Positions 1 to 64,000 of a stretch of DNA of 64,000 bases are shown here, one piece after another; position 1 is the stretch's first letter, and every line of letters begins with the position of its first letter. A program made the position numbers and the translations under genes. The notes under the pieces were generated by a model that saw only the letters and a program-made list of their open reading frames with translations, did no database searches and was not told where the DNA came from. Origin of the DNA: Thioclava dalianensis (GTDB taxonomy: Bacteria; Pseudomonadota; Alphaproteobacteria; Rhodobacterales; Rhodobacteraceae); NCBI RefSeq assembly GCF_000715505.1, contig NZ_JHEH01000018.1:1-64000 (forward strand). The letters are read 5' to 3'.

Positions 1-1
1 C

Positions 2-1090
2 CGCTATTACGGCGGCTGCCAATATGTCGACGTGGCAGAAAACCTTGCCATCGACCGGGCCAAGCAGCTTTTCGGCTGTGAATTCGTGAACGTACAGCCC
101 AATTCGGGCAGCCAGGCCAACCAGGGCGTCTATACCGCGCTGCTCCAGCCCGGCGACACCATCCTTGGCATGAGCCTCGATGCGGGCGGCCACCTGACCC
201 ACGGTGCCAAGCCCAACCAGTCGGGCAAATGGTTCAACGCGATCCAATACGGCGTGCGCAAGCAAGACAGCCTGCTGGACTATGACCAGGTGCGCGAGCT
301 GGCGCTGGAGCATAAGCCCAAGCTGATCGTGGCGGGCGGTTCGGCCATTCCGCGCCAGATCGATTTCGCCAAGTTCCGCGAAATCGCTGATGAGGTCGGG
401 GCCTATCTGATGGTCGATATGGCGCATTTCGCAGGCCTCGTGGCCGGCGGTCAGCATCCCTCGCCCTTCCCCTATGCCGATGTGGCGACCACCACGACGC
501 ATAAAACCCTGCGCGGCCCGCGTGGCGGGATGATCCTGACCAATAACGAGGACATCGCCAAAAAAGTGAACTCGGCGATCTTCCCCGGCATTCAGGGCGG
601 CCCGCTGATGCATGTGATCGCAGGCAAGGCCGTGGCCTTCGGCGAGGCGCTGCGTCCCGAATTCAAGGTCTATGCCGAACAGGTCGTCAAAAACGCACAA
701 GCGCTGGCCGATGAGCTGATGAAGGGTGGCCTCGACATCGTCACCGGCGGCACCGACACCCATGTAATGCTGGTCGATCTGCGTCCCAAGGGCGTGAAGG
801 GCAACGCGACCGAGAAGGCTCTGGGCCGCGCCCATATCACCTGCAACAAGAACGGCATCCCGTTCGATCCGGAAAAGCCGATGGTCACCTCGGGCGTGCG
901 TCTTGGCACGCCTGCGGGCACCACGCGCGGCTTCAAGGAAGACGATTTTCGCGAGATCGCCCGGCTGATCGTCGAGGTGGTCGACGGGCTTGCGGCCAAT
1001 GGCGAAGAGGGCAATGCCGAGGTGGAAGCCTCCGTGCGGGCCAAAGTCGCCAAGCTGTGCGACGCCTTCCCGCTCTATCCCAACCTGTGA
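2..1090 (+). CDS. glyA: serine hydroxymethyltransferase, 5'-truncated by window edge
   Basis: PLP-dependent cytosolic enzyme that interconverts serine plus tetrahydrofolate with glycine plus methylene-tetrahydrofolate, the main source of one-carbon units. The reading frame is already open at base 2 ([16 protein letters not shown]), so the true start lies outside the window; a GTG at base 32 is internal. The active-site segment [14 protein letters not shown] is visible, with the PLP-binding lysine at bases 503-505. The C-terminal domain is complete and ends in FPLYPNL. About 60-70 N-terminal residues are missing compared with the usual length near 430. A strong intrinsic terminator follows 20 bases after the stop. 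Confidence 0.97.
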
Positions 1091-1111
1091 TCCCTGGCGG
1101 ATCGCGCGATC

Positions 1112-1139
1112 AGGCCCCCGTTTTGCGGGGGCCTTTTTG
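1112..1139 (+). terminator. intrinsic terminator of glyA
   Basis: Stem AGGCCCCC with a short TTTT-containing loop and the complementary GGGGGCCT, directly followed by a T run. It lies 21 bases after the glyA stop codon and fits rho-independent termination on the plus strand. Confidence 0.9.
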
Positions 1140-1171
1140 CTGCGTGGGCGATGGTCCCCGGATCAGGGCCC

Positions 1172-1540
1172 CTAGCGCACCAGCCAAGCGCTGCCTGCCA
1201 GCAGACAAACCCCGACGAGCACGATGATCACCGCCACGGCGCTGGCAAGCCCAAGTGCCGTCGAGCGCATCCGGTCGGCGGCCCCCAGAGGCTCAAGATA
1301 TTTCTGGCAGGTGAAAAACGCCGCCTCGATCGGCTTGGGATCGAGCTGTCGGGCCAGTTTGGGAGAGCGCGCCTTGCGCTCGGTCTCGGCCAGCAGCCGC
1401 GCCGCCCGGCGCACCTTACGCGGCAACAGGCGCGCACGACTCGCGACCCGCGTCTCCAGATCGGGCCCCTTGGCTCCCAATCGCTGGACCAAAAGACGCG
1501 AGATCTGCGCCACCATTCGAGAAATCTGTTCGGGCGTCAT
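1172..1540 (-). CDS. small membrane-anchored hypothetical protein
   Basis: A 122-residue protein of unknown function. The N-terminal 90 residues are rich in Arg, Lys and Leu and predicted helical; residues about 97-120 form a single hydrophobic C-terminal membrane segment (GLASAVAVIIVLVGVCLLAG), so it should be a tail-anchored inner-membrane protein with a basic cytoplasmic part. I chose the ATG at 1540 because GGGGGAG lies just upstream; the frame stays open further upstream, but there composition is that of a shadow of the divergent hydrolase gene. No domain was recognised. Confidence 0.7.
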   Translation of the reverse strand: MTPEQISRMVAQISRLLVQRLGAKGPDLETRVASRARLLPRKVRRAARLLAETERKARSPKLARQLDPKPIEAAFFTCQKYLEPLGAADRMRSTALGLASAVAVIIVLVGVCLLAGSAWLVR

Positions 1541-1669
1541 GCTCTCCCCCGCCGTCGCTTCGCGTGCCGACGCTAGCCGCACCGCGCGAGGCGCGCAACA
1601 TTGCGCATCGGAACAGTTTTTCGCAAATCCCCTCTGGTCGCGTGCCCACGCGCGACCTACTTTAGTTCC

Positions 1670-2443
1670 ATGTTGAACACCGTGATCCATGGCGCGCCCA
1701 GCGACGCGCCCCCGCTCCTCATTGCACCTGGCCTTTTTGGCTCTGCGCGCAACTGGACTGTCATTGCCAAACGGCTGAGCGAAAAGCGGCAGGTGATCGC
1801 GCTCGATATGCGCAATCACGGAGACAGCTTCTGGGATGACGATCACAGCTACAAAGCCCTTGCCGCCGATCTTGCCGAGGTAATTGAGGCGCATGGCGGG
1901 CAAGCCGACGTTCTGGGCCATTCGATGGGCGGGAAGGCGGCGATGATGCTGGCATTCACCCACCCAGACCATTTGCGGCGCCTGATCGTGGCCGACATGG
2001 CGCCTCGGGCCTATGCGCACGGGGATGGCCATCTGGCCCTGATCGAGGCGATGCAGGCGCTTGATCTTGCGGCGCTTGAGACCCGTGGGCAGGCCGATGA
2101 CGCTCTCGGGGAACAGGTGCAAGACCCGGGCACACGGGCTTTCTTGCTGCAATCTCTAAGCCTGCGTGACGGTCCTGCGCATTGGAAGTTCAATCTCGAC
2201 GCGCTGGCCGCGAACATGCCCCAGATCATCGGCTGGCCCGAGACGGCATCGGACGCTCACTTTGACGGGAAGACGCTTTTCCTGACCGGGGCCAATTCGG
2301 ATTTCGTCACGGATCAGGATCACGAGACGATCCGCACGCTTTTCCCAAAGGCCATGTTCAAGGAATTGAAGGATGCGGGCCACTGGCTCCATGCCGAGCG
2401 CCCGCGCGAAGTTGAGACGATCGTCGACGCGTTTCTCGAATAG
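1670..2443 (+). CDS. alpha/beta-fold hydrolase, YbfF-like esterase
   Basis: A 257-residue soluble alpha/beta hydrolase. The nucleophile elbow GHSMGG places the catalytic serine at residue 85; an acid residue is expected in the segment around NSDFVTD and the catalytic histidine in AGHWLHAERP near the C terminus. The N-terminal oxyanion-hole segment is APGLFGSARNW, and the DMRNHGDS segment is characteristic of the YbfF group of esterases. The ATG at 1670 gives the usual family length; an upstream extension to 1601 has no conserved content. The substrate cannot be read from sequence. Confidence 0.9.
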   Translation: MLNTVIHGAPSDAPPLLIAPGLFGSARNWTVIAKRLSEKRQVIALDMRNHGDSFWDDDHSYKALAADLAEVIEAHGGQADVLGHSMGGKAAMMLAFTHPDHLRRLIVADMAPRAYAHGDGHLALIEAMQALDLAALETRGQADDALGEQVQDPGTRAFLLQSLSLRDGPAHWKFNLDALAANMPQIIGWPETASDAHFDGKTLFLTGANSDFVTDQDHETIRTLFPKAMFKELKDAGHWLHAERPREVETIVDAFLE

Positions 2444-2467
2444 GAGGGCCCTCGAGAGAGGCGCGCC

Positions 2468-2794
2468 CTATCCGCAGTCAAGCTGGTAGCGCCCCTCGCC
2501 GGTGTCGCCCGGCAGCGATGGCGAGCGCGCCCAACCGCCCAAGGGCCCCGCGACCTTACACCCCGACGCCTGCTCTGCCGCGCGCTCCATCAAGGGCGGG
2601 ACCCGGTCACGCTCTTCCCGGCGCAGATATCCGCGCCGGATCACCTCTGCCCGATCTGCCGACACAAAGACGGTGAACGCGATACCCTCAAGGGTGATGT
2701 CATAGCGCGCCGCCCCGAAAAACTGAGGCGCAGGAGAGGCCCCGCAGCCCCATAGGCCAAGAGACAGCACACACAAGATCAAACATCTCGACAT
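2468..2794 (-). CDS. small putative lipoprotein
   Basis: A 108-residue protein beginning with a lipoprotein signal: basic start, hydrophobic core LILCVLSLGLWG and a lipobox cysteine at LGLWGC (residue 17 or so). The mature part (about 90 residues) is of unknown function and contains RYDITLEGIAFTVFVSADRAE and two cysteines near the C terminus. The ATG at 2794 is chosen because GGAG lies 7 bases upstream and because it puts the signal peptide at the N terminus. Unusually, that ribosome-binding site lies in the 3' arm of a stable hairpin followed by five T, and a perfect CtrA-type box lies 44 bases upstream. Convergent with the hydrolase gene. Confidence 0.75.
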   Translation of the reverse strand: MSRCLILCVLSLGLWGCGASPAPQFFGAARYDITLEGIAFTVFVSADRAEVIRRGYLRREERDRVPPLMERAAEQASGCKVAGPLGGWARSPSLPGDTGEGRYQLDCG

Positions 2795-2795
2795 G

Positions 2796-2823
2796 AAAAA
2801 GCTCCGGGAGAGACACCCGGAGC
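2796..2823 (-). promoter_or_regulatory. leader hairpin covering the lipoprotein ribosome-binding site
   Basis: On the minus strand GCTCCGGG (2823-2816), a 7-base loop and CCCGGAGC (2808-2801) form a perfect 8-bp stem, followed by TTTTT (2800-2796) and then C-ATG of the lipoprotein gene. The GGAG at 2805-2802 is the only good Shine-Dalgarno site and is inside the stem. The element could act as a terminator/attenuator for transcripts entering from upstream, or as a translational lock. Confidence 0.6.
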
Positions 2824-2837
2824 CTTTCAGAGGAAGG

Positions 2838-2853
2838 TTAACGCGCAATTAAC
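2838..2853. promoter_or_regulatory. CtrA-type binding site
   Basis: TTAA-N7-TTAAC, a full match to the alphaproteobacterial CtrA consensus, with TTAA at 2838-2841 and TTAAC at 2849-2853; the opposite strand also reads TTAA-N7-TTAAC. It lies between the putative lipoprotein start (2794, minus) and a minus-strand terminator hairpin. Confidence 0.6.
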
Positions 2854-2859
2854 CCGTTC

Positions 2860-2945
2860 AAAAATTTTGCGCGATCCCCTGAGGGACACGAAGGGGATCG
2901 CGCAATCGTTCTGGCAGATGAGACTGGCGGTACCGCCAGAACGTT
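2860..2945 (-). ncRNA. candidate small RNA with intrinsic terminator
   Basis: On the minus strand two hairpins follow one another. The first pairs CGTTCTGGC (2915-2907) with its complement at 2943-2935 and also contains a 16-base perfect palindrome (2924-2939). The second is a perfect 13-bp stem (2905-2893 with 2879-2867, 13-base loop) followed by AATTTTT (2866-2860), a typical rho-independent terminator. No convincing reading frame precedes it, so it may be the 3' part of a small RNA whose 5' end lies upstream, perhaps near 2950-3050. No promoter was identified. Confidence 0.4.
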
Positions 2946-3076
2946 CGGAGATGTCGTCAAGATCAGGCGCGCCGTGACTGCTCGGGAATAAGCGATTTTC
3001 TGCGCTATACTCGGAAGTTACTGTGGCTCTGTCGAATCTCACTTGGCAAACGCGCGCAGATGCTGTTGGTTCCTTG

Positions 3077-3101
3077 GGAACCGGAAAAAATTTCAGGCGT
3101 T
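3077..3101 (+). promoter_or_regulatory. EcfG-type promoter of the entericidin-like gene
   Basis: GGAAC at 3077-3081, a 16-base spacer and CGTT at 3098-3101. This is the consensus of the alphaproteobacterial general-stress sigma factor EcfG. CGTT ends 30 bases before the start codon of the entericidin-like gene, leaving room for a short leader and the GGAG ribosome-binding site. Confidence 0.55.
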
Positions 3102-3131
3102 TGGCCTGCGAGAGTCTCAATGGAGTGTGAA

Positions 3132-3272
3132 ATGACAAAATCGATCAAACTGTCTGCCGTAATGATGATGGCGCTTCTGGGCCTTGCCGCCTGCAACACG
3201 GTCCAAGGCGCAGGCCAAGACCTCTCGGTTGCTGGCAACACGATCGCGGGCGAGGCACGCTCGGCGCGCTAA
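3132..3272 (+). CDS. entericidin-like lipoprotein
   Basis: A 46-residue entericidin A/B family lipoprotein. Basic start (MTKSIK), hydrophobic core, lipobox LAAC with the lipidated cysteine near residue 21, followed by the family hallmark NTVQGAGQD and VAGNTIAGEA. Members are small membrane lipoproteins induced by stress or in stationary phase; their precise role is uncertain (toxin/antidote in Escherichia coli). GGAG lies 6-9 bases upstream of the ATG. It has its own EcfG-type promoter and terminator, so it is probably monocistronic. A second, weaker -10-like TATACT lies near 3013-3018. Confidence 0.88.
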   Translation: MTKSIKLSAVMMMALLGLAACNTVQGAGQDLSVAGNTIAGEARSAR

Positions 3273-3336
3273 CTCCCCTACCGGCGCGAGAGACGCGAAC
3301 CTGTCGAGCGTTCGCCAATCGCCTCTCTGAAACGAG

Positions 3337-3374
3337 CGGCCTCGGGATCTCCATCCCGGGGCCGTTTTGCGTCT
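3337..3374 (+). terminator. intrinsic terminator after entericidin-like gene
   Basis: A 12-bp stem (CGGCCTCGGGAT pairing with ATCCCGGGGCCG, one G-U pair) with a CTCC loop and a TTTTGCGTCTT tail, 65 bases after the stop codon. Confidence 0.85.
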
Positions 3375-3828
3375 TACTCACTCGTGACGCCGGAGCCGTG
3401 AACGAACGTTCATGATTGCAATCTGCAAGAGACCGCACGGGGTTCTCCGGGCTTTCTCGCTTGGTGCAGAAATCCTTGGCCTTGATTTTAGCCCTCCTGC
3501 CCGCGTGAAAACACCTGAAAGCCTTACGTAAATCGCCAATATGGAAACAATTCCGGCGAAACTCAGCAATTATTCACGCTCACCCCACCAATCCGCAAAA
3601 AGCGAAAATCTTTGCTCAAAAAAGAAATCATCGATTTCAGATACTTGCAAGACTCCCCTACGTAAACCTCACATTAACGCTTACGAATCACACGCAAAGG
3701 TTGCAATCTTGACTTGCGGCACTGGAACCTTCAACGAAGCAGCAAGAGTCAAAGTAAGCAGAAAATCACCGTATCAAGCGGACCATGCAGGCGTTTTTTA
3801 GATCGTAACCAATTGGGAAATAGTGAAA
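3375..3828. other. A/T-rich intergenic region upstream of the Hint gene
   Basis: About 450 bases with clearly more A and T than the surrounding DNA. An 86-codon frame (3541-3801) is open but lacks a ribosome-binding site and has atypical codon use (many AAA, TCA, ACA), so I do not call it. The segment most likely holds the regulatory region of the Hint-domain gene; I could not fix a promoter with confidence. Confidence 0.5.
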
Positions 3829-4902
3829 ATGGCTGAACTTTCACGCTCGCTGGACGACACATTCGCCTATAATGGTTCACTGATTGACCTGACAGGAACT
3901 TTGCTGCTCAGCTCATTTACCCCACAATCCTCGGGCGAACTGACCGTGGATGACACAGATAACGAAAAAGATTGGGATTTCGGCGAGGCCGCGACCTGGA
4001 ACGGTGACAACGCGACCTATCTCGGCGAGGGAACCGCGACCTCTGGCGTCTCGCTTGATCTCGGTATTCTCGGCTCGATCAATGTGGGCCTGTCCAGCCC
4101 GGTCGACGTCGTCGCCTGGCAAGCCGGTGGCTCGACCTATGTGAACTACCCCAATGGCGACCAAGCCTCGCTGCTCGACGGTCTGGTCTCACAGATCGAG
4201 AACAACGCGCTCTTCCAGTCGCTCGGGCTGACCACCGTACTCAACATCCTTGGCGTGACGGACCTGACCCAATATGTCGAAGACAACGCGCTGCTGACCT
4301 TCGACATCGACCAAGGCAACTCCTTCGATCTGCCGGTTTGCTTCACGCGCGGCACGTTGATCGATACGGTCTTCGGACCGGTCCCCGTCGAAGAGCTTGA
4401 GGTTGGTGATATGGTCATCACCCAAGACGACGGCCCGCGCCCCATCCGCTGGATCGGGCGGCGCCGCGTGCAAGGGAAAGGCAACTTCGCCCCGGTGCGC
4501 ATCGCTTCCGGCACGCTTGGTAATTCGCGTGATTTGATGGTCTCACAGCAGCACCGGATCTTGCTGAGCGACTGGCGGGCAAGCCTGCTCTTTGGAGAGG
4601 ATGAGGTGCTCGCCGCCGCCAAGCATTTGATCAACGACACGACAATTCGTCTGATGCCCTGCGAGGAGGTCGAGTATTTCCACCTGCTCTTTGATCAGCA
4701 CCAGATTCTGACGAGCGACAACTGCCTGACTGAAAGCTTTCATCCCGGCGACATCGCCTTGGGTGCCCTTGCGGAGGACGCGAAGTCAGAGGTTCTGGAC
4801 CTCTTTCCCGATCTCGGCAGCTTTGGGTGGCAAAGCTACGGCCAGTCGGCGCGTATGATCCTCAGGGAATATCAGACATTAGCCATGCGGGAAGGACACT
4901 GA
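3829..4902 (+). CDS. Hint-domain protein
   Basis: A 357-residue protein. Residues about 1-165 are acidic, Gly/Ser/Thr-rich, without signal peptide or membrane segment. From about residue 171 a Hint (hedgehog/intein) domain starts with CFTRGTLIDT, followed by VPVEELEVGDMV and the RPIRWIGRRR segment; the cysteine at the start of the domain is the residue used for N-to-S acyl shift in active Hint domains. Such proteins are common in Rhodobacteraceae and are often linked to exported or self-processing proteins, but the role here is unknown. The ATG at 3829 is preferred over a GTG two codons upstream because GGGAA lies 9 bases before it. Confidence 0.85.
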   Translation: MAELSRSLDDTFAYNGSLIDLTGTLLLSSFTPQSSGELTVDDTDNEKDWDFGEAATWNGDNATYLGEGTATSGVSLDLGILGSINVGLSSPVDVVAWQAGGSTYVNYPNGDQASLLDGLVSQIENNALFQSLGLTTVLNILGVTDLTQYVEDNALLTFDIDQGNSFDLPVCFTRGTLIDTVFGPVPVEELEVGDMVITQDDGPRPIRWIGRRRVQGKGNFAPVRIASGTLGNSRDLMVSQQHRILLSDWRASLLFGEDEVLAAAKHLINDTTIRLMPCEEVEYFHLLFDQHQILTSDNCLTESFHPGDIALGALAEDAKSEVLDLFPDLGSFGWQSYGQSARMILREYQTLAMREGH

Positions 4903-5032
4903 CACTTCGCCCCCTAAACGAACCAGTGACTTCCTACATACCGAAGCGCTCCCAGTCTGCACACTGTCGCTTCGGACGCTTTGTAAAACTCTCGATGTGG
5001 TGTCCCAAGCACTGAAGAGAGGTCAAAGCACA

Positions 5033-5066
5033 GCGCGCGATCCGTTCATAGCGGGTCGCGCGTTTT
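5033..5066 (+). terminator. intrinsic terminator after the Hint gene
   Basis: An 11-bp stem CGCGCGATCCG / CGGGTCGCGCG (one G-U pair) with an 8-base loop and TTTT tail. It lies 130 bases after the Hint stop codon; the opposite strand has no T tail. Confidence 0.7.
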
Positions 5067-5098
5067 CAATTTTGTCCTCTCGCCCGGCGCAGGGATGC

Positions 5099-5605
5099 CT
5101 ATTTCTTTTTCACGAATTCCGTCAGGATCACGATGCGCTGGCCTTCGACCCGGCCCTCGATATGACCCGCATTGTCCGGCGAGAGGGAAATCCCGCGCAC
5201 CGCCGTGCCGCGTTTGGCGGTAAAGCCCGCGCCTTTGACCGGCAGATCCTTGATCAGCACCACCGTGTCGCCACGCGCGAGCAATGCCCCGTTGGAATCG
5301 CGGTGCTCGAGCGTGGTCTCGACGTTCTCGACCCAAGCGCGCATCTCGTCATCGAGATAGAGCTGGTCGGCGAGGTCATTGGCCCATGCCTCGTCGATGC
5401 GCCCGAGCATCCGCGCTGCCAAGACCTGCACCGCCGGTTCCTCGGACCACATCGCGCCCGCCAAGCCGCGCCAATGGGAAGGCACCGGCGTGCCCTCGAT
5501 CTGCTCGACACAGGTGGCGCAGATCGCAGCGCTTGCGCCCTCCGGGCCGCCAGTCACGGCGAAATCTTGCAACGGAGCCTCGGCGGCGCAAAGCGGGCAG
5601 GTCAT
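5099..5605 (-). CDS. PhnA-domain (YjdM-like) protein
   Basis: A 168-residue protein of the PhnA/YjdM family. An N-terminal zinc-ribbon-like part has Cys pairs CPLC (residues 3-6) and CATC (29-32); the C-terminal PhnA domain (about 100-168) contains SNGALLARGDTVVLIKDLPVKG and the typical terminal segment ILTEFVKKK. The old name 'phosphonoacetate hydrolase' does not apply; family function is unsettled. It is longer than the 111-residue E. coli YjdM by a central helical insert. I chose the ATG at 5605 (AGGAC upstream) over a GTG at 5629 without ribosome-binding site. Confidence 0.85.
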   Translation of the reverse strand: MTCPLCAAEAPLQDFAVTGGPEGASAAICATCVEQIEGTPVPSHWRGLAGAMWSEEPAVQVLAARMLGRIDEAWANDLADQLYLDDEMRAWVENVETTLEHRDSNGALLARGDTVVLIKDLPVKGAGFTAKRGTAVRGISLSPDNAGHIEGRVEGQRIVILTEFVKKK

Positions 5606-5664
5606 GGGCGGTCCTTTGGGTTGATTCACAGGCTTTGTAACCGCTTCCGCCCTTTAGGCAACGC

Positions 5665-5693
5665 AAAAGGGCTGCGGCAAAACCGCAGCCCCT
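5665..5693 (-). terminator. intrinsic terminator of the stress-type gene
   Basis: On the minus strand GGGGCTGCGG / CCGCAGCCC with a TTTTG loop and a TTTTGCG tail, just after the stop at 5715. It separates this gene from the downstream PhnA-domain gene on the same strand. Confidence 0.8.
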
Positions 5694-5714
5694 TCCTGCT
5701 ATCTTGCGCAGAAC

Positions 5715-6194
5715 CTAGTAGCGTGCATGTGCAACGCGGCCGCTCATGCTCTCGGCCGGGTCGCTCGACAGCAGGATTTTCAGCCCCGCGACCAGCGAAT
5801 TGCCAGAGTCCCAGATTTCCGCCTCTTTCGGGTCGAAGCGCAGAAGGGCCAGTTTCGGATCGTCCTTGCCGTCATACCAAGCGGCGATAAAGGGGTTCCA
5901 AAGGCGGTCAATCACCGCGCGATCATCAGCCTCCGTCAGCGCCCCGGACACGGTCGCAAAGACCGTGTGGCCCTTATCGGCAAAGGTGAAAAGCGCGGCG
6001 TCGCCATCGCGCATCCCATCGAGCAATTCACTGTCGCGCGCAGTAAAGAACCAGATAGGCCCGGGCTTTTCTTCGACAATCGCTGTCATAGGGCGCGGCG
6101 AGGCAGCGCCCTGCCCGTCGCGCGACAGCATCACAGTACGGTCGGAGTCCAGCGCGTCCCAAAAGTCAGTTTCAATTTTGGCTTGATCGGTCAT
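5715..6194 (-). CDS. pyridoxamine 5'-phosphate oxidase-fold general stress protein
   Basis: A 159-residue protein of the 'general stress protein 26' group, a split-barrel flavin-binding fold. Segments that match the family are ASPRPMTAIVEE, PIWFFTARDSELL, AALFTFADK and FATVSGALTEADDRAVIDRLWNPFIAAWY. Proteins of this group bind FMN or F420-like cofactors; the reaction is not established. ACTCCTT on the plus strand (AAGGAGT on the minus) gives a very good ribosome-binding site before the ATG. An EcfG-type promoter lies directly upstream, which agrees with a stress role. Confidence 0.88.
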   Translation of the reverse strand: MTDQAKIETDFWDALDSDRTVMLSRDGQGAASPRPMTAIVEEKPGPIWFFTARDSELLDGMRDGDAALFTFADKGHTVFATVSGALTEADDRAVIDRLWNPFIAAWYDGKDDPKLALLRFDPKEAEIWDSGNSLVAGLKILLSSDPAESMSGRVAHARY

Positions 6195-6223
6195 GTCTTA
6201 CTCCTTGTGGTGTTTGGAGTAAA

Positions 6224-6249
6224 AACGAGGTGCGAGGCGCGGCTGTTCC
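6224..6249 (-). promoter_or_regulatory. EcfG-type promoter of the stress-protein gene
   Basis: On the minus strand GGAAC (6249-6245), a 17-base spacer and CGTT (6227-6224). CGTT ends 29 bases before the ATG at 6194, nearly the same geometry as for the entericidin-like gene. Confidence 0.6.
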
Positions 6250-6357
6250 GGGAAAATGCGACAGAGATGCATTTCTCACAGCCGACCGAGCGCCTTATCG
6301 CCGCCCTACATGTGATCAGGCGTTCGCCCCTCAACGCTCTATCTTTAGACAGAACTG

Positions 6358-6378
6358 ACCCCGCCAGTGGCGGGGTCG
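6358..6378 (-). terminator. terminator-like hairpin after lepA
   Basis: GACCCCGCC and GGCGGGGTC form a perfect 9-bp stem with a 3-base loop, a few bases beyond the lepA stop. The tail on the minus strand (AGTTCTGTC) is only moderately T-rich. Confidence 0.5.
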
Positions 6379-6382
6379 TGTA

Positions 6383-8182
6383 TCACTCATCCATCTTGAG
6401 CGCAGCGATAAAGGCGGATTGCGGGATCTCGACCTTGCCGAATTGCCGCATCTTCTTCTTACCGGCCTTTTGCTTCTCCAGAAGCTTCTTCTTCCGGGTC
6501 GCATCGCCGCCATAGCATTTCGCGGTCACGTCCTTGCGCATCGCGGAGAGGGTCTCACGGGCGATGACGCGGCCACCGATGGCGGCTTGGATCGGGATCT
6601 TGAACATGTGGCGCGGGATCAGATCCTTGAGCTTTTCGCACATCGCGCGGCCCCGGCTGTCGGCGCGGTCGCGGTGGACCATGATCGAGAGCGCATCCAC
6701 CGGCTCGTCATTCACGAGGATCGACATCTTCACGAGGAAATCTTCGCGATAGCCGGTGATCTGGTAGTCGAAGCTGGCATAGCCCTTGGTCACGGATTTC
6801 AGGCGATCGTAGAAGTCGAACACCACCTCGGCCAGCGGCAGGTCATAGACCACCATCGCGCGCGAGCCCGCATAGGTCAGATCCATCTGGATGCCGCGGC
6901 GGTCCTGGCACAGCTTGAGCACATCGCCCAGATATTCGTCGGGCACGAGGATCGTGGCCTTGATGCGCGGCTCCTCGATGTGATCGACATAAGTCAGATC
7001 GGGCATATCGGCGGGGTTGTGCAGATCGAGCACCTCGCCGTCTTTCATGTGCAGCTTGAACACCACCGAGGGCGCGGTCGTGATCAGGTCCAGATCGTAT
7101 TCGCGCTCCAACCGGTCGCGGATCACCTCAAGGTGCAAAAGCCCAAGGAAGCCGCAGCGAAAGCCAAAACCAAGCGCGGCCGAAGTTTCCATCTCCGAGC
7201 TGAAGCTTGCATCATTGAGTTGCAGCTTCTCGATGGCGTCGCGCAGCGCTTCGAAATCATTGGCATCGACCGGAAAGAGGCCACAGAACACCACCGGGAT
7301 CGAGGGTTTGAAGCCCGGCAGGGCCGCCGCGCAGGGCTTTTTCTCATGGGTGATCGTGTCGCCGACCTTGGTGTCGCGCACCTGTTTGATCGAGGCGGTG
7401 AAAACCCCGATCTCACCCGGACCCAGTTCCGGGATATCGACCATCTGCGGCTTGAGCACGGCCAGGCGGTCGAGCTTATAGGTCGCCGCCGACTTCATCA
7501 TCTTGATCTGGTCGCCCTTCTTGATCACGCCATCCATGACGCGGATCAGAACGACGACGCCGAGATAGCTGTCATACCAGCTATCAACCAGCATCGCCTT
7601 GAGCGGCTTATCACGGTCGCCCACCGGCGCGGGCAGACGTTGCACGATCGCCTCAAGCACATCGGGAATGCCAAGGCCGGTTTTGGCCGAGATCATCACG
7701 GACTCCGACGCGTCGATCCCGATCACATCCTCGATCTGCTCTTTGACGCGCTCGGGCTCGGCCGCGGGCAGGTCGATCTTGTTAAGCACGGGCACGATCT
7801 CATGATCGGCATCAATCGCCTGATAGACATTGGCGAGCGTCTGGGCCTCGACACCTTGGCTGGCATCGACAACCAAAAGGGAGCCCTCGACCGCCTGCAT
7901 CGAGCGCGAGACTTCATAGGCGAAGTCCACGTGGCCGGGCGTGTCGATGAGGTTGAGCACATAGGTGTGCCCGTCCTGCGCCGGATAATCGATGCGCACG
8001 GAATTCGCCTTGATGGTGATCCCGCGCTCGCGCTCGATATCCATCGCGTCGAGCATCTGGGCTTTCATATCCCGTTCGGCCACCGTCCCGGTCAGCTGGA
8101 TCAGCCGGTCGGCGAGGGTGGATTTGCCGTGGTCGATATGAGCCACGATGGAGAAGTTGCGGATGCGCTGAATATCGGTCAT
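6383..8182 (-). CDS. lepA: elongation factor 4 (LepA), ribosome-associated GTPase
   Basis: A 599-residue translational GTPase, exactly the length of the E. coli protein. G1 motif AHIDHGKST (residues 14-22), followed by the EF-G-like domains and the LepA-specific C-terminal domain with [15 protein letters not shown] and [11 protein letters not shown]. It acts on ribosomes, where it has been linked to back-translocation and to subunit biogenesis. I set the start at the ATG at 8182, in front of [10 protein letters not shown], the usual N terminus; 65 further in-frame codons upstream have no LepA similarity. Divergent from the copper chaperone gene. Confidence 0.97.
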
Positions 8183-8358
8183 GGCGCGCGTATACATTGG
8201 AACATCTGGGCCGGGAAGAGGGATTGAGCGCATCCGCTGACTTGGCGCGTCGAAAAGTGAGAGGCGCGCGCGGCCTTGCGGCGCACGGGCGCGCAAAGGC
8301 TTGACCTGAGACCTGCCGCAGCCCAGATCTGACGCATCACATCCAGGAGGCTCCAGCA

Positions 8359-8547
8359 ATGATCTACTCCGTCCCAAACATGACCTGCGCGCATTGCAAA
8401 GCGGCCATCGAATCTGCCATCGAAGAGGTCGGCGGCAAGGCCGATGTCTATCTTGAAGACCTTGAGATCGAGGTGAGCGGCCTGCCCGAGGCCACCGTTC
8501 TGAGCGCTCTGAAGGCCGCAGGTTACCCCGCCACTCCCACCGAGTAA
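8359..8547 (+). CDS. heavy-metal-associated domain copper chaperone
   Basis: A 62-residue single HMA domain (CopZ/Atx1 type, beta-alpha-beta-beta-alpha-beta). The copper(I) site is MTCAHC, with Cys10 and Cys13. It starts directly with the first beta strand ([10 protein letters not shown]) and ends at [10 protein letters not shown], so there is no fusion partner. AGGAGG lies 7-10 bases before the ATG. Such chaperones hand Cu(I) to CopA-type ATPases in the cytoplasm; no such ATPase is in this window. A PCu(A)C chaperone gene lies 3.4 kb downstream. Confidence 0.93.
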
Positions 8548-8566
8548 GATTGCGCAGGCCCCGTCA

Positions 8567-8636
8567 CCGCAATGTGTTCCCCACATATTGCGGCGCTGTG
8601 AGAGGGAACAGCCACTTGTGGAAAACAGGTTCCCTC
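8567..8636. other. two consecutive inverted repeats, possible structured RNA
   Basis: First repeat: CCGCAATGTG against CACATATTGCGG (8567-8593, 2-base bulge, TTCC loop). Second: GAGGGAAC (8602-8609) against GTTCCCTC (8629-8636), with a smaller CCAC/GTGG hairpin inside. Neither is followed by a T run on either strand. The segment lies between the copper chaperone gene and the next secreted-protein gene. Confidence 0.4.
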
Positions 8637-8682
8637 GCGCCCGTGTGACTCGCTCATTTGCCCTGCCTACATTGCCCCAACA

Positions 8683-8697
8683 TTAAATTTGCGTTAG
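8683..8697. promoter_or_regulatory. near-consensus CtrA-type site
   Basis: TTAA (8683-8686), 7-base spacer and TTAG (8694-8697): one mismatch to TTAA-N7-TTAA. It is 60 bases upstream of the start of the next gene. Confidence 0.3.
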
Positions 8698-8757
8698 CAT
8701 TTTGCGCATTGAGGCAACGAACTGGCGAGAACAGCCGGTCGAAAAAAGGGCAGTGAC

Positions 8758-9069
8758 ATGACTTTCAAGACGACACTCGGATTGTGTGCATTTGGCGCAG
8801 CGATGGGCTTTGTCTCCATGGCGGCCGCAGGGCCGATCGACAACGCCTGCATGAAAGCCGGTCGCACGACGAATGCGAGCATGTGCAGCTGCATCCAGCA
8901 GGTCGCTGACATGACGCTCAGCAACCGCGACCAGCGCCGCGCGGCCAACTTCTTCCACGATCCCGACCGCGCGCAGGATGTGCGGATGTCGGACAGCCAG
9001 TCGGATAACGACTTCTGGGATCGCTACAAGAAATTCGCCTCCGCGGCGGAAGGCTTCTGCCAGCAATAA
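8758..9069 (+). CDS. small secreted hypothetical protein
   Basis: A 103-residue protein with a signal peptide (hydrophobic core LGLCAFGAAMGFVSMAAA, cleavage expected near residue 24). The mature part is about 80 residues with four cysteines (NAC, MCSC, GFC), which suggests a disulfide-bonded periplasmic protein. Segment SNRDQRRAANFFHDPDRAQ is polar and helical. This looks like a family conserved in Rhodobacteraceae with no known function. The leader contains a weak GGGCAG ribosome-binding site 5 bases before the ATG. Confidence 0.8.
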   Translation: MTFKTTLGLCAFGAAMGFVSMAAAGPIDNACMKAGRTTNASMCSCIQQVADMTLSNRDQRRAANFFHDPDRAQDVRMSDSQSDNDFWDRYKKFASAAEGFCQQ

Positions 9070-9102
9070 CCCTAGCGCCCGTTGCAGAGTCGACCGGCGG
9101 CT

Positions 9103-9558
9103 TCAGGCCTCCCGGTCGGCCAGCAGATCGGCCACAAGCGCCTCGGCCCCCGCTTCGATCTGATCGAGGGCCGCATCGAAATCACGCGTGAAATAGGGGT
9201 CGGACACATCGCCACCGCCCCGGCGCGCATCGAGAAACATCCGCACCTCGGCCCGCGCGCCTTTCGGTGAGCGGTCCAGCGCATCGCGCAAATTATTCTC
9301 ATCCATCGCCAGAATGAAATCAGCTTTTGCGAAATCGGCCTCATTGAGCTGACGCGCGCGCAGCGTGCTCAGATCATAGCCGCGCGCTTGGGCGGCCTTG
9401 ATCATCGGCCCATAGGGCGGCTCTCCGGCATGCCAATCGCCCGTTCCGGCGCTGTCGAACTCGATATCGAGACCGGCCACGCGCGCTTTTTCACGGGTGA
9501 TCGCCTCTGCGGCGGGCGAGCGGCAGATGTTGCCAAGACAGAGAAACAAGATACGCAT
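9103..9558 (-). CDS. low-molecular-weight protein-tyrosine phosphatase
   Basis: A 151-residue phosphatase. The N-terminal signature CLGNICRS (nucleophile Cys7, Arg13 in the CX5R loop) and the C-terminal general-acid motif SDPY are both present. The enzyme removes phosphate from tyrosine residues, or belongs to the arsenate-reductase-like branch of the same fold; no ars genes are next to it. Its start codon is only 27 bases from that of the divergent cobB, so the two promoters must overlap the opposite gene or each other. Confidence 0.94.
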   Translation of the reverse strand: MRILFLCLGNICRSPAAEAITREKARVAGLDIEFDSAGTGDWHAGEPPYGPMIKAAQARGYDLSTLRARQLNEADFAKADFILAMDENNLRDALDRSPKGARAEVRMFLDARRGGGDVSDPYFTRDFDAALDQIEAGAEALVADLLADREA

Positions 9559-9585
9559 GGGGTTGTTGTAGCGAAAGGAGCGGAG

Positions 9586-10275
9586 ATGGCCAAGATCGTG
9601 ATATTGACGGGCGCCGGGATTTCAGTCGAGAGCGGCATTCGGACCTTTCGCGCCTCGGACGGGCTCTGGGAAGACCACAGGATCGAGGATGTCGCAACGC
9701 CCGAGGGCTTTGAGAGCGACCCCGATCTGGTTCACCAATTCTACAACGCTCGCCGGGCCGCCGCACGGGCCGCGCAGCCCAACGCCGCCCATAGCGCCTT
9801 GGCTGCACTTGAGGCCGACTCCACCCATGAGGTGCTGATCATCACCCAGAATGTCGATGATCTGCATGAGCGCGCGGGATCGACACGTGTCGTTCATATG
9901 CACGGCTCGCTCTTTGGCGCGCTGTGCCATGCCTGCGGGCATCGCTGGCCTGCGCCTCAGACGATGGCGCGCACGGATGCCTGCCCCGAATGCGGCGCGC
10001 AGGCGAGCCGCCCCGATATCGTCTGGTTCGGCGAGATGCCCTACCGGATGGAAGAGATCGTGCGCGGCCTTGAGGCGGCGGATCTGTTTGTCTCGATCGG
10101 AACCTCGGGCAATGTCTACCCGGCGGCGGGCTTCGTGCAAGAAGCGCGCGCCGCCGGGATCGAAACGCTGGAGCTGAACCTTGAGCCATCGGCGGGCACG
10201 CGAATGTTCACCGAGGCCCGCCACGGCCCCGCGACCAAGATCGTGCCCGAATGGGTGGCGCAAATCTCGGGCTGA
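9586..10275 (+). CDS. cobB: NAD-dependent protein deacylase (sirtuin)
   Basis: A 229-residue class III sirtuin. NAD site TGAGISVESGIRTFR (residues 8-22), TQNVDDLHERAGS, catalytic His106 in HMHG and a zinc ribbon Cys114, Cys117, Cys133, Cys136. Tyr53 and Arg56 (FYNARR) form the Y-x-x-R pair that recognises acidic acyl groups, so desuccinylase as well as deacetylase activity is expected. It reverses lysine acylation, including that of acetyl-CoA synthetase. Start chosen at the ATG at 9586 because of AAAGGAG just upstream; 66 further upstream codons are antisense to the phosphatase gene. Confidence 0.95.
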   Translation: MAKIVILTGAGISVESGIRTFRASDGLWEDHRIEDVATPEGFESDPDLVHQFYNARRAAARAAQPNAAHSALAALEADSTHEVLIITQNVDDLHERAGSTRVVHMHGSLFGALCHACGHRWPAPQTMARTDACPECGAQASRPDIVWFGEMPYRMEEIVRGLEAADLFVSIGTSGNVYPAAGFVQEARAAGIETLELNLEPSAGTRMFTEARHGPATKIVPEWVAQISG

Positions 10276-10282
10276 GCGCCCC

Positions 10283-10495
10283 TCACTGCCGCCAATAGGA
10301 GGGCGCATCCCAATAGGGGCGCTCCGCTTCGCGGCACGCCTCCTGCGCGCTCAGCCCGATATCTTCAAGCCCGTCACGGCTGAGACGCGACAGGGCGCGG
10401 CGGCTGCGGCGCAGCTCACGCATCAGGCGCAATCGGCGCGTCAGGCCAAGGGTGGCGCGGCGGGGCTGCAAAAAGAGCCAGAGTGCTTGGGTCAT
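10283..10495 (-). CDS. DUF1127 protein
   Basis: A 70-residue basic protein with the DUF1127 core RRSRRALSRLSRDGLEDIGLS. Small DUF1127 proteins of alphaproteobacteria bind RNA or are involved in phosphate and stress responses (for example CcaF1 in Rhodobacter sphaeroides). Length and basic N terminus fit the longer members of the family. AAGGA lies 9 bases before the ATG. It is convergent with cobB, 7 bases apart, so no CcsR-like small RNA cluster can fit in its 3' region. Confidence 0.85.
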   Translation of the reverse strand: MTQALWLFLQPRRATLGLTRRLRLMRELRRSRRALSRLSRDGLEDIGLSAQEACREAERPYWDAPSYWRQ

Positions 10496-10612
10496 CGCGA
10501 ACGTCCTTCATCTGTGAGAGCTGCGTCTCCCGGCAACCTGCCGCATTGACCGGGGCTCTCGTTTCGATGACGCTCGAAACATCTGCGCGCAGCCCAAGCT
10601 TAGGCTCACCTC

Positions 10613-11335
10613 ATGACCAACGGACCCGACATCGCCAGCATTGCCGCCCTGATCGCCGATCCGGCGCGGGCGCTGATGCTCAACGCCCTGATGGCCGGGC
10701 GCGCGCTGAGCGCGGGCGAGCTGGCCGGGATCGCGGGAATCGCCCCTTCAACGGCCTCCTCCCATCTGGCGCGGCTGAGCGCGGGCGGGCTGGTCGCCAT
10801 GCGCCAGCAGGGGCGGCATCGCTATTTCGAGATCTCTGGAAGCGCGGCGGTCGAACTGCTCGAATCGCTGATGCGATTCTCGACGGTGACCCTGCCCCGG
10901 CTTGGGCCGCGCGACGCGGATCTGCGCGAGGCGCGGCTGTGCTACAATCACCTTGCCGGACGGGCGGGCGTTGCGCTTTATGACGGTCTGATCGCGCGCG
11001 GCGCGCTCTGCCCCGGGCATGACGGTCCGGAGCTGACCGAAACCGGGCGCGCCTTTGTCCAGACGCTCGGCATTGATCTTTCGGCCAAGACGTTCAAAAG
11101 ACCCCCGATCTGCCGCTCCTGCCTCGATTGGTCGGAGCGCCGCAGCCATCTGGGCGGCGCGCTTGGCCGCGCCCTTTGGGAAGCGATCGCCACCAAAAGA
11201 TGGGCCCGGCAATGCGGCGATAGCCGCGTGGTGAGGTTCACTCCCGAAGGTCAACGCCGCTTTGCGCAGCTCCTTGCACCAAAAACTTCAATGCAGGGCG
11301 GGAAATCCGGGCAAAAACCGCGCCTGCCCGCTTGA
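10613..11335 (+). CDS. ArsR-type winged-helix transcriptional regulator
   Basis: A 240-residue regulator. Residues about 8-80 are an ArsR/HTH_20 winged helix (LIADPARALMLNALMAGR, then APSTASSHLARLSAGGLV as recognition helix). The C-terminal two thirds are unusual for ArsR and hold a CRSC pair (ICRSCLDWSERR), which might bind metal or sense redox state. No target operon is adjacent: the flanking genes are a DUF1127 gene and rpmB. The start ATG at 10613 follows TCACCTC, so there is no clear ribosome-binding site. Confidence 0.85.
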   Translation: MTNGPDIASIAALIADPARALMLNALMAGRALSAGELAGIAGIAPSTASSHLARLSAGGLVAMRQQGRHRYFEISGSAAVELLESLMRFSTVTLPRLGPRDADLREARLCYNHLAGRAGVALYDGLIARGALCPGHDGPELTETGRAFVQTLGIDLSAKTFKRPPICRSCLDWSERRSHLGGALGRALWEAIATKRWARQCGDSRVVRFTPEGQRRFAQLLAPKTSMQGGKSGQKPRLPA

Positions 11336-11464
11336 CGCGAGGCTGCTTTGGACGTATCCCCCGCCAACAGATTTCTGGGCGCTGCCTGACGCGGCGCCTT
11401 TCTATGTTGGGGCCTGAGCGCGATTCGTAAGCGTTGGCCGGGTAAGAAACAAAGGAAGAATGCC

Positions 11465-11752
11465 ATGTCGCGCGTTTGCGAACTGACCGGCAAGGGCCCG
11501 ATCACGGGCAACAAAGTGAGCCACGCGAACAACAAATCGCGTCGTCGCTTCCTGCCGAACCTCAATGATGTCACCCTGATCTCGGACGTTCTGGGCCAAA
11601 GCTACAAGCTGCGCGTCTCCGCAGCCGGGCTGCGCTCGGTCGACCACCGTGGCGGCCTCGACGCCTACCTTGGCAAAGCCAAGGATGCCGAGCTGTCGGA
11701 CAAAGCGCTGAAGATCAAGAAAGCCATTGCCAAGGCTCAAGCACCCGCCTGA
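11465..11752 (+). CDS. rpmB: 50S ribosomal protein L28
   Basis: A 95-residue L28, as usual for alphaproteobacteria. Start [16 protein letters not shown], then [16 protein letters not shown] and [14 protein letters not shown] are typical. It binds 23S rRNA near the tRNA exit region. AAAGGAAG precedes the ATG and a strong terminator follows, so the gene is probably monocistronic. Confidence 0.98.
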
Positions 11753-11776
11753 GCTTTCGCAAGCGTATGAGTTTGG

Positions 11777-11806
11777 AACCCCGTGCCCTTGGCGCGGGGT
11801 TTTTCC
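11777..11806 (+). terminator. intrinsic terminator of rpmB
   Basis: AACCCCGTGCC / GGCGCGGGGTT stem of 11 bp (one G-U pair), CTT loop, then TTTT. It follows the rpmB stop by 24 bases. Confidence 0.92.
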
Positions 11807-11939
11807 ATGTGTTCCCTTGGCATCATCGGCCCCAGCCGCGACTATTCACCACAGGGAATCACGCGACATGACGGCCTAGCCTCATCACGTCGCCGTGAAT
11901 TTTCGCGACGGATCGTCGATTTCGGAGGAGACTTAACTG

Positions 11940-12542
11940 ATGCGAAAGATCTTGCTTGCCGCAGCACTGAGCGCTTGTGCTGCCATCCCCGCCTTTGCCC
12001 AACAGATCGAAGTGATTGATCCCTATGCGCGGGTCTCCACGCCGATGTCGAAATCCGGGGCCGCCTTCATGGAGATCAAGAACGTCACCGACCGTGATGA
12101 CCGCCTTGTCTCGGCCAGCTCGGATATTGCCGCACGGGTTGAGCTGCACACCCATAACGATCTGGGCAATGGCAAGATGCAGATGGCCGAGGTGAAGGAA
12201 GGCTTCCCGATCCCGGCCCATGGCACGCATATGCTCTCGCGAGGCGGCGATCATGTCATGTTCATGGGACTCACCCACGGCCTAACGCAGGGCGAGCTGG
12301 TACGGGTGACGCTACATTTCGAGAAGGCCGGAGACATGACCATCGAGATCCCGGTCGATCTCAAGCGCGGTCAGGGCATGCTGATGAACGATGCCGCCGA
12401 TCCCCTCTCGCATAGCGAGATGGAGCACAGCGATATGGATCATATCGATATGGATCATGGGGAGATGGATCATGGCGAGATCGAGCACGGCACAATGAGC
12501 CACGGCGAGCACCAGCTCAACAAGACCGAGAGCAATATGTAA
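11940..12542 (+). CDS. periplasmic PCu(A)C copper chaperone with His/Met-rich tail
   Basis: A 200-residue exported protein. Signal peptide residues 1-20 (cleavage after AFA). The PCu(A)C core carries the copper(I) ligands His70, Met82, His105 and Met107, close to the H-x10-M-x21-H-x-M consensus. These chaperones deliver copper to the CuA or CuB centres of cytochrome oxidases. Residues 158-191 are an added tail of seven five-residue units H-x-(D/E)-M-(D/E), giving eight His and five Met: a second metal-binding region rather like those in other copper-handling proteins. GGAGGAG lies before the ATG. Convergent with meaB. Confidence 0.93.
   Translation: MRKILLAAALSACAAIPAFAQQIEVIDPYARVSTPMSKSGAAFMEIKNVTDRDDRLVSASSDIAARVELHTHNDLGNGKMQMAEVKEGFPIPAHGTHMLSRGGDHVMFMGLTHGLTQGELVRVTLHFEKAGDMTIEIPVDLKRGQGMLMNDAADPLSHSEMEHSDMDHIDMDHGEMDHGEIEHGTMSHGEHQLNKTESNM
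12411..12512 (+). repeat. 15-base coding repeat, His/Met tail of the copper chaperone
   Basis: Seven imperfect 15-base units (pattern CAT/CAC-GGC-GAG-ATG-GAT) that code for H-x-(D/E)-M-(D/E) repeats, from residue 158 to 191 of the PCu(A)C protein. Confidence 0.8.
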
Positions 12543-12546
12543 GCGC

Positions 12547-13557
12547 CTAGTCGCGCAACAGGGCCAGCATGCGCGCTGCGGCAGCGGCGGGCGCGCTGTC
12601 CCCTTCGGCCACCGCCGTGCCCAGTGCTTGCATCTGGGCGCGAATCTGCGGGTCTTCGCGCAGACGGGCCAACAGCCCCTCGCGAACCTCGGCCTCGAAC
12701 CAGTGGCGCGCTTGCTCGGCGCGGCGCGTCTCGAAATGCCCCTGCGCGCGCCGCCAATCGGCCAGCGCAGTCATCTCCTCCCACGCCTTATCCAGCCCAT
12801 CCTGCGAGAGCGCAGAGACCGGGAGCGCTTTGGGAAAGCCCTCCGGGTCTTGAGGACGCTTGCGCAACAGATGCAGCGCGCCCGCGTAATCGGCCACGGT
12901 ACGCATCGCGGCGGGTTTGAGATCGCCATCCGCCTTGTTCACAAGGATGATGTCGGCCATCTCCATGATGCCACGCTTGACCCCTTGCAGCTCATCCCCG
13001 CCGCCCGGTGCCATCAGCAGCACGAACAGATCGACCATCTCTGCCACCAGCGTCTCGGATTGTCCGACGCCCACCGTTTCGATCAAGACGACATCGAATT
13101 GCGCCGCCTCGCAAAGCGACACCGCCTCGCGGGTGCGGCGCGCAACGCCGCCCAGATGAGTCTGGCTGGGAGAAGGTCGGATGAAGGCGTTGGGGTCGCG
13201 CGACAGCTGCTCCATTCGGGTCTTATCGCCCAGAATCGAGCCCCCCGAGCGCGCCGAGGACGGATCGACCGCGAGCACCGCCACTCTCAGCCCCTGCCCC
13301 GTGAGACGCAGTCCGAATGCCTCGATAAAGGTCGATTTCCCGACACCCGGCGTGCCCGACAGACCGATCCGGAGGGCTTGGCGCCCCACCCCGGCGAGAG
13401 TGTCGAGCAGTTCTGCGGCCTGCGCCCGGTGATCGGCCCTGCCCGATTCCACAAGCGTGATGGCGCGTGCAAGGGCACGGCGGTCCCCCTCTAGGATGCG
13501 GGGGGCAAGATCGGCGGCAGTCAGTGCGGACATCGGCGGGCTTTCGCTGATTTTCAT
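12547..13557 (-). CDS. meaB: methylmalonyl-CoA mutase-associated GTPase MeaB
   Basis: A G3E-family P-loop GTPase of about 330 residues that protects and reloads the B12-dependent methylmalonyl-CoA mutase. Walker [13 protein letters not shown], switch region [15 protein letters not shown] and NKADGD specificity motif are visible. No mutase genes are in the window. Two starts are possible: ATG at 13557 (336 residues) and ATG at 13533 (328 residues, beginning [14 protein letters not shown]); neither has a good ribosome-binding site, and the shorter form agrees better with family length. Confidence 0.93.
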
Positions 13558-13662
13558 GATCGTGTCAGGTTTGACAAGAAAGGTGAAGTCATCGCGGTTA
13601 CTTGCACGGCGCGCGCGGACTATGTCCAGTGTTAACCCCTCCCAGCCTCGACGAGGACTGTC

Positions 13663-14412
13663 ATGAAGCTGTTTTCATTTTCCACACGCCGTGCCGCGTT
13701 GAGCGTGCCGCTCATTGCCGCGCTGAGCCTGACGCCTATCGTGCCTGCGCGCGCCGATCAATCCGACCAGATCGTGTTTGACGTCGTGCTCAAGGGCATT
13801 CGTGCTGGCGAATTGGCGATCAACGGAAAAATCGTGGGCGATGGCTATGGCGCGAATGGCGTTCTCAAGACCGCGGGTCTCGTCGGGCTGTTTCGCAAGA
13901 TCCGCTATGACGCCACGGTCTCGGGCCATTACGCCAACGGCACCTTCACACCGATGCGCTTTTCGGAGAAGTCCGACACACCGAACAGCAAGGCGACCCA
14001 TGAGATCGTCTACAAGAACGGCACCCCAGTTGCCGTCAGCCGCAATCCGCCGCGCGCACCAAGCGACCGCGACGTCGATCCGGCCAAGCAAACCGGGACG
14101 CTCGACCCGCTGACTGCGCTTTACGCCGTGCTGCGCAATGTCGATACGGCGGATGCCTGCAAGCTCGATGTCAAGATGTATGACGGCGCCAAGCGCTCTC
14201 AGGTGCGGCTGTTCGACCCGCGCCCCGATGGCAAGGGCGTCGTGTGTTCGGGCGAGTATCGCCGATTGGCCGGGTTCTCGAAATCCGATATGGCCGAGAA
14301 AAGCCGCTTTCCCTTCACGCTCTATTACGAGCCGAGCGGTCCGGGCCGCTTGCAGGTCGACCGGATCGAGACCGATACGATCTATGGAAAAGGCAGTCTG
14401 AAACGGCAATAA
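13663..14412 (+). CDS. exported DUF3108 protein
   Basis: A 249-residue periplasmic or outer-membrane-associated protein. Signal peptide to about residue 32 (cleavage after ARA). The rest is the DUF3108 beta-rich domain: [19 protein letters not shown] at the start, then [16 protein letters not shown] and the C-terminal [19 protein letters not shown]3108 proteins have a fold related to lipoprotein-localisation factors; function unknown. GAGGAC precedes the ATG. hrpB follows after 6 bases, so the two are in one operon. Confidence 0.88.
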
Positions 14413-14418
14413 GGGGGC

Positions 14419-16851
14419 GTGACCACGACCAACGCCCCCTTGCCCATTGATGCGGTGCTGCCCGAGCTGACGGCGGCCGTGAACGCGCATGGGCGCGCGG
14501 TCCTGATGGCCCCGCCCGGCGCAGGCAAGACCACACGGGTGCCGCTGGCGCTGCTGGATCAGATCACGGGCCGGATCGTGATGCTGGAGCCCCGGCGTCT
14601 GGCCGCGCGCGCCGCCGCCGAACGCATGGCCCAAACCCTTGGCGAGCCCGTGGGCGCTACCGTCGGCTACCGGATTCGCGGCGAGACAAAGACCTCTCGT
14701 GACACCCGAATCGAAGTGGTCACGGAGGGCATCTTGACCCGGATGCTGCAATCGGACCCGGAGCTTGCTGGGATCGGCTGCGTGATCTTCGACGAGTTTC
14801 ATGAACGCTCGCTCAATGCCGATCTGGGGCTTGCGCTGATCTGGGAGGTGCGCGGCGCCTTACGCCCCGATCTGGCGCTGGTGGTGATGTCGGCCACGCT
14901 CGATGCGGGTCCGGTGGCCGAGCTGCTGGAAGGCGCGCCGGTGGTGGTCTCTGAGGGCCGCGCCTTCCCCGTTGAGACCCGCTGGCTGGACCGCCCCACC
15001 GACAAGACGATGCGCTATGAGGGCGCGATGGCGGGGCTGATCGCACAGGCAGCCACAGAGGCTGGAGGCTCGCTTCTGGCCTTCCTGCCCGGCGAGGGGG
15101 AAATCCGTCGCGTCGAGGCGCTCCTCAAGGGCCGACTGCCCGCCGATATCGCTATTCGCCCGCTGTTCGGCGCGATGGACTTTGCGGCCCAACGCGCCGC
15201 CATCGCGCCCTGCGCGCAGGGGCGCAAACTGGTGCTGGCCACCTCGATTGCCGAAACTTCGCTGACGATCGAGGATATTCGCGTCGTGATCGACGGCGGG
15301 CGCGCGCGCCGCGCGCGATTCGATCCCGGCTCCGGGATGGCGCGGCTTGTGACCGAGCCAGTCAGCCGCGCCGAGGCCGAGCAGCGCCGCGGGCGGGCCG
15401 GGCGGGTGGCCGAGGGGATCTGCTACCGACTCTGGACAAAAGGCGCCGAGGGCGCGCTGCCCGCCTTCCCACCCGCCGAGATCGAAGTGGCCGATCTGAC
15501 CGGCCTCGCGCTTGAGCTGGCGCTTTGGGGCAGCGACGGCTCCGACCTTGCCTTTCTCACGCCGCCGCCTGCCCCCTCGCTGGCCGAAGCCCGCGCCTTG
15601 CTGGCCGATCTGGGGGCGCTGGAGGGCACGCAGATCACCGCCCATGGGCGACAGCTGTCGCGGCTCCCGCTGCATCCGCGTCTGGGCCATATGCTGGTGC
15701 AGGCCGGGCCAGAGGCCGCGACGCTTGCAGCCTTGCTGGCCGAGCGTGACCCGTTGCGCGGCGCGCCTGCGGATCTGTCGCTGCGGCTGGCCGCGATCCG
15801 GGCCCCCGGACCCGAGGCCCATCGCGGCACGGTCGAGCGGATCCGGCAGGAGGCCAAGCGCCTCGCGCGGCTGATCGAGCCCTCGGGCACGGCGCTGCCC
15901 CCCGAAGCACAGGCCGCCCTCGCCTATCCCGACCGGATTGGGCTGCGGCGCAAGGGCGATGCGCCGCGCTACGTGCTCTCCGGGGGCAAAGGAGCGTTTG
16001 TGAGCGACGGCGACCCGCTGGGCCGCGAGCGTCTGATCGTGGCCACCGATCTTGACGGCGATCCCCGCGAGGCGCCGGTGCGGCAGGGCGCTGCGATCTC
16101 GGAGGCGCAGGTCCGTGCGCTCTTTGCCGATAGGATCGCGTGGCACGATGTCTGCGAATGGTCGCGGCGCGAAGGCCGGGTCATTGCGCGCAAGCAGGAA
16201 CGCCTGGGCGCGCTCGTGCTCGACGACCGGGTCTGGAAAGACGCGCCGCGCGAGGCCGTAGCCCTTGGTGCGCTTGACGGGCTGCGCCAGATCGGCCTGC
16301 CGATGACCGCCGCCGCACGACGCCTGCAGGCGCGGGTGGAACTGCTGCGCGATCAGGGCGCCGATCTGCCCGATTTCACCGATGCCGCCCTGCTCGCACG
16401 CGGCGAAAATTGGCTCCTGCCCTATCTCAGGGGCAAACGCACCGAGGCGGATCTGCGCAAGCTGGATGTGACCGAGGCCCTGCGCGCCAGCCTCGACTGG
16501 GAGCAGATGCAACAGATTGATCGGCTGGCTCCGGGGCATTTCGAGACCCCCTTGGGCCGCCGCGTGCCGATTGATTACGCAGGTGAGGCACCGGGCATCG
16601 AGATCCGCTTGCAGGAAATGTTCGGCGTCACGCGCCATCCCACGGTGGGGCCGAAACACCTCCCGCTGCGAATCACGCTCCTGTCGCCCGGCCACAAGCC
16701 GATTCAGGTGACGATGGACCTGCCGGGGTTCTGGAATGGATCTTATGCGGATGTGCGCAAGGATATGCGCGGGCGCTACCCGAAACACCCTTGGCCCGAA
16801 GATCCGCGCGAGGCCGATCCGACCCTGCGCGCCAAACCCAGAGGGCGTTAA
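14419..16851 (+). CDS. hrpB: ATP-dependent helicase HrpB
   Basis: An 810-residue DExH RNA helicase, the same size as E. coli HrpB (809). Walker A APPGAGKTT (residues 31-39), DExH box FDEFHERS, SATLDA motif III, then motif V-VI in ATSIAETSLTIEDIRVVIDGG and EQRRGRAGRV, and the HrpB-specific C-terminal domain. Start is GTG at 14419 with AAGGGGG 4-8 bases upstream. Its 3' end overlaps the convergent CoA-binding protein gene by 4 bases. Confidence 0.96.
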   Translation: MTTTNAPLPIDAVLPELTAAVNAHGRAVLMAPPGAGKTTRVPLALLDQITGRIVMLEPRRLAARAAAERMAQTLGEPVGATVGYRIRGETKTSRDTRIEVVTEGILTRMLQSDPELAGIGCVIFDEFHERSLNADLGLALIWEVRGALRPDLALVVMSATLDAGPVAELLEGAPVVVSEGRAFPVETRWLDRPTDKTMRYEGAMAGLIAQAATEAGGSLLAFLPGEGEIRRVEALLKGRLPADIAIRPLFGAMDFAAQRAAIAPCAQGRKLVLATSIAETSLTIEDIRVVIDGGRARRARFDPGSGMARLVTEPVSRAEAEQRRGRAGRVAEGICYRLWTKGAEGALPAFPPAEIEVADLTGLALELALWGSDGSDLAFLTPPPAPSLAEARALLADLGALEGTQITAHGRQLSRLPLHPRLGHMLVQAGPEAATLAALLAERDPLRGAPADLSLRLAAIRAPGPEAHRGTVERIRQEAKRLARLIEPSGTALPPEAQAALAYPDRIGLRRKGDAPRYVLSGGKGAFVSDGDPLGRERLIVATDLDGDPREAPVRQGAAISEAQVRALFADRIAWHDVCEWSRREGRVIARKQERLGALVLDDRVWKDAPREAVALGALDGLRQIGLPMTAAARRLQARVELLRDQGADLPDFTDAALLARGENWLLPYLRGKRTEADLRKLDVTEALRASLDWEQMQQIDRLAPGHFETPLGRRVPIDYAGEAPGIEIRLQEMFGVTRHPTVGPKHLPLRITLLSPGHKPIQVTMDLPGFWNGSYADVRKDMRGRYPKHPWPEDPREADPTLRAKPRGR

Positions 16852-17273
16852 GCCCCTGCCATCACCCGCGGAAACTCAACCTTGGGGCAGCGATTCATGA
16901 CGACATCCAGCCCGGCTGAGCGCGCAACCTGTGCTGCGCTATCATGAATGACCCCGATCTGCATCCAGATCGTCTTGGCGGAGGGCAAATCGCGCAGCAC
17001 CGACTCGACGATCTCCGGCACGGCTTCTGATTTGCGAAAGATATCAACCATATCGACGCCCGCATCTTTCGGGATCGCAGCAAGATCAGGATAGACGATC
17101 TCGCCCAGAAGCTCTTGTCCAGCAAGCCCTGGATTGACCGGCACGATCTTGTAGCCCTTCTCTTGCAAGAAGCGCGCGATCTGATAGGAGGGCCGCTCTG
17201 GCTTATGCGAAATCCCGACCACGGCGATCACGCGGGTGCGGGTCAGAATGTCACGGATATCAACGTCTTGCAT
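16848..17273 (-). CDS. CoA-binding (YccU-like) protein
   Basis: A 141-residue Rossmann-fold protein with a CoA_binding_2 domain, as in the N-terminal part of succinyl-CoA ligase alpha subunits. Typical segments: VIAVVGISHKPERPSYQIA, YKIVPVNPGLAGQELLGE and IWMQIGVIHDSAAQVARSAGL. Stand-alone members bind CoA; the physiological role is unknown. The gene is preceded on the minus strand by a terminator hairpin at 17289-17322, so it must use its own promoter between 17274 and about 17290 or lie in the read-through of rlmB. Confidence 0.9.
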   Translation of the reverse strand: MQDVDIRDILTRTRVIAVVGISHKPERPSYQIARFLQEKGYKIVPVNPGLAGQELLGEIVYPDLAAIPKDAGVDMVDIFRKSEAVPEIVESVLRDLPSAKTIWMQIGVIHDSAAQVARSAGLDVVMNRCPKVEFPRVMAGA

Positions 17274-17288
17274 TCAAGCCTCCGGCAG

Positions 17289-17322
17289 AAAAAAGCGCCC
17301 AGACCAGAAATCTGGTTGGGCG
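17289..17322 (-). terminator. intrinsic terminator at the end of the rlmB transcript
   Basis: On the minus strand GCGCCCAACCAG / CTGGTCTGGGCGC (13 bp with one G-U pair, 4-base loop) followed by TTTTTT. It is about 125 bases beyond the rlmB stop codon. Confidence 0.85.
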
Positions 17323-17448
17323 CTGAAGTGGTGGAACGAGGGACAGTGAACTTGAAGCGCGGAGGTTCCAGACCCGCGCCTCTGTACTTCAGATAGTGAC
17401 ACAAATGTCCCGTTAAAGGCCTATGCCCTCATGCTCTCGGTTTTGTGA
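17323..17448 (-). other. structured 3' UTR of rlmB, possible small RNA
   Basis: The 126 bases between rlmB and its terminator contain nested complementary segments: CTGAAGT (17322-17328 region) with ACTTCAG (about 17385-17391), ACAG with CTGT, and GCGCGG with CCGCGC. A perfect 8-bp hairpin (CGGTTTTG / CAAAACCG, about 17439-17458) overlaps the rlmB stop codon. No coding potential was found. The acceptor-like outer stem recalls a tRNA, but D, anticodon and T arms are missing. Confidence 0.4.
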
Positions 17449-18225
17449 TCAAAACCGGCTTGCGGCGGCATAGAGACTCACGGCAGCGGCATTGGAGACA
17501 TTGAGCGAGCCGAATGCGCCGTGGAAGGGGATTCGCACCAGCCGATCACAGGTCTCTTGGGTCTTTTCACGCATCCCGGGACCTTCGGCGCCCAGCACCA
17601 ACGCGACGGGATCCGGCCCGGCCTCTGCCAGACCATCGGCCAACGTCATCTTGGCATCGCCCGCAAGGCCGAGCAGTCGGAAGCCCATGCCGCGCAGCTC
17701 TTCCATCGTGTCAGACAGGTTCTTCACGCGGAAATAGGGCTGGCGTTCGAGCGCGCCGCTGGCCGTCTTGGCCAAGGCACCAGTCTCGGGCGCGGAATGG
17801 CGATGCGGCGCGACCACGGCTGCCGCCCCGAACACTTCGGCAGAGCGCAGAACAGCGCCCACGTTATGGGGATCGGTGACCCGATCCAGCAGCACCACCA
17901 CCTTGGCATTGTAGCACACATCCTTGAGCGCGCCCCAGTCGAGCGGCTTGACCTCGAGCGCGGCCCCCTGATGCACCGACTCAGCCGCAATCGGCACATG
18001 TGTGTCGAATTTGCGGACATCGACGATCTCGGGCTCCATGCCCGAACTGGAAATCGCATCGGCCAGCTTGTCGGCCGCGTTCTTGCCGCAGACCAGCCGC
18101 AGCCGCTCACGCATCGGATTGTGCAGCGCATCGCGCACCGCATGCAGCCCGAAAAGCCACACCGTTTCCGAGGCCGCCGCACGGCGCGCGCGTTCTTTTT
18201 CGATCACCCAGGTCGGTTTTTTCAT
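17449..18225 (-). CDS. rlmB: 23S rRNA (guanosine-2'-O)-methyltransferase RlmB
   Basis: A 258-residue SPOUT/TrmH-family enzyme that methylates G2251 of 23S rRNA with S-adenosylmethionine. An N-terminal L30e-like RNA-binding substrate domain (residues about 20-95, starting WLFGLHAVRDALHNP) is followed by the knotted catalytic domain with LDRVTDPHNVGAVLRSAEVF, VLGAEGPGM and PFHGAFGSLNVSNAAAVSLY, the three SPOUT motifs. Start at ATG 18225, 8 bases after AAAGGAG. Divergent from tRNA-Tyr. Confidence 0.95.
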   Translation of the reverse strand: MKKPTWVIEKERARRAAASETVWLFGLHAVRDALHNPMRERLRLVCGKNAADKLADAISSSGMEPEIVDVRKFDTHVPIAAESVHQGAALEVKPLDWGALKDVCYNAKVVVLLDRVTDPHNVGAVLRSAEVFGAAAVVAPHRHSAPETGALAKTASGALERQPYFRVKNLSDTMEELRGMGFRLLGLAGDAKMTLADGLAEAGPDPVALVLGAEGPGMREKTQETCDRLVRIPFHGAFGSLNVSNAAAVSLYAAASRF

Positions 18226-18326
18226 GGCAATGCTCCTTTGACCCTGCAATGGCGGCTCACTGCGCGCTTGGCAAGCCCCGCGACCCGCCCAGCATCGCAT
18301 GAGACGTTTTTTCGTCAAACTCGCTC

Positions 18327-18354
18327 TTGACGCCCCGCCCCCCCTTTTGTATCT
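18327..18354 (+). promoter_or_regulatory. sigma-70-type promoter of tRNA-Tyr
   Basis: TTGACG (18327-18332) and, after 16 bases, GTATCT (18349-18354) are a plausible -35/-10 pair; the transcript would start about 18361, a few bases before the tRNA. Confidence 0.55.
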
Positions 18355-18367
18355 CCCGCCCAGCGTC

Positions 18368-18451
18368 GGGTGACGTGCTGCAAGGTGCGGCAGCGGACTG
18401 TAACTCCGCCGGGGCGACCCACGCCTGGTTCGATTCCAGGGTCACCCACCA
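18368..18451 (+). tRNA. tRNA-Tyr (GTA)
   Basis: An 84-base class II tRNA. Acceptor GGGTGAC pairs with GTCACCC, discriminator A and encoded CCA (18449-18451). D arm GCTG/CGGC, anticodon arm GCGGA-CTGTAAC-TCCGC with anticodon GTA at 18400-18402, long variable arm with GGG/CCC hairpin, and T arm CCTGG-TTCGATT-CCAGG. All arms pair without mismatch apart from one G-U. Confidence 0.97.
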
Positions 18452-18475
18452 AATTCCCCAATTTGGTTGTGTTGT
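18449..18475 (+). terminator. terminator of tRNA-Tyr
   Basis: CCAAATT / AATTTGG, perfect 7-bp stem with CCCC loop, then TTGTGTTGT. Its 5' arm starts in the CCA end of the tRNA. A second hairpin (ATGAGCATGTG / CACATG-T-CTCAT, 18477-18504) follows directly. Confidence 0.65.
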
Positions 18476-18504
18476 AATGAGCATGTGGTCCGCACATGTC
18501 TCAT

Positions 18505-18828
18505 TTAGGCGTTGAGCGATCGATCGGTTTCGCGTGATGGCCTGCGGTGTTCGTCTCCCTACGAAATCTAACGGCAATCACGACGTCGCAAGGCCCAAGC
18601 TGGCCCGCAACACCGATTTCAACGCTTCATATGCTTTCGTGCGCTCTGTCTGCCGGGAGACTTTCAACGATGCTTTGATCCCGGCTCGATCTTGTGGACA
18701 GCCACGCTTGAACAAGCCCGGTCATGATTGCCCCAAGCCCGAAAGCGGCAAGCAGTGACAAAACGTTCCAAGATTTCGCCCGTAGTCTTCGGTTGGCTCC
18801 CCGATCATATTCAACCACCAAGACGAAA
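18505..18828. other. gene-poor stretch between tRNA-Tyr and the transporter gene
   Basis: About 320 bases without a convincing intact gene. Short frames on both strands lack ribosome-binding sites. On the minus strand a decayed frame for a small membrane protein is visible (see pseudogene). The position directly behind a tRNA is a usual landing place for integrative elements, but no integrase fragment or copy of the tRNA 3' end was found. Confidence 0.45.
18578..18761 (-). pseudogene. remnant of a small membrane protein gene
   Basis: On the minus strand a frame opens with a hydrophobic segment SLLAAFGLGAIMTGLVQAW (TTG at 18761 possible) and runs to a stop at 18629-18627. A shift to another frame at about 18650 continues with TERTKAYEALKSVLRASLGL to a stop at 18580-18578. 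The two pieces resemble the start of small membrane proteins found in mobile regions, where a membrane segment is followed by a basic E-R-K-x-A-Y helix. The join is my inference. Confidence 0.3.
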
Positions 18829-18857
18829 AGCCCCGACGCGGTGAAGCGCCGGGGCCG
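18829..18857 (-). terminator. intrinsic terminator of the MHS transporter gene
   Basis: On the minus strand GCCCCGGCGC / GCGtCGGGGC with a small loop, followed by TTTTCGTCTT, about 95 bases after the transporter stop codon. Confidence 0.75.
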
Positions 18858-18950
18858 AGCCGTTCGGAACAATCCCGAAGGACGAGCAGCCATCGGGCAG
18901 ACAGACCGCGCGAAGGTGCCTTGGGCCCTTGGCCTGTTTGGGCCAGTCCT

Positions 18951-20273
18951 CTAGTCCAGCGCCTTGCCCCGGGTCTCGGGCGTCTTCAAGATCGCGATGA
19001 TCGCGGCAACCGCATAGAGCATCACCAGCGCGCCGATATAGAGATAAGCCTCATGGATGCCGAAATGGCTGAGCAATTGGCCGGCCAAAATCGGGATCAG
19101 CCCGCCACCGTAGACCTGACTGATCTGATAGCCCGCGCTGGCCCCTGAGGCGCGATAGCGAGTGGGGAAGTTCTCGGTGTAGAACGCCGGGATCGCACCG
19201 TAGCCAAAGCCGAAGACGAACCCGAAGCCGATGACCTCGGCCAGCACCGCATAGGCGAAGACGCCGGTGTTGATCAGGTAGAAATAGGGGACCGCGAAGA
19301 CCAAAAAGACCCCCGCTGAGATCAGAAGAATCACTCTGCGGTTAATGTAATCCGCCAAAAACCCGCCAATGACCATGAAGACGAGCATAGAGGCCGCCGC
19401 GATCAGCCCGATGAGTTCGGGGGTGGAGCCCTTGAACCCTACAGCCTTCATGTAGCTTGTGCCGAACACGAAGCACAGGAAGAAGGCGCCCGAGAACATC
19501 GCGTTGACAAGCGAGGTGCGCAGGATCGTGCCTGTCATCTCGGTCCACACCGCGCGCGCCGGGTTGCGGAGCACGCCCGAGCCGTTGCGGTGCTCCTCGA
19601 AGACGGTGCTGTCCTCGGTCTTGCTGCGGATGAAGATGCCCACGATGGCCACCGCGAAGCCGAGGAAGAAGAAGATCCGCCAACCCCAGGCGCTGAAGGC
19701 GGCCTCGGACATCAGCGCCTTGACGATCAGCACCGAACCGAAGCCAAGGATCAAACCGATGGGGATCGCAAAGCCCACCCAAGCACCCCAGAGCGCGCGG
19801 TATTTCGATTTCGACGCCTGCTCGACCACCCAGGTCGAGGCGGTGCCGAACTCCGCGCCAAAGCTGATCCCTTGTGCAAGGCGCAGGAGGATGAGGATGA
19901 TCGGGGCCGCGACCCCCATCGTGTCATATCCGGGCAGCAAGCCGATCAGCAGTGAACTGACCCCCATCAGCAAAAGCGCGTAGACCATCGCATCCTTGCG
20001 CCCGCGAGTGTCGGCAATATGGCCAAAGATATAGGCGCCAATCGGTCGGATCACGATGCCGAGGCCATAGACCCCGATGGCCGCTGCGACGGCGGCGAGA
20101 CCGGGCAGCTTGAAGAACACGCCGCCCCAGATCGTGGCTGCGATAACGCCGGTCACGAGGAAATCATATTGCTCGATGACCGAGCCGATGATGCTCGCGA
20201 TCGCGACCTTGACGATGGATTGTCCGCTGGCGGCAGCGACTGCGGCGGGCGGATTTATAGTTTCGACACTCAT
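18951..20273 (-). CDS. MFS transporter, metabolite:H+ symporter (MHS) type
   Basis: A 440-residue inner-membrane transporter with 12 predicted membrane helices. The segments SIIGSVIEQYDFLVTG (first helix), GHIADTRGRKDAM (loop 2-3 motif), LRLAQGISFGAEFG and FPTRYRASGASAGYQ are typical of the MHS branch (ProP, ShiA, KgtP relatives), which carry proline/betaine, shikimate or organic acids. The substrate cannot be decided. Start at ATG 20273, 8 bases after GAGGAGG. It is followed by a terminator and stands alone. Confidence 0.92.
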   Translation of the reverse strand: MSVETINPPAAVAAASGQSIVKVAIASIIGSVIEQYDFLVTGVIAATIWGGVFFKLPGLAAVAAAIGVYGLGIVIRPIGAYIFGHIADTRGRKDAMVYALLLMGVSSLLIGLLPGYDTMGVAAPIILILLRLAQGISFGAEFGTASTWVVEQASKSKYRALWGAWVGFAIPIGLILGFGSVLIVKALMSEAAFSAWGWRIFFFLGFAVAIVGIFIRSKTEDSTVFEEHRNGSGVLRNPARAVWTEMTGTILRTSLVNAMFSGAFFLCFVFGTSYMKAVGFKGSTPELIGLIAAASMLVFMVIGGFLADYINRRVILLISAGVFLVFAVPYFYLINTGVFAYAVLAEVIGFGFVFGFGYGAIPAFYTENFPTRYRASGASAGYQISQVYGGGLIPILAGQLLSHFGIHEAYLYIGALVMLYAVAAIIAILKTPETRGKALD

Positions 20274-20512
20274 TCGCTCATCCTCCTCGAATGGAATTTG
20301 AGCTAGCACCGTTCGTGTCGCGGACGAGTGGGATCACGCAGTCGGGAACCTATGCGAACCGCCGTGTGCGACAGCGCTTCACCGCGATTGCACTGACAAC
20401 AGATACGCACCCACGCGCGCCCTTATTCGGGCCGGCCCCAAACGCAGCGCTTGGGATGCCGACGCTCGCGGCGCGGGGCCACGGGCAAGACTGAGCGCCA
20501 AGCTGACCTTGT

Positions 20513-20545
20513 CAGATCATTGGGTGAGCCAGATCATTGGGTGAG
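20513..20545. repeat. short tandem duplication at a gene end
   Basis: CAGATCATTGGGTGAG occurs at 20513-20528 and again at 20530-20545, a 17-base period. The second copy covers the stop codon and last codons of the secreted-protein gene on the minus strand. Confidence 0.85.
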
Positions 20546-20941
20546 AATGTCGGCGCGGCGGAACGTGGCCTCTTCACGGCTGCCGTCGTCATAAATGAGC
20601 TGCACACGCACCTCTTTAACCGAGCCTGCAGGTTGCGAGACATAGACTTGATCGCTTGAGAGCGCATTGGGCTGCGTCGAGCCCTCGTGGCAGGCTTCCA
20701 TCTTGAAGGCTGTGTTCGGGGCCGCGCCGTTCAAGCCATAGCGGATCTCGCGCAGTCCACAGCGCCACGCCAGCAGATGGGTGAAATAGACCAGATCCTT
20801 GCCACCAGCCTCACGGATCGCAACCCAAGACCCGCGCGTCATATCGAGGATCGGTCGCACTTCCCCGGCGGTCGTGAAATTCTGCGCCATCACCGGAGAT
20901 GCGCAAGAAATCGCGAGAATCGTCAACAGCTTGCCTAACAT
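20534..20941 (-). CDS. secreted hypothetical protein
   Basis: A 135-residue protein with a signal peptide (KLLTILAISCASPVMA, cleavage near residue 19). The mature part has two cysteines (WRCGLREIRYGLNG and MEACHEG), probably disulfide-linked, and beta-strand-like segments (VYVSQPAGSVKEVRVQLIYDDGS). The pattern recalls a small periplasmic beta domain; no function recognised. The ATG at 20941 has no clear ribosome-binding site (TGAGGGACC nearby). Its last codons lie in a short tandem duplication. Confidence 0.82.
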   Translation of the reverse strand: MLGKLLTILAISCASPVMAQNFTTAGEVRPILDMTRGSWVAIREAGGKDLVYFTHLLAWRCGLREIRYGLNGAAPNTAFKMEACHEGSTQPNALSSDQVYVSQPAGSVKEVRVQLIYDDGSREEATFRRADILTQ

Positions 20942-21013
20942 GGTCCCTCACCCACTTTCGCCTCGGATCATTCCCGCTATACTGCGGATGAACCAATCGG
21001 AGACGGGGCGATT

Positions 21014-22018
21014 ATGCCGGCGAAACGCGCGCAATCACAACCCTACAACATCTTCTGTATTGCACAGGCGGGTCGTCTGGAATACGAGGCTATCCCCTTC
21101 GTTCTCAGCTTTCGACAGGCCAATCCCGACTTTGCAGGACGGCTGTTTGTGGCGGAGCCCCAACCCGGCCCGCTCTGGAGTGGCGAGACCCGGATCTCGG
21201 CTCCGGTGCGCGCGATTCTCGAAGCCGCGGGGGCCGAGATCCTGCCCTTCGAGAGCAAGGCCTTCGGCGAGAGCTACCCCTATGGCAACAAGATCGAAGC
21301 CCTCTCCGCCCTGCCCGCAGGCACGCCCTTCGTGTTTTTCGACACGGACACGATCTTTACGGCACCGCTTTCGAAGGTCGCCTTCGATTTTGATCGTCCC
21401 TCCGCCTCGATGCGGCGCAGCGGCACGTGGCCCGAGCCGCCGCTTTATGGTCCGGGCTATGGCGATATCTGGAAATCGCTTTACGACAAATTCGGGCTGG
21501 AGGGATTTGAGGACACGCTCGATCTCAGCCAGCCGGATGAATATTGGCGGCGCTACATGTATTTCAACGCGGGTTGGTTCTTCGGCCCCGATCCGGTGGA
21601 ATTCGGCCAACGCTTCCTGCGCTACGCCCGTGCGATCCTCGACGATCCGCCCGATGAGCTGGCCTGTCAGAGCTTCGATCCCTGGCTCGACCAGATTGCC
21701 CTGCCGCTGGTGATCCATTCCTTCGGCGGAGGGCGACCGGGCCCGGAACTTGACGATCTGGACGGCGCGGTTTCGTGCCATTATCGCGCGCTGCCATTGA
21801 TGTATGCGCGCGAGGACAGCGCCGTTCTCGACACGATCGAGACCGTGGTCGCCCCCAATCCGATCAAGAAAGTCCTCAAAACCTATGAACCGGCCAAGAA
21901 ACTGATTTTCCAAAGAAAAGGCCGCAAGTTACGGGCGCATTTCGACGAGGGCGGCCTGCCGCGGACGGAAAAGATGCTGCGCAACCAGATCAAGCGCAAA
22001 GGGCTTTGGCTGCGCTGA
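21014..22018 (+). CDS. glycosyltransferase-like protein with DxD motif
   Basis: A 334-residue soluble protein. The segment PFVFFDTDTIFT carries a DxD motif as in GT-A-type nucleotide-sugar transferases; upstream lie YPYGNKIEALSALP and downstream EYWRRYMYFNAGWFFG, both like GT-A families that act on cell-surface sugars (the FNAGWFFG segment recalls the N-A-G-x-F motif). The C-terminal 60 residues are basic. No signal peptide. I cannot assign acceptor or donor. Independent of its neighbours: the gene on the left is divergent and metY follows after 86 bases. Confidence 0.7.
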   Translation: MPAKRAQSQPYNIFCIAQAGRLEYEAIPFVLSFRQANPDFAGRLFVAEPQPGPLWSGETRISAPVRAILEAAGAEILPFESKAFGESYPYGNKIEALSALPAGTPFVFFDTDTIFTAPLSKVAFDFDRPSASMRRSGTWPEPPLYGPGYGDIWKSLYDKFGLEGFEDTLDLSQPDEYWRRYMYFNAGWFFGPDPVEFGQRFLRYARAILDDPPDELACQSFDPWLDQIALPLVIHSFGGGRPGPELDDLDGAVSCHYRALPLMYAREDSAVLDTIETVVAPNPIKKVLKTYEPAKKLIFQRKGRKLRAHFDEGGLPRTEKMLRNQIKRKGLWLR

Positions 22019-22104
22019 GCCCCGCAGCATTCACGAAAGTGTTTGGTACCGCCCTGAGCGCACAGTAGGCTGCGCCGCGACAGATCACCGAACGGGAGGT
22101 AAAT

Positions 22105-23385
22105 ATGTCCGGTTACAAGTTCGAAACGCAACAGATCCATGCGGGCGCGGAGCCTGACTCTGCGACTGGCGCCATGCAGGTGCCAATTTATCAAACCACC
22201 TCCTATGCGTTCAAGGATGCCGATCACGCAGCCCGCCTGTTCAACCTTGAAGAGGTCGGCTTCATCTATTCGCGCCTGACCAACCCCACGGTGATGAAAC
22301 TGGCCGAGCGCGTGGCGGCGCTTGAGGGGGCTGCGGGCGGTATCTGCTGCTCCTCGGGTCACGCGGCACAGATCATGGCACTGTTCCCGCTCATGGGGCC
22401 GGGGCTCAACATCGTGGCCTCAACACGTCTCTATGGCGGTTCGATCACGCAATTCTCGCATACGATCAAGCGTTTCGGATGGTCCTGCACCTTCGTCGAT
22501 TTCGACGATCTCGACGCGCTGGAAGCGGCTGTGGACGACAACACCCGCGCGATCTTCTGCGAATCGATCTCCAATCCGGGCGGCTATATCACCGATATCC
22601 CGGCGGTCGCGAAACTGGCCGACAAGGTGGGCTTGCCGCTGATCGTCGACAACACGCTGGCCACGCCCTATCTGTGCCGCCCCATCGAGTTGGGCGCGAC
22701 GCTGGTGGTGCACAGCCTGACGAAATACATGACTGGCAACGGCACGGTCACAGGCGGCTGCGTGGTCGATTCGGGCAAGTTCGACTGGTCGGCCAGCGGC
22801 AAGTTCCCCTCGCTCTCCGAACCGGAACCCGCCTATCACGGGCTGAAATTCCACGAGGCGCTGGGGCCGATGGCGTTCACCTTCCACTCCATCGCGGTCG
22901 GGCTGCGCGATCTGGGCATGACGATGAACCCGCAAGGCGCGCATTACACGCTGCTCGGTATCGAGACGCTGAGCCTGCGCATGGACAAGCATGTCGCGAA
23001 TGCCAAGACGGTGGCCGAGTGGCTCGAAAATGATCCCCGGATCGAATATGTGACCTATGCCGGGCTCGAAAGCTCGCCCTGGCATGACCGGATGAAAACC
23101 GTCTGCCCGAAAGGTGCGGGCGGGCTCTTCACGGTGGCCGTCAAGGGCGGCTATGAGGCCTGCGTGACGCTCGTCAACAAGCTCAAGCTGTTCAGCCATG
23201 TCGCCAATCTCGGCGATGCGCGCTCGCTCATCATCCACTCCGCCTCGACGACCCACCGGCAGCTGACCGAGTCCCAGCAGATCGCGGCGGGGGCAGCGCC
23301 CAACGTGGTCCGGCTCTCGATCGGGATCGAGGATGCGGACGATCTGATCGCCGATCTCGATCAGGCTCTGGGCGCCAAAAAATGA
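22105..23385 (+). CDS. metY: O-acetylhomoserine sulfhydrylase (aminocarboxypropyltransferase)
   Basis: A 426-residue PLP enzyme of the Cys/Met metabolism family, most like MetY, which makes homocysteine from O-acetylhomoserine and sulfide. Start MSGYKFETQQIHAGAEPD and VPIYQTTSYAFKDADHAA are typical; the PLP lysine is Lys207 in HSLTKYMTGNG. The C-terminal SRSLIIHPAST-like segment is present as ARSLIIHSASTTHRQL. Some relatives use O-succinylhomoserine (MetZ), but those are shorter, about 400. GGGAGG lies 8 bases before the ATG. I looked for a SAM-II riboswitch in the 86-base leader and did not see its core. Confidence 0.92.
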   Translation: MSGYKFETQQIHAGAEPDSATGAMQVPIYQTTSYAFKDADHAARLFNLEEVGFIYSRLTNPTVMKLAERVAALEGAAGGICCSSGHAAQIMALFPLMGPGLNIVASTRLYGGSITQFSHTIKRFGWSCTFVDFDDLDALEAAVDDNTRAIFCESISNPGGYITDIPAVAKLADKVGLPLIVDNTLATPYLCRPIELGATLVVHSLTKYMTGNGTVTGGCVVDSGKFDWSASGKFPSLSEPEPAYHGLKFHEALGPMAFTFHSIAVGLRDLGMTMNPQGAHYTLLGIETLSLRMDKHVANAKTVAEWLENDPRIEYVTYAGLESSPWHDRMKTVCPKGAGGLFTVAVKGGYEACVTLVNKLKLFSHVANLGDARSLIIHSASTTHRQLTESQQIAAGAAPNVVRLSIGIEDADDLIADLDQALGAKK

Positions 23386-23392
23386 CACCGGA

Positions 23393-23413
23393 CCGGGGGC
23401 CACGCGCCCCCGG
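23393..23413 (+). terminator. terminator-like stem after metY
   Basis: CCGGGGGC / GCCCCCGG, perfect 8-bp stem with CACGC loop, 8 bases after the stop. It has no T tract, so efficiency is doubtful. Confidence 0.4.
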
Positions 23414-23623
23414 ACCGTCGCCGGGGATCGCGGCGCACCGGGCAGGCTAACGCCACAACTTGTAGGCGCGTTTTGGCCGACCCGATCCATATCTTGAAAA
23501 AATCGGCAAGCCTCTGCTGTCCAAGCCGCCAGAGCGCTTTTCAGGGCTACAAAACTGCTTTACGAATATGTGAAGAGGGCGATACCTGCGCCGCGCCCCG
23601 CCTCAGCTCCTTTTCGAGATGCC

Positions 23624-26518
23624 ATGAAACCCGAATTTGCTCTGATCTTATCGCATGACGGCATTGGCCTGCTTCACCGCACGCGCGCGGGCTGGGCGCG
23701 TCTGGGCGAGGTCTCTCCTGACTCTGAAACGCTCGATGCAGATCTCGCAGCGTTGCGGCGACAGGCTCAGAGCCTTGCGCCGCATGGCATGACGACAAAG
23801 GTGGTCATCCCGGCCTCGCAGATCCTCTACACGGCGATCTATGCGCCCGGCAGCACGCCTGCACAGCGCCACAAGCAGATCGAGGCCGCGCTGGACGGCG
23901 TCACGCCCTACCCGGTCTCGGAACTGGTCTATGATTTTTCGGGCAGTGGCCAGACCGTGCAGGTGGCCGTCGTAGCCCGCGAAACCCTTGCCGAGGCGGA
24001 AGCCTTCGCGCAGTCCCATGGCCTTAACCCGGTCAGCTTCGTGACGATCCCGATCCCCGGCGATTTCACGGGAGAGCCGTGGTTTGGAACGGCCAAGGGG
24101 GCCGCCGCCCATCTGCCCGAAGGGGCGCAGGTCGAACGTGACGACACGCCGATTGCCGATATTGCGGCCGCGCCCGAGACCCTGACTGAGAGCGCAGCGC
24201 CAAACGATGCGTCGGCAGAGCCCCCCGCGTCGGACACTGGCATCAAGCCCCCCGCGCAGACTGAAGAGACAGAGGCTGATCCAGCGCAGGATCTCCACGC
24301 CAATGCGGGCGTCGCCGCCGCCGAAGGCCCCGTGCCCGCAAGCGCCACGCCCGTGATCGCTGAGGCTGAGGCTGAGGCTGAGGCTGAGGAAGCCCTTGCG
24401 CGTCCCACAGCGCCTGTCGAGCCACAAATTCCGGCCGCGACATCCACGCAGGCAAGCGAGCCGGAAGAGACAGTCTCGCCCGAAGATCTGGCCGATTTGG
24501 CAGCCCTTGATGCCGCCCCAGACGAGGGCTCAAAGCTCAAAGAACCAGCGCCTGCCCCCCCGGAGACAGCCGCCCCGCCAAACACCAAAACCCCGTCCAG
24601 CGCCGGGCCGCAGACCGCCGATCCGTTTTCTTCCGCGCGCCTGCTCACGCAGGATGCGACAGCCGCGAGCACGCCGAAGCTTGGCGGCGTCGCGCGCACG
24701 AGTTCTGCACAGGGCGAGCGCCACAAGTCTCTCACCGGTCACGCAGCAATCACGGCGCCGGGGCTTGATCTGCCCGAGCCCACGCCGCCCGCCGATCAGA
24801 AGAAAGACCGCAAGCGCAAGCTCGGTCGGGCCGCGCGCAAGGGGTTGAGCGGGACTGCCGCTCTGGGAGCTGCGGCGCTCTCGGCCCGCGCCAAGGCGAA
24901 AGCCAAGCCCCAACCGGCGACCAAACCCACGACCACTCACGGCCCCGCGCCCTCCGCCGAGACGACCGTTTTCGGCGCGCGCAAAGGCTCTGATCGACTT
25001 GGCAAGCCGCGCTATCTGGGCGCGCTGATGGTCGGCGCGCTGGTTCTGTTTCTAGCGATTGTCGGGCTTTGGACCAGCTTCCTGTCGTCCACCGAAACGC
25101 CCGCGCCACAAGATACGCTGGCCTCGAGTGACACAGCCACAGCCGAGCCACCCGCAGACACGATGGCGGCGCTCGATCCGGCACCTTCCGCCCAGCCAGA
25201 CGCCAGCGCCGAGGCCACGGCCGAGCCCGCCCCCGAGGCGAGCCCCGTTCCGAGCGTGACGCCCGAGGCCGCTCAACCCGACGCGAATGTTGCGACCGCT
25301 GAGCCCGAAACCGCGCAGCCGGACAGCGCGCCGTCTGACACCGCTCAGGCCAACACCGCTCAGTCCGATACCGCACAGGCCGATACAGCACAGACCGACA
25401 CCGCTGCGTCCGCGCCGGAGCAGAGCACCGTCACGGCGGATGCCGCGCCTCAGGCCGCAACGCCGAGCCCCGGCGAGATGCCGCCCTTCACGGCCAAGCC
25501 TCTGCCGCCGCCCAATGTCGCGCCGCCCGAAACCGAGGCAGCCCCGGTCGCGCCAACGAAAGACGGTGTGACTATGCCGGGCGGGTTTACGCTTTACGCG
25601 GGCAAGCCCCCGATCGCCTCGCGTGCGCGGCCCCAAAGCGTATCGCAGGCCTATGCGGCAACGCTGCCGCCGGCTCCGCTGCGCCCGGAAGACACGCTCA
25701 ACGCTCTGCCTGCGTTGGCGCCGTTCCAACCAACGCCGCGCCCCCAGACGCTTGCCGCGCCAGATCAGACCGCTGCGCAGACACCGGCCGCCAGCCCCCT
25801 GCCGGCGCAAAACGACCCCTCACTCGCAGACGCGCGTCCGGTGCTGCGCCCGGCGGCGATCTCGAGCAAGGCTCAGGAGACACCCACTCAGACCGCCCCC
25901 TCGAGCGCGGATGATGCCGCAGTTGCCACGCCGCTGCCGCAAGATCCACAGCTTGCGGGCCTGTCGCCAAAGGCGCGGCCCTCAAGCGTCGCTGATGCGG
26001 CACAGGCTGCCAAGGCCGCCGCCGAGGCCGCAGCGGCGGAAGAAGCAAAGCGCTTTGCCACAGCCACCCCTCTGGCGGTCGAAGCCTCGGCCCGCCCGCC
26101 TGAAAAGCCGCGCGATTTCTCGCGCTCGGTCGAGGCGGCGCTGGCCGCAGCAATCGCCACACCCCAAGCCCCCGCGCAAACGGCCGCAGCGGCCCCCACC
26201 CCAGCCCCTGCGGCTCAGGCGCCGGATCTTGATGAGCCGGAGCCGACCCAGCCCGCACCGCGCCTGCCGACCTCGGCATCGGTCGCCAAACGCGCCACCG
26301 AGCAAGGCGCGATCAACCTGCGCCAGATGAACTTGATTGGGCTCTATGGCTCCTCCGCGAGCCGCCGTGCGCTGATCCGGCTCAAGACCGGGCGTTTCGT
26401 CAAGGTCGGCGTCGGAGACCGGCTGGACGGCGGGACGGTTCTGGCGATTGGCTCGAACCAGTTGACCTATCAAAAAGGGTCACGCGCCTACACGCTGAAA
26501 ATGCTGCAAGGCGGCTAG
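23624..26518 (+). CDS. very large Pro/Ala-rich single-pass membrane protein with PilP/GspC-like C terminus
   Basis: A 964-residue protein. Residues 1-155 form a compact N-terminal domain (SQILYTAIYAPGSTPAQRHK, LDGVTPYPVSELVYDFSG) that recalls the cytoplasmic actin-like domain of PilM/GspL proteins. About 155-460 is an acidic Ala/Glu/Pro-rich linker. One membrane helix lies near 463-487 (GALMVGALVLFLAIVGLW). A second disordered Ala/Pro/Thr linker of some 400 residues leads to a last folded piece of 65 residues (LIGLYGSSASRRALIRLKTG, VKVGVGDRLDGGTVLAIG) with the pattern of PilP/GspC periplasmic domains. Weak ribosome-binding site (CGAGATG) before the ATG at 23624. Function is unknown; a role in envelope-spanning assembly is my inference. 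Confidence 0.75.
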   Translation: MKPEFALILSHDGIGLLHRTRAGWARLGEVSPDSETLDADLAALRRQAQSLAPHGMTTKVVIPASQILYTAIYAPGSTPAQRHKQIEAALDGVTPYPVSELVYDFSGSGQTVQVAVVARETLAEAEAFAQSHGLNPVSFVTIPIPGDFTGEPWFGTAKGAAAHLPEGAQVERDDTPIADIAAAPETLTESAAPNDASAEPPASDTGIKPPAQTEETEADPAQDLHANAGVAAAEGPVPASATPVIAEAEAEAEAEEALARPTAPVEPQIPAATSTQASEPEETVSPEDLADLAALDAAPDEGSKLKEPAPAPPETAAPPNTKTPSSAGPQTADPFSSARLLTQDATAASTPKLGGVARTSSAQGERHKSLTGHAAITAPGLDLPEPTPPADQKKDRKRKLGRAARKGLSGTAALGAAALSARAKAKAKPQPATKPTTTHGPAPSAETTVFGARKGSDRLGKPRYLGALMVGALVLFLAIVGLWTSFLSSTETPAPQDTLASSDTATAEPPADTMAALDPAPSAQPDASAEATAEPAPEASPVPSVTPEAAQPDANVATAEPETAQPDSAPSDTAQANTAQSDTAQADTAQTDTAASAPEQSTVTADAAPQAATPSPGEMPPFTAKPLPPPNVAPPETEAAPVAPTKDGVTMPGGFTLYAGKPPIASRARPQSVSQAYAATLPPAPLRPEDTLNALPALAPFQPTPRPQTLAAPDQTAAQTPAASPLPAQNDPSLADARPVLRPAAISSKAQETPTQTAPSSADDAAVATPLPQDPQLAGLSPKARPSSVADAAQAAKAAAEAAAAEEAKRFATATPLAVEASARPPEKPRDFSRSVEAALAAAIATPQAPAQTAAAAPTPAPAAQAPDLDEPEPTQPAPRLPTSASVAKRATEQGAINLRQMNLIGLYGSSASRRALIRLKTGRFVKVGVGDRLDGGTVLAIGSNQLTYQKGSRAYTLKMLQGG
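24359..24388 (+). repeat. hexanucleotide repeat (GCTGAG)5 in coding sequence
   Basis: Five perfect copies of GCTGAG, read as Ala-Glu repeats in the first linker of the 964-residue membrane protein. Unit length is a multiple of three, so changes in copy number keep the frame. Confidence 0.95.
25334..25408 (+). repeat. 15-base coding repeat (x-D/N-T-A-Q)5
   Basis: Five 15-base units coding SDTAQ, ANTAQ, SDTAQ, ADTAQ and TDTAA in the second linker of the same protein; units differ at synonymous and first-codon positions. Confidence 0.9.
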
Positions 26519-26650
26519 TCGCCAGTCTCGGGCAATCGCCCCTTGCACCTGAACGCGTGCCCCCTACCCTAAGGGCGGGTCGCTGCGTGCAACTCTGCTA
26601 TATGTCACTACACGCGGAAACCTCCGCGGGGTCAGAGGACCGCCAAGGGT

Positions 26651-28543
26651 ATGGAAAGCTTTCTCTTTTACGCGACGATCTACCTGTTCGCGATGGTCGT
26701 GGCCGTACCGCTCGCGACCCGCGCGGGGTTGGGGTCGGTGCTGGGCTATTTGCTGGCTGGCATCTTGATCGGACCTTTGACCGGATTTTCCGGCTCCGAG
26801 ATAAACGACTTGCAGCATTTCGCAGAATTCGGCGTCGTGATGATGCTGTTCCTGATCGGACTGGAGCTGGAACCGCGCGCGCTTTGGGCGATGCGCGACA
26901 AGCTGATCGGCTTGGGCGGCTTGCAGGTCGTGGTGACGATGGTGCTGATCACCGGCATCATCATGGTGATGGGGGAGGATTACCGCGTCGCCCTTGCGCT
27001 TGGCATGGTGATGTCGCTGTCCTCGACGGCGATCGTGCTGCAAACGCTCAACGAAAAGCGGCTGATGCAGACAGCGGGCGGGCGCTCTGCCTTCGCGGTG
27101 CTGCTCACTCAGGACATCGCGGTAATCCCGATGCTGGCGCTGATGCCGCTGCTGGCGCTGCCCGGCGCACGCGCCGTGGCCAAGGCCGAGCATGGCGATC
27201 ACGTGGTCGCCCGTTTCATCGAATCGCTGCCTGCGTGGGGCGTGACGTTTATCACTCTGGCCGCCGTGGTGCTGACCGTGCTGATGGGGCATTACCTGAT
27301 CCGCCCACTGTTCAAATTCGTCCAGACCGCAAAGCTGCGCGAGATCAACACCGCGATGGCACTTCTAATCGTCGTCGGCATCGCGAGCTTGATGAACCTT
27401 GTCGGCCTCTCGCCCGCTCTCGGCACTTTCCTTGCAGGCGTCGTTCTGGCTGATAGCGAGTTCAAGCATGAGCTGGAAAGCGATATCGAGCCCTTCAAGG
27501 GCCTGCTGATGGGGCTCTTTTTCATCACCGTGGGGGCGGGCATCAACTTCGATGTCATCCTCGCCCAGCCGTGGAATATCGCGGCGCTGGTGATCATGCT
27601 GGTGGCACTCAAATCGGCGGTGCTCTACGGGCTGTCGGTCCTGTTCAAGCTGCGCGGATCGGATCGCTCGCTCTTCACGCTGAGCCTCGCACAAGCCGGG
27701 GAATTCGGCTTCGTGCTGGTCTCCTTCGCGGTGGCACAGCGGATCTTGCCCGATGCGCTCGCGGAAAAGGTGCTGGTGGTGGTCGCGCTCTCAATGTTGC
27801 TCACGCCGCTTCTGTTTATCCTGCACGATCAGATTTCGCGCTTCGCCCGCCCCGCCAAAGGGCCCGATGCCGACAATATCGACGAGCAACAGCCCGTCAT
27901 CATCGCGGGGGTTGGTCGCTTTGGGCAAGTGGTCAACCGGATGGTCACGATGTCGGGGCTGCGCACGACCGTGATCGACAATGACCTGCGCACGATCCAG
28001 CTGATGCGGACCTTCGGCTTCAAGGGGTATTTTGGCGACCCGACCCGCCCCGATCTGCTCACTGCAGCCGGGATTGAAAGCGCGAAGGTGCTCGTGGTGG
28101 CACTCGATGGGCGCGACAAGGCGACCGAGCTGGTGCGCTATGCCCGCCGGACCCGGCCCGATCTGCATATCATCGCGCGCGCCCGCGACCGCACCCATGT
28201 GTTCGACCTCTACAAGGCGGGGGCCAATGACATCGTCCGCGAGATGTTCGACTCCAGCGTGCGCGCGGGGCGCTACGTGCTCGAGAATTCCGGTCTGTCT
28301 GCCTTCGAAGCCTCAGAGTTGCAGAAGTTGTTCTTCAAGCTCGACCGGGCGGCCGTGCGCGATCTGGCGCAGGTCTGGAAACCGGGTGTGCCGGTCGAGC
28401 AGAACGCAGCCTATATCGCGCGCACCAAAGAGCTGAATGCCGAACTGGAAGCGGCGATGATGGAACAGTACCGGCGTCGCGACGAGACCGAACGCGATGA
28501 GCGAGAGAGCCCGGGCACAGTCGCGGGCGGCCCCGATGCGTAG
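26651..28543 (+). CDS. CPA2-family monovalent cation:proton antiporter (KefB/KefC-like)
   Basis: A 630-residue inner-membrane protein. Residues about 1-385 are a Na+/H+ exchanger domain with some 12 helices, including GYLLAGILIGPLTGFSG and GFVLVSFAVAQRIL. A cytoplasmic RCK/TrkA-N domain follows (about 415-530) with the nucleotide-binding GVGRFGQVVNRM. The C-terminal 60 residues are charged. KefB/C proteins export K+ in exchange for H+ when gated by glutathione adducts; whether this one is gated so is open. The GGG of AAGGGT is only 2-4 bases before the ATG. LysE-type exporter gene follows after 15 bases. Confidence 0.92.
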   Translation: MESFLFYATIYLFAMVVAVPLATRAGLGSVLGYLLAGILIGPLTGFSGSEINDLQHFAEFGVVMMLFLIGLELEPRALWAMRDKLIGLGGLQVVVTMVLITGIIMVMGEDYRVALALGMVMSLSSTAIVLQTLNEKRLMQTAGGRSAFAVLLTQDIAVIPMLALMPLLALPGARAVAKAEHGDHVVARFIESLPAWGVTFITLAAVVLTVLMGHYLIRPLFKFVQTAKLREINTAMALLIVVGIASLMNLVGLSPALGTFLAGVVLADSEFKHELESDIEPFKGLLMGLFFITVGAGINFDVILAQPWNIAALVIMLVALKSAVLYGLSVLFKLRGSDRSLFTLSLAQAGEFGFVLVSFAVAQRILPDALAEKVLVVVALSMLLTPLLFILHDQISRFARPAKGPDADNIDEQQPVIIAGVGRFGQVVNRMVTMSGLRTTVIDNDLRTIQLMRTFGFKGYFGDPTRPDLLTAAGIESAKVLVVALDGRDKATELVRYARRTRPDLHIIARARDRTHVFDLYKAGANDIVREMFDSSVRAGRYVLENSGLSAFEASELQKLFFKLDRAAVRDLAQVWKPGVPVEQNAAYIARTKELNAELEAAMMEQYRRRDETERDERESPGTVAGGPDA

Positions 28544-28558
28544 CAAGGCTATCACTCC

Positions 28559-29173
28559 ATGAACCCAGAGGTCTGGATCAGCTATGTGGCGATCTACACC
28601 GCCATCTCCCTCATGCCCGGCCCGAGTGTCGTAATGGTCAGCGTGACCGCGTTGCGCCACGGGCGCCGCGCCGCAGTGCTTTGCGTGCTCGGGGATGTTC
28701 TGGGCGAGGTCGTGATCATGGTGCTGGCCTATTTCGGGCTTGGCGCGATCCTTGCGACCTCGGCTGTGGCCTATGGGGTTTTGAAATGGGGCGGCATTGC
28801 CTATCTGGCCGTGCTCGGTCTTCTGCAGCTTCGAGAGGCCGCGCGCGGCAGCGTAGCGCCTGCCACAGAGCATCCGACATCACGCACCGGCTTGCGTGCA
28901 GGGTTTCTGACAGGCGTGCTCAACCCGAAAGCGATCCTGTTCTACATGGCGTTCTTTGCGCAGTTTATCGATGCCAGCAGCCCCGCCCTGCCCCAGTTTC
29001 TGATCCTCGTGCTCAGCTCCAGCATGGTCGTCGCCTTGGTATTGAGCGGCTATGCTTTTCTCGCCGCCCGCTTGGCGGGGGCCTTGCGCGCACCGCGGAC
29101 ACAGCGCTGGATCTCCTTGGGCAGCGGCACCGCCCTTTTGGGCACAAGCGCATGGATGGCAGCGACCCGCTAG
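28559..29173 (+). CDS. LysE-family amino-acid exporter
   Basis: A 204-residue membrane protein with six predicted helices of the LysE/RhtB family, which exports amino acids such as lysine, threonine or homoserine. N-terminal signature SLMPGPSVVMVSVTALRHGRR and central GFLTGVLNPKAILFYMAFF are diagnostic. It lies 15 bases behind the antiporter gene and is probably co-transcribed. A second LysE paralogue is encoded at 50101-50733. Confidence 0.93.
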   Translation: MNPEVWISYVAIYTAISLMPGPSVVMVSVTALRHGRRAAVLCVLGDVLGEVVIMVLAYFGLGAILATSAVAYGVLKWGGIAYLAVLGLLQLREAARGSVAPATEHPTSRTGLRAGFLTGVLNPKAILFYMAFFAQFIDASSPALPQFLILVLSSSMVVALVLSGYAFLAARLAGALRAPRTQRWISLGSGTALLGTSAWMAATR

Positions 29174-29181
29174 GCCAAACG

Positions 29182-29210
29182 AAAAAACGCGAGGTCCGCA
29201 GACCCCGCGT
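29182..29210 (-). terminator. intrinsic terminator of carD
   Basis: On the minus strand ACGCGGGGTC / GACCTCGCGT, a 10-bp stem with one G-U pair and a 4-base loop, then TTTTTT. It may also end the convergent antiporter-lysE transcript. Confidence 0.9.
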
Positions 29211-29236
29211 TATAGTTCAGATGCGCCGTCAGGTGA

Positions 29237-29746
29237 TCAGGCAGCGCGACCGATCAGAACCTCATCGACGGTCTGTGCGGCGCGAACCTCGTCGGTCCCC
29301 GACACGGCTGCAACTTCGCGCGTCAGGCGCTCGAGCGCTGCTTCATACAGCTGACGCTCGGAATAGGACTGCTCGCGCTGATCGTCCGAGCGGTGCAGAT
29401 CGCGCACCACTTCGGCAATCGCCAGCAGATCGCCGGAATTGATCTTTTGCTCGTATTCCTGAGCGCGGCGCGACCACATCGCGCGCTTGACCTTGGCTTT
29501 GCCCTTGAGGGTCTCCAGCGCCTTGCTCACAATGTCCGGCGAGGAGAGACTCCGCATACCCACTTCGGTTGCCTTATGCGTCGGGACGCGCAGGGTCATC
29601 TTGTCTTTCTCGAACGAGATCACGAACAGCTCAAGCTTGAGCCCGGCAATCTCTTGCTCTTCGATAGACATGATTTTGCCCACACCATGCGCCGGGTAAA
29701 CGACGAAATCATTGGGGCGGAATTCGGATTTCTTAGTCTTGGTCAT
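29237..29746 (-). CDS. carD: CarD-family RNA polymerase-binding regulator
   Basis: A 169-residue CarD/TRCF-RID protein. The N-terminal RNAP beta-binding domain (residues about 8-65: EFRPNDFVVYPAHGVGKI, ELFVISFEKDKMTLRVP) is followed by the helical DNA-binding domain (LKGKAKVKRAMWSRRAQEYEQKI). CarD stabilises open complexes at many promoters in alphaproteobacteria, where -10 elements often lack the conserved -7 T. Start at ATG 29746; an upstream TTG at 29788 has no support. An intrinsic terminator follows. Confidence 0.95.
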   Translation of the reverse strand: MTKTKKSEFRPNDFVVYPAHGVGKIMSIEEQEIAGLKLELFVISFEKDKMTLRVPTHKATEVGMRSLSSPDIVSKALETLKGKAKVKRAMWSRRAQEYEQKINSGDLLAIAEVVRDLHRSDDQREQSYSERQLYEAALERLTREVAAVSGTDEVRAAQTVDEVLIGRAA

Positions 29747-30081
29747 GCGGTTCGCTTTCTTGCAGCGAGCGTCGGGCCCCGGTATCAAGAGAGCATAAAA
29801 AGCCCACGGCGCCGCTGGCTCCGTGTGCCTGACTTGCCTTCGAGATCGGCTTCCACCGGCGAGCGCGAGGGAGGAAGATGGGGTCGAAACTCTTTTTATG
29901 ATCTTAATATAGCAGGAAATTGCCGCATTTTAAAGCGCGACGACGGCGCGCTTCGGCAAGATCCTTGTTTCTCAGGATCTTACACTACGAAATAAGAATG
30001 TTTCGGGTCTGTAACACCCAGGTAACGGCCCCCGAATCAGCCTTGAACGAGGGGCACGCGCGAGAATCAGCGCCGTCTCGC
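29747..30081. other. intergenic region between fdxA and carD
   Basis: About 335 bases without a gene. It should hold the carD promoter: on the minus strand TTTAAA, 17 bases, TATATT (near 29913-29942) is a possible -35/-10 pair. An inverted repeat AAGATCC / GGATCTT (29958-29964 and 29975-29981, 10-base loop) lies upstream of it; it has no T tail on either strand, so an operator or weak terminator of fdxA are both possible. Confidence 0.45.
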
Positions 30082-30420
30082 TCAATCGCCCTCGCCGGGC
30101 GCTTCGGAGAAGTACTTCTCCATCTTGCCGGTTTCGCCATCATATTTCTCGGCATCCGGCATCGGGTCTTTCTTCTGCGTGATGACCGGCCAAATCTCGG
30201 AATATTTGCGGTTCATCTCGACCCAGCTCTCCATCCCCGGCTCGGTGTCGGGCCGGATCGCGTCGGCAGGGCACTCAGGCTCGCACACGCCGCAATCGAT
30301 GCATTCATCGGGGTGAATCACCAAGGTGTTTTCGCCCTCATAGAAGCAATCGACCGGGCAGACCTCGACACAGTCGGTATATTTGCAGTTGATGCAGCTA
30401 TCGATGACGACATAGGTCAT
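30082..30420 (-). CDS. fdxA: seven-iron ferredoxin FdxA
   Basis: A 112-residue ferredoxin. Cysteines at 9, 12, 17, 21, 25, 40, 43, 46 and 50 lie in [18 protein letters not shown] and [13 protein letters not shown], the pattern for one [3Fe-4S] and one [4Fe-4S] cluster. The C-terminal extension ([19 protein letters not shown]) is typical of the FdxA group. It is a cytoplasmic electron carrier with unsettled partners; the gene pair fdxA-carD is common in alphaproteobacteria. Confidence 0.96.
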
Positions 30421-30534
30421 GGCGAAATCCCGGTTTTGCGACGTTCCGCCCTGTCCTATCGAGGCTCGGCGGCTCTTTCAAGAGAGAGGTTGCGGATTAA
30501 AATACGGCCCGGCGGGGCAAAGTTGGAACGCCAT

Positions 30535-30816
30535 TCAGGCGCCCGCCTCCACCAACTCGTAGAGCTCCTGCGCCTCGCTGGCAGGGCCACGGCGCGTGCC
30601 GCAGCCAAGCACGCGCACCAGCCGTGTGTCGGCCCCGATCCGCAATGTCAGCACATCGCCCGGGCCGATTGCACGGCCCGGCTTCTCGACACGCAGCCCG
30701 TTGACGCGCACCCGCTTGCCCTGCACCAGTTCTTGGGCAAGCCCGCGCGTCTTGCAAAAGCGGGCATGCCAGAGCCATTTGTCGATGCGGATGCGCTCGG
30801 GTGCGTCCTCAGCCAT
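30535..30816 (-). CDS. S4-domain RNA-binding protein, Hsp15-like
   Basis: A 93-residue protein made of one S4 RNA-binding domain: IRIDKWLWHARFCKTRGLAQ, then GKRVRVNGLRVEKPGRAIGPGD. It matches the HslR/Hsp15 group, which rescues 50S subunits carrying nascent peptidyl-tRNA after heat shock. It lacks the basic C-terminal extension of E. coli Hsp15 (133 residues). The helicase gene ends 12 bases upstream, so the two are co-transcribed. Confidence 0.9.
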   Translation of the reverse strand: MAEDAPERIRIDKWLWHARFCKTRGLAQELVQGKRVRVNGLRVEKPGRAIGPGDVLTLRIGADTRLVRVLGCGTRRGPASEAQELYELVEAGA

Positions 30817-30828
30817 AGCGGGCCGCGC

Positions 30829-33642
30829 TTACTTCTTGTCCTTGAGCGCTGCGAGCACGGCAAAGGGGTTGTCGGGATCGATCGGCTTTTCCTTGCGCGG
30901 CGGACGCGCTTCGAAATTGCGCGCGCCTCCCCCTTCGGGTTTGCCGCCCTTCTTGCCCTTTTTGCCCTGCGGACGCCCGCCCTTGCGCTCACCGCGCGGG
31001 GCATCGGAATTGCCGCCATCGCGACGCGGTCCACGGGGATTGGCACGCGGGCGCGGGGCCCATGTGAAGGTGTAGAAAGTCTCGACCTCGGGGGCGCTCT
31101 CTGCCTCGGCGGGTGCCGCATCTGCCGGTGCCTCTTCGGCAGCGGGTGCAGTGTCCGGCTGGCTCTCAGACGCTGAGGGCGCGCCTGCCGCATCCGGGCT
31201 GTCAGCCTCAGGCGCGGTCGCGGCTTCCGATGCGGGCTTGGCGGGATCAGCGGGCTTGACCTTGGGGCGTTCGCCCTGCTCGGCCTTATAGCCCAAACCG
31301 CCCATCAGATCGGCGAATTGCTCCAGCGTCATGCCGGTGATCGAGAGCATGTCGGGATTGGCCTCGAACCCACCGCGACTGTCTTGGCCGCGCAGCAGAT
31401 CTGCCAGACGCTCAAGCATGTCGATGCGAATCGCGCGCGCGCCGGACGGACGATAGCCCGAGAGACGGTAGGCCTCCGGCTCGAACCCTTCAATATTGGG
31501 GATCGTGACCAGACCGGGGGGCGGGCTTTCGGGGAATTCGTCGCGCCCATCCCAAAGCGAGGCCAGCACAAGGCGCAACCGCGTCGGTGCAGGCTTGAGA
31601 AGGGCGGGCATGAAGATCGTGTACTGACCAAAGCGCACGCCATGCTTGCGCAGGCTGCCACGCGCTTCCTGATCCAGTTCCTTGACCTCGGCGGCCACCT
31701 GATCGCGCGGGATGATGCCCAGCGTTTCCACCAGCCGGAAGGCAAAGCCACGGGCGAGCCCGGTCAGCGCCTCGTCGCGGCTCATCGCCAGAAGCGGCTC
31801 GAAAAGGGCGGCCACCTTGCGGTCGATGAAGTGCTGCAAGCGGCGCGTAACCTTCTCGGCCACGTCTGATCCGGCCTCGTCATCGACGAAAGCCTGAACG
31901 GAGGGGCGCATCACATCGCCGCCCTTGACCAGCTTGCCCACCGCGGTGTCGCCCCACATGAGGCCACCCTGCTCGGTGAAATCCATCTCGGTATCGGGGG
32001 CGTTATAGAAACGGTCCGCGCGCAGATTGAACTCGGGCGCGAGCGCCTCATAGGCCGCACGGGCGAGCATCTTTGCCTCATCGGGCGACCCGGTTTCATC
32101 CTGACGGAACCGGAACCCATCCAGACGGCCGGCATATTCGCCCTCAACCGTCACTTCGCCCTTGTCATTCACCTCGGCCACGAGGGTCTCCTTCTGCTTG
32201 AGCCGGCGCAGCAACACAGAGGTGCGCCGGTCCACAAATCGTTGGGTCAAAGCGCCGTGGAGCGCATCTGACAGGCGGTCTTCTACAGCGCGGGTCGCCT
32301 CGCGCCAATGGCTTTCGTCATCGACCCAGCCCTTGCGTTGCGCAACATAGGTCCAAGTGCGGATAAAAGCGAGCCTGCGCGACAGCGTATCGATATCTCC
32401 GCCGGTGCGGTCGATCCGCTCGATCTGGCGTCTCAGCCAATCCGAGGGCACCCCGCGCCCCGACTGCAAAAAGCCGAAAATCCGCGCCAAGAGCGTTGCA
32501 TGCTCGGCCTCGGAAATCGAGCGAAAATCAGGGATTCGGCACACATCCCAAAGCAATTGCACATCGCTTGGGCGGCTCACCCGGTCACGCACCTCCGGAT
32601 CTTCGCCAAGCACCTTGAGCGCGCGCAGGTCATCGGCCTCGCGTCCCTTGGTGAGCCATTCTCCGCCGTCGCGCGGCTCGGGCCGGGCCTCAAGCGCGCC
32701 GATCAGGCGGTCAAGCGTGCCAAATTCCAACCGGTCATTGCGCCATTGCAGCCGCTGGAGCGGCGCGAAGCGGTGGTTTTCGATGGCATCGACAATCTCG
32801 GGCTGAAGCGGGCTTGCCTCACCCGTGACCCCAAAAGTCCCGTCTGTCGTGTGCCGCCCCGCGCGGCCCGCGATCTGGGCCAGCTCATAGGGAAAGAGCG
32901 GGCGCATCCGGCGACCATCGAATTTCGACGTGGCCGAAAAGGCGACATGGTCGATATCGAGGTTCAGCCCCATCCCGATCGCATCGGTGGCGACCAGATA
33001 ATCGACATCGCCATTTTGATACATCGCCACCTGCGCGTTGCGCGTGCGCGGGCTGAGCGCGCCCATCACCACCGCACAGCCGCCTTTCTGGCGGCGGATC
33101 AGCTCGGCCATGGCATAGGTATTCTCGACCGAAAACCCGACGATGGCAGAGCGCGGCTTCATCCGAGAAATCTTCTTGGAGCCTGCATAGGTAAGCTCCG
33201 AGAAGCGCTCACGCTTGGAAAACTGCACCTTGGGCACCAGAGCCGCAATCGCCCCGCGCATCGTTTCCGATCCCAGAAACAGCGTCTCGTGCAAGCCCCG
33301 CGCGTGCAACAAGCGGTCTGTGAAGACATGGCCGCGCTCGGGATCGCCGCAGAGCTGGATCTCGTCGATGGCCAGAAAATCCGCGCCGATATTGGTCGGC
33401 ATCGCCTCGGTCGTGGCCACCCAATATTGCGTGCGCTCGGGCACGATGCGCTCTTCGCCGGTGACCAAAGCCACCACGCTTGGCCCGCGCTGCGCCACGA
33501 TCCGGTCATAGACCTCGCGCGCGAGCAGACGCAGCGGCAGCCCGATGACGCCGGTCCGATGCGCCAGCATCCGCTCAATTGCGTAATGGGTCTTGCCAGT
33601 ATTGGTCGGCCCCAGCACGGCCGTGATCCGCCCGGTTTGCAT
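30829..33642 (-). CDS. SUV3-like DExH/DEAD RNA helicase
   Basis: A 937-residue helicase. Walker A GPTNTGKTH (residues 11-19), DExH-type box AIDEIQL, motif IV-VI region ATDAIGMGLNLDIDHVAFSA and QIAGRAGRHTTDG. This organisation matches mitochondrial SUV3 and its alphaproteobacterial relatives, which unwind RNA for degradation. Residues from about 755 are an Ala/Pro/Glu-rich linker followed by a strongly basic Gly/Arg/Lys tail (PRANPRGPRRDGG, RPQGKKGKKGGKPEGGG), likely an RNA-binding disordered region. Downstream S4 protein, fdxA and carD form a conserved neighbourhood. Confidence 0.92.
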   Translation of the reverse strand: MQTGRITAVLGPTNTGKTHYAIERMLAHRTGVIGLPLRLLAREVYDRIVAQRGPSVVALVTGEERIVPERTQYWVATTEAMPTNIGADFLAIDEIQLCGDPERGHVFTDRLLHARGLHETLFLGSETMRGAIAALVPKVQFSKRERFSELTYAGSKKISRMKPRSAIVGFSVENTYAMAELIRRQKGGCAVVMGALSPRTRNAQVAMYQNGDVDYLVATDAIGMGLNLDIDHVAFSATSKFDGRRMRPLFPYELAQIAGRAGRHTTDGTFGVTGEASPLQPEIVDAIENHRFAPLQRLQWRNDRLEFGTLDRLIGALEARPEPRDGGEWLTKGREADDLRALKVLGEDPEVRDRVSRPSDVQLLWDVCRIPDFRSISEAEHATLLARIFGFLQSGRGVPSDWLRRQIERIDRTGGDIDTLSRRLAFIRTWTYVAQRKGWVDDESHWREATRAVEDRLSDALHGALTQRFVDRRTSVLLRRLKQKETLVAEVNDKGEVTVEGEYAGRLDGFRFRQDETGSPDEAKMLARAAYEALAPEFNLRADRFYNAPDTEMDFTEQGGLMWGDTAVGKLVKGGDVMRPSVQAFVDDEAGSDVAEKVTRRLQHFIDRKVAALFEPLLAMSRDEALTGLARGFAFRLVETLGIIPRDQVAAEVKELDQEARGSLRKHGVRFGQYTIFMPALLKPAPTRLRLVLASLWDGRDEFPESPPPGLVTIPNIEGFEPEAYRLSGYRPSGARAIRIDMLERLADLLRGQDSRGGFEANPDMLSITGMTLEQFADLMGGLGYKAEQGERPKVKPADPAKPASEAATAPEADSPDAAGAPSASESQPDTAPAAEEAPADAAPAEAESAPEVETFYTFTWAPRPRANPRGPRRDGGNSDAPRGERKGGRPQGKKGKKGGKPEGGGARNFEARPPRKEKPIDPDNPFAVLAALKDKK

Positions 33643-33662
33643 TCTAGCTTCCCTAACCGGCC

Positions 33663-34235
33663 TTAAAGCGCCGTTCCCTGATGCGTCTTGTCCAGACGCG
33701 CGATTGCGTCTTTCACATCCTGCTGGTGTGGGTTCAAGGCGAAAGAGGCCTGATAGGCCTTCAAGGCGCGCGAATCATCGCCCATTTCTTCGAGCATCGT
33801 GCCGAGCCCGGCCAAGGCGCCCCAATGGCGTGGCTCCAGCTTGAGCACATGGGCAATATCAGAGGCTGCAGGCCCGTAAAGACCGGCCATGAAATACGCG
33901 GTCGCCCGCCCGTTCCAGCCTTCGGCGAAATCGGGCGCATGATCGACAAGGGCCGTGAAATGCTCGATCGCGGCCTCTGTGTCGCCATCATCGAGCGCAG
34001 ATTCCCCCCGTTTGAGCAACAGATCCATCGCCGGTGAGCCCGAGCGTGACCAAGCACGGCGAATATCGGCCTCGGCGCGCGACCAGCCCGGATCGTTGGG
34101 ATCGGCCAACTCCTTGAAATACGGCGCAAGCCCGTCAGTTTCTGCGCGAGAGGGGAAAGCCGCCATTGCTGCGAGTGAAAACCCTACGCACAATGCCGTG
34201 ACGGCATATTTGTATCTGTTGATGACGTGCCACAT
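33663..34235 (-). CDS. exported tetratricopeptide-repeat protein
   Basis: A 190-residue periplasmic protein. Signal peptide to about residue 31 (CVGFSLAAMAAFPSRA). The mature part holds about three TPR units: GESALDDGDTEAAIEHFTAL, GRATAYFMAGLYGPAASDIA and GTMLEEMGDDSRALKAYQAS. TPRs mediate protein contacts; the partner is unknown. The ATG at 34235 gives a proper signal peptide but has no good ribosome-binding site. It lies 20 bases upstream of the helicase gene on the same strand. Confidence 0.88.
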   Translation of the reverse strand: MWHVINRYKYAVTALCVGFSLAAMAAFPSRAETDGLAPYFKELADPNDPGWSRAEADIRRAWSRSGSPAMDLLLKRGESALDDGDTEAAIEHFTALVDHAPDFAEGWNGRATAYFMAGLYGPAASDIAHVLKLEPRHWGALAGLGTMLEEMGDDSRALKAYQASFALNPHQQDVKDAIARLDKTHQGTAL

Positions 34236-34300
34236 AACGAGAGAGTAACTCAATTGCCGGAGAAAGCGAGAGCCCGGCCATTCAAATCTGGAGGACAACG

Positions 34301-34588
34301 ATGAGTGAAGTGATCGACCAGGCTGTCGCAGCACTGAAACAGAAACTGCCGGACGGCTTTTCCTCGACCGCAAAATTCGTGATCAAGGACGAAGGCTCGA
34401 TCATCGTCGACGAATCCGGCGTGCGCCCGGGGGATGACGAAGCAGAGGTCGTGCTGACGGCGGATCGCGAAACCTTCGAGGGAATGCTCAATGGCGACGT
34501 GAACCCGACTTCGGCCTTCATGTCGGGCAAGCTCAGCGTCGACGGCTCGATGGGTCTTGCGATGCAGCTTGGGGCTGCGCTCGCCTGA
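34301..34588 (+). CDS. SCP2 sterol-binding-domain protein
   Basis: A 95-residue stand-alone SCP2 domain: VIDQAVAALKQKLP, AKFVIKDEGSIIVDE, then EVVLTADRETFEGMLNGDVN and AFMSGKLSVDGSMGLAMQL. The fold has a hydrophobic tunnel for lipids or acyl-CoA. TGGAGGAC lies 6 bases before the ATG. Its stop codon overlaps the start of the following hydrolase gene (TGATG), so the two are translationally coupled, which suggests a shared lipid substrate. Confidence 0.94.
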   Translation: MSEVIDQAVAALKQKLPDGFSSTAKFVIKDEGSIIVDESGVRPGDDEAEVVLTADRETFEGMLNGDVNPTSAFMSGKLSVDGSMGLAMQLGAALA

Positions 34589-35565
34589 TGGAGACCGCGC
34601 CCCTTTTCGACGTGATCGCGCGCGGCCCCGAAGGCGGTGCCGCCTATTGGCTCAAGACCGAGGACGGATATCGCATCCGTATGGGCCATTGGCCCGCCCC
34701 GAGTGACGCGCGTGGAACCGTCTTTTTGCTATGTGGGCGCACCGAATATATCGAAAAATATGGTCCCGCAGCGGTGGAATTTGCCGCGCGGGGCTATGGC
34801 ATGCTGGCCATCGACTGGCGCGGTCAGGGCTTGGCGGACCGCGTCTTGCCCAAGGATCCGATGAAGGGCCATGTCGGCGGCATCCTCGATTATCAACTTG
34901 ATCTGAAGGCTGTGATTGCGGCGGCCAAAGAGCTGGGCCTGCCAGAGCCGTTCCATTTCGTAGGCCATTCGATGGGCGGTGCCATCGGCCTGCGCCATAT
35001 CATGACGCCCGGCCATGTCTTCGCGTCGGCTGCGTTTTCAGCACCGATGTGGGGCATCAAGGCGCCGGCCCCGCTGCACCCGTTCCGGATCCTTCTGGCG
35101 CAGCTTTTCGGCGATTCTTTCATGGCGGAATCATTTGCCCCCGGCATGACCGACGAGACCTATGTGTATCGCTCGAGCTTCAACGAGAACCGCCTGACGC
35201 GCGATCCCGCCATGTGGTCTTGGCTGATCTCGCAAGCCGCCGCGGAACCTGCGCTGACCATTGGCGGGGCGACGATCCACTGGGTCGCGGAAAGCCTGCT
35301 GGAATGCGAAGCGCTGAGCGCTCTGCCCTCACCCGATCTGCCCTGCTATTGCGCGCTTGGCGGCGAGGAGAAGATCGTGCACACGCCTGCGGTCCATGAC
35401 CGGATGGCGCGCTGGCCCAATGCTGCGTTCGACGTCATGCCCGGCTCCGAGCACGAGATCATGATGGAAGTGCCCGCCACACGCACGAAATTCTATGATC
35501 GCTGCGCGGAGATGTTTGATGCCGCAGGCGGCCGGGATGCAGGTGTCAGAGCTGAATCTGCGTGA
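34588..35565 (+). CDS. lysophospholipase-like alpha/beta hydrolase
   Basis: A 325-residue alpha/beta hydrolase of the PldB/monoacylglycerol-lipase type. N-terminal core starts RIRMGHWPAPSDARGTVFLL, then AIDWRGQGLADR (typical of lysophospholipase L2 group) and the nucleophile elbow FVGHSMGGAIGL. Coupled to the SCP2 gene by a one-base overlap. Its 3' end overlaps the convergent Anbu-peptidase gene by 20 bases. Confidence 0.92.
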   Translation: METAPLFDVIARGPEGGAAYWLKTEDGYRIRMGHWPAPSDARGTVFLLCGRTEYIEKYGPAAVEFAARGYGMLAIDWRGQGLADRVLPKDPMKGHVGGILDYQLDLKAVIAAAKELGLPEPFHFVGHSMGGAIGLRHIMTPGHVFASAAFSAPMWGIKAPAPLHPFRILLAQLFGDSFMAESFAPGMTDETYVYRSSFNENRLTRDPAMWSWLISQAAAEPALTIGGATIHWVAESLLECEALSALPSPDLPCYCALGGEEKIVHTPAVHDRMARWPNAAFDVMPGSEHEIMMEVPATRTKFYDRCAEMFDAAGGRDAGVRAESA

Positions 35566-36271
35566 AGCTGTCGCGCAGCGCGGTGGACCAAGCCTCCGAC
35601 ATCTCGGCGAAATCCGTATCGCCCGCCTCGATGCGGCGCTGCATGGAAATCTTGCAATCATTGTTGCGGATCACCGCGAGATCGAGCGGCATACCCACGG
35701 ACAGGTTCGAGCGTAGCGTCGAATCCATCGACAAAAGCACGGCCTTTTGTGCATCCTCAAGGCTGGTCTCCGAGCGCACAACGCGATCGAGGATCGGCTT
35801 GCCGTATTTGTGCTCGCCGATCTGCAAGAACGGCGTGTCCTCGGTCGCTTCGATGAAATTCCCCTCCGGGTAGATCAGGAACATCCGCATCTCGCCGCCC
35901 GCCCGCTGGCCCGCGACGATCATCGAGGCCGAGGTTGAGATCCGCTCGGCATCCATACGGCTGACGATATCCTTGCGCACCCCGGCCAAAGTGTTGCCGA
36001 TGATCTCGGAAACTTTCAGCATCGTGGGGGCCTGCATGATCGAGCTATTGCCATCCGCCTCGGGCGCGTCGATTTCTTCGCGCAGCCGCGCCAAGGTCGT
36101 CTGCGTGACCGAAAGAGACCCGGCCGTCATGATCGCAACCACCCGCTCGCCGGGCTCCACGAAGGTGAACATCTTGCGATAGGTCGCGATGTTGTCGAGC
36201 CCGCCATTGGTGCGCGTGTCCGACAGCAAAACCATGCCTGCATTGAGCAGAAGACCGACACAATAGGTCAT
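35546..36271 (-). CDS. Anbu-type proteasome-like peptidase
   Basis: A 241-residue Ntn-hydrolase of the Anbu (ancestral beta subunit) family, related to HslV and proteasome beta subunits. After removal of Met the chain begins TYCVGLLLN, so the threonine is the expected N-terminal nucleophile; the aspartate in LLSDTRTNGG (position 17) and lysine in YRKM (position 32) match the Asp17/Lys33 pair of proteasomal sites. Anbu forms open, staircase-like oligomers. It is the last gene of an operon with a transglutaminase-like protein, an alpha-E protein and an ATP-grasp protein, the usual Anbu setting; the substrate is not known. Confidence 0.94.
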   Translation of the reverse strand: MTYCVGLLLNAGMVLLSDTRTNGGLDNIATYRKMFTFVEPGERVVAIMTAGSLSVTQTTLARLREEIDAPEADGNSSIMQAPTMLKVSEIIGNTLAGVRKDIVSRMDAERISTSASMIVAGQRAGGEMRMFLIYPEGNFIEATEDTPFLQIGEHKYGKPILDRVVRSETSLEDAQKAVLLSMDSTLRSNLSVGMPLDLAVIRNNDCKISMQRRIEAGDTDFAEMSEAWSTALRDSFTQIQL

Positions 36272-36317
36272 ATTTATCCCCAGATCCCGCGATCAGATTG
36301 CCCGATCGAAGCGGACC

Positions 36318-37130
36318 TTATTGCTGGACCTGTCCGAGGGCAACCGTGACGTCCAGTCTCTCTTCGCCACCGCCCTGAGCGACGCCCCTGATCGGGGCGG
36401 CCTCGCGCGCGTCCAGACCAGAGCCCAGCCGAATATAGCGCTCATCGGGGCAGCAGCTATTGGCCGCGTCAAAACCGATCCAGCCGATGCCCTGCACCCA
36501 GATCTCCGCCCAGGCATGGGCGGCCTCATGCGGAGCGCCATCCTCAGAGGCCAGCAGATAGCCCGAGACATAGCGCGCCGGCAGATCGATGGAGCGCGCC
36601 GCAGCGATCAGCGCATGCGCGTGATCCTGACATACGCCCTGCCCCTGCGCCAAAGCCTCGGCGGCGGTGGTATGCGCGTCCGTCACATCGGGGGTATAGG
36701 CGATGGCCTCACCAATGGCCGCGCTCAGCCGATGGGCCTTCTGCAAAGGCTCGCTCAGGCCCTGCGTGACCTCTTCGGCCAGCTTTGCCAGACCGTCATC
36801 GACCCATGTGGCCGAGGTTTCGCGCAGATAGGCCATCGGATGAACCAGTTCACGATGTCCGCGCAGCACGCCGGATGTATCGAAGGTCTCGATCTTGCCG
36901 CGCACCGTCACGACCACCTCATCGACCGGCGGACGCACCGACCAGCCCTCGACCTTGTCGCCCGCGCCGTCGCGAAAGCTGCCGCCGCGAATGCCGTTCT
37001 CGATGGTCACCAACCACTCGATTTCGCGCTGGCCCTCAAACCGCGACGGAAACAGCCGGAGCGACTGCACCGCAGCCCCCATCGGCACGTCATAGGCATA
37101 TTTCGTCACATGATCGACCGTGAGGATCAT
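36318..37130 (-). CDS. transglutaminase-like cysteine peptidase of the Anbu cluster
   Basis: A 270-residue protein with an N-terminal beta domain (Bact_transglu_N, residues about 1-90: DHVTKYAYDVPMGAAVQSLR) and a transglutaminase core. The catalytic triad is visible: Cys167 (QGVCQDHAHAL), His205 (HAWAEIW) and Asp221 (GFDAAN). Bacterial members are more often peptidases or amidases than crosslinkers. Overlaps the upstream alpha-E gene by 4 bases (ATGA). Confidence 0.94.
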   Translation of the reverse strand: MILTVDHVTKYAYDVPMGAAVQSLRLFPSRFEGQREIEWLVTIENGIRGGSFRDGAGDKVEGWSVRPPVDEVVVTVRGKIETFDTSGVLRGHRELVHPMAYLRETSATWVDDGLAKLAEEVTQGLSEPLQKAHRLSAAIGEAIAYTPDVTDAHTTAAEALAQGQGVCQDHAHALIAAARSIDLPARYVSGYLLASEDGAPHEAAHAWAEIWVQGIGWIGFDAANSCCPDERYIRLGSGLDAREAAPIRGVAQGGGEERLDVTVALGQVQQ

Positions 37131-38083
37131 TGCGCCTCTCCCGTCAGGTAGGTGCGTTGCACAAGGGCTGTCAGATCCCCGATGTCATGAATGAAGCGCG
37201 TCAGGAATTCATGCATGCCTTCGTCGAAAATCTCGGGCACCCGCGTCGCCTTGAGCGCGTCGACCAGTCCGCGCACGCGCTCTTGCGCCGGGCCGGAGGG
37301 CTGGTTGTAAAAGCGCGACAGGCTATCAATATGGCGCATCGCCTTTTGCGCGGCCGACATCAGCGAGCGCGGGCTGGAGGGGTTGAGGATGAGGAAATCC
37401 ACAATCTTGGCCGCCGTGATCTCGCCGCCATAGGCCCAGTGAAATGCCCGGTGCGACTGCATCGCGCGCAGCAGGACCTGCCATTGGTAATTGTCAAAGC
37501 CCGATCCCACCATCGAAACCGAGGGCAGCAGCACGAAATACTTCACATCGATCAGCCGGGCAGTGTTATCGGCCCGCTCCAGCGCATAGCCCAGATTCAT
37601 GAAGGAGAACCCATCATTGCGCAGCATGCTCGAATCCATCGTCCCGCGCAGCAGCGAGGATTGCCGGTTCACCCAGTCGCACAGATCGCTGGTCTCCATC
37701 TCCGAGCGCGGCTTGCGCTCTAGCTGACGGATATCCTGAAACGCGGTGTTGAGAGTGTCCCAGACCTGCCCGGTGATCGCGGTGCGCACGATGCGCGCAT
37801 TTTCCCGCGCCCGCTCGATGCAGGAAATCACCGACGACGGGTTGTCGCGGTCAAAGAACAAGTAGCTCTCGATATTGCGCTGGACCGGGTCGCCATATTT
37901 CTCGGCAAAGCCCTCGGCGGTGCCAGAGGCCTGCAGCAGGCTCTCCCACTCCGAGCGGTAGCCATGCCCGGCAGAGGGCGTCAGCGAGATCCGCGCCCCC
38001 ACCTCAAGCAGACGCGACATCGTCTCCGCACGCTCCATGTAGCGCGCGATCCAAAACAGGTTTTCCGCCGTCCGGCTTAGCAT
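37127..38083 (-). CDS. alpha-E domain protein of the Anbu cluster
   Basis: A 318-residue all-helical alpha-E (COG2307) protein. It starts MLSRTAENLFWIARYMERAE, the family hallmark, and contains ALERADNTARLIDVKYF and IDSLSRFYNQPSG. In related systems it is paired with, or fused to, the circularly permuted ATP-grasp enzyme, and is thought to assist amide-bond formation. It lies 7 bases after the ATP-grasp gene and overlaps the transglutaminase gene by 4 bases. Confidence 0.94.
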   Translation of the reverse strand: MLSRTAENLFWIARYMERAETMSRLLEVGARISLTPSAGHGYRSEWESLLQASGTAEGFAEKYGDPVQRNIESYLFFDRDNPSSVISCIERARENARIVRTAITGQVWDTLNTAFQDIRQLERKPRSEMETSDLCDWVNRQSSLLRGTMDSSMLRNDGFSFMNLGYALERADNTARLIDVKYFVLLPSVSMVGSGFDNYQWQVLLRAMQSHRAFHWAYGGEITAAKIVDFLILNPSSPRSLMSAAQKAMRHIDSLSRFYNQPSGPAQERVRGLVDALKATRVPEIFDEGMHEFLTRFIHDIGDLTALVQRTYLTGEAQ

Positions 38084-38090
38084 GTGATTC

Positions 38091-39503
38091 TCACTCCGCC
38101 AGAACCCAAGTATCTTTGACGCCGCCGCCCTGCGATGAGTTCACCACGAGCGACCCTTCGGTCAACGCCACGCGGGTCAGTCCGCCCGGCACCAGCTCGA
38201 TCTTGTCGCCCACCAGACAATAGGGTCGCAGATCGACATGGCGCGGGGCCACACCCTCTTCGACGAATGTCGGCGTCGTCGAGAGCGCCAGCGTCGGCTG
38301 GGCGATGTAGTTGTCGGGATCGTCGATGATCTTATGTCGGAAGGCCTCGATCTGCTCCTTGGTCGATTTCGGACCGACAAGCATCCCATAGCCGCCCGAG
38401 CCATGGACCTCCTTGATCACCAGTTCGGGCAGGTGTTCGAGCACGTATTTGCAGTCGTCCTTCTTGGCGCATTGCCATGTGGGCACGTTCTCCAAAAGCG
38501 GCTCTTCGCCAAGGTAGAAGCGCACCATCTCGGGCACATAAGTATAAATCGCCTTGTCATCGGCCACACCCGCGCCCGGCGCCGAACAGATCGTCACCCC
38601 GCCCGAGCGGTAGACATCCATCAGCCCCGGCACACCCAGCATCGAGTCGGGCCGGAAGCAGAGCGGATCGAGGAAGGCATCGTCGATCCTGCGATAGATC
38701 ACATCGAGCTTCTTGGGCCCCTCGGTCGTGCGCATCCAGCAAAACCCGCCCTCGACAAAGAGATCCGCGCCCTCAACCAGTTCGACCCCCATCAGGTCGG
38801 CCAAGAAGGAATGCTCGTAATAGGCCGAGTTGAAATGGCCGGGCGTCAGGATCGCAATCGTCGGCTCCGCATCGCATTTCGCAGGCGCGACGCTTGCCAT
38901 AGTGCGGCGCAGCGCATCGGCATAGCCATCGACCGGCTCGATTCGGTTTTCCCGAAACAGATTGGGGAACATCCGCATCATGATCTCGCGATTCTCCAGC
39001 ATATAGGAGACCCCCGAAGGCGTGCGGCAATTGTCCTCAAGCACGTAGAACTGATCGGGCCCGGTGCGCACAAGATCGATACCCACGATATGGCTATAGA
39101 TCCCGCGCGGCGGCACAAAGCCCGACACGGCGCGCTCATAGGCATCGTTTTGATAGACCAGACGGGCGGGGATACGCCCGGCGCGCACGATCTCGCCGCG
39201 CCCATAGACATCCAGAAGAAACGCGTTGAGGGCACGGGCGCGCTGCTTGATGCCGCGCTCCAGCTTGCGCCACTCCATCTGGGTGAAAACACGGGGGAAC
39301 ATGTCGAACGGGATCAGCCGGTCAGGGTCGCCCCCTTCGCCATAAACCGCAAACGTGATGCCGATCCGACGAAACAGGGCCTCAGCCTCGGCCTGCTTCA
39401 TGGCCCGGAACTCTGCAGGCATCTCCCGCGTCCACCCGTCGAGCCCGTTATAGGGGGGGCGAACCTTGCCGCCATCGAACATCTCGTTGAAATAGTCTGT
39501 CAT
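38091..39503 (-). CDS. circularly permuted ATP-grasp protein of the Anbu cluster
   Basis: A 470-residue protein of the CP_ATPgrasp (COG2308) family. Segments MFPRVFTQMEWRKLERGIKQ, GIDLVRTGPDQFYVLEDNCR (N-terminal part), PNVPTWQC-like VPTWQCAKKDDCKYVLEHL, and LVIKEVHGSGGYGMLVGP (ATP-binding lysine region) are typical. ATP-grasp ligases form amide bonds through acyl phosphates; here a peptide or peptide-tag synthesis has been proposed for the family. First gene of the Anbu operon; about 200 bases separate it from the divergent peptidase gene. Confidence 0.94.
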   Translation of the reverse strand: MTDYFNEMFDGGKVRPPYNGLDGWTREMPAEFRAMKQAEAEALFRRIGITFAVYGEGGDPDRLIPFDMFPRVFTQMEWRKLERGIKQRARALNAFLLDVYGRGEIVRAGRIPARLVYQNDAYERAVSGFVPPRGIYSHIVGIDLVRTGPDQFYVLEDNCRTPSGVSYMLENREIMMRMFPNLFRENRIEPVDGYADALRRTMASVAPAKCDAEPTIAILTPGHFNSAYYEHSFLADLMGVELVEGADLFVEGGFCWMRTTEGPKKLDVIYRRIDDAFLDPLCFRPDSMLGVPGLMDVYRSGGVTICSAPGAGVADDKAIYTYVPEMVRFYLGEEPLLENVPTWQCAKKDDCKYVLEHLPELVIKEVHGSGGYGMLVGPKSTKEQIEAFRHKIIDDPDNYIAQPTLALSTTPTFVEEGVAPRHVDLRPYCLVGDKIELVPGGLTRVALTEGSLVVNSSQGGGVKDTWVLAE

Positions 39504-39702
39504 TTACGCTGATGCACCCCTCATTCTTACCCTATTCCTAGAGCCTGAACCCCGTGAGGGAAAGCCCAGCACCCCCTCGACGGTTCCCAACGCGGCTGCA
39601 TTTGCATGAATTCATGGTGTTTGCCTAAAATTTATGCAGGGCTTGTCAATCCGGTATCAGCCCCCCTATCTGGTGAACATCACTCCAGATCTTGAGGACG
39701 CC

Positions 39703-41520
39703 ATGACACTTACCCCGCGCCGCCCCGTATTCGATGCCAACGCGACCGGAGGGGCGTTCGGCGATCTGCCCGACTGGGACCTGAGCGACCTCTACGCCGC
39801 CCCCGACGCGCCCGAACTGGCCACAGACATGTCTTGGCTTGAGACCCATTGCGCGGAATTTGCGCGTGACTACGAGGGCAAGCTCGCCGATCTCGATGCG
39901 GCTGGCATGGCCGAATGCATCGCGCGCTACGAGGCGATCGACGAGAAGGCGGGCCGTATCATGTCCTATGTCGGCCTGCGCTATTACCAGAACACCGGCG
40001 ATGTCGCGCGGGTCAAGCAGATGGCCGACGCGCAGGACAAGATCACCGGCTACACCACGCCGCTGGTGTTCTTCAGCCTCGAGTTCAACCGGATCGAGGA
40101 TGCCCATTACGAGACGGTCTTCGCCGATCCGCGCGTTTCGCGCTACAAGCCCGTCTTCGACCGGATGCGCGCGATGAAGCCCTATCAGCTGTCCGATGAG
40201 CTGGAGAAATTCCTGCACGACCAATCCGTCGTCGGGGCCGCTGCGTGGAACCGTCTGTTCGACGAAACCACCGCTGCGCTTGAATTCGACGTGCTGGGCG
40301 AGACGCTGAGCCTTGAGGCCACGACCACGCTGCTTTCGGATCACGACCGAGCGCGGCGCGAGGCTGCGGCCCATGCTCTGGCGCGCGTCTTCAAAGACAA
40401 CATCCGCACCTTCTCGCGCATCCACAACACGCTGGCCAAGGAAAAAGATATCGAGGATCGCTGGCGCAAAATGCCCACGCCGCAGACCGGACGCCATCTG
40501 TCGAACGATGTCGAGGCTGAGGTCGTGCAGGCGCTGCGCGATGCCGTGGTCGCAGCTTACCCCCGGCTCAGCCATCGCTACTACGCGCTCAAGGCGAAAT
40601 GGCTTGGGCTCGACACGTTGCAGGTCTGGGACCGCAACGCGCCGCTGCCCACCGAGGCCCCGCGCGAGATCCAGTGGGACGAGGCGAAATCGACCGTGCT
40701 GGACGCCTATGCGGGCTTCGATCCGCGCATGGCCGAGATCGCGCAGCCCTTCTTCGAAAAGGGCTGGATCGATGCGGGCGTGAAGCCGGGCAAGGCTCCG
40801 GGCGCGTTTGCCCATCCGACCGTGACCAGCGCGCACCCCTATGTGATGCTCAATTATCTGGGCAAACCGCGCGACGTGATGACGCTGGCCCATGAGCTGG
40901 GCCACGGCGTGCATCAGGTGCTGGCCGCGAAACAGGGCGAGATGCTCTCCTCCACGCCTCTGACGCTGGCCGAGACGGCCTCGGTCTTTGGCGAGATGCT
41001 GACCTTCCGCAAGCTGCTGGCAGGCGCCAAGACCAAGGAAGAGCGCAAGACCCTTCTGGCGGGCAAGGTCGAGGATATGATCAACACCGTCGTGCGCCAG
41101 ATCGCCTTCTACGACTTCGAATGCAAGCTGCATGCGGCGCGCGCCGAAGGGGAGCTGACGCCCGAAGACATCAACGCGCTGTGGATGTCGGTGCAGGGCG
41201 AGAGCCTTGGTCCGGCGTTCGAGTTCATGGACGGCTATGAGACCTTCTGGTCCTATATCCCGCATTTCGTCCACTCGCCCTTCTACGTCTACGCCTATGC
41301 CTTCGGCGACGGGCTCGTGAACGCGCTCTATGCCGCCTACGAGGCCGAGCCGCAGGGCTTCCAGGACAAGTATTTCGCGATGCTCGAAGCCGGTGGCTCA
41401 CTGCACCACAAAGCGCTGCTGGCCCCGTTCGGGCTCGATGCGACCGACCCGGCCTTCTGGGACAAGGGCCTGTCGATGATCGAGGGCTTCATCGACGAGC
41501 TGGAGGCGATGGAGGACTGA
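39703..41520 (+). CDS. M3-family oligoendopeptidase (PepF-like)
   Basis: A 605-residue zinc metallopeptidase. Zinc motif HELGHG with His397, Glu398 and His401, followed by the third ligand in LTLAETASVFGEM. N-terminal half is the oligopeptidase F helical domain. It is cytoplasmic and cuts short peptides. GAGG lies 6 bases before the ATG at 39703; 23 in-frame upstream codons from 39634 look non-coding. It is divergent from the Anbu operon, and it is tempting that both act on peptides. Confidence 0.95.
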   Translation: MTLTPRRPVFDANATGGAFGDLPDWDLSDLYAAPDAPELATDMSWLETHCAEFARDYEGKLADLDAAGMAECIARYEAIDEKAGRIMSYVGLRYYQNTGDVARVKQMADAQDKITGYTTPLVFFSLEFNRIEDAHYETVFADPRVSRYKPVFDRMRAMKPYQLSDELEKFLHDQSVVGAAAWNRLFDETTAALEFDVLGETLSLEATTTLLSDHDRARREAAAHALARVFKDNIRTFSRIHNTLAKEKDIEDRWRKMPTPQTGRHLSNDVEAEVVQALRDAVVAAYPRLSHRYYALKAKWLGLDTLQVWDRNAPLPTEAPREIQWDEAKSTVLDAYAGFDPRMAEIAQPFFEKGWIDAGVKPGKAPGAFAHPTVTSAHPYVMLNYLGKPRDVMTLAHELGHGVHQVLAAKQGEMLSSTPLTLAETASVFGEMLTFRKLLAGAKTKEERKTLLAGKVEDMINTVVRQIAFYDFECKLHAARAEGELTPEDINALWMSVQGESLGPAFEFMDGYETFWSYIPHFVHSPFYVYAYAFGDGLVNALYAAYEAEPQGFQDKYFAMLEAGGSLHHKALLAPFGLDATDPAFWDKGLSMIEGFIDELEAMED

Positions 41521-41549
41521 TCCGGCCCCACTTTCGCGATAAAACGACG

Positions 41550-41581
41550 AAAGCCGCGCGACCCCCAATCGCGCGGCTTTC
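41550..41581. terminator. bidirectional intrinsic terminator
   Basis: AAAGCCGCGCGA / TCGCGCGGCTTT, perfect 12-bp stem with a 7-base loop, and symmetric A/T flanks. It serves the M3 peptidase gene (plus) and the convergent Hint gene (minus). Confidence 0.85.
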
Positions 41582-41605
41582 TGATGCTGGTGGCCTAGTC
41601 CCCAT

Positions 41606-42415
41606 TCAGCCCAGCATATCCTCGACCTCGAACTTGGTCAGACGCGGATGGGCCATGCGCCCGAAATCGCTCAGCCGCTCGACCTGCGGGAAGATGTCTC
41701 CGAAAAGCTGCGCCATGCGTGACTCCATCAACCGCTCCGCGCCTTCGCCGGGGTGATAGCTCTCGACCTCTAGCCCTGCGATGCGCAAAGACCCCTGCCG
41801 CTCCAGAACCACGTGATAGACGCTGACCGGCGAGACCGGCTGCACCTCGATCACGCTGACCCCATCGACAAAGCCCGAGATCGGCACATAGGCCTGCTCG
41901 ATGCCAAGCCTTCCGCGCAGCCGGGCGTCGCGCAGACAGATCCGCGCATAAGGCCCGAGCATGAGATCGGGCATCGGACGCCCCTGCCCGAAGGCATCTG
42001 CGGTGACGCGGATCATCTTCGCGCCCTGATCGGCATTGGCCGGGAACATCGTCATCGTGCCGATCCAGGTCACGGTCTCGATCCGCTCCTCGGCGGTGTG
42101 GACCCGCATTCCGGGCAGCAGATCCTCGATGGCGATCGGGCCGGCCTCTCCCACGAGCACCGCGCCGCGCGCCAGTGCCGAGAACCCCTCCTCGAAGAGC
42201 GGTATGGCCGGTGCAATCCGTGTCTCATCCTCGATGAAACCGCCCGCGCCCAACCAGCTCATGGCGTAGCGCCGGGTCAGACCCGACGCTTTGAGCGTCC
42301 GCTTGGGAACGGGCGGGGTCGCGCGCAGCACCCGGGCGGGTGCTGCTGTTTCATGCGAATGAGATGTCGTGTGGGCGGGGGTCAGACCCGCCACCGACCG
42401 GTGGGTATTGCTCAT
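41606..42415 (-). CDS. Hint-domain protein lacking the N-terminal cysteine
   Basis: A 269-residue protein. Residues about 80-220 match Hint_2 domains: GFSALARGAVLVGEAGPIAIEDLLPGMRV, then TVTWIGTMTMFPANADQ and YHVVLERQGSLRIAGLEVESYHPGE. Compared with the Hint protein near 4 kb (CFTRGTLI), the cysteine position is Ala (ALARGAVL), so acyl-shift chemistry is unlikely. The first 60 residues are Ala/Thr/His/Pro-rich and look disordered. Function unknown. Its 3' end faces the M3 peptidase gene across a shared terminator. Confidence 0.82.
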   Translation of the reverse strand: MSNTHRSVAGLTPAHTTSHSHETAAPARVLRATPPVPKRTLKASGLTRRYAMSWLGAGGFIEDETRIAPAIPLFEEGFSALARGAVLVGEAGPIAIEDLLPGMRVHTAEERIETVTWIGTMTMFPANADQGAKMIRVTADAFGQGRPMPDLMLGPYARICLRDARLRGRLGIEQAYVPISGFVDGVSVIEVQPVSPVSVYHVVLERQGSLRIAGLEVESYHPGEGAERLMESRMAQLFGDIFPQVERLSDFGRMAHPRLTKFEVEDMLG

Positions 42416-42720
42416 GCGATCAGCCTTTCGGTCTGGTCACGACTGCAACGGCCCCACCGGATGCAGAGAGACATCCGATCTATGGGCTATGCAGATCGTG
42501 TCGTCAAATTTCAGCGCAGATTGTCGCGCCGCGCCGGGGCAATCCAACCTGCCGCTGCGGGAGTGTTTCACGCCCCGCGACAGCCGCCCCGATCTTGTCA
42601 CCTACGGGACGCGAATCACCCGCATCCCAAGGTTTGCCGGACCGTGGAAGACTGCGGGCGGCGGGGAGGGAGCCACACAATCTCTCGCAAAACGTTCCGG
42701 CATTTTGGGCCGGCGCGCCT
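42416..42720. other. intergenic region upstream of the second Hint gene
   Basis: About 300 bases. On the minus strand CCGGC / GCCGG with a 7-base loop (about 42693-42711), followed by AACGTTTTG, may be a weak terminator of the small basic-protein gene. The rest should contain the Hint promoter; none was recognised. Confidence 0.4.
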
Positions 42721-42885
42721 TTAGCGCGCGCCTGCGACTTTGCGCATCGGCAGAGCGACTGCTTCGGCCCGGCGCTCGCTCAGCGCGCGACGCGCGCCAC
42801 GTGCGAAGGGCAGCTTCGGATTGGGCTGCGCCGATTGCGCAATTGCAGATTTCATCCAACGGGACTGTTTGTTCTTTTGAGCCAT
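42721..42885 (-). CDS. small basic protein (54 residues)
   Basis: A 54-residue basic protein reading MAQKNKQSRWMKSAIAQSA at the start and ALPMRKVAGAR at the end, with PKLPFARGARRALSERRAE in between. Eleven Arg/Lys-rich positions and no hydrophobic segment suggest a nucleic-acid- or ribosome-associated role, but no family was recognised with certainty. The ribosome-binding site AGGAGAG 6 bases upstream of the ATG is one of the best in the window, and codon use is like neighbouring genes. Stop TAA at 42723-42721. Confidence 0.72.
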   Translation of the reverse strand: MAQKNKQSRWMKSAIAQSAQPNPKLPFARGARRALSERRAEAVALPMRKVAGAR

Positions 42886-43119
42886 GACGCTCTCCTGCTT
42901 GTCGTCTTGTCCGGCACATCCGGGCTATGACTGTTATGCAGGTGCAATGCGGCCAGCATTTGACGGATCGAAGAAAAAATTCATCAAGTTTGTTTACGAA
43001 TACGGTGCGCTGCTGATCGTCTCGAACTCAGGAAAAACAAGCCCTTCGAAACTCTGCCCGCCAGGTTCGTTGCAAAATGCGTTAACCCCAACTCTGACAA
43101 TGACGAATTCATGCCACAA

Positions 43120-43881
43120 TTAGAGCCGGATTGCCGATATCTGACGCCCATAATCGACCTCACCCGCATGGGTTGTGCGCCGATATGAGTAAAACAACTC
43201 AGGCTCGCCATAGGTGCAGCGCCGCACCCATTCGGCCTGCCCGATCCCCGCCGCGCGCAACCGCGACAGGCTGAAGCTCGGTAGGTCGAAATGCGGCTTT
43301 CCATTCGGCCCGCCCGAGAAGAAGCGGCTATAGGCCGGATCTTCGACGATGAATTGCTCCAGGAATTCCTCGCCTACCTCATAGGCATGCACCGAGATGC
43401 ATGGGCCAATCACGGCTGTGGTGGCCGCGCGATCCGCGCCCAGCGCCTCCATCGCATCCAGCGTGTTTTCCAACACCCCATCGAGCGCCCCGCGCCAACC
43501 GGCATGGGCGGCCCCGATCACACCGGCGGCAGGGTCGTAAAACAGCACCGGCTGGCAATCCGCCGTCAGCACCGAGATCGCGATCCCCGGCGTGGCCGTC
43601 ACGATCGCATCGGCCTCAATCGCCTCGTCCGAGAGCGCCTCAACGGTCGCAACCCGCGCGGAATGCACCTGCTTGACCCCCATCAGCGCCGAGAGCGGCA
43701 GGCCCAGCGCCGCGGCCGCCCGCGACCGGTTGGTGCGCACGGCCTCGGCCTGATCGGACGATCCGGGGCCACAGTTGAGACCGGCGAAGATCCCCGAAGA
43801 CGCCCCGCCCTTTCGGGTGAAGAACCCGTGCTGTGTACCGCTCAAAGCTGGGACGGTCAGAATATCAAGCATGGTCGTCAT
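43120..43881 (-). CDS. pgeF: peptidoglycan editing factor PgeF (laccase-domain protein)
   Basis: A 253-residue YfiH/PgeF-family protein. Metal-ligand segments GVKQVHS, LTADCQPVLF and AAHAGWRG are present. PgeF removes wrongly inserted L-Ser from UDP-MurNAc-dipeptide-type precursors; old annotations call it polyphenol oxidase or laccase. Start at ATG 43881 with AAGGGG before it; five upstream codons are also open. Last gene of the lgt-midA-pgeF row. Confidence 0.94.
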   Translation of the reverse strand: MTTMLDILTVPALSGTQHGFFTRKGGASSGIFAGLNCGPGSSDQAEAVRTNRSRAAAALGLPLSALMGVKQVHSARVATVEALSDEAIEADAIVTATPGIAISVLTADCQPVLFYDPAAGVIGAAHAGWRGALDGVLENTLDAMEALGADRAATTAVIGPCISVHAYEVGEEFLEQFIVEDPAYSRFFSGGPNGKPHFDLPSFSLSRLRAAGIGQAEWVRRCTYGEPELFYSYRRTTHAGEVDYGRQISAIRL

Positions 43882-43902
43882 GGCATCCCCTTGCATCGCA
43901 TC

Positions 43903-44979
43903 TCAGGCCGGATCGAAGCCGGGCGGCAGTGCCGCGCCTTGCGGAACCAACGCCAGAGTTTGGAATAGCTGACCCATTTCTGCGGGATGGGTCAAGCGGC
44001 GATGCGCAGCGATATGGTTCTCAAGGGCCGCGCCCGACATCTTGCCCGCCAGCATCCGGGCGCGCTCGGCGATCCCGAGGCGCTCCAGAAAAACGCCCTG
44101 CGGGGTCATTGCGGAAACCAAAGCCCCTGCGGCTGTCGCGGCCTCGGCCAAGGGCTCGAAGGCGACATGCGCGGTCAGATCCGCCTCGCCGGGCTCTGCG
44201 AAAGGATCGACGGGCTGATGGTTGCGCAGCGCCTGAAACGTATCGCCCAGCGAGCGCCAGTTGCCGTAATCCACGAGAAGCCCGCAGCCCCCTTGCGCCG
44301 CGATCCGCGCGGCCAGCGTTTCGACGAATGCCGTGGCGGGCACGCAGGTCTCGATCACATCACCGGGCCGGGTCCGCGCCCAATGCGGCTCCAGCGCCTC
44401 AAGCCGCGCGGGCGGCGACAGCCCCGGATGCAGCGTGCCGTCCGGTGCGGCACCGACCTGCCGCTCGGCCCAGCCGGTCTCGGCGCGCTCGAACTGCCGG
44501 ATCGGCAGCGCATCGAGAAACTCGTTCGCCACGAAATACAAAGGCCCCGAAGGCAGATCCTTGATGCTCTCATGCCAGTGCACAGGGTGCGCTGCGAGCG
44601 TGGCCCGCTGGATCTCGCGCAGGGTGGGCGAGGCTTCGATCAGATGGATTGAGGCCGCCTCGATCAGCCCCGGCACGGCCCGCATCGCGCGCAGGATATC
44701 GGCCATCAACGTGCCACGGCCCGGACCGGCCTCGGCCAGCACGATCCGATCTGGGCGACCCTGTTCCAGCCAGCTTTGCGCCAGACAGAGCCCGATCATC
44801 TCCCCGAACATCTGGCTGATCTCGGGGGCGGTGATGAAATCGCCTCCGGTGCCGAAGGGATCGCGCGTTGCGTAATAGCCGTAATCGGGATGGAGCAGGC
44901 AGCTTGCCATGTAGCGGTCAAGCCGCATCGGCCCCTCGGTCGCGATCTGCGCCGCCATCTGTTTCTTCAGGCCACTCAT
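43903..44979 (-). CDS. class I SAM-dependent methyltransferase, MidA/NDUFAF7-like
   Basis: A 358-residue protein of the DUF185 family. The family segments DYGYYATRDPFGTGGDFITAPE, LAEAGPGRGTLMADILRA (SAM site) and YFVANEFLDALPIRQFE are all present. The mitochondrial relative NDUFAF7 dimethylates an arginine of complex I subunit NDUFS2, and a similar role for bacterial complex I is plausible but unproved. Overlaps lgt by 4 bases (ATGA) and is followed by pgeF after 21 bases. Confidence 0.93.
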   Translation of the reverse strand: MSGLKKQMAAQIATEGPMRLDRYMASCLLHPDYGYYATRDPFGTGGDFITAPEISQMFGEMIGLCLAQSWLEQGRPDRIVLAEAGPGRGTLMADILRAMRAVPGLIEAASIHLIEASPTLREIQRATLAAHPVHWHESIKDLPSGPLYFVANEFLDALPIRQFERAETGWAERQVGAAPDGTLHPGLSPPARLEALEPHWARTRPGDVIETCVPATAFVETLAARIAAQGGCGLLVDYGNWRSLGDTFQALRNHQPVDPFAEPGEADLTAHVAFEPLAEAATAAGALVSAMTPQGVFLERLGIAERARMLAGKMSGAALENHIAAHRRLTHPAEMGQLFQTLALVPQGAALPPGFDPA

Positions 44980-45881
44980 CCGCCTTTGGGCGCGCGCAGG
45001 GCGCGGATGATGAAGAACAGCCCGACAAGGATCATCGGGATCGACAGAACCTGCCCCATCGTCAGCCCGAACCCGTCAGTGAACCGGATCACGTGACCGA
45101 AGGGATTGCCGGGCGTGACAAATTGCGGATCGCCCTGCCGGAACAGTTCGACGAAGGCGCGCGCACAGCCATAACCTGTGACGAAGACGCCAAGGCTCAG
45201 CCCCGGACGCTTGAGCGAGCGACCATAGCGCATCAGCCCCCAGAGGATCAGCCCCAGCACCAGCCCTTCGAGCCCCGCCTCATAGAGCTGCGACGGGTGG
45301 CGGGCGCACATGCCGTCGACCTGCCCGGCGATCCCCATGCAGTCCTGCGCTTCGGGTCCGGGGAAAATCACGCCCCATGGCACGTCCGTAGGGCGCCCCC
45401 ACAGCTCGGGCTTGATGAAATTCGCGATCCGGCCAAGGAACAGCCCGATCGGGGCCACCAGCGCCATCGCATCCGCGATCTGAAGCTTTGAGGCGTCGTT
45501 GCGCCGCGCAAACCACCAACCCGCAACAAGCGTCCCAAGGAAGCCGCCATGAAACGACATCCCGCCCTGCCAGACTTTGAAGATATCCAGCGGGTGCGAC
45601 AGGTACCATGCCGGTTCATAGAACAGCACAAAGCCCAGACGCCCGCCAAGGATCACACCGATGATGACGGCGGTGAGCAGGTCTTCAACCTTATTGGGCC
45701 GGATCGGCGCTTGCCCCGCCGGCCAGAGCCCGGGGCGCTTCATCAACGCCACGATAATCCGCCAGCCCAGCACGAGGCCCGCGATATACGCCAGAGCATA
45801 CCAACGGATCGGCAGGCCAAGTCCGGGAATGGTCAGCGCCACCGGGTCGAATTGCGGGAAGGGAATGGCTAGTGGCAGCAA
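44976..45881 (-). CDS. lgt: phosphatidylglycerol:prolipoprotein diacylglyceryl transferase
   Basis: A 301-residue inner-membrane enzyme with seven predicted helices. It transfers diacylglycerol to the lipobox cysteine of prolipoproteins, the first step of lipoprotein maturation. Signature segments GGMSFHGGFLG, GRIANFIKPELWGRPTDVPW and RHPSQLYEAGLEGL are present with the essential His and Arg residues. First gene of lgt-midA-pgeF; divergent from the ubiK-like gene. Confidence 0.97.
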   Translation of the reverse strand: MLPLAIPFPQFDPVALTIPGLGLPIRWYALAYIAGLVLGWRIIVALMKRPGLWPAGQAPIRPNKVEDLLTAVIIGVILGGRLGFVLFYEPAWYLSHPLDIFKVWQGGMSFHGGFLGTLVAGWWFARRNDASKLQIADAMALVAPIGLFLGRIANFIKPELWGRPTDVPWGVIFPGPEAQDCMGIAGQVDGMCARHPSQLYEAGLEGLVLGLILWGLMRYGRSLKRPGLSLGVFVTGYGCARAFVELFRQGDPQFVTPGNPFGHVIRFTDGFGLTMGQVLSIPMILVGLFFIIRALRAPKGG

Positions 45882-46004
45882 GCGTGTCTCCTCGGATCAG
45901 TCGCGGCGAGAAAGCCTCGCGCAGCGCGGGAAGTCAACCTTGCGCCCAGAGCTTACGCGGCCCATATAGATCCAAACCAGCCACGATCACGCGAGGGTAG
46001 GCCC

Positions 46005-46259
46005 ATGCAACAGCCAAACAAGATTTTCGACGAGATGTCCAAGCTGATGACCAACGCCATGGGCGTGGCTCAGGGTGCCAAGGGCGAGGCCGAAACCGCG
46101 ATGAAATCCTGGATGGATCGCTGGCTCGCTGATCGGGATTTCGTCACCCGCGAGGAATTCGATGCGGTCAAGGCGATGGCGCAAAAGGCCCGCGAAGAAA
46201 ACGAAGCACTGCGGGCCCGGCTCGATGCGCTCGACAGCAAGGCCGGCACTCAAAAATAA
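46005..46259 (+). CDS. UbiK/YqiC-family accessory factor (BMFP domain)
   Basis: An 84-residue protein with an amphipathic helix at the N terminus (FDEMSKLMTNAMGVAQG) and a C-terminal coiled coil (VTREEFDAVKAMAQKAREEN, ALRARLDAL). UbiK relatives form membrane-binding trimers that help ubiquinone synthesis; the role in Rhodobacteraceae is inferred. Divergent from lgt. An inverted repeat AACGCCCC / GGGGCGTT (46301-46330) after the stop may be a weak terminator. Confidence 0.9.
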   Translation: MQQPNKIFDEMSKLMTNAMGVAQGAKGEAETAMKSWMDRWLADRDFVTREEFDAVKAMAQKAREENEALRARLDALDSKAGTQK

Positions 46260-46300
46260 GGCGGGGCGCGCCGGGTTGCCGCACTCTCTGATCTGAACTC

Positions 46301-46330
46301 AACGCCCCTGCAGCTGGCTGTGGGGGCGTT
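46301..46330. terminator. terminator-like hairpin after ubiK-like gene
   Basis: AACGCCCC / GGGGCGTT with an inner CAGC/GCTG stem. No T run follows, so termination is uncertain. Confidence 0.4.
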
Positions 46331-46369
46331 GCCATATCGGGCGCAGGGGATTTGAGCACCGGGGGGCGC

Positions 46370-47233
46370 TTACTGCGAGGTGACCTCGTTCTTCACCTGC
46401 CCCCAGGTGAGTAGGGTGAACACCGCCGTGCCGCCCACGACATTGCCCGCCAGCACCGGCAGGAAATACCGAAAGACCGCATCGAACAGCGCGATATCGC
46501 CATGCCAGACCAGCAGACCGGCCTCGACCGAGCCTGCAATTACATGGGCAAAGCCTGCCGCCGCGAGCAGCCAAGTCACCACCAGCAAGACGAAGAACGA
46601 GCTGCCCTGCGCAGCGGGCATGATCCAGACCAGCGCCGCGATCAGCAGACCTGCGGGCATGGCGCGGAAGAAATTCTGCCCCGCCGTGCCTTCGGTCGCA
46701 TGGCGCGCTACCGCCAGAAGGCTTTCGACCAGATCGCTCGGGATGATGTGGGGCAGCAGCAAGAAGCCCGACGCGATGGTCGTGCCTACGATATTGGCGC
46801 ATAGCACGATGCACCACAGCCGGATCATCTTGATCAGGCAGGTCAGCGAGCGATCCGCGACCACAGGCAGCACGGTGGTGATCGTGTTCTCGGTGAAAAG
46901 CTGCATGCGGCCGAAAATCACCACCATGAACCCGACCGAATAGCCGAGGCTTTCCACAAGGATCGCCCAATCCGTATCGGGAAGCCCCGCGTGCAACACC
47001 GCCTGCGCGATCACCGAGAGGCTGATCAGCACGCCCGCCGCCAGTCCCGACCAGATCAGCGAGACATTGGGGCGGTTGAGCTCTTCATCGCCGTCACGGC
47101 GGATCACTTCATAGATGAGCCGCGCCGAAAGGCGCGAGGCTTCATAGACGGATTTTTCCTCCCGCCGCCCCTGAATCGCTGCGGTCGCGCTGTCGGAATC
47201 GTCATCTGCAGACTGGTCACGGTGCTGTGTCAT
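46370..47233 (-). CDS. formate/nitrite transporter (FNT) family channel
   Basis: A 287-residue membrane protein with six predicted helices after a charged 50-residue N terminus. Segments RPNVSLIWSGLAAGVLISLS, FGRMQLFTENTITTVLPVV and ANIVGTTIASG are typical of the YfdC-like subgroup of FNT proteins, whose substrate is unknown, rather than of FocA or NirC. No ribosome-binding site is seen, and an EcfG-like promoter pattern lies so close to the ATG that the mRNA might be leaderless. Confidence 0.9.
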   Translation of the reverse strand: MTQHRDQSADDDSDSATAAIQGRREEKSVYEASRLSARLIYEVIRRDGDEELNRPNVSLIWSGLAAGVLISLSVIAQAVLHAGLPDTDWAILVESLGYSVGFMVVIFGRMQLFTENTITTVLPVVADRSLTCLIKMIRLWCIVLCANIVGTTIASGFLLLPHIIPSDLVESLLAVARHATEGTAGQNFFRAMPAGLLIAALVWIMPAAQGSSFFVLLVVTWLLAAAGFAHVIAGSVEAGLLVWHGDIALFDAVFRYFLPVLAGNVVGGTAVFTLLTWGQVKNEVTSQ

Positions 47234-47241
47234 ACCGGCTG

Positions 47242-47266
47242 AACAGCGCCCGACGCAAAAGGTTCC
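47242..47266 (-). promoter_or_regulatory. weak EcfG-like promoter of the FNT gene
   Basis: On the minus strand GGAAC (47266-47262), 16 bases, TGTT (47245-47242), one mismatch from CGTT; it ends only 8 bases before the ATG. Confidence 0.25.
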
Positions 47267-47280
47267 CGCGCGGGTGAGAC

Positions 47281-48381
47281 TTAGCCGATCTCGCCGCGCT
47301 GACCGCCGGTCTGGGCGCGATCCATCAGCAGGTGATCAAGGATCACGCAGGCCATCATCGCCTCGGCGACCGGCACCGCGCGGATGCCGACGCAGGGATC
47401 GTGACGCCCCTTGGTGATCACCTCGACCTCCTCGCCGCGCGTGTTGACAGAGCGGCGTGGCGTGAGGATCGAGGAGGTCGGCTTGACGGCGAACCGCACG
47501 GTGATCGGCTGGCCCGTGGTGATGCCGCCCAAGATGCCGCCCGCATGGTTCGAGAGGTATTCGACCCCCTCGGGGCCCATCACCATCTCGTCGGCATTCT
47601 CGATACCGGTGAGCGCCGCGGCCCCCATGCCCTCGCCGATCTCGACGCCTTTCACGGCGTTGATCGACATCATCGCAGCGGCCAGCTCGGTGTCGATCTT
47701 GCCATAGACCGGAGCGCCAAGACCGGGCGGGCAGCCCTCGGCCACCACTTCAATCGCAGCGCCGACCGAGCTTTGCCCCTTGCGGATCGCGGCCAGGTAC
47801 TCCGACCATTCATCTACCGCACCGGCATCGGGCAAAAAGAACGGGTTCTGCAAGATCGCCGCGCGATCGAAGCGGCTGCGGTCGAGATGCTTTTCGCCCA
47901 TCTGGACCATGTAGCCAGTGATCTTCAGCCCCGGCACAAGCTTGCGCAGCACCGCCTGAGCGACCCCGCCCGCCGCTACGCGCGCGGCCGTCTCACGCGC
48001 TGAGGAGCGCCCGCCCCCGCGATAATCGCGCACACCGTATTTCTGGTGGTAGGTGATATCGGCATGGCCTGGTCGGAACTGCTGGGCGATCTCGCCGTAA
48101 TCCTTCGAGCGCTGATTGGTATTCTCGATCATCAACTGGATCGGCGTGCCGGTGGTGCGCCCCTCGAACGTGCCCGAGAGAATTCGCACCTCGTCGGGCT
48201 CCTTGCGCTGGGTCGTCTCTTTGGACTGGCCGGGGCGCCTGCGGTCGAGAAACTGCTGGATGAAGGCAGGCTCGATCTCGATGCCCGGAGGACAGCCATC
48301 CACTGTCGCCCCCAATGCAGGACCATGGCTCTCGCCCCAAGTTGTGACGCGAAACAGGTGACCGAAACTATTGAAAGACAT
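47281..48381 (-). CDS. aroC: chorismate synthase
   Basis: A 366-residue FMN-dependent enzyme that converts EPSP to chorismate, the last step of the shikimate pathway. It starts [20 protein letters not shown]; other signatures are [23 protein letters not shown] and the C-terminal [20 protein letters not shown]. Start at ATG 48381; the frame stays open for 157 further codons upstream, which are antisense to the symporter leader. No strong ribosome-binding site. Confidence 0.97.
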
Positions 48382-48568
48382 GACAGACAGGGCCTTTGCG
48401 CAAAGAGCTACCGGGCCTGCATTACCAACTTGCCCGTCCTGAGGCAACGCGCATGCTCCCGGCCCGGAGTCGGGCGCTCTGATGCACGTTAAGGTTGCCA
48501 TGTCACGAAACTGCGTCATTCTGTGAGGAAAGCCGTGATCAACAGGCTCCATCAGGGAGATCAAGCCT

Positions 48569-49930
48569 ATGACATCTACCTCTTCCCCCACGCCCGACGG
48601 CGGGCGCCAGAAAATGACCCTCACGACACAGATCATGCTCGCCATGGGACTTGGCATCATCGTTGGCGTGATCTTCAACATGATCGGGTCGGAGTTCATC
48701 AACACCCATATTGTCGGCGGGCTGTTTGCCATGATCGGCAAAATGTTCGTGAATGCGCTCAAGATGCTGGTGGTGCCGCTGGTGTTCTTCTCGCTGATCT
48801 GCGGCGTGACCGGGATCGGCGATATCCGCGTGCTGGGCCGGGTCGGCGGCAAGAGCTTCGGGCTTTATATGCTGACCACGGCCGTGGCAATTGCTGTGGC
48901 CATCGTGATCGCCTCCCTGATCGGCCCGGGCAAAGGGTTCGATATGGCGGGCATCGACACCTCGGGCATCTCGGGCAAGCAGGCGCCCTCGGTCTGGGAT
49001 GTGTTCGCGGGGATTGTGCCCACGAACCCGGTCGCGGCATTCGCCAATGGCGAAATGCTGCAGATCATCTTCTACACGATCATCCTTGGCATTGCGGTGC
49101 TGATGCTGGGCCATGAATCCAAGGGCTTCGTGAAGGCGGCGGAATATATGAACGAGGTGATGATGAAGATCGTCGCCATTGTCATGGCCTTCGCGCCCAT
49201 CGGTGTGTTTGCGCTGATCGCCAAGACCTTCACCGAACAGGGGATCGATCTGTTCTTGCCGGTCCTGGCCTATGTGCTGACACTCGTCTTCGCGCTTTTG
49301 TTGCACCTTTTCGGCACGTTGATGTTGTTTCTCAAGATGTTCTCGGGGCTCAACCCGATTACCTTCATGAAGAAGATCCGGCCTGCGCAGGTCTTTGCCT
49401 TCTCGACCGCCAGTTCGAACGCGACCATCCCCGTCACGCTGCGCTGCGTGACCGAGCGAATGGGGGCGAAGAACTCGGTCGCCTCTTTCTGCGTGCCCTT
49501 CGGCGCCACGATCAACATGGACGGCACCGCGATCATGCAGGGGGTCGCCACGGTGTTCCTCGCCAATGTCTACGGGATCGACCTTGGCCTTGGCGGCTAT
49601 CTGACGGTGATCGCGATGGCAGTGCTGGCCTCGATCGGGACGGCGGGCGTGCCGGGCGTGGGCCTTGTGATGCTGACGATGGTGCTCAGCCAAGTCGGCC
49701 TACCCATCGAGGGGATCGCGCTGATCTTGGGCGTCGACCGTCTGATGGATATGATCCGCACCGCGGTGAACATCACCGGTGATGCGGTTGTGACCACGAT
49801 CGTGGCCAAGACCGAGGGCAAGCTGGATCTCGATGTGTTCAACGATCCGATGGCGGGCAGCGTTCAGGACAGCCTCGATATCAACGAGGCCGCCGAGGCG
49901 GAGCTGGCAGGCTACGCCAACCCGCGCTGA
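48569..49930 (+). CDS. dicarboxylate/amino acid:cation symporter (DAACS family)
   Basis: A 453-residue membrane transporter of the DctA/GltP family. Family motifs are present: serine-rich [27 protein letters not shown] (the NMDGT sodium/proton site) and the C-terminal [13 protein letters not shown] with [17 protein letters not shown]. It imports C4-dicarboxylates, glutamate/aspartate or serine with protons or sodium; which is not decidable. GGGAG lies 10 bases before the ATG, and a strong terminator follows. Confidence 0.93.
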
Positions 49931-49962
49931 GCGCGCGCCGAGCAGAGCGGCAGAGCCTTCCC

Positions 49963-49994
49963 AAGGGGCGCGCCACGACAAGGCGCGCCCCTTT
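49963..49994 (+). terminator. intrinsic terminator after the DAACS gene
   Basis: AAGGGGCGCGCC / GGCGCGCCCCTT, 12-bp stem with a 7-base loop and a short T tail, 32 bases after the stop. Confidence 0.7.
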
Positions 49995-50100
49995 CGCGTG
50001 CTCCGCAGGCAAGACCAAATCTTGCGAAGAGAGGCGCGGGATTGTCCTGAGACCCAAAACCTGTCTTTGATACCGGCAAACCCCCAAAGCAGGACCGATC

Positions 50101-50733
50101 ATGCCCGAGCTTTCCAGCCTTATGGCCTTTGCCGCCCTCTCGCTTGGCATAGTGCTGAGCCCGGGGCCGAATATGGTCTATCTGATATCGCGCTCGATCT
50201 GTCAGGGCCGCGCGGCGGGGCTTGTGTCTCTGGGCGGGGTCGCCCTCGGCTTTGTCTTCTACATGCTCTGTGCCGCCTGCGGGATCACCGCCTTCGTGAT
50301 GGCAGTGCCCTTTGCTTATGACACGCTGCGCATCGGCGGCGCGCTCTACCTGCTCTATCTGGCATGGCAGGCGGTCAAACCGGGCGGGCGCTCTCCGTTC
50401 GAGATCCGGGCCCTGCCCGTCGATGGGCCGCGCAAACTGTTCGCAATGGGGCTCGTGACGAACCTGCTCAATCCCAAGATCGCCGTGATGTACCTGTCCT
50501 TGCTGCCGCAATTCATCAGCCCCACACAGGGCAGCGTGTTGCTGCAATCTCTGGCGCTCGGCTTCACCCAGATCATCGTCAGCCTCGCCGTCAACGCCCT
50601 GATCGTCATCGCTGCAGGCAGTATCGCGGTGTTTCTTGCGCGCAGGCCGCTATGGGCAAGCCTCCAGCGCTGGTTGATGGGCACGGTGCTGACCGCGCTG
50701 GCGGTGCGAATGCTGGCCGAGGCGCGCCGCTAA
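50101..50733 (+). CDS. LysE-family amino-acid exporter (second copy)
   Basis: A 210-residue membrane protein of the LysE/RhtB family with six predicted helices. Signature ALSLGIVLSPGPNMVYLISRS and GLVTNLLNPKIAVMYLSLL. It is a different subgroup from the copy near 28.6 kb (few shared residues outside the motifs). Possible substrates are homoserine, threonine or related compounds. No adjacent regulator. Confidence 0.93.
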   Translation: MPELSSLMAFAALSLGIVLSPGPNMVYLISRSICQGRAAGLVSLGGVALGFVFYMLCAACGITAFVMAVPFAYDTLRIGGALYLLYLAWQAVKPGGRSPFEIRALPVDGPRKLFAMGLVTNLLNPKIAVMYLSLLPQFISPTQGSVLLQSLALGFTQIIVSLAVNALIVIAAGSIAVFLARRPLWASLQRWLMGTVLTALAVRMLAEARR

Positions 50734-50941
50734 AACCCCGCGCGCCCGCCTGCCCAAACATCGCTTTGAATTTTTTGCGCACAGAACTGTCACAGATGCC
50801 CGGCCCGTCTCGTCATCTCTCCTGCACCCCTTTCACACAGAGACATGGCAATGACCCCTCGCCGGCTGCGATGGATGCGATGCGGGTGCTCGACCACGCC
50901 AGCCGTCAGTTGAGCATCACTCGCCCCCCTCCCGCGAAACC

Positions 50942-51496
50942 TCAGTCTTTTCGTTGAACAGGACGTGCGGGATTGCCCACGACGATCGCGCCGGGGGCGA
51001 CATCGCGGGTCACGACGCTGCCTGCACCCACCACTGCGCCCGCACCAATCGTGACACCCGCCAGCAGGATTGCACCGCCCCCGATCCACGCCTGCGCCTC
51101 GATACGCACCGGCAGCGCACGCTCGAGCCCCTCGACGCTGCGCTTGACCGGATCGTGGTGGTGCTCGGCGCAGTAGATCTGCACGTTGGGGCCTAACATG
51201 CAGCGATCGCCAATCGTGACCTGCGCACAGTCGAGAATCGTGCAGCCCGCATTCAGATAGACCTGGTCTCCCAGGGTGATGTTAATTCCGTACGCGCAAT
51301 GAAACGGCGCCTCGATCATCGCGTTTGGTCCATTGATCAGGTGCTTCAGTGTCGGCCCGATTGCCCCGCGCGCCTCGGGCGGCAGGGTATTGTGCTCATG
51401 TACCGCCACACGCGCTGCGTCTCGCAATCCGGCAAGCTCCGGGTCGAGACAGGTGTACCACGCGCCCGCTTCCATCTTCTGCCGCTCGCTTTGCAT
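50942..51496 (-). CDS. maltose/galactoside O-acetyltransferase-like enzyme
   Basis: A 184-residue hexapeptide-repeat acetyltransferase (Maa/LacA/NodL group). The N-terminal Mac domain (MEAGAWYTCLDPELAGLRDAA) is followed by the left-handed beta helix: GDQVYLNAGCTILDCAQVTIG and IGGGAILLAGVTIGAGAVVG. The catalytic histidine is expected in CAEHHHDP. It acetylates sugars with acetyl-CoA; the physiological substrate is unknown. The start at 51496 has GGGGGGC upstream. Confidence 0.93.
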   Translation of the reverse strand: MQSERQKMEAGAWYTCLDPELAGLRDAARVAVHEHNTLPPEARGAIGPTLKHLINGPNAMIEAPFHCAYGINITLGDQVYLNAGCTILDCAQVTIGDRCMLGPNVQIYCAEHHHDPVKRSVEGLERALPVRIEAQAWIGGGAILLAGVTIGAGAVVGAGSVVTRDVAPGAIVVGNPARPVQRKD

Positions 51497-51770
51497 TGCG
51501 CCCCCCTATTGCGCCCGCGCTGCCGGGAGCGATCATGGCGTAGGCTTCGACCTCCGATACTCTGAAACGCTCCGGGTGGTCCAGCCACTCACATATCTCG
51601 TCGGGCTTGCGCTCCTATGAGTGCGGCAGGATAGGCGTATTCCCGCAAATTTAAAGGATGTAGATATGCAGCGCTCCGTCATCATCGTCCTTCCAAAGCG
51701 CCCCTGCGGCCCCGCATAGGCAGCGGTTTGATCTTGATCTGGCGTGGTTCCCTGCATAGGTTGCCCCTCA
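51497..51770. other. intergenic region between the acetyltransferase gene and the TPP riboswitch
   Basis: About 270 bases without a clear gene. It contains a 17-codon frame (51666-51719) with AAAGGA in front, which could be chance. On the plus strand TTGATC (51734-51739) and CATAGG (51755-51760), 15 bases apart, are a weak candidate promoter for the thiamine operon. Confidence 0.4.
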
Positions 51771-51857
51771 CCTCGGGGTGCCGGCGCCTGTCCGGCTGAG
51801 ATGCGAACTGCGCGAACCCGTTGAACCTGAACCGGTTAAGACCGGCGGAGGGAAGGT
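51771..51857 (+). promoter_or_regulatory. TPP (THI-box) riboswitch of thiBPQ
   Basis: The thi-box core is clear: GGGGTGC at the start, CTGAGATGCG, ACCCGTTGAACCTGA and GGCGGAGGGAAG at the end, in the right order and spacing for the pyrophosphate- and pyrimidine-binding arms. It lies 50 bases before the thiB start. Binding of thiamine pyrophosphate should repress the uptake operon. I saw no clear terminator, so control at translation (AAAGGAG of thiB) is more likely. Confidence 0.95.
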
Positions 51858-51906
51858 ATCCGGCACGCCCGGCCTGACCCCGCCCGTCAAGCCAAAGGAG
51901 TGCGAC

Positions 51907-52899
51907 ATGAAACCCACCCTGATGCTTGCGGGAGCCCTGAGCCTGATCGCCACGATGGCGGCCGCGCAGGACAAGCCCGTGCTGACAGTCTACGCGCCTG
52001 ATTACTTCACCTCCGAATGGGGCCCGGGTCCCGCAATCGAGAAGGGCTTCGAGGCGCGCTGCGATTGTACGCTGAAATTCGTGGCGGGCGATGTGCTGCC
52101 GCGTGTGATGCTTGAGGGCGACAAGACCAAGGCCGATGTGGTGATCGGGCTCAATACCGATGTGACGGCCAAGGCGCGCGCCACCGGGCTGTTTGCGCCC
52201 CATAACGAGGACACCTCGGATCTGACGATGCCGGTGAAATGGACTGATCCGATCTTTTTGCCCTTCGACTGGTCCGATCTGGCATTCGTCTATGACAAGA
52301 CCAAGCTGAAAAACCCGCCCCACAGTTTCCAAGAGCTGCTCGATGCGCCCGATGACGCCTATAAGATCGTGATCGAGGATCCGCGCAGCTCGATTGCTGG
52401 GCTCTCGCTGCTGCTTTGGGTCAAGGATATCTATGGCGACAAGGCCGGTGAGGCATGGGCCAAGCTCGCCCCCAAAGTCCTGACCGTCACGCCGGGCTGG
52501 TCCGAGGCCTATGGCATGTTCACCGATGGCGAGGCCGATATGGTGCTGAGCTACGTCACCTCGCCCGCCTATCACATCATGGCCGAGAAGGATGACAGCA
52601 AGGTCGCGGCGATCTTCCCCGAAGGCCATTACTTGACCCCCGAACTGGCCGCACAGCTCAAGACTTCGAAGCATCCGAAACTGGCGCAGGCCTTCATGGA
52701 CTACATCCTGAGCCCGGAGTTCCAGAAGATGATCGTGACCGCCAACTGGTCCTTCCCGGCCAAGCTGCCCCATGATCAACTGCCCGAAGTGTTCCGCGAT
52801 CTGCCGATGCCCGACAAGACCCTGTACCTCCCCGAGGCAGAGGCCGAAAAACTGCGCGGACCGGCGCTGGACGAATGGCAGCGCGCCTTCGCGCGATAG
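51907..52899 (+). CDS. thiB: thiamine ABC transporter, periplasmic binding protein
   Basis: A 330-residue periplasmic protein. Signal peptide to about residue 19 (LMLAGALSLIATMAAA). Family segments: LTVYAPDYFTSEWGPGPAIE, VVIGLNTDVTAKARATGLF and PVKWTDPIFLPFDWSDLAFVYD-like region typical of ThiB. It binds thiamine, TMP and TPP. AAAGGAG lies 7 bases before the ATG at 51907. First gene of thiBPQ behind a TPP riboswitch. Confidence 0.96.
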   Translation: MKPTLMLAGALSLIATMAAAQDKPVLTVYAPDYFTSEWGPGPAIEKGFEARCDCTLKFVAGDVLPRVMLEGDKTKADVVIGLNTDVTAKARATGLFAPHNEDTSDLTMPVKWTDPIFLPFDWSDLAFVYDKTKLKNPPHSFQELLDAPDDAYKIVIEDPRSSIAGLSLLLWVKDIYGDKAGEAWAKLAPKVLTVTPGWSEAYGMFTDGEADMVLSYVTSPAYHIMAEKDDSKVAAIFPEGHYLTPELAAQLKTSKHPKLAQAFMDYILSPEFQKMIVTANWSFPAKLPHDQLPEVFRDLPMPDKTLYLPEAEAEKLRGPALDEWQRAFAR

Positions 52900-54425
52900 C
52901 GCCCGCGGTGCTCGCAGCTGCGGTGCTCGCCACGCTGGTGCTGGGCACGCTGGCAGCGGTTGCCTGGCGCGCAGGCGGGTTGTCTGGCCTGCGCGGCACC
53001 GATCTGTCGGCGATCCGCTTCACGCTCTGGCAGGCGGCGCTCTCGGCGCTGATCTCCTGCGTGCTGGCGATCCCTGTGGCGCGCGCCTTGCATCGGCGGC
53101 GCTTTGCGGGCCGGGGCGTGTTGATCTCCCTGCTGGGCGCGCCCTTCATCCTGCCGGTGATCGTGGCGGTCTTCGGGCTGATCGCGGTCTTCGGGCGGCG
53201 CGGCATCGTCAATGTCGCGCTGGGGCATTTCGGGATCGAGCCGCTCTCGATCTATGGCGCGCAGGGCGTGATCACGGCGCATGTCTTCTTCAACCTGCCG
53301 CTTGCCACGCGGATGATCTTGCATGGCTGGCAGGCGATCCCCTCCGAGCGGTTCCGCCTTGCCGCGACGCTGGGATTTGGCCCCGCGCAGGTCGCGCGGC
53401 AACTCGAGGCACCGATGCTGCGCGCGGTGCTGCCAGGGGCTTTCCTCGCGATCTTTCTGGTGTGCCTGACCTCATTCGCCGTCGCGCTGACGCTGGGCGG
53501 CGGGCCGCGCGCCACGACGGTGGAACTGGCCATCTATCAGGCGTTCCGCTTCGATTTCGACATGGGGCGGGCGGCAAGCCTTGCGCTTGTGCAGGTCGCA
53601 ATCTCGGTCACAGCGCTGTTGATCGCCGCAAAGGTGAGCCTGCCGGCCCGCTTCGGCGCAGGGCATGACCGGCTTGCGCAGCCCATCGCGCAGCTTTCGG
53701 GCGGAGGCGGGCGCGTGGGGCTCGATGCGCTGGCAATTGCGCTCGCCACCGCCTTCCTGCTGACCCCGATCTGCGCGGTGCTGCTGCGCGGGTTGCCCGC
53801 GATCCCCACCCTGCCCGCGATGATCTGGCCCGCGACGCTGACCTCGCTTTGGGTCGCTGCGGCCTCGGTGCTGGTCACGCTGGCGGTGGCGCTGCCGCTG
53901 GCGCTCGCCGCCACCCGCCATCGCTGGGCCGAGATTGCCGCGATGCTGCCGATGACCGCCTCGGCGCTGGTGATGGGGACCGGCGCCTTCCTCATCGCCC
54001 AGCCTTTCGTGAACCCCACGAGCCTTGCGCTGCCCATGGTGCTGCTGACCAATGCAGCACTATCGGTGCCGTTTGCCACCCGCATCCTGATGCCCGAGAT
54101 ACGCACTTTGCAGGCCGATTACGACCGGCTGGCCGCCGCGCTGGGGCTGCGCGGGCTGGCGCGTCTACGGCTGTTGACCCTGCCGCGTCTGGCCCGCCCT
54201 TTAGGGTTTTCGGCCGGGCTCGCTGCGGCCTTCTCGATGGGCGATCTCGGCGTGATCACGCTGTTTTCCGACGGCCAGACCCGCACCTTGCCGCTGGCGC
54301 TCTTTCAGCTCATGGGGTCTTATCGCATGGATCAGGCGGCGGGCGCGGCCAGCGTGCTGCTGATCCTCACCTTCGCGCTGTTCTTTGCGCTCGACCGATT
54401 GGGACATCATGCTGACCCTCGATAA
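52875..54425 (+). CDS. thiP: thiamine ABC transporter permease
   Basis: A 516-residue membrane protein with two fused binding-protein-dependent transport domains, each with six helices; EAA-like loops are ERFRLAATLGFGPAQVARQL in the first and YDRLAAALGLRGLARLRLL in the second half. The start overlaps thiB by 25 bases and the end overlaps thiQ by 17 bases, so the three are coupled. Confidence 0.95.
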   Translation: MAARLRAIAPAVLAAAVLATLVLGTLAAVAWRAGGLSGLRGTDLSAIRFTLWQAALSALISCVLAIPVARALHRRRFAGRGVLISLLGAPFILPVIVAVFGLIAVFGRRGIVNVALGHFGIEPLSIYGAQGVITAHVFFNLPLATRMILHGWQAIPSERFRLAATLGFGPAQVARQLEAPMLRAVLPGAFLAIFLVCLTSFAVALTLGGGPRATTVELAIYQAFRFDFDMGRAASLALVQVAISVTALLIAAKVSLPARFGAGHDRLAQPIAQLSGGGGRVGLDALAIALATAFLLTPICAVLLRGLPAIPTLPAMIWPATLTSLWVAAASVLVTLAVALPLALAATRHRWAEIAAMLPMTASALVMGTGAFLIAQPFVNPTSLALPMVLLTNAALSVPFATRILMPEIRTLQADYDRLAAALGLRGLARLRLLTLPRLARPLGFSAGLAAAFSMGDLGVITLFSDGQTRTLPLALFQLMGSYRMDQAAGAASVLLILTFALFFALDRLGHHADPR

Positions 54426-55101
54426 GCTCACCATCCAGCAGGACGATTTCCGATTGGAGGCCGATTTTTCCATCGCCGCCGGAAGCCGGGTTGCGATCAT
54501 CGGCCCTTCGGGGGCGGGCAAATCCACGCTGCTGTCGGTGATCGCGGGGTTTCTGGCCCCCACGCAGGGACATCTGATCTGGGAGGGCACGGAGTTCACC
54601 CGGACCGATCCCGGCGCACGCCCGCTCTCGATCCTGTTTCAGGACCAAAACCTGTTTCCCCATCTCAGCGTGACGCGCAATCTCGCGCTGGGGCTCAACC
54701 CGCGTGGCAAGATCGACGCGCCCGACCGGACCCGGATAGAGACCGCACTGATCCGCGCCGGGCTAGAAGGGATGGGCGCGCGCAAACCCGGCCAGCTATC
54801 AGGCGGCCAGCAAAGCCGGGCAGCGCTCGCACGCACCCTTTTGCGCGCCCGCCCGATCCTGCTGCTCGACGAGCCCTTCGCAGCCCTCGGCCCCGCGCTC
54901 AAGGCCGAGATGCTGGCGCTGGTGGCGCAGATCGCGCGCGAGCAGGGCATGACGGTGCTGATGGTGTCGCATGATCCCGACGATGCGCGCGCGCTCTGTC
55001 CGCAGACGATTCTGCTGGCTGAGGGGCGTGCCCACCCGCCGCGCGACACGCACGCGCTGCTCGACGATCCGCCGCCCGAACTGAAAGCCTATCTGGGCTA
55101 G
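54409..55101 (+). CDS. thiQ: thiamine ABC transporter ATP-binding protein
   Basis: A 230-residue ABC ATPase. Walker A GPSGAGKST, signature QLSGGQQSRAALART, Walker B ILLLDEPFAALGP and the switch histidine in VSHDPDDA. It energises ThiP. Start ATG 54409 lies in the end of thiP. The end overlaps the convergent glycosyltransferase gene by 4 bases. Confidence 0.95.
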   Translation: MLTLDKLTIQQDDFRLEADFSIAAGSRVAIIGPSGAGKSTLLSVIAGFLAPTQGHLIWEGTEFTRTDPGARPLSILFQDQNLFPHLSVTRNLALGLNPRGKIDAPDRTRIETALIRAGLEGMGARKPGQLSGGQQSRAALARTLLRARPILLLDEPFAALGPALKAEMLALVAQIAREQGMTVLMVSHDPDDARALCPQTILLAEGRAHPPRDTHALLDDPPPELKAYLG

Positions 55102-56321
55102 GCGCGCCCGGCCTGTTCGACGAAATCGATCAGCCGCGGCAGGCAGCGCGTGTTGAGATCATAGGTCTCGATGATATGGCTGCGGGCCGCCGCGCGCATC
55201 GGAGCCATTGCGGTGGGATCGGCCAGCGCCGCACTCAGCGTCTCGGCCCATCCGGCAATATCGAAGAAATCCACCAGCCGCCCGGTCTTGCCATCGGTGA
55301 TCACCTCGCGCACGGGCGCGGTATCCGAGGCCACCACCGCACAGCCCGCCGCCATCGCCTCCATCAGCGACCAGCTCAGAACGAAAGGATAGGTCAGATA
55401 GGCGTGGACGCGGCTGACATGCAGCATGTCGATGTAATCGGAATAGGCAATCCGCCCGAGGAAATGCACCCGGTCGAGATCGAGCTGCCCGGCCAGTTCA
55501 TCGAGCATCTTCTGCTTCCAGCTCACCGCGTCTTTCGGGGCCGCGCCATAGCTTTGCCCCTCTTCGCCCACGATCAGCACATGGGCCTGCGGGCGCTCTG
55601 CCAGAACCTCGGGCAGCGCGCGCATGAAGGCGTGGAACCCGCGATAGGGCTCAAGCGAGCGATTGACGAAGGTCAGAACCTCGTCGCCCGGCCGGAAGGT
55701 CAGTTCGGTCCCCGGCACGTGGAACCGCGCCTCTGGGCGCGGCGCGAGACGCTCCGTGTCCACGCCGTCATGGCACACGGTGATCTTCGCGCGCAGCTCG
55801 GGCGGGAAGGTGTCGGCCTGAAACTGCGTGGGCGAGAGCCCCGCATCGGCCTGTACCATCGATTGCACCAGATGGGCCGAGCGCGCCGTCGTCGAGATCC
55901 GGCTTTCCAGACCGGGACGAGAGAATTCCGGGTCGAAATCGGTATCAAGCCCGGTCGTGCGATACATCAGCTCGGCATAGACAAGCAGTTTCGCCTCGGG
56001 CCAGACCTCGCGCAGAAACAGCGTCTCGCCCCAGCCGGAATGGCCAAAGATCACGTCCGGGACATAGCCGTGCTTGTCGCGCAACTGCCGCGCCGCGAAG
56101 GCCGCACGCACACCACGCTCGGCGCAATCCGCATAAAGCCGGGTCAGGCGCGAGGACATCGTGATCTCCTCGGGCTTGCGATATTTCACCACGCGCACCG
56201 GGGCCGGGCGTTGATTGGTCTCTGAGGTCAGCGCCAGAACCTGATGGCCGCGCGCCACCAACGCGGGCGCGAGATGGGGGAATTGGCCGGGAAAGTTCTG
56301 ATGAACCAGCAGGATCTTCAT
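55098..56321 (-). CDS. GT4-type glycosyltransferase
   Basis: A 407-residue GT-B-fold enzyme. N-terminal [21 protein letters not shown] is typical of a subfamily of GT4; the C-terminal donor-binding part includes RSLEPYRGFHAFMRALPEVL and the E-x7-E motif in SWSLMEAMAAGCAVVASD. Donor and acceptor are unknown; surface polysaccharide or glycolipid synthesis is likely. It overlaps the end of yejF by 4 bases (ATGA), so it is read as the fifth gene of the yej transporter operon, an unusual arrangement. Confidence 0.9.
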   Translation of the reverse strand: MKILLVHQNFPGQFPHLAPALVARGHQVLALTSETNQRPAPVRVVKYRKPEEITMSSRLTRLYADCAERGVRAAFAARQLRDKHGYVPDVIFGHSGWGETLFLREVWPEAKLLVYAELMYRTTGLDTDFDPEFSRPGLESRISTTARSAHLVQSMVQADAGLSPTQFQADTFPPELRAKITVCHDGVDTERLAPRPEARFHVPGTELTFRPGDEVLTFVNRSLEPYRGFHAFMRALPEVLAERPQAHVLIVGEEGQSYGAAPKDAVSWKQKMLDELAGQLDLDRVHFLGRIAYSDYIDMLHVSRVHAYLTYPFVLSWSLMEAMAAGCAVVASDTAPVREVITDGKTGRLVDFFDIAGWAETLSAALADPTAMAPMRAAARSHIIETYDLNTRCLPRLIDFVEQAGRA

Positions 56322-57928
56322 GCAGAAGCGGTCTCGAATGCCGTCTCGCCAAGCGCTGCGGCCATCAGCTGGCGGGTGTAAGCGGTCTGGGGATTGGCAA
56401 AGACATCGCGCGCAAGCCCGGCCTCCACCACATCGCCGCTTTTCATCACCATGATCTTGTGGCTGAGCGCGCGCACCACCCGCAGATCGTGGCTGATGAA
56501 CAGATAGGCCAGACCGTGGCGCCGTTGCAGGTCGCGCAGAAGATCGACGATCTGTACCTGCACCGTCATATCAAGCGCCGAGGTCGGCTCGTCGAGCACC
56601 ACCACCTTGGGGCGCAAGACCATGGCACGCGCAATGGCGATGCGCTGGCGCTGACCGCCGGAGAACTCATGCGGGTAGCGCTCCATCATCGCGGGATCGA
56701 GCCCCGTCTCGCGCATCACCTCGGAGACCAGCTCGCGCCGGTTGCGGCCCTTCTCGACGCCATGCACCGTTAGCCCTTCGGCGATGATCTGCTCGACCGT
56801 GAGGCGCGGGCTGAGGCTGCCGAACGGGTCCTGAAACACGATCTGCATATCGCGGCGCAGCGCGCGCAGCCGTGAGGCCTGCCATTGCGAGATATCCGCG
56901 CCCTCGTAAAGGATCGGCCCTTCGGACTGAATCAGCCGCATGATCGCCAGCGCCAGCGTCGTCTTGCCCGAGCCGCTCTCGCCCACGATCCCCAGTGTCT
57001 CGCCCGCGCGCACCGATAGCGAGGCGTCATTGACCGCCTTCACATGGCCGATGGTGCGGCGCAGCAGGCCGCGCTGGATCGGAAACCAGATCTTGAGGTT
57101 TTCGGTCCGGACCAGTTCGGCGGCTCCTTCGGGCACCGGATCGGCCTGCCCCGTCGGTTCTGCGGCCAGCAGCTTGCGGGTATAGGGGTGGCGCGGATTG
57201 GCGAAAATCTCTTCGGTCGGGCCCTGCTCCACGATCTCTCCGTTTTGCATCACGCAGACCCGATCCGCGATCCGCCGGACGACGCCCAGATCGTGGCTGA
57301 TGAACAAAAGGCTCATCCCCATGTCGCGCTTGAGATCGGCCAGCAGATCAAGGATCTGCGCCTGAATCGTCACATCGAGCGCGGTTGTCGGCTCATCCGC
57401 GATCAGCAGATCCGGCCCATTGGCCAGCGCCATCGCGATCATAACCCGCTGGCGTTGCCCACCCGAAAGCTGGTGAGGGTAGTCGTCCAGCCGGGTCTCG
57501 GGATCGGGGATGCCGACCTTTTGCAACAGCTCGATCACCCGCGCCTTGGCCGCAGCGCCGCGCAGCCCCTGATGCAGCGCCAAACTTTCCGCAAGCTGCT
57601 TTTCCAGCGTGTGCAGCGGGTTGAGCGAGGTCATTGGCTCTTGGAAGATGAAGCTGATATCATTGCCGCGGGTCGCCATCAGCTCGCGCTCGGACGCACC
57701 CACCATCTCGCGGCCCGCATAGCGGATCGACCCTTCCAACCGGGCACTGCCGCCCAGAAGCGCCACCGTCGAGAGCGCGGTCACCGATTTGCCCGAGCCG
57801 CTCTCGCCCACCAGCGCGACCGTCTCGCCATCGCCCACGGTGAAGCTCACGCCTTTCACCGCCTGCGAGACGCGGCCCTCCGATGCGAAGGACACGCGCA
57901 GGTTTTCGACCTCAAGAACCGGTTTCAT
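56318..57928 (-). CDS. yejF: peptide ABC transporter, fused dual ATP-binding protein
   Basis: A 536-residue protein with two ABC ATPase domains in tandem, each with Walker A ([10 protein letters not shown] and [10 protein letters not shown]), signature ([12 protein letters not shown] and [12 protein letters not shown]) and Walker B. This is the YejF architecture of oligopeptide and microcin C importers. It overlaps yejE by 4 bases. Confidence 0.95.
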
Positions 57929-59037
57929 CGAAACACCTTTCTGGGGTCGAACGCGTCACGGATCCCCTCGAAGACAAAGACCAGCAGCGACAGCATGATC
58001 GCGAAGGTGAAGAAGGCCGAGAAAGCGAGCCACGGCGCGTTGAGATGCTGTTTGCCCTGCAGCGCCAGCTCGCCCAGCGAAGGTGCCGACGAGGGCAGCC
58101 CGTAGCCAAGGTAATCCAGCGAGGCCAGCGCCCCGATCGCCCCCGTGATCACGAAGGGCAGCATGGTGAGCGTCGCCACCATCGCATTGGGCAGGATGTG
58201 GCGGAACATGATCACCCGGTCCGACACACCAAGCGCCCGCGCCGCGCGCACATATTCAAAGTTGCGCGCACGCAGGAATTCCGCGCGCACCACGCCCACC
58301 AGCGCAGGCCAGCCGAACAGGATCGACACGAAGACCAGCAGCCAGAAACTTCGCCCCAAAATCGCGAAAAGGATGATGATCACGTAAAGCGAGGGGGTCG
58401 AGGACCAGATCTCGAGGATGCGTTGGAAGAACAGATCGACCTTACCGCCGAAATAGCCCTGCACCGCGCCTGCCGTGATCCCGATCAGCGAGCCCGCCCC
58501 GGTCACGATCAGCGCAAACAGCACCGAGGTCCGGAAGCCGTAGATCACCCGTGCCAGCACATCGCGCGCAGTGTCATCGGTGCCCAGCCAGTGATCGGCA
58601 TCGGGCGCAGAAGGCGCAGAGCCCACATCATTGATCGTGTTGTAGCTATAGGGAATGATCGGCCAGAGCATCCAGCCCTTGTCGATCTTCTGGCCATCCA
58701 CCATCCCGGTCTTTTGCGCCTGATCGATCACCGTCTGCGGATCGTCGGCATCGAAACAGGCCTCGTCCCCACCAGTGACGATCAGGCATTGCACCATCGG
58801 ATCGCGGTAGATCGCCTCGGTGCGGAAATCGCCGCCAAAGGCCGTCTCGGGGTAGAATTTCGCGACAGGGAAATAGTAATGCCCGCGATAATTCACCACG
58901 AGGGGCTTGTCATTGGCGATCAGCTCGGCGCCCATCGCGACCACGAAAAGCACCGCGAACACGATGAGCGACCAGAAGGCCCGCTTGTTCGATTTGAAGT
59001 TCCGCCAGCGGCGCTGGTTGAGGGGAGACAGACGCAT
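57925..59037 (-). CDS. yejE: peptide ABC transporter permease
   Basis: A 370-residue permease (BPD_transp_1, OppC-like). A first helix (FWSLIVFAVLFVVAMGAELI) is followed by a large periplasmic insert of about 120 residues with FDADDPQTVIDQAQKTGM, characteristic of YejE, and then the five-helix core with the EAA-like loop YVRAARALGVSDRVIMFRHI. Start at ATG 59037, overlapping the yejB stop by one base (TGATG). Confidence 0.94.
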   Translation of the reverse strand: MRLSPLNQRRWRNFKSNKRAFWSLIVFAVLFVVAMGAELIANDKPLVVNYRGHYYFPVAKFYPETAFGGDFRTEAIYRDPMVQCLIVTGGDEACFDADDPQTVIDQAQKTGMVDGQKIDKGWMLWPIIPYSYNTINDVGSAPSAPDADHWLGTDDTARDVLARVIYGFRTSVLFALIVTGAGSLIGITAGAVQGYFGGKVDLFFQRILEIWSSTPSLYVIIILFAILGRSFWLLVFVSILFGWPALVGVVRAEFLRARNFEYVRAARALGVSDRVIMFRHILPNAMVATLTMLPFVITGAIGALASLDYLGYGLPSSAPSLGELALQGKQHLNAPWLAFSAFFTFAIMLSLLVFVFEGIRDAFDPRKVFR

Positions 59038-60194
59038 CAGCCGCTCCTCTTTTCGAAATCGATCCGCGGGTCGACGAAGACATACATCAGATCGCTCAGG
59101 ATGTTCACCACGAGGCTGATCAGGCCGAACATATAGAGCGTGCCGAAGATCACCGGATAGTCTCGCTCGACCGCCGCCTGAAAGCCCAGCAAACCCAGAC
59201 CGTCGAGCGAAAAGATCGTCTCGACGATGATCGAGGCCCCAAAGAAGATGCCAAGGAACTGCGCCGGGAAGCCCGCGATCACGATCAGCATCGCGTTGCG
59301 GAAGACATGGCCGTAAAGCACCTTCTTTTCGCTCAGGCCCTTGGCGCGGGCGGTGATCACATATTGCTTGTTGATCTCTTCGAGGAAGGAGTTCTTCGTC
59401 AGCAAGGTCATCGTGGCGAAACTGGCGATTGTGGTGGCCGCCACCGGAAGCGCGATGTGCCACAGGTAATCGAGCGCCTTGCCCACAAGGCTCAGCTGGT
59501 CGAAATCATCCGAGGTGAGTCCGCGCAGCGGAAAGATCTTCCAATAGCTGCCGCCTGCAAATAGCACCATCAGCATCACCGCGAACAAAAAGCCCGGAAT
59601 GGCATAGCCCACGATGATCGCGCCGCTGGTCCATGTGTCAAAGCGCGTGCCATCGCGCACCGCTTTGCGAATGCCCAGCGGGATCGAGATGATATAGGCG
59701 AGCAGCGTCGACCACAGCCCCAGCGTGATCGAGACTGGCATCTTGTCGAGCACCAGATGCACGACGCTTTCATTGCGGAAAAAGCTCTTGCCGAAATCGA
59801 GCGTGGCATAGCTTTTCATCATGATGAAAAAGCGCTCCCAGCCCGGGATTTTCTCTTTGTGACAGGCCGGGTTCTTGAGGTCCGGCGTGCCGGTGAAGTC
59901 GGTGTCGCAGACAATGCGCGCATAGCCCATCTGCACTTCCAGCTGATTGAGCAGCTCGGGCGAGATGCCGCGCGCGCCTTGATAGCCGCTATCCTCGACG
60001 CCGCCCTGGTTCTGCGATCCGGCATCGCCGCCGCCCGAGATATTGCGCATCGAGTCCGCCTCGCCCTGCACGCGGGCGATGACCTGTTCAATCGGCCCGC
60101 CGGGGACGAATTGTGTGAGTGTGAAATTGATGATCATGATCCCGAACAGCGTCGGGATCACCATCAGCAATCGCCTCAGGATATAGGCGCCCAT
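59037..60194 (-). CDS. yejB: peptide ABC transporter permease
   Basis: A 385-residue permease (OppB-like). N-terminal MGAYILRRLLMVIPTLFGIM is followed by a periplasmic insert with a Gly/Asp-rich part (ISGGGDAGSQNQGG), then the membrane core with YVITARAKGLSEKKVLYGHV as cytoplasmic coupling loop. It pairs with YejE. Confidence 0.94.
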   Translation of the reverse strand: MGAYILRRLLMVIPTLFGIMIINFTLTQFVPGGPIEQVIARVQGEADSMRNISGGGDAGSQNQGGVEDSGYQGARGISPELLNQLEVQMGYARIVCDTDFTGTPDLKNPACHKEKIPGWERFFIMMKSYATLDFGKSFFRNESVVHLVLDKMPVSITLGLWSTLLAYIISIPLGIRKAVRDGTRFDTWTSGAIIVGYAIPGFLFAVMLMVLFAGGSYWKIFPLRGLTSDDFDQLSLVGKALDYLWHIALPVAATTIASFATMTLLTKNSFLEEINKQYVITARAKGLSEKKVLYGHVFRNAMLIVIAGFPAQFLGIFFGASIIVETIFSLDGLGLLGFQAAVERDYPVIFGTLYMFGLISLVVNILSDLMYVFVDPRIDFEKRSG

Positions 60195-60231
60195 TCTTGG
60201 CCCTCTGCTCGTTTATTGGCAAATCACGGTT

Positions 60232-62175
60232 TTAGAACGCGCCTTCTGCCTTCAGTTTCTTGGCCTTGTCGGCGTCATACCACCAGAAATCCAGCTCTCC
60301 CAGCGAATAGGGCGGCAGGGCGCTGGGATGAGAGTACATATCATAATAGGCCACAAGGTAGTTCGGGTTATACCATTGCGGCACCCAGAAGCGCAGGGCG
60401 CGCAATGCACGATCGAGTGCATGGACCCGCGGCATCAGCTCTTTTTGATCGGTGGCGTGCTCGACCTCCGAGATCAGTTTGTCGATCGCGGGATTGTCCA
60501 GCCCCATCGCGTTGAACACGTCATCGGTACTCTTCGAGCCGAAATATTGCTGCAGATCGGCGCCGGGGATCTCGTCCTGTCCCAGATGAGAGGTGATCAT
60601 GTCGAAGTCGTGGCTGCGTCTGCGGTTTTCATACTCGCTGTCATCGACGCGCTCCATCTTGGCGTCGATGCCAAGCGCGCGCAGGTTTTGCACATAGGGC
60701 GTGATCACCCGGTCAAAGCTCTGGCTGTCATTGAGGATCGCGACGCTAAGCGTCTGGCCTTGGGCGTTGCGCAGCATGCCGTCGCTGCCCGGCGTCCAGC
60801 CGGCTTCTTGCAGCAGCTTCGCGGCCCGGCGCATGTTCTTACGATCCAATTGGCGCTTGCCCGAGACCGGCTGCACGACCGCGTCATCGGTCAGCACGCC
60901 GTCGGGCAGATCCTTGGCCAGCGGCGTGAGCAGCTTCAGCTCCGCCTCCGAGGGTTTGCCTTGGGCTTGCAAATCCGAGTTCTGCCAGAAGCTCTCGACC
61001 CGGTCATAGATGCCGTAGAACAGGGTCTCGTTGGACCACTCGAAATTGAACATCAACTCAAGCGCCTTGCGCACGCGAATGTCTTGAAACTTCGGTTCGC
61101 GCAGGTTGATGATGAAGCCCTGCCCCGAGGCGACATTGCCGTTGGGCAGCGAAGCCTTCACGACCTCACCCTTCTCGATTGCGGGGAAATTGTAGCCCGT
61201 TGCCCAGCTGATCGAGCTGGCCTCATTGCGGAACGTGTAGGTGCCCGATTTGAACCCCTCAAAGGCCGATTGGTAATCGCCGAAATACTCGATGCGGATG
61301 CGGTCGAAATTGGCCCGGCCCTTGTTGATCGGCAAATCCTTGCCCCAATAGTCGGGATTGCGCTTCCATGTGATGGAGCGATTGCCTTTGGTCGAATCGA
61401 ACATGTAGGGGCCCGAGCCGATAAAGGGCACGCTTGTCGTTTGCGACAGGTCGAGATTGTCTTTCTTGAATTGCGCCTCGGAAAAGACCGGCAGCGAGCC
61501 CACGACCTGAATCAGATCGCGGCGCGGATAGCCGGGCTTGAAGGTGTATTTCACATGGGTCGGGTCGATCACCTCTGCGGATTGAACCTGCTGGGCGATC
61601 ACCTGCCGGAAGGAGCTGAGCCCCTTGTCGCGCAACTGCTCATAGGAGAACACCACGTCCTGAGCGGTTAGCGGCGAGCCGTCAGAGAATTTGATCCCAT
61701 CGCGCAGCGTGAAGATCACCCAATCGCGGCTTTTGGGATATTCGAGGCTTTTGCACAGAAGGCAGTAAAGCTCCCCCACCGTATCAGCCGTGCCCTCCAT
61801 CATCGGCTCGAGCGGGGCCGAGGAAAGCGCCGCCGCGCGTCCCTGAATCGAATAGGGGTTGTAGTTGTCGAAGCCGCCGGGGGCCCATTCCGAGATCTCA
61901 CCGCCTTTGGGCGCATCGGGATTGACGTAATCGAGATTGGCGAAATCCGCCGGATATTTCAGATCGCCCAGCGTCGCGATGCCATAGGTCGTGATCACAT
62001 CGGAGGCATCGGGCGCAGGGGTGCTCGCCGCGGGTTGGGCCGCATCAGAGGTCGCCTCCTGCGCATGGGCCGCAAAGGCAAACCCCGCCCAGATCATCGC
62101 ACCGGCAAAAAGCGCAAGCGCCTTGCGCTGGATATCCGCATCAAAAGAGCTGACCGCCACTCGAACTTGCACCAT
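60232..62175 (-). CDS. yejA: peptide ABC transporter, periplasmic binding protein
   Basis: A 647-residue SBP_bac_5 protein. Signal peptide in the first 39 residues (ALALFAGAMIWAGFAFAAHA, cleavage after AHA), preceded by a longer basic stretch than usual, so the real start could be downstream. Core segments: YGIATLGDLKYPADFANLDYV, GPYMFDSTKGNRSITWKRN and the C-terminal LDFWWYDADKAKKLK, typical of YejA. It captures oligopeptides or peptide-like compounds. First gene of yejABEF; 37 bases to yejB. Confidence 0.94.
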   Translation of the reverse strand: MVQVRVAVSSFDADIQRKALALFAGAMIWAGFAFAAHAQEATSDAAQPAASTPAPDASDVITTYGIATLGDLKYPADFANLDYVNPDAPKGGEISEWAPGGFDNYNPYSIQGRAAALSSAPLEPMMEGTADTVGELYCLLCKSLEYPKSRDWVIFTLRDGIKFSDGSPLTAQDVVFSYEQLRDKGLSSFRQVIAQQVQSAEVIDPTHVKYTFKPGYPRRDLIQVVGSLPVFSEAQFKKDNLDLSQTTSVPFIGSGPYMFDSTKGNRSITWKRNPDYWGKDLPINKGRANFDRIRIEYFGDYQSAFEGFKSGTYTFRNEASSISWATGYNFPAIEKGEVVKASLPNGNVASGQGFIINLREPKFQDIRVRKALELMFNFEWSNETLFYGIYDRVESFWQNSDLQAQGKPSEAELKLLTPLAKDLPDGVLTDDAVVQPVSGKRQLDRKNMRRAAKLLQEAGWTPGSDGMLRNAQGQTLSVAILNDSQSFDRVITPYVQNLRALGIDAKMERVDDSEYENRRRSHDFDMITSHLGQDEIPGADLQQYFGSKSTDDVFNAMGLDNPAIDKLISEVEHATDQKELMPRVHALDRALRALRFWVPQWYNPNYLVAYYDMYSHPSALPPYSLGELDFWWYDADKAKKLKAEGAF

Positions 62176-62283
62176 GCATTCCCCGACTTTGAGCGCGCCA
62201 CATGCCGGGCGCTTTCGCCTAGGCTAGCGGGGCTGGCGCCCTCGGGGCAAGTTACGAAACTGTAAGAGAGCGCTTCCGCATGC

Positions 62284-62320
62284 AAAAAGGGCCGCCCCAA
62301 TGGGAACGGCCCTCATTTTT
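62284..62320. terminator. terminator of the cytochrome c gene, possibly bidirectional
   Basis: AGGGCCG / CGGCCCT with an inner CCCA/TGGG pairing; TTTTT follows on the minus strand and CATTTTT on the plus strand. It ends the cytochrome c transcript before yejA. Confidence 0.85.
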
Positions 62321-62337
62321 CAGCAGATCCGAGCCGC

Positions 62338-62892
62338 TTACTGGCTGTTTTCCTGCAAATAGGCGATCACATCGTTGCGGTCTTCGGCGCTTTTGAGACC
62401 GGCAAAGGACATCCGGTTGCCCGGGATGTAGTCCTTGGGATTCTCAAGCCACGAATTGAGCGCCTCGATCGTCCACTGGCCGCCATGCTCCTTGAGCGCA
62501 TCGGAATAGTTGAACCCATCGACACTTGCGACCGCGCGGTCAACCACACCATCAAGATGCGGGCCGACGCCGTTTTTGTCTTCGAGGCTGTGGCAGGCCT
62601 TGCATTTACCAAAGACCTTCGCGCCCTTGGCCGCATCGCCATTGCCCAGATCGACCACCACGGCGGCGTCCGTCGAAGCGGCAGCGCCCGCGTCATCGGT
62701 CTGAGCCAGCAGATCGCCGGGGGCCGCAGACATCGTCGGGCCCTTGGCCATTTCCTCGTGCTCGCCGCCCGAATGATCCTCGGCCTCGCCAACATGATAC
62801 AGCGCGCTCGACGCCCAGGCAGTCAGAAGAAAGAACAGAAAAGCGCTCAGTACCGCGCCTGCCGTCTTGGTTAAGGTCATCGTATTGAACAT
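62338..62892 (-). CDS. membrane-anchored class I cytochrome c (CycM-like)
   Basis: A 184-residue protein: N-terminal uncleaved membrane anchor (AGAVLSAFLFFLLTAWASSALY), a negatively charged Ala/Asp/Glu linker of about 55 residues and a cytochrome c domain (about 82-184) with heme site CKACH and the axial methionine in GNRMSFAG. This is the layout of Paracoccus cytochrome c552 (CycM) and Rhodobacter cytochrome cy, which carry electrons from the bc1 complex to cytochrome oxidase along the membrane. Own terminator; upstream divergent region leads to pheA. Confidence 0.94.
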   Translation of the reverse strand: MFNTMTLTKTAGAVLSAFLFFLLTAWASSALYHVGEAEDHSGGEHEEMAKGPTMSAAPGDLLAQTDDAGAAASTDAAVVVDLGNGDAAKGAKVFGKCKACHSLEDKNGVGPHLDGVVDRAVASVDGFNYSDALKEHGGQWTIEALNSWLENPKDYIPGNRMSFAGLKSAEDRNDVIAYLQENSQ

Positions 62893-63147
62893 CGTCCGTC
62901 CTCGGATCTGTCGGCTTCGTTACCTGCGTCTACCTGTTTGCACCCCTTGAGATCAAGAGAACTTTACTGGCCGTGATCGCAATTGTGCAACGATTTCATC
63001 CCTGCCTGTGCGCGACGCAACGCCGCGCCCGCCTTCTGAGGCCCATCAAGAGGCAAGCGTGCAAGGCTCTTTTCTTTGGCGGCCCGGCGGGCTAGGCACT
63101 TGGCCAACGGATTACAGCACCGATGTGCGCCAGAAGGGAGAACCGCG

Positions 63148-63996
63148 ATGGAAAATCGTCAAAAGGCCGGGCGCATCGCGTTTCAGGGCGCACTTGGGGC
63201 CTATTCGCATCAGGCATGCCGCGACGCGCGCCCCGATCTTGAGCCGGTTCCCTGCCGCTCTTTCGAGGACGTGATCGAGGCAGTGCGGCAGGATGCGGCG
63301 GATCTGGCGATGCTGCCGGTCGAGAACACCACCTATGGCCGGGTCGCGGATATCCACCGCCTGCTGCCCGAAAGCGGGCTGCGCATCCTCGATGAGGCTT
63401 TCGTGCGTGTCCATATCAGCCTGATGGCCCTGCCCGGCGTACAGATCGAAGAGCTCACGAAAGTGCGCGCCCATCTGGTCTTGCTGCCGCAAGCCGCGAG
63501 TTTTCTGGCGCGGTACGGCATCCGTGGCGAGGCCGCTGCGGACAGTGCGGGGGCCGCTGAAGAGCTGGCAGTTGCGCAGACCCGCGATGTCGGCGTGCTG
63601 GCCTCGGACATGGCCGCCGAGACGCATGGCCTGCAAATCCTCGCCCGCCATATCGAGGACAATGCCCATAACACGACCCGCTTCTTGATCATGGGCAAGC
63701 AGGCCGATCACAGCCGACGCGGGGCGCAGATGATGACCACCTTCGTATTCCGCGTGCGCAACATTCCCGCCGCGCTTTACAAGGCGATGGGCGGGTTTGC
63801 GACCAACGGCGTGAACATGACCAAGCTGGAAAGCTACATGGTCGGCGGAAATTTCACCGCCACCCAGTTCTATGCCGATGTCGAGGGCCATCCCGACGAT
63901 CCGGCCCTTGGCCGCGCGCTCGAAGAGCTGGAATATTTCACCGATTACCTCGAAATCCTCGGGGTCTATCCGGCGGATCCCAAGCGCATATCCTGA
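63148..63996 (+). CDS. pheA: prephenate dehydratase
   Basis: A 282-residue monofunctional enzyme that turns prephenate into phenylpyruvate. The catalytic domain (1-180) begins RIAFQGALGAYSHQACRD and contains LPVENTTYGRV and NTTRFLIM, the Thr-Arg-Phe active-site motif. The C-terminal ACT domain (about 195-275) includes NGVNMTKLESYMV (the ESR-type phenylalanine site as ESY). Start ATG 63148 with AAGGGAG 8 bases upstream. With aroC, the second aromatic-pathway gene in the window. Confidence 0.96.
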   Translation: MENRQKAGRIAFQGALGAYSHQACRDARPDLEPVPCRSFEDVIEAVRQDAADLAMLPVENTTYGRVADIHRLLPESGLRILDEAFVRVHISLMALPGVQIEELTKVRAHLVLLPQAASFLARYGIRGEAAADSAGAAEELAVAQTRDVGVLASDMAAETHGLQILARHIEDNAHNTTRFLIMGKQADHSRRGAQMMTTFVFRVRNIPAALYKAMGGFATNGVNMTKLESYMVGGNFTATQFYADVEGHPDDPALGRALEELEYFTDYLEILGVYPADPKRIS

Positions 63997-64000
63997 AGCC

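Follow-up and report, generated by a model that had tools for sequence, protein, structure and literature searches.

A gene in the window, the whole 64,000-nucleotide stretch of Thioclava dalianensis DNA analysed here, encodes a 964-residue protein that joins a GspL/PilM-type lobe, predicted to be cytoplasmic, to a GspC-HR/PilP-type domain, predicted to be periplasmic. The fusion is a single-copy core gene of the Rhodobacteraceae. The known role of HR/PilP domains is to bind secretins, and that of GspL/PilM lobes is to offer docking sites in pilus and secretion platforms. The protein described here is not a subunit of a type II secretion system (T2SS) or of a type IV pilus, and probably spans the cell envelope as a bridge in its own right. 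That it is a self-contained trans-envelope scaffold, similar to GspB/OutB and equipped with a GspL-type lobe, with a partner other than, or in addition to, a secretin, we regard as about evenly balanced. The supporting observations are the folds of both ends, their occurrence in one chain across the family, the retention of the gene in genomes with and without a secretin, and a motif and charge bias along the chain.

Results

The conserved parts of the chain are two end domains, a juxtamembrane motif and two islands in an otherwise variable periplasmic linker. A GTG 54 bases upstream of the ATG would extend the frame to 982 codons; the start kept by homologues, MKPxFAL, is the ATG of the 964-codon frame. 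The features are listed by position in the window.

23624..26518, + strand: coding sequence of the bitopic protein P0001, 964 residues (frame open from ATG; same start in homologues)
23624..24094, + strand: N-lobe, cytoplasmic, residues 1-157, GspL/PilM-type (AlphaFold2; Foldseek and VIA against EpsL/GspL and PilM; TIGR01709)
24095..24949, + strand: cytoplasmic linker, Ala/Pro/Glu-rich, residues 158-442, variable in length and sequence (composition; poor conservation; dN/dS mostly above that of the domains)
24950..25015, + strand: conserved, positively charged juxtamembrane motif TVFGAR...GKPRYLG, residues 443-464 (full-length homologue alignment; charge count)
25016..25084, + strand: single transmembrane helix, about residues 465-487 (lone hydropathy peak)
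25085..26278, + strand: periplasmic linker, Ala/Pro-rich, residues 488-885 (composition; in-frame tandem repeat at 25295-25404)
25535..25648, + strand: conserved periplasmic-linker island PTxEGxxxPGGFTLYAGRPPxVPPxRP, residues 638-675 (homologue alignment)
25835..25852, + strand: RPxxRP motif (RPVLRP), residues 738-743 (sequence reading; motif excess in periplasmic linkers)
26045..26137, + strand: conserved periplasmic-linker island FATATxLAVxxSxRPxxRPRxFxRxVE, residues 808-838 (homologue alignment)
26279..26515, + strand: C-terminal periplasmic domain, GspC-HR/PilP fold, residues 886-964, core about 899-961 (AlphaFold2; VIA against GspC-HR; TIGR03021)

This is the layout that an earlier, sequence-only reading of the DNA had described: a folded start, a disordered stretch, one helix, about 400 disordered residues and a small folded end. 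Disorder of the linkers is called from composition and length variation. Hydropathy gives one peak only, 2.52 at residue 465, and charge counts show more positive charge in the 20 residues preceding the helix than in the 20 following it, in 26 of 26 homologues; this bias predicts an N-in, C-out topology. We counted 52 RPxxRP motifs in the periplasmic linkers of the 26 homologues, against 0.7 expected from residue shuffles, and none in their cytoplasmic linkers, which are of about equal total length. Both linkers of the window protein carry DNA repeats, a 6-base GCTGAG unit in 5.2 copies (24359-24389) and a 15/30-base repeat (25295-25404); because the periods are multiples of three, linker length can change with the frame intact. 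The divergent homologue of G016 has no linker between lobe and helix, an arrangement also seen in GspL; a long linker and the HR domain follow. One genus without the lobe (G030) has a 223-residue protein at L119:6051-6719 (+) composed of a signal peptide, RPRP repeats and an HR domain, which is consistent with a periplasmic HR domain.

The N-lobe was modelled with AlphaFold2 from a 27-sequence alignment at pLDDT 95. Foldseek placed GspL/EpsL first (E 6e-8), then PilM (E 5e-7) and then FtsA. With VIA-align, cyto-EpsL/GspL (1yf5) scored Z 12.1 over 146 residues at an rmsd of 3.0, PilM (5eou) Z 10.9 for residues 1-156, and FtsA Z 8.7. The NCBIfam GspL model TIGR01709 recognises the lobe in 13 of 27 members, with E 3.8e-8 at best. 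The window protein itself falls below the curated GspL cut-offs, with 20.9 bits against 65 for TIGR01709 and 13.7 against 25.5 for T2SSL PF05134. Along the model the elements run as three strands, a helix and a strand, then a strand-helix-strand-strand unit, then a helix and a strand; we read this order as a single RNase H-like half into which an SHS2-type unit is inserted. Only the first lobe of the two-lobed, ATP-binding PilM-type fold is present in the conserved domain and the model. The lobe has nothing to match some 80 residues of cyto-EpsL or the second half of PilM, so we would not expect an ATP cleft. The PilM/GspL-like start proposed earlier is thus borne out by structure prediction and fold comparison, with the GspL type first and the PilM type second, as a partial copy of about 157 of 230-350 residues. 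A PDB sequence search with the lobe returned repeat proteins only, which we took as composition noise; the assignment comes from the fold comparison.

The C-terminal domain was modelled with a core pLDDT of about 90, and its best VIA match was the GspC HR domain (3oss_C, Z 9.7, rmsd 1.6, 60 residues). PilP followed at Z 8.5-9.1, with LspC also among the best and GspB (4wfw) at Z 6.2; the next unrelated fold scored Z 4.1. The NCBIfam pilP_fam model TIGR03021 recognises this domain in every one of the 27 members, with a best E of 9.7e-9. Again, the window protein misses the curated cut-offs, at 20.5 bits against 34.65 for TIGR03021 and 14.2 against 25.6 for PF04351, and a PDB profile search found GspC and PilP at E 0.1-0.3 only. 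Structure prediction, VIA and NCBIfam together uphold the PilP/GspC-like end that had been read from the letters. Given that curated cut-offs and system context both failed, we do not file the protein under GspL, GspC or PilP.

Several genera also carry a small HR-only paralogue of about 85-106 residues that lacks a signal peptide or membrane helix and appears to be a cytosolic PilP/GspC-type domain (L100:6838-7101, L101:6838-7092, L103:6738-7052 and L122:5631-5957, all +; L102:6795-7064, L120:6169-6486 and L123:6544-6840, all -). In L100-L103 its gene is flanked by purF and a short-chain dehydrogenase gene, with surE close by. It was not detected in the genome of the window.

The motif excess (52 against 0.7) would also suit an organiser of the cell wall, the pole or division, whose RPxxRP linker would bind to the wall or to envelope proteins and whose ends would self-associate, with no outer-membrane partner, and the actin-like fold common to GspL-type lobes and FtsA lends this some appeal. 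We consider it unlikely, as the FtsA likeness of the lobe is below that to GspL/PilM (Z 8.7 against 12.1) and the strong conservation of the HR domain points to a specific partner.

Outside the family, the lobe profile finds GspL-sized genes and the C-domain profile GspC-sized genes among the best 9-13 candidates per genome. In a genome of another family (G368, locus L105), a GspL-sized and a GspC-sized gene lie in one operon with GspE-, F-, G-, H- and I-like genes and a secretin-sized gene (names by eye). That the two end profiles lead to separate genes of one T2SS-like operon is evidence of a common descent of both ends with GspL and GspC.

A profile (alignment A1) matches 187 of 198 genomes, sampled as one per Rhodobacteraceae genus, and 167 of the 174 of good quality (96%), almost always in single copy. 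A query with the N-lobe of the window had matches in 43 of the 49 Rhodobacteraceae genomes searched (the host included) and in none of 32 other families of the class; the class-wide profile searches with lobe and C-domain scored the best 9-13 candidates per genome, which makes absence outside the family soft. The closest homologue is in the relative G002 (contig C12). Nearly thirty complete homologues span 802-1323 residues, with both ends conserved and the linkers varying freely. Nei-Gojobori dN/dS is 0.13-0.33 in the end domains, a rough value given that synonymous sites are near saturation, and in most comparisons the linkers, under the same saturation, lie above the end domains. Presence in 187 of 198 genera and these ratios show that the frame is not a chance open reading frame.

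In two genomes the gene is split into two overlapping frames, the lobe and then the HR part (L058:5950-7340, +; L125:597-3493, -), by a natural split, a frameshift or an assembly error. These copies, and the loss of the gene in some genera, are what a decaying fusion left from a lost T2SS and without present function would produce. Such a remnant is hardly credible against 96% retention in good genomes, a single copy and purifying selection on both domains. In the plasmid collection there was one match only, to an unannotated 1.6-Mb Pseudorhodobacter replicon.

The gene has a conserved chromosomal site among ordinary housekeeping genes: a Cys/Met PLP enzyme is encoded upstream in the same direction (29 loci), a cation/proton antiporter downstream (24 loci), and CarD lies beyond it. 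A LysE-type transporter is also found nearby; no gspA or gsp cluster adjoins the gene, and the conserved neighbours include no Tad or other secretion genes. At L003 and about 14 other loci, a divergent signal-peptide protein of about 227 residues (SIMPL/DUF541-like by eye) lies about 840-155 bases upstream; it is not beside the window copy. Elsewhere in the window, a Suv3-type RNA helicase at 30829-33642 (-), recognised by its Pfam helicase domains, has an Ala/Pro/Gly/Arg-rich C-terminal tail of about 200 residues.

The only secretin of the host genome is the CpaC of its Tad cluster (L080), on another contig. Three PF00437 matches were found, all on other contigs: the Tad ATPase on C39 (2.5e-69) and weaker, shorter open reading frames on C48 and C49. 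An MshEN domain on C27 is fused to no PF00437 match. T2SSL and PilN searches of the host genome found neither, and PilN is absent from nearly all relatives; a cognate T2SS, looked for as a GspE with MshEN and T2SSE together with GspD, is lacking in this genome. The earlier observation that no secretion genes are near the gene therefore stands, with the only secretin and all three PF00437 matches located elsewhere.

Of the 158 good genomes with a secretin, 152 carry the gene, as do 15 of the 16 that lack one (Fisher p 0.50, n = 174). This lack of association supports independence of the gene from secretin presence. Some of the matches in no-secretin genomes are weak (E 1e-10 to 1e-21), and at least eight of the 16 are strong cases (E below 1e-30); in six no-secretin genomes (G012, G454, G465, G514, G545 and G564) both domains lie in one open frame. 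G012 has neither a secretin nor a PF00437 ATPase match, and keeps an intact copy of 1264 residues. The idea of a stand-alone system, also put forward from the sequence, gains from the genomes without secretin, and from G012 as one that also lacks a T2SS, type IV pilus or Tad ATPase match; the C-domain would presumably reach an outer-membrane partner.

These counts bear directly on a role as a Tad pilus accessory, in which the HR domain would align the CpaC secretin and the lobe would meet the Tad base, giving an alignment complex of a kind not known from Tad systems. CpaC is the sole secretin of the host, a secretin occurs in most of the Rhodobacteraceae (176 of the 198 sampled genomes) and characterised HR domains bind secretins (PMC9239104). 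We nevertheless think this quite unlikely, as 15 of the 16 good genomes that lack a secretin retain the gene, G012 has no PF00437 match either, the host tad cluster is on another contig and the conserved neighbourhood is free of Tad genes.

GspL binds the N-terminal part of GspE. By analogy, the lobe might bind the N-terminal MshEN domain (c-di-GMP receptor-type) of the family's membrane glycosyltransferase in a scaffold for exopolysaccharide synthesis controlled by c-di-GMP, with the HR domain meeting an outer-membrane export partner. A search of 31 family genomes found MshEN in 30, including those that have no secretion ATPase, and the sole exception, G029, has the studied gene split. The copies at L138:4573-6618 (+), L139 and L141 look by eye like membrane glycosyltransferases rather than secretion ATPases, and MshEN-glycosyltransferase fusions can occur (PMC5013675). 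We rate this as very unlikely: there is no genetic linkage, both MshEN and the gene are near-universal, so that co-occurrence says little, and G030 retains a glycosyltransferase fragment although its lobe is lost.

Discussion

We favour a self-contained trans-envelope scaffold; that both ends bind partners, that the chain touches the wall and that it acts as a tether are inferred. In such a scaffold, the GspL/PilM-type lobe would hold a cytoplasmic or inner-membrane partner and the single helix would anchor the chain in the inner membrane. The long, flexible periplasmic linker would pass through or along the cell wall, which its basic RPxxRP motifs may contact, and the HR/PilP-type domain at the tip would pair strands with a partner in the periplasm or outer membrane and so dock on it, in the way that HR domains engage the N0 domains of secretins. 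Support comes from both end folds, from the one chain kept family-wide and even in the divergent G016, from the core-gene status and secretin independence, from the RPxxRP and charge biases, from the absence of PilN in the host and nearly all relatives, and from GspB/OutB as a precedent. Against it, each HR domain that has been characterised to date, in GspC, PilP and GspB, binds secretin N0 (PMC9239104), and 176 of 198 genomes do have a secretin. Further, the HR-only paralogue without an export signal in several genera means that the HR fold in Rhodobacteraceae need not act in the periplasm, and the OutB-type wall box with its terminal Lys is missing.

A more far-reaching form of the proposal, to which we give somewhat less than an even chance, is a family-wide, one-protein, secretin-independent bridge built from both ends of a T2SS inner-membrane platform, a GspL lobe and a GspC HR domain; its outer partner would be new, and its linker would carry an RPxxRP code confined to the periplasm. 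HR domains would then have another partner class, as the near-universal fusion that survives the absence of secretins implies. Parts of the T2SS platform would have been taken over for envelope organisation in the Rhodobacteraceae, a large and ecologically important family.

A search of the open-access literature, a weak test confined to that part of the record, found no GspL-GspC fusion, GspL-lobe/HR fusion or Rhodobacteraceae PilP-like protein. A 2007 catalogue lists 29 Rhodobacterales signature proteins, several of them unnamed hypotheticals (PMC2241609).

In the known systems, GspL uses its cytoplasmic domain to keep the ATPase GspE at the membrane (PMC3815138), and the HR domains of GspC, PilP and GspB bind the N0 domains of secretins (PMC3169554, PMC9239104). 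Residues 1-157 match GspL best, by fold and by sequence, but make up about two thirds of its cytoplasmic part (about 230 residues); the periplasmic ferredoxin-like domain of GspL is absent, and the host genome has no T2SS. With PilM, a soluble protein of about 350 residues that binds ATP and the PilN tail, the fold is common over residues 1-156, about half of the PilM fold. Residues ~899-961 are like the GspC HR domain and PilP in fold and sequence, whereas here the domain is joined to a GspL-type lobe, lacks a PDZ domain, is not part of a lipoprotein and is kept without a secretin. Fused platform subunits are known from EpsAB in Vibrio (PMC9239104) and from PilO-PilP of Pseudomonas putida (cited in PMC3169554); the latter joins different subunits and remains within the type IV pilus system. 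The closest comparison is GspB/OutB, a tether between the secretin, the inner membrane and the wall, which it reaches through a C-terminal Lys in an Lpp-like box (PMC12274547); the window protein instead ends in ...KMLQGG. Both proteins have an inner-membrane helix, a variable periplasmic linker and an HR domain of the same fold (4wfw). OutB, however, is without a GspL lobe, is part of a T2SS and binds secretin N0; the present protein has a GspL lobe and occurs without a T2SS, and often without any secretin. Fusions of platform subunits are known as such; what is new here is the form of the HR scaffold.
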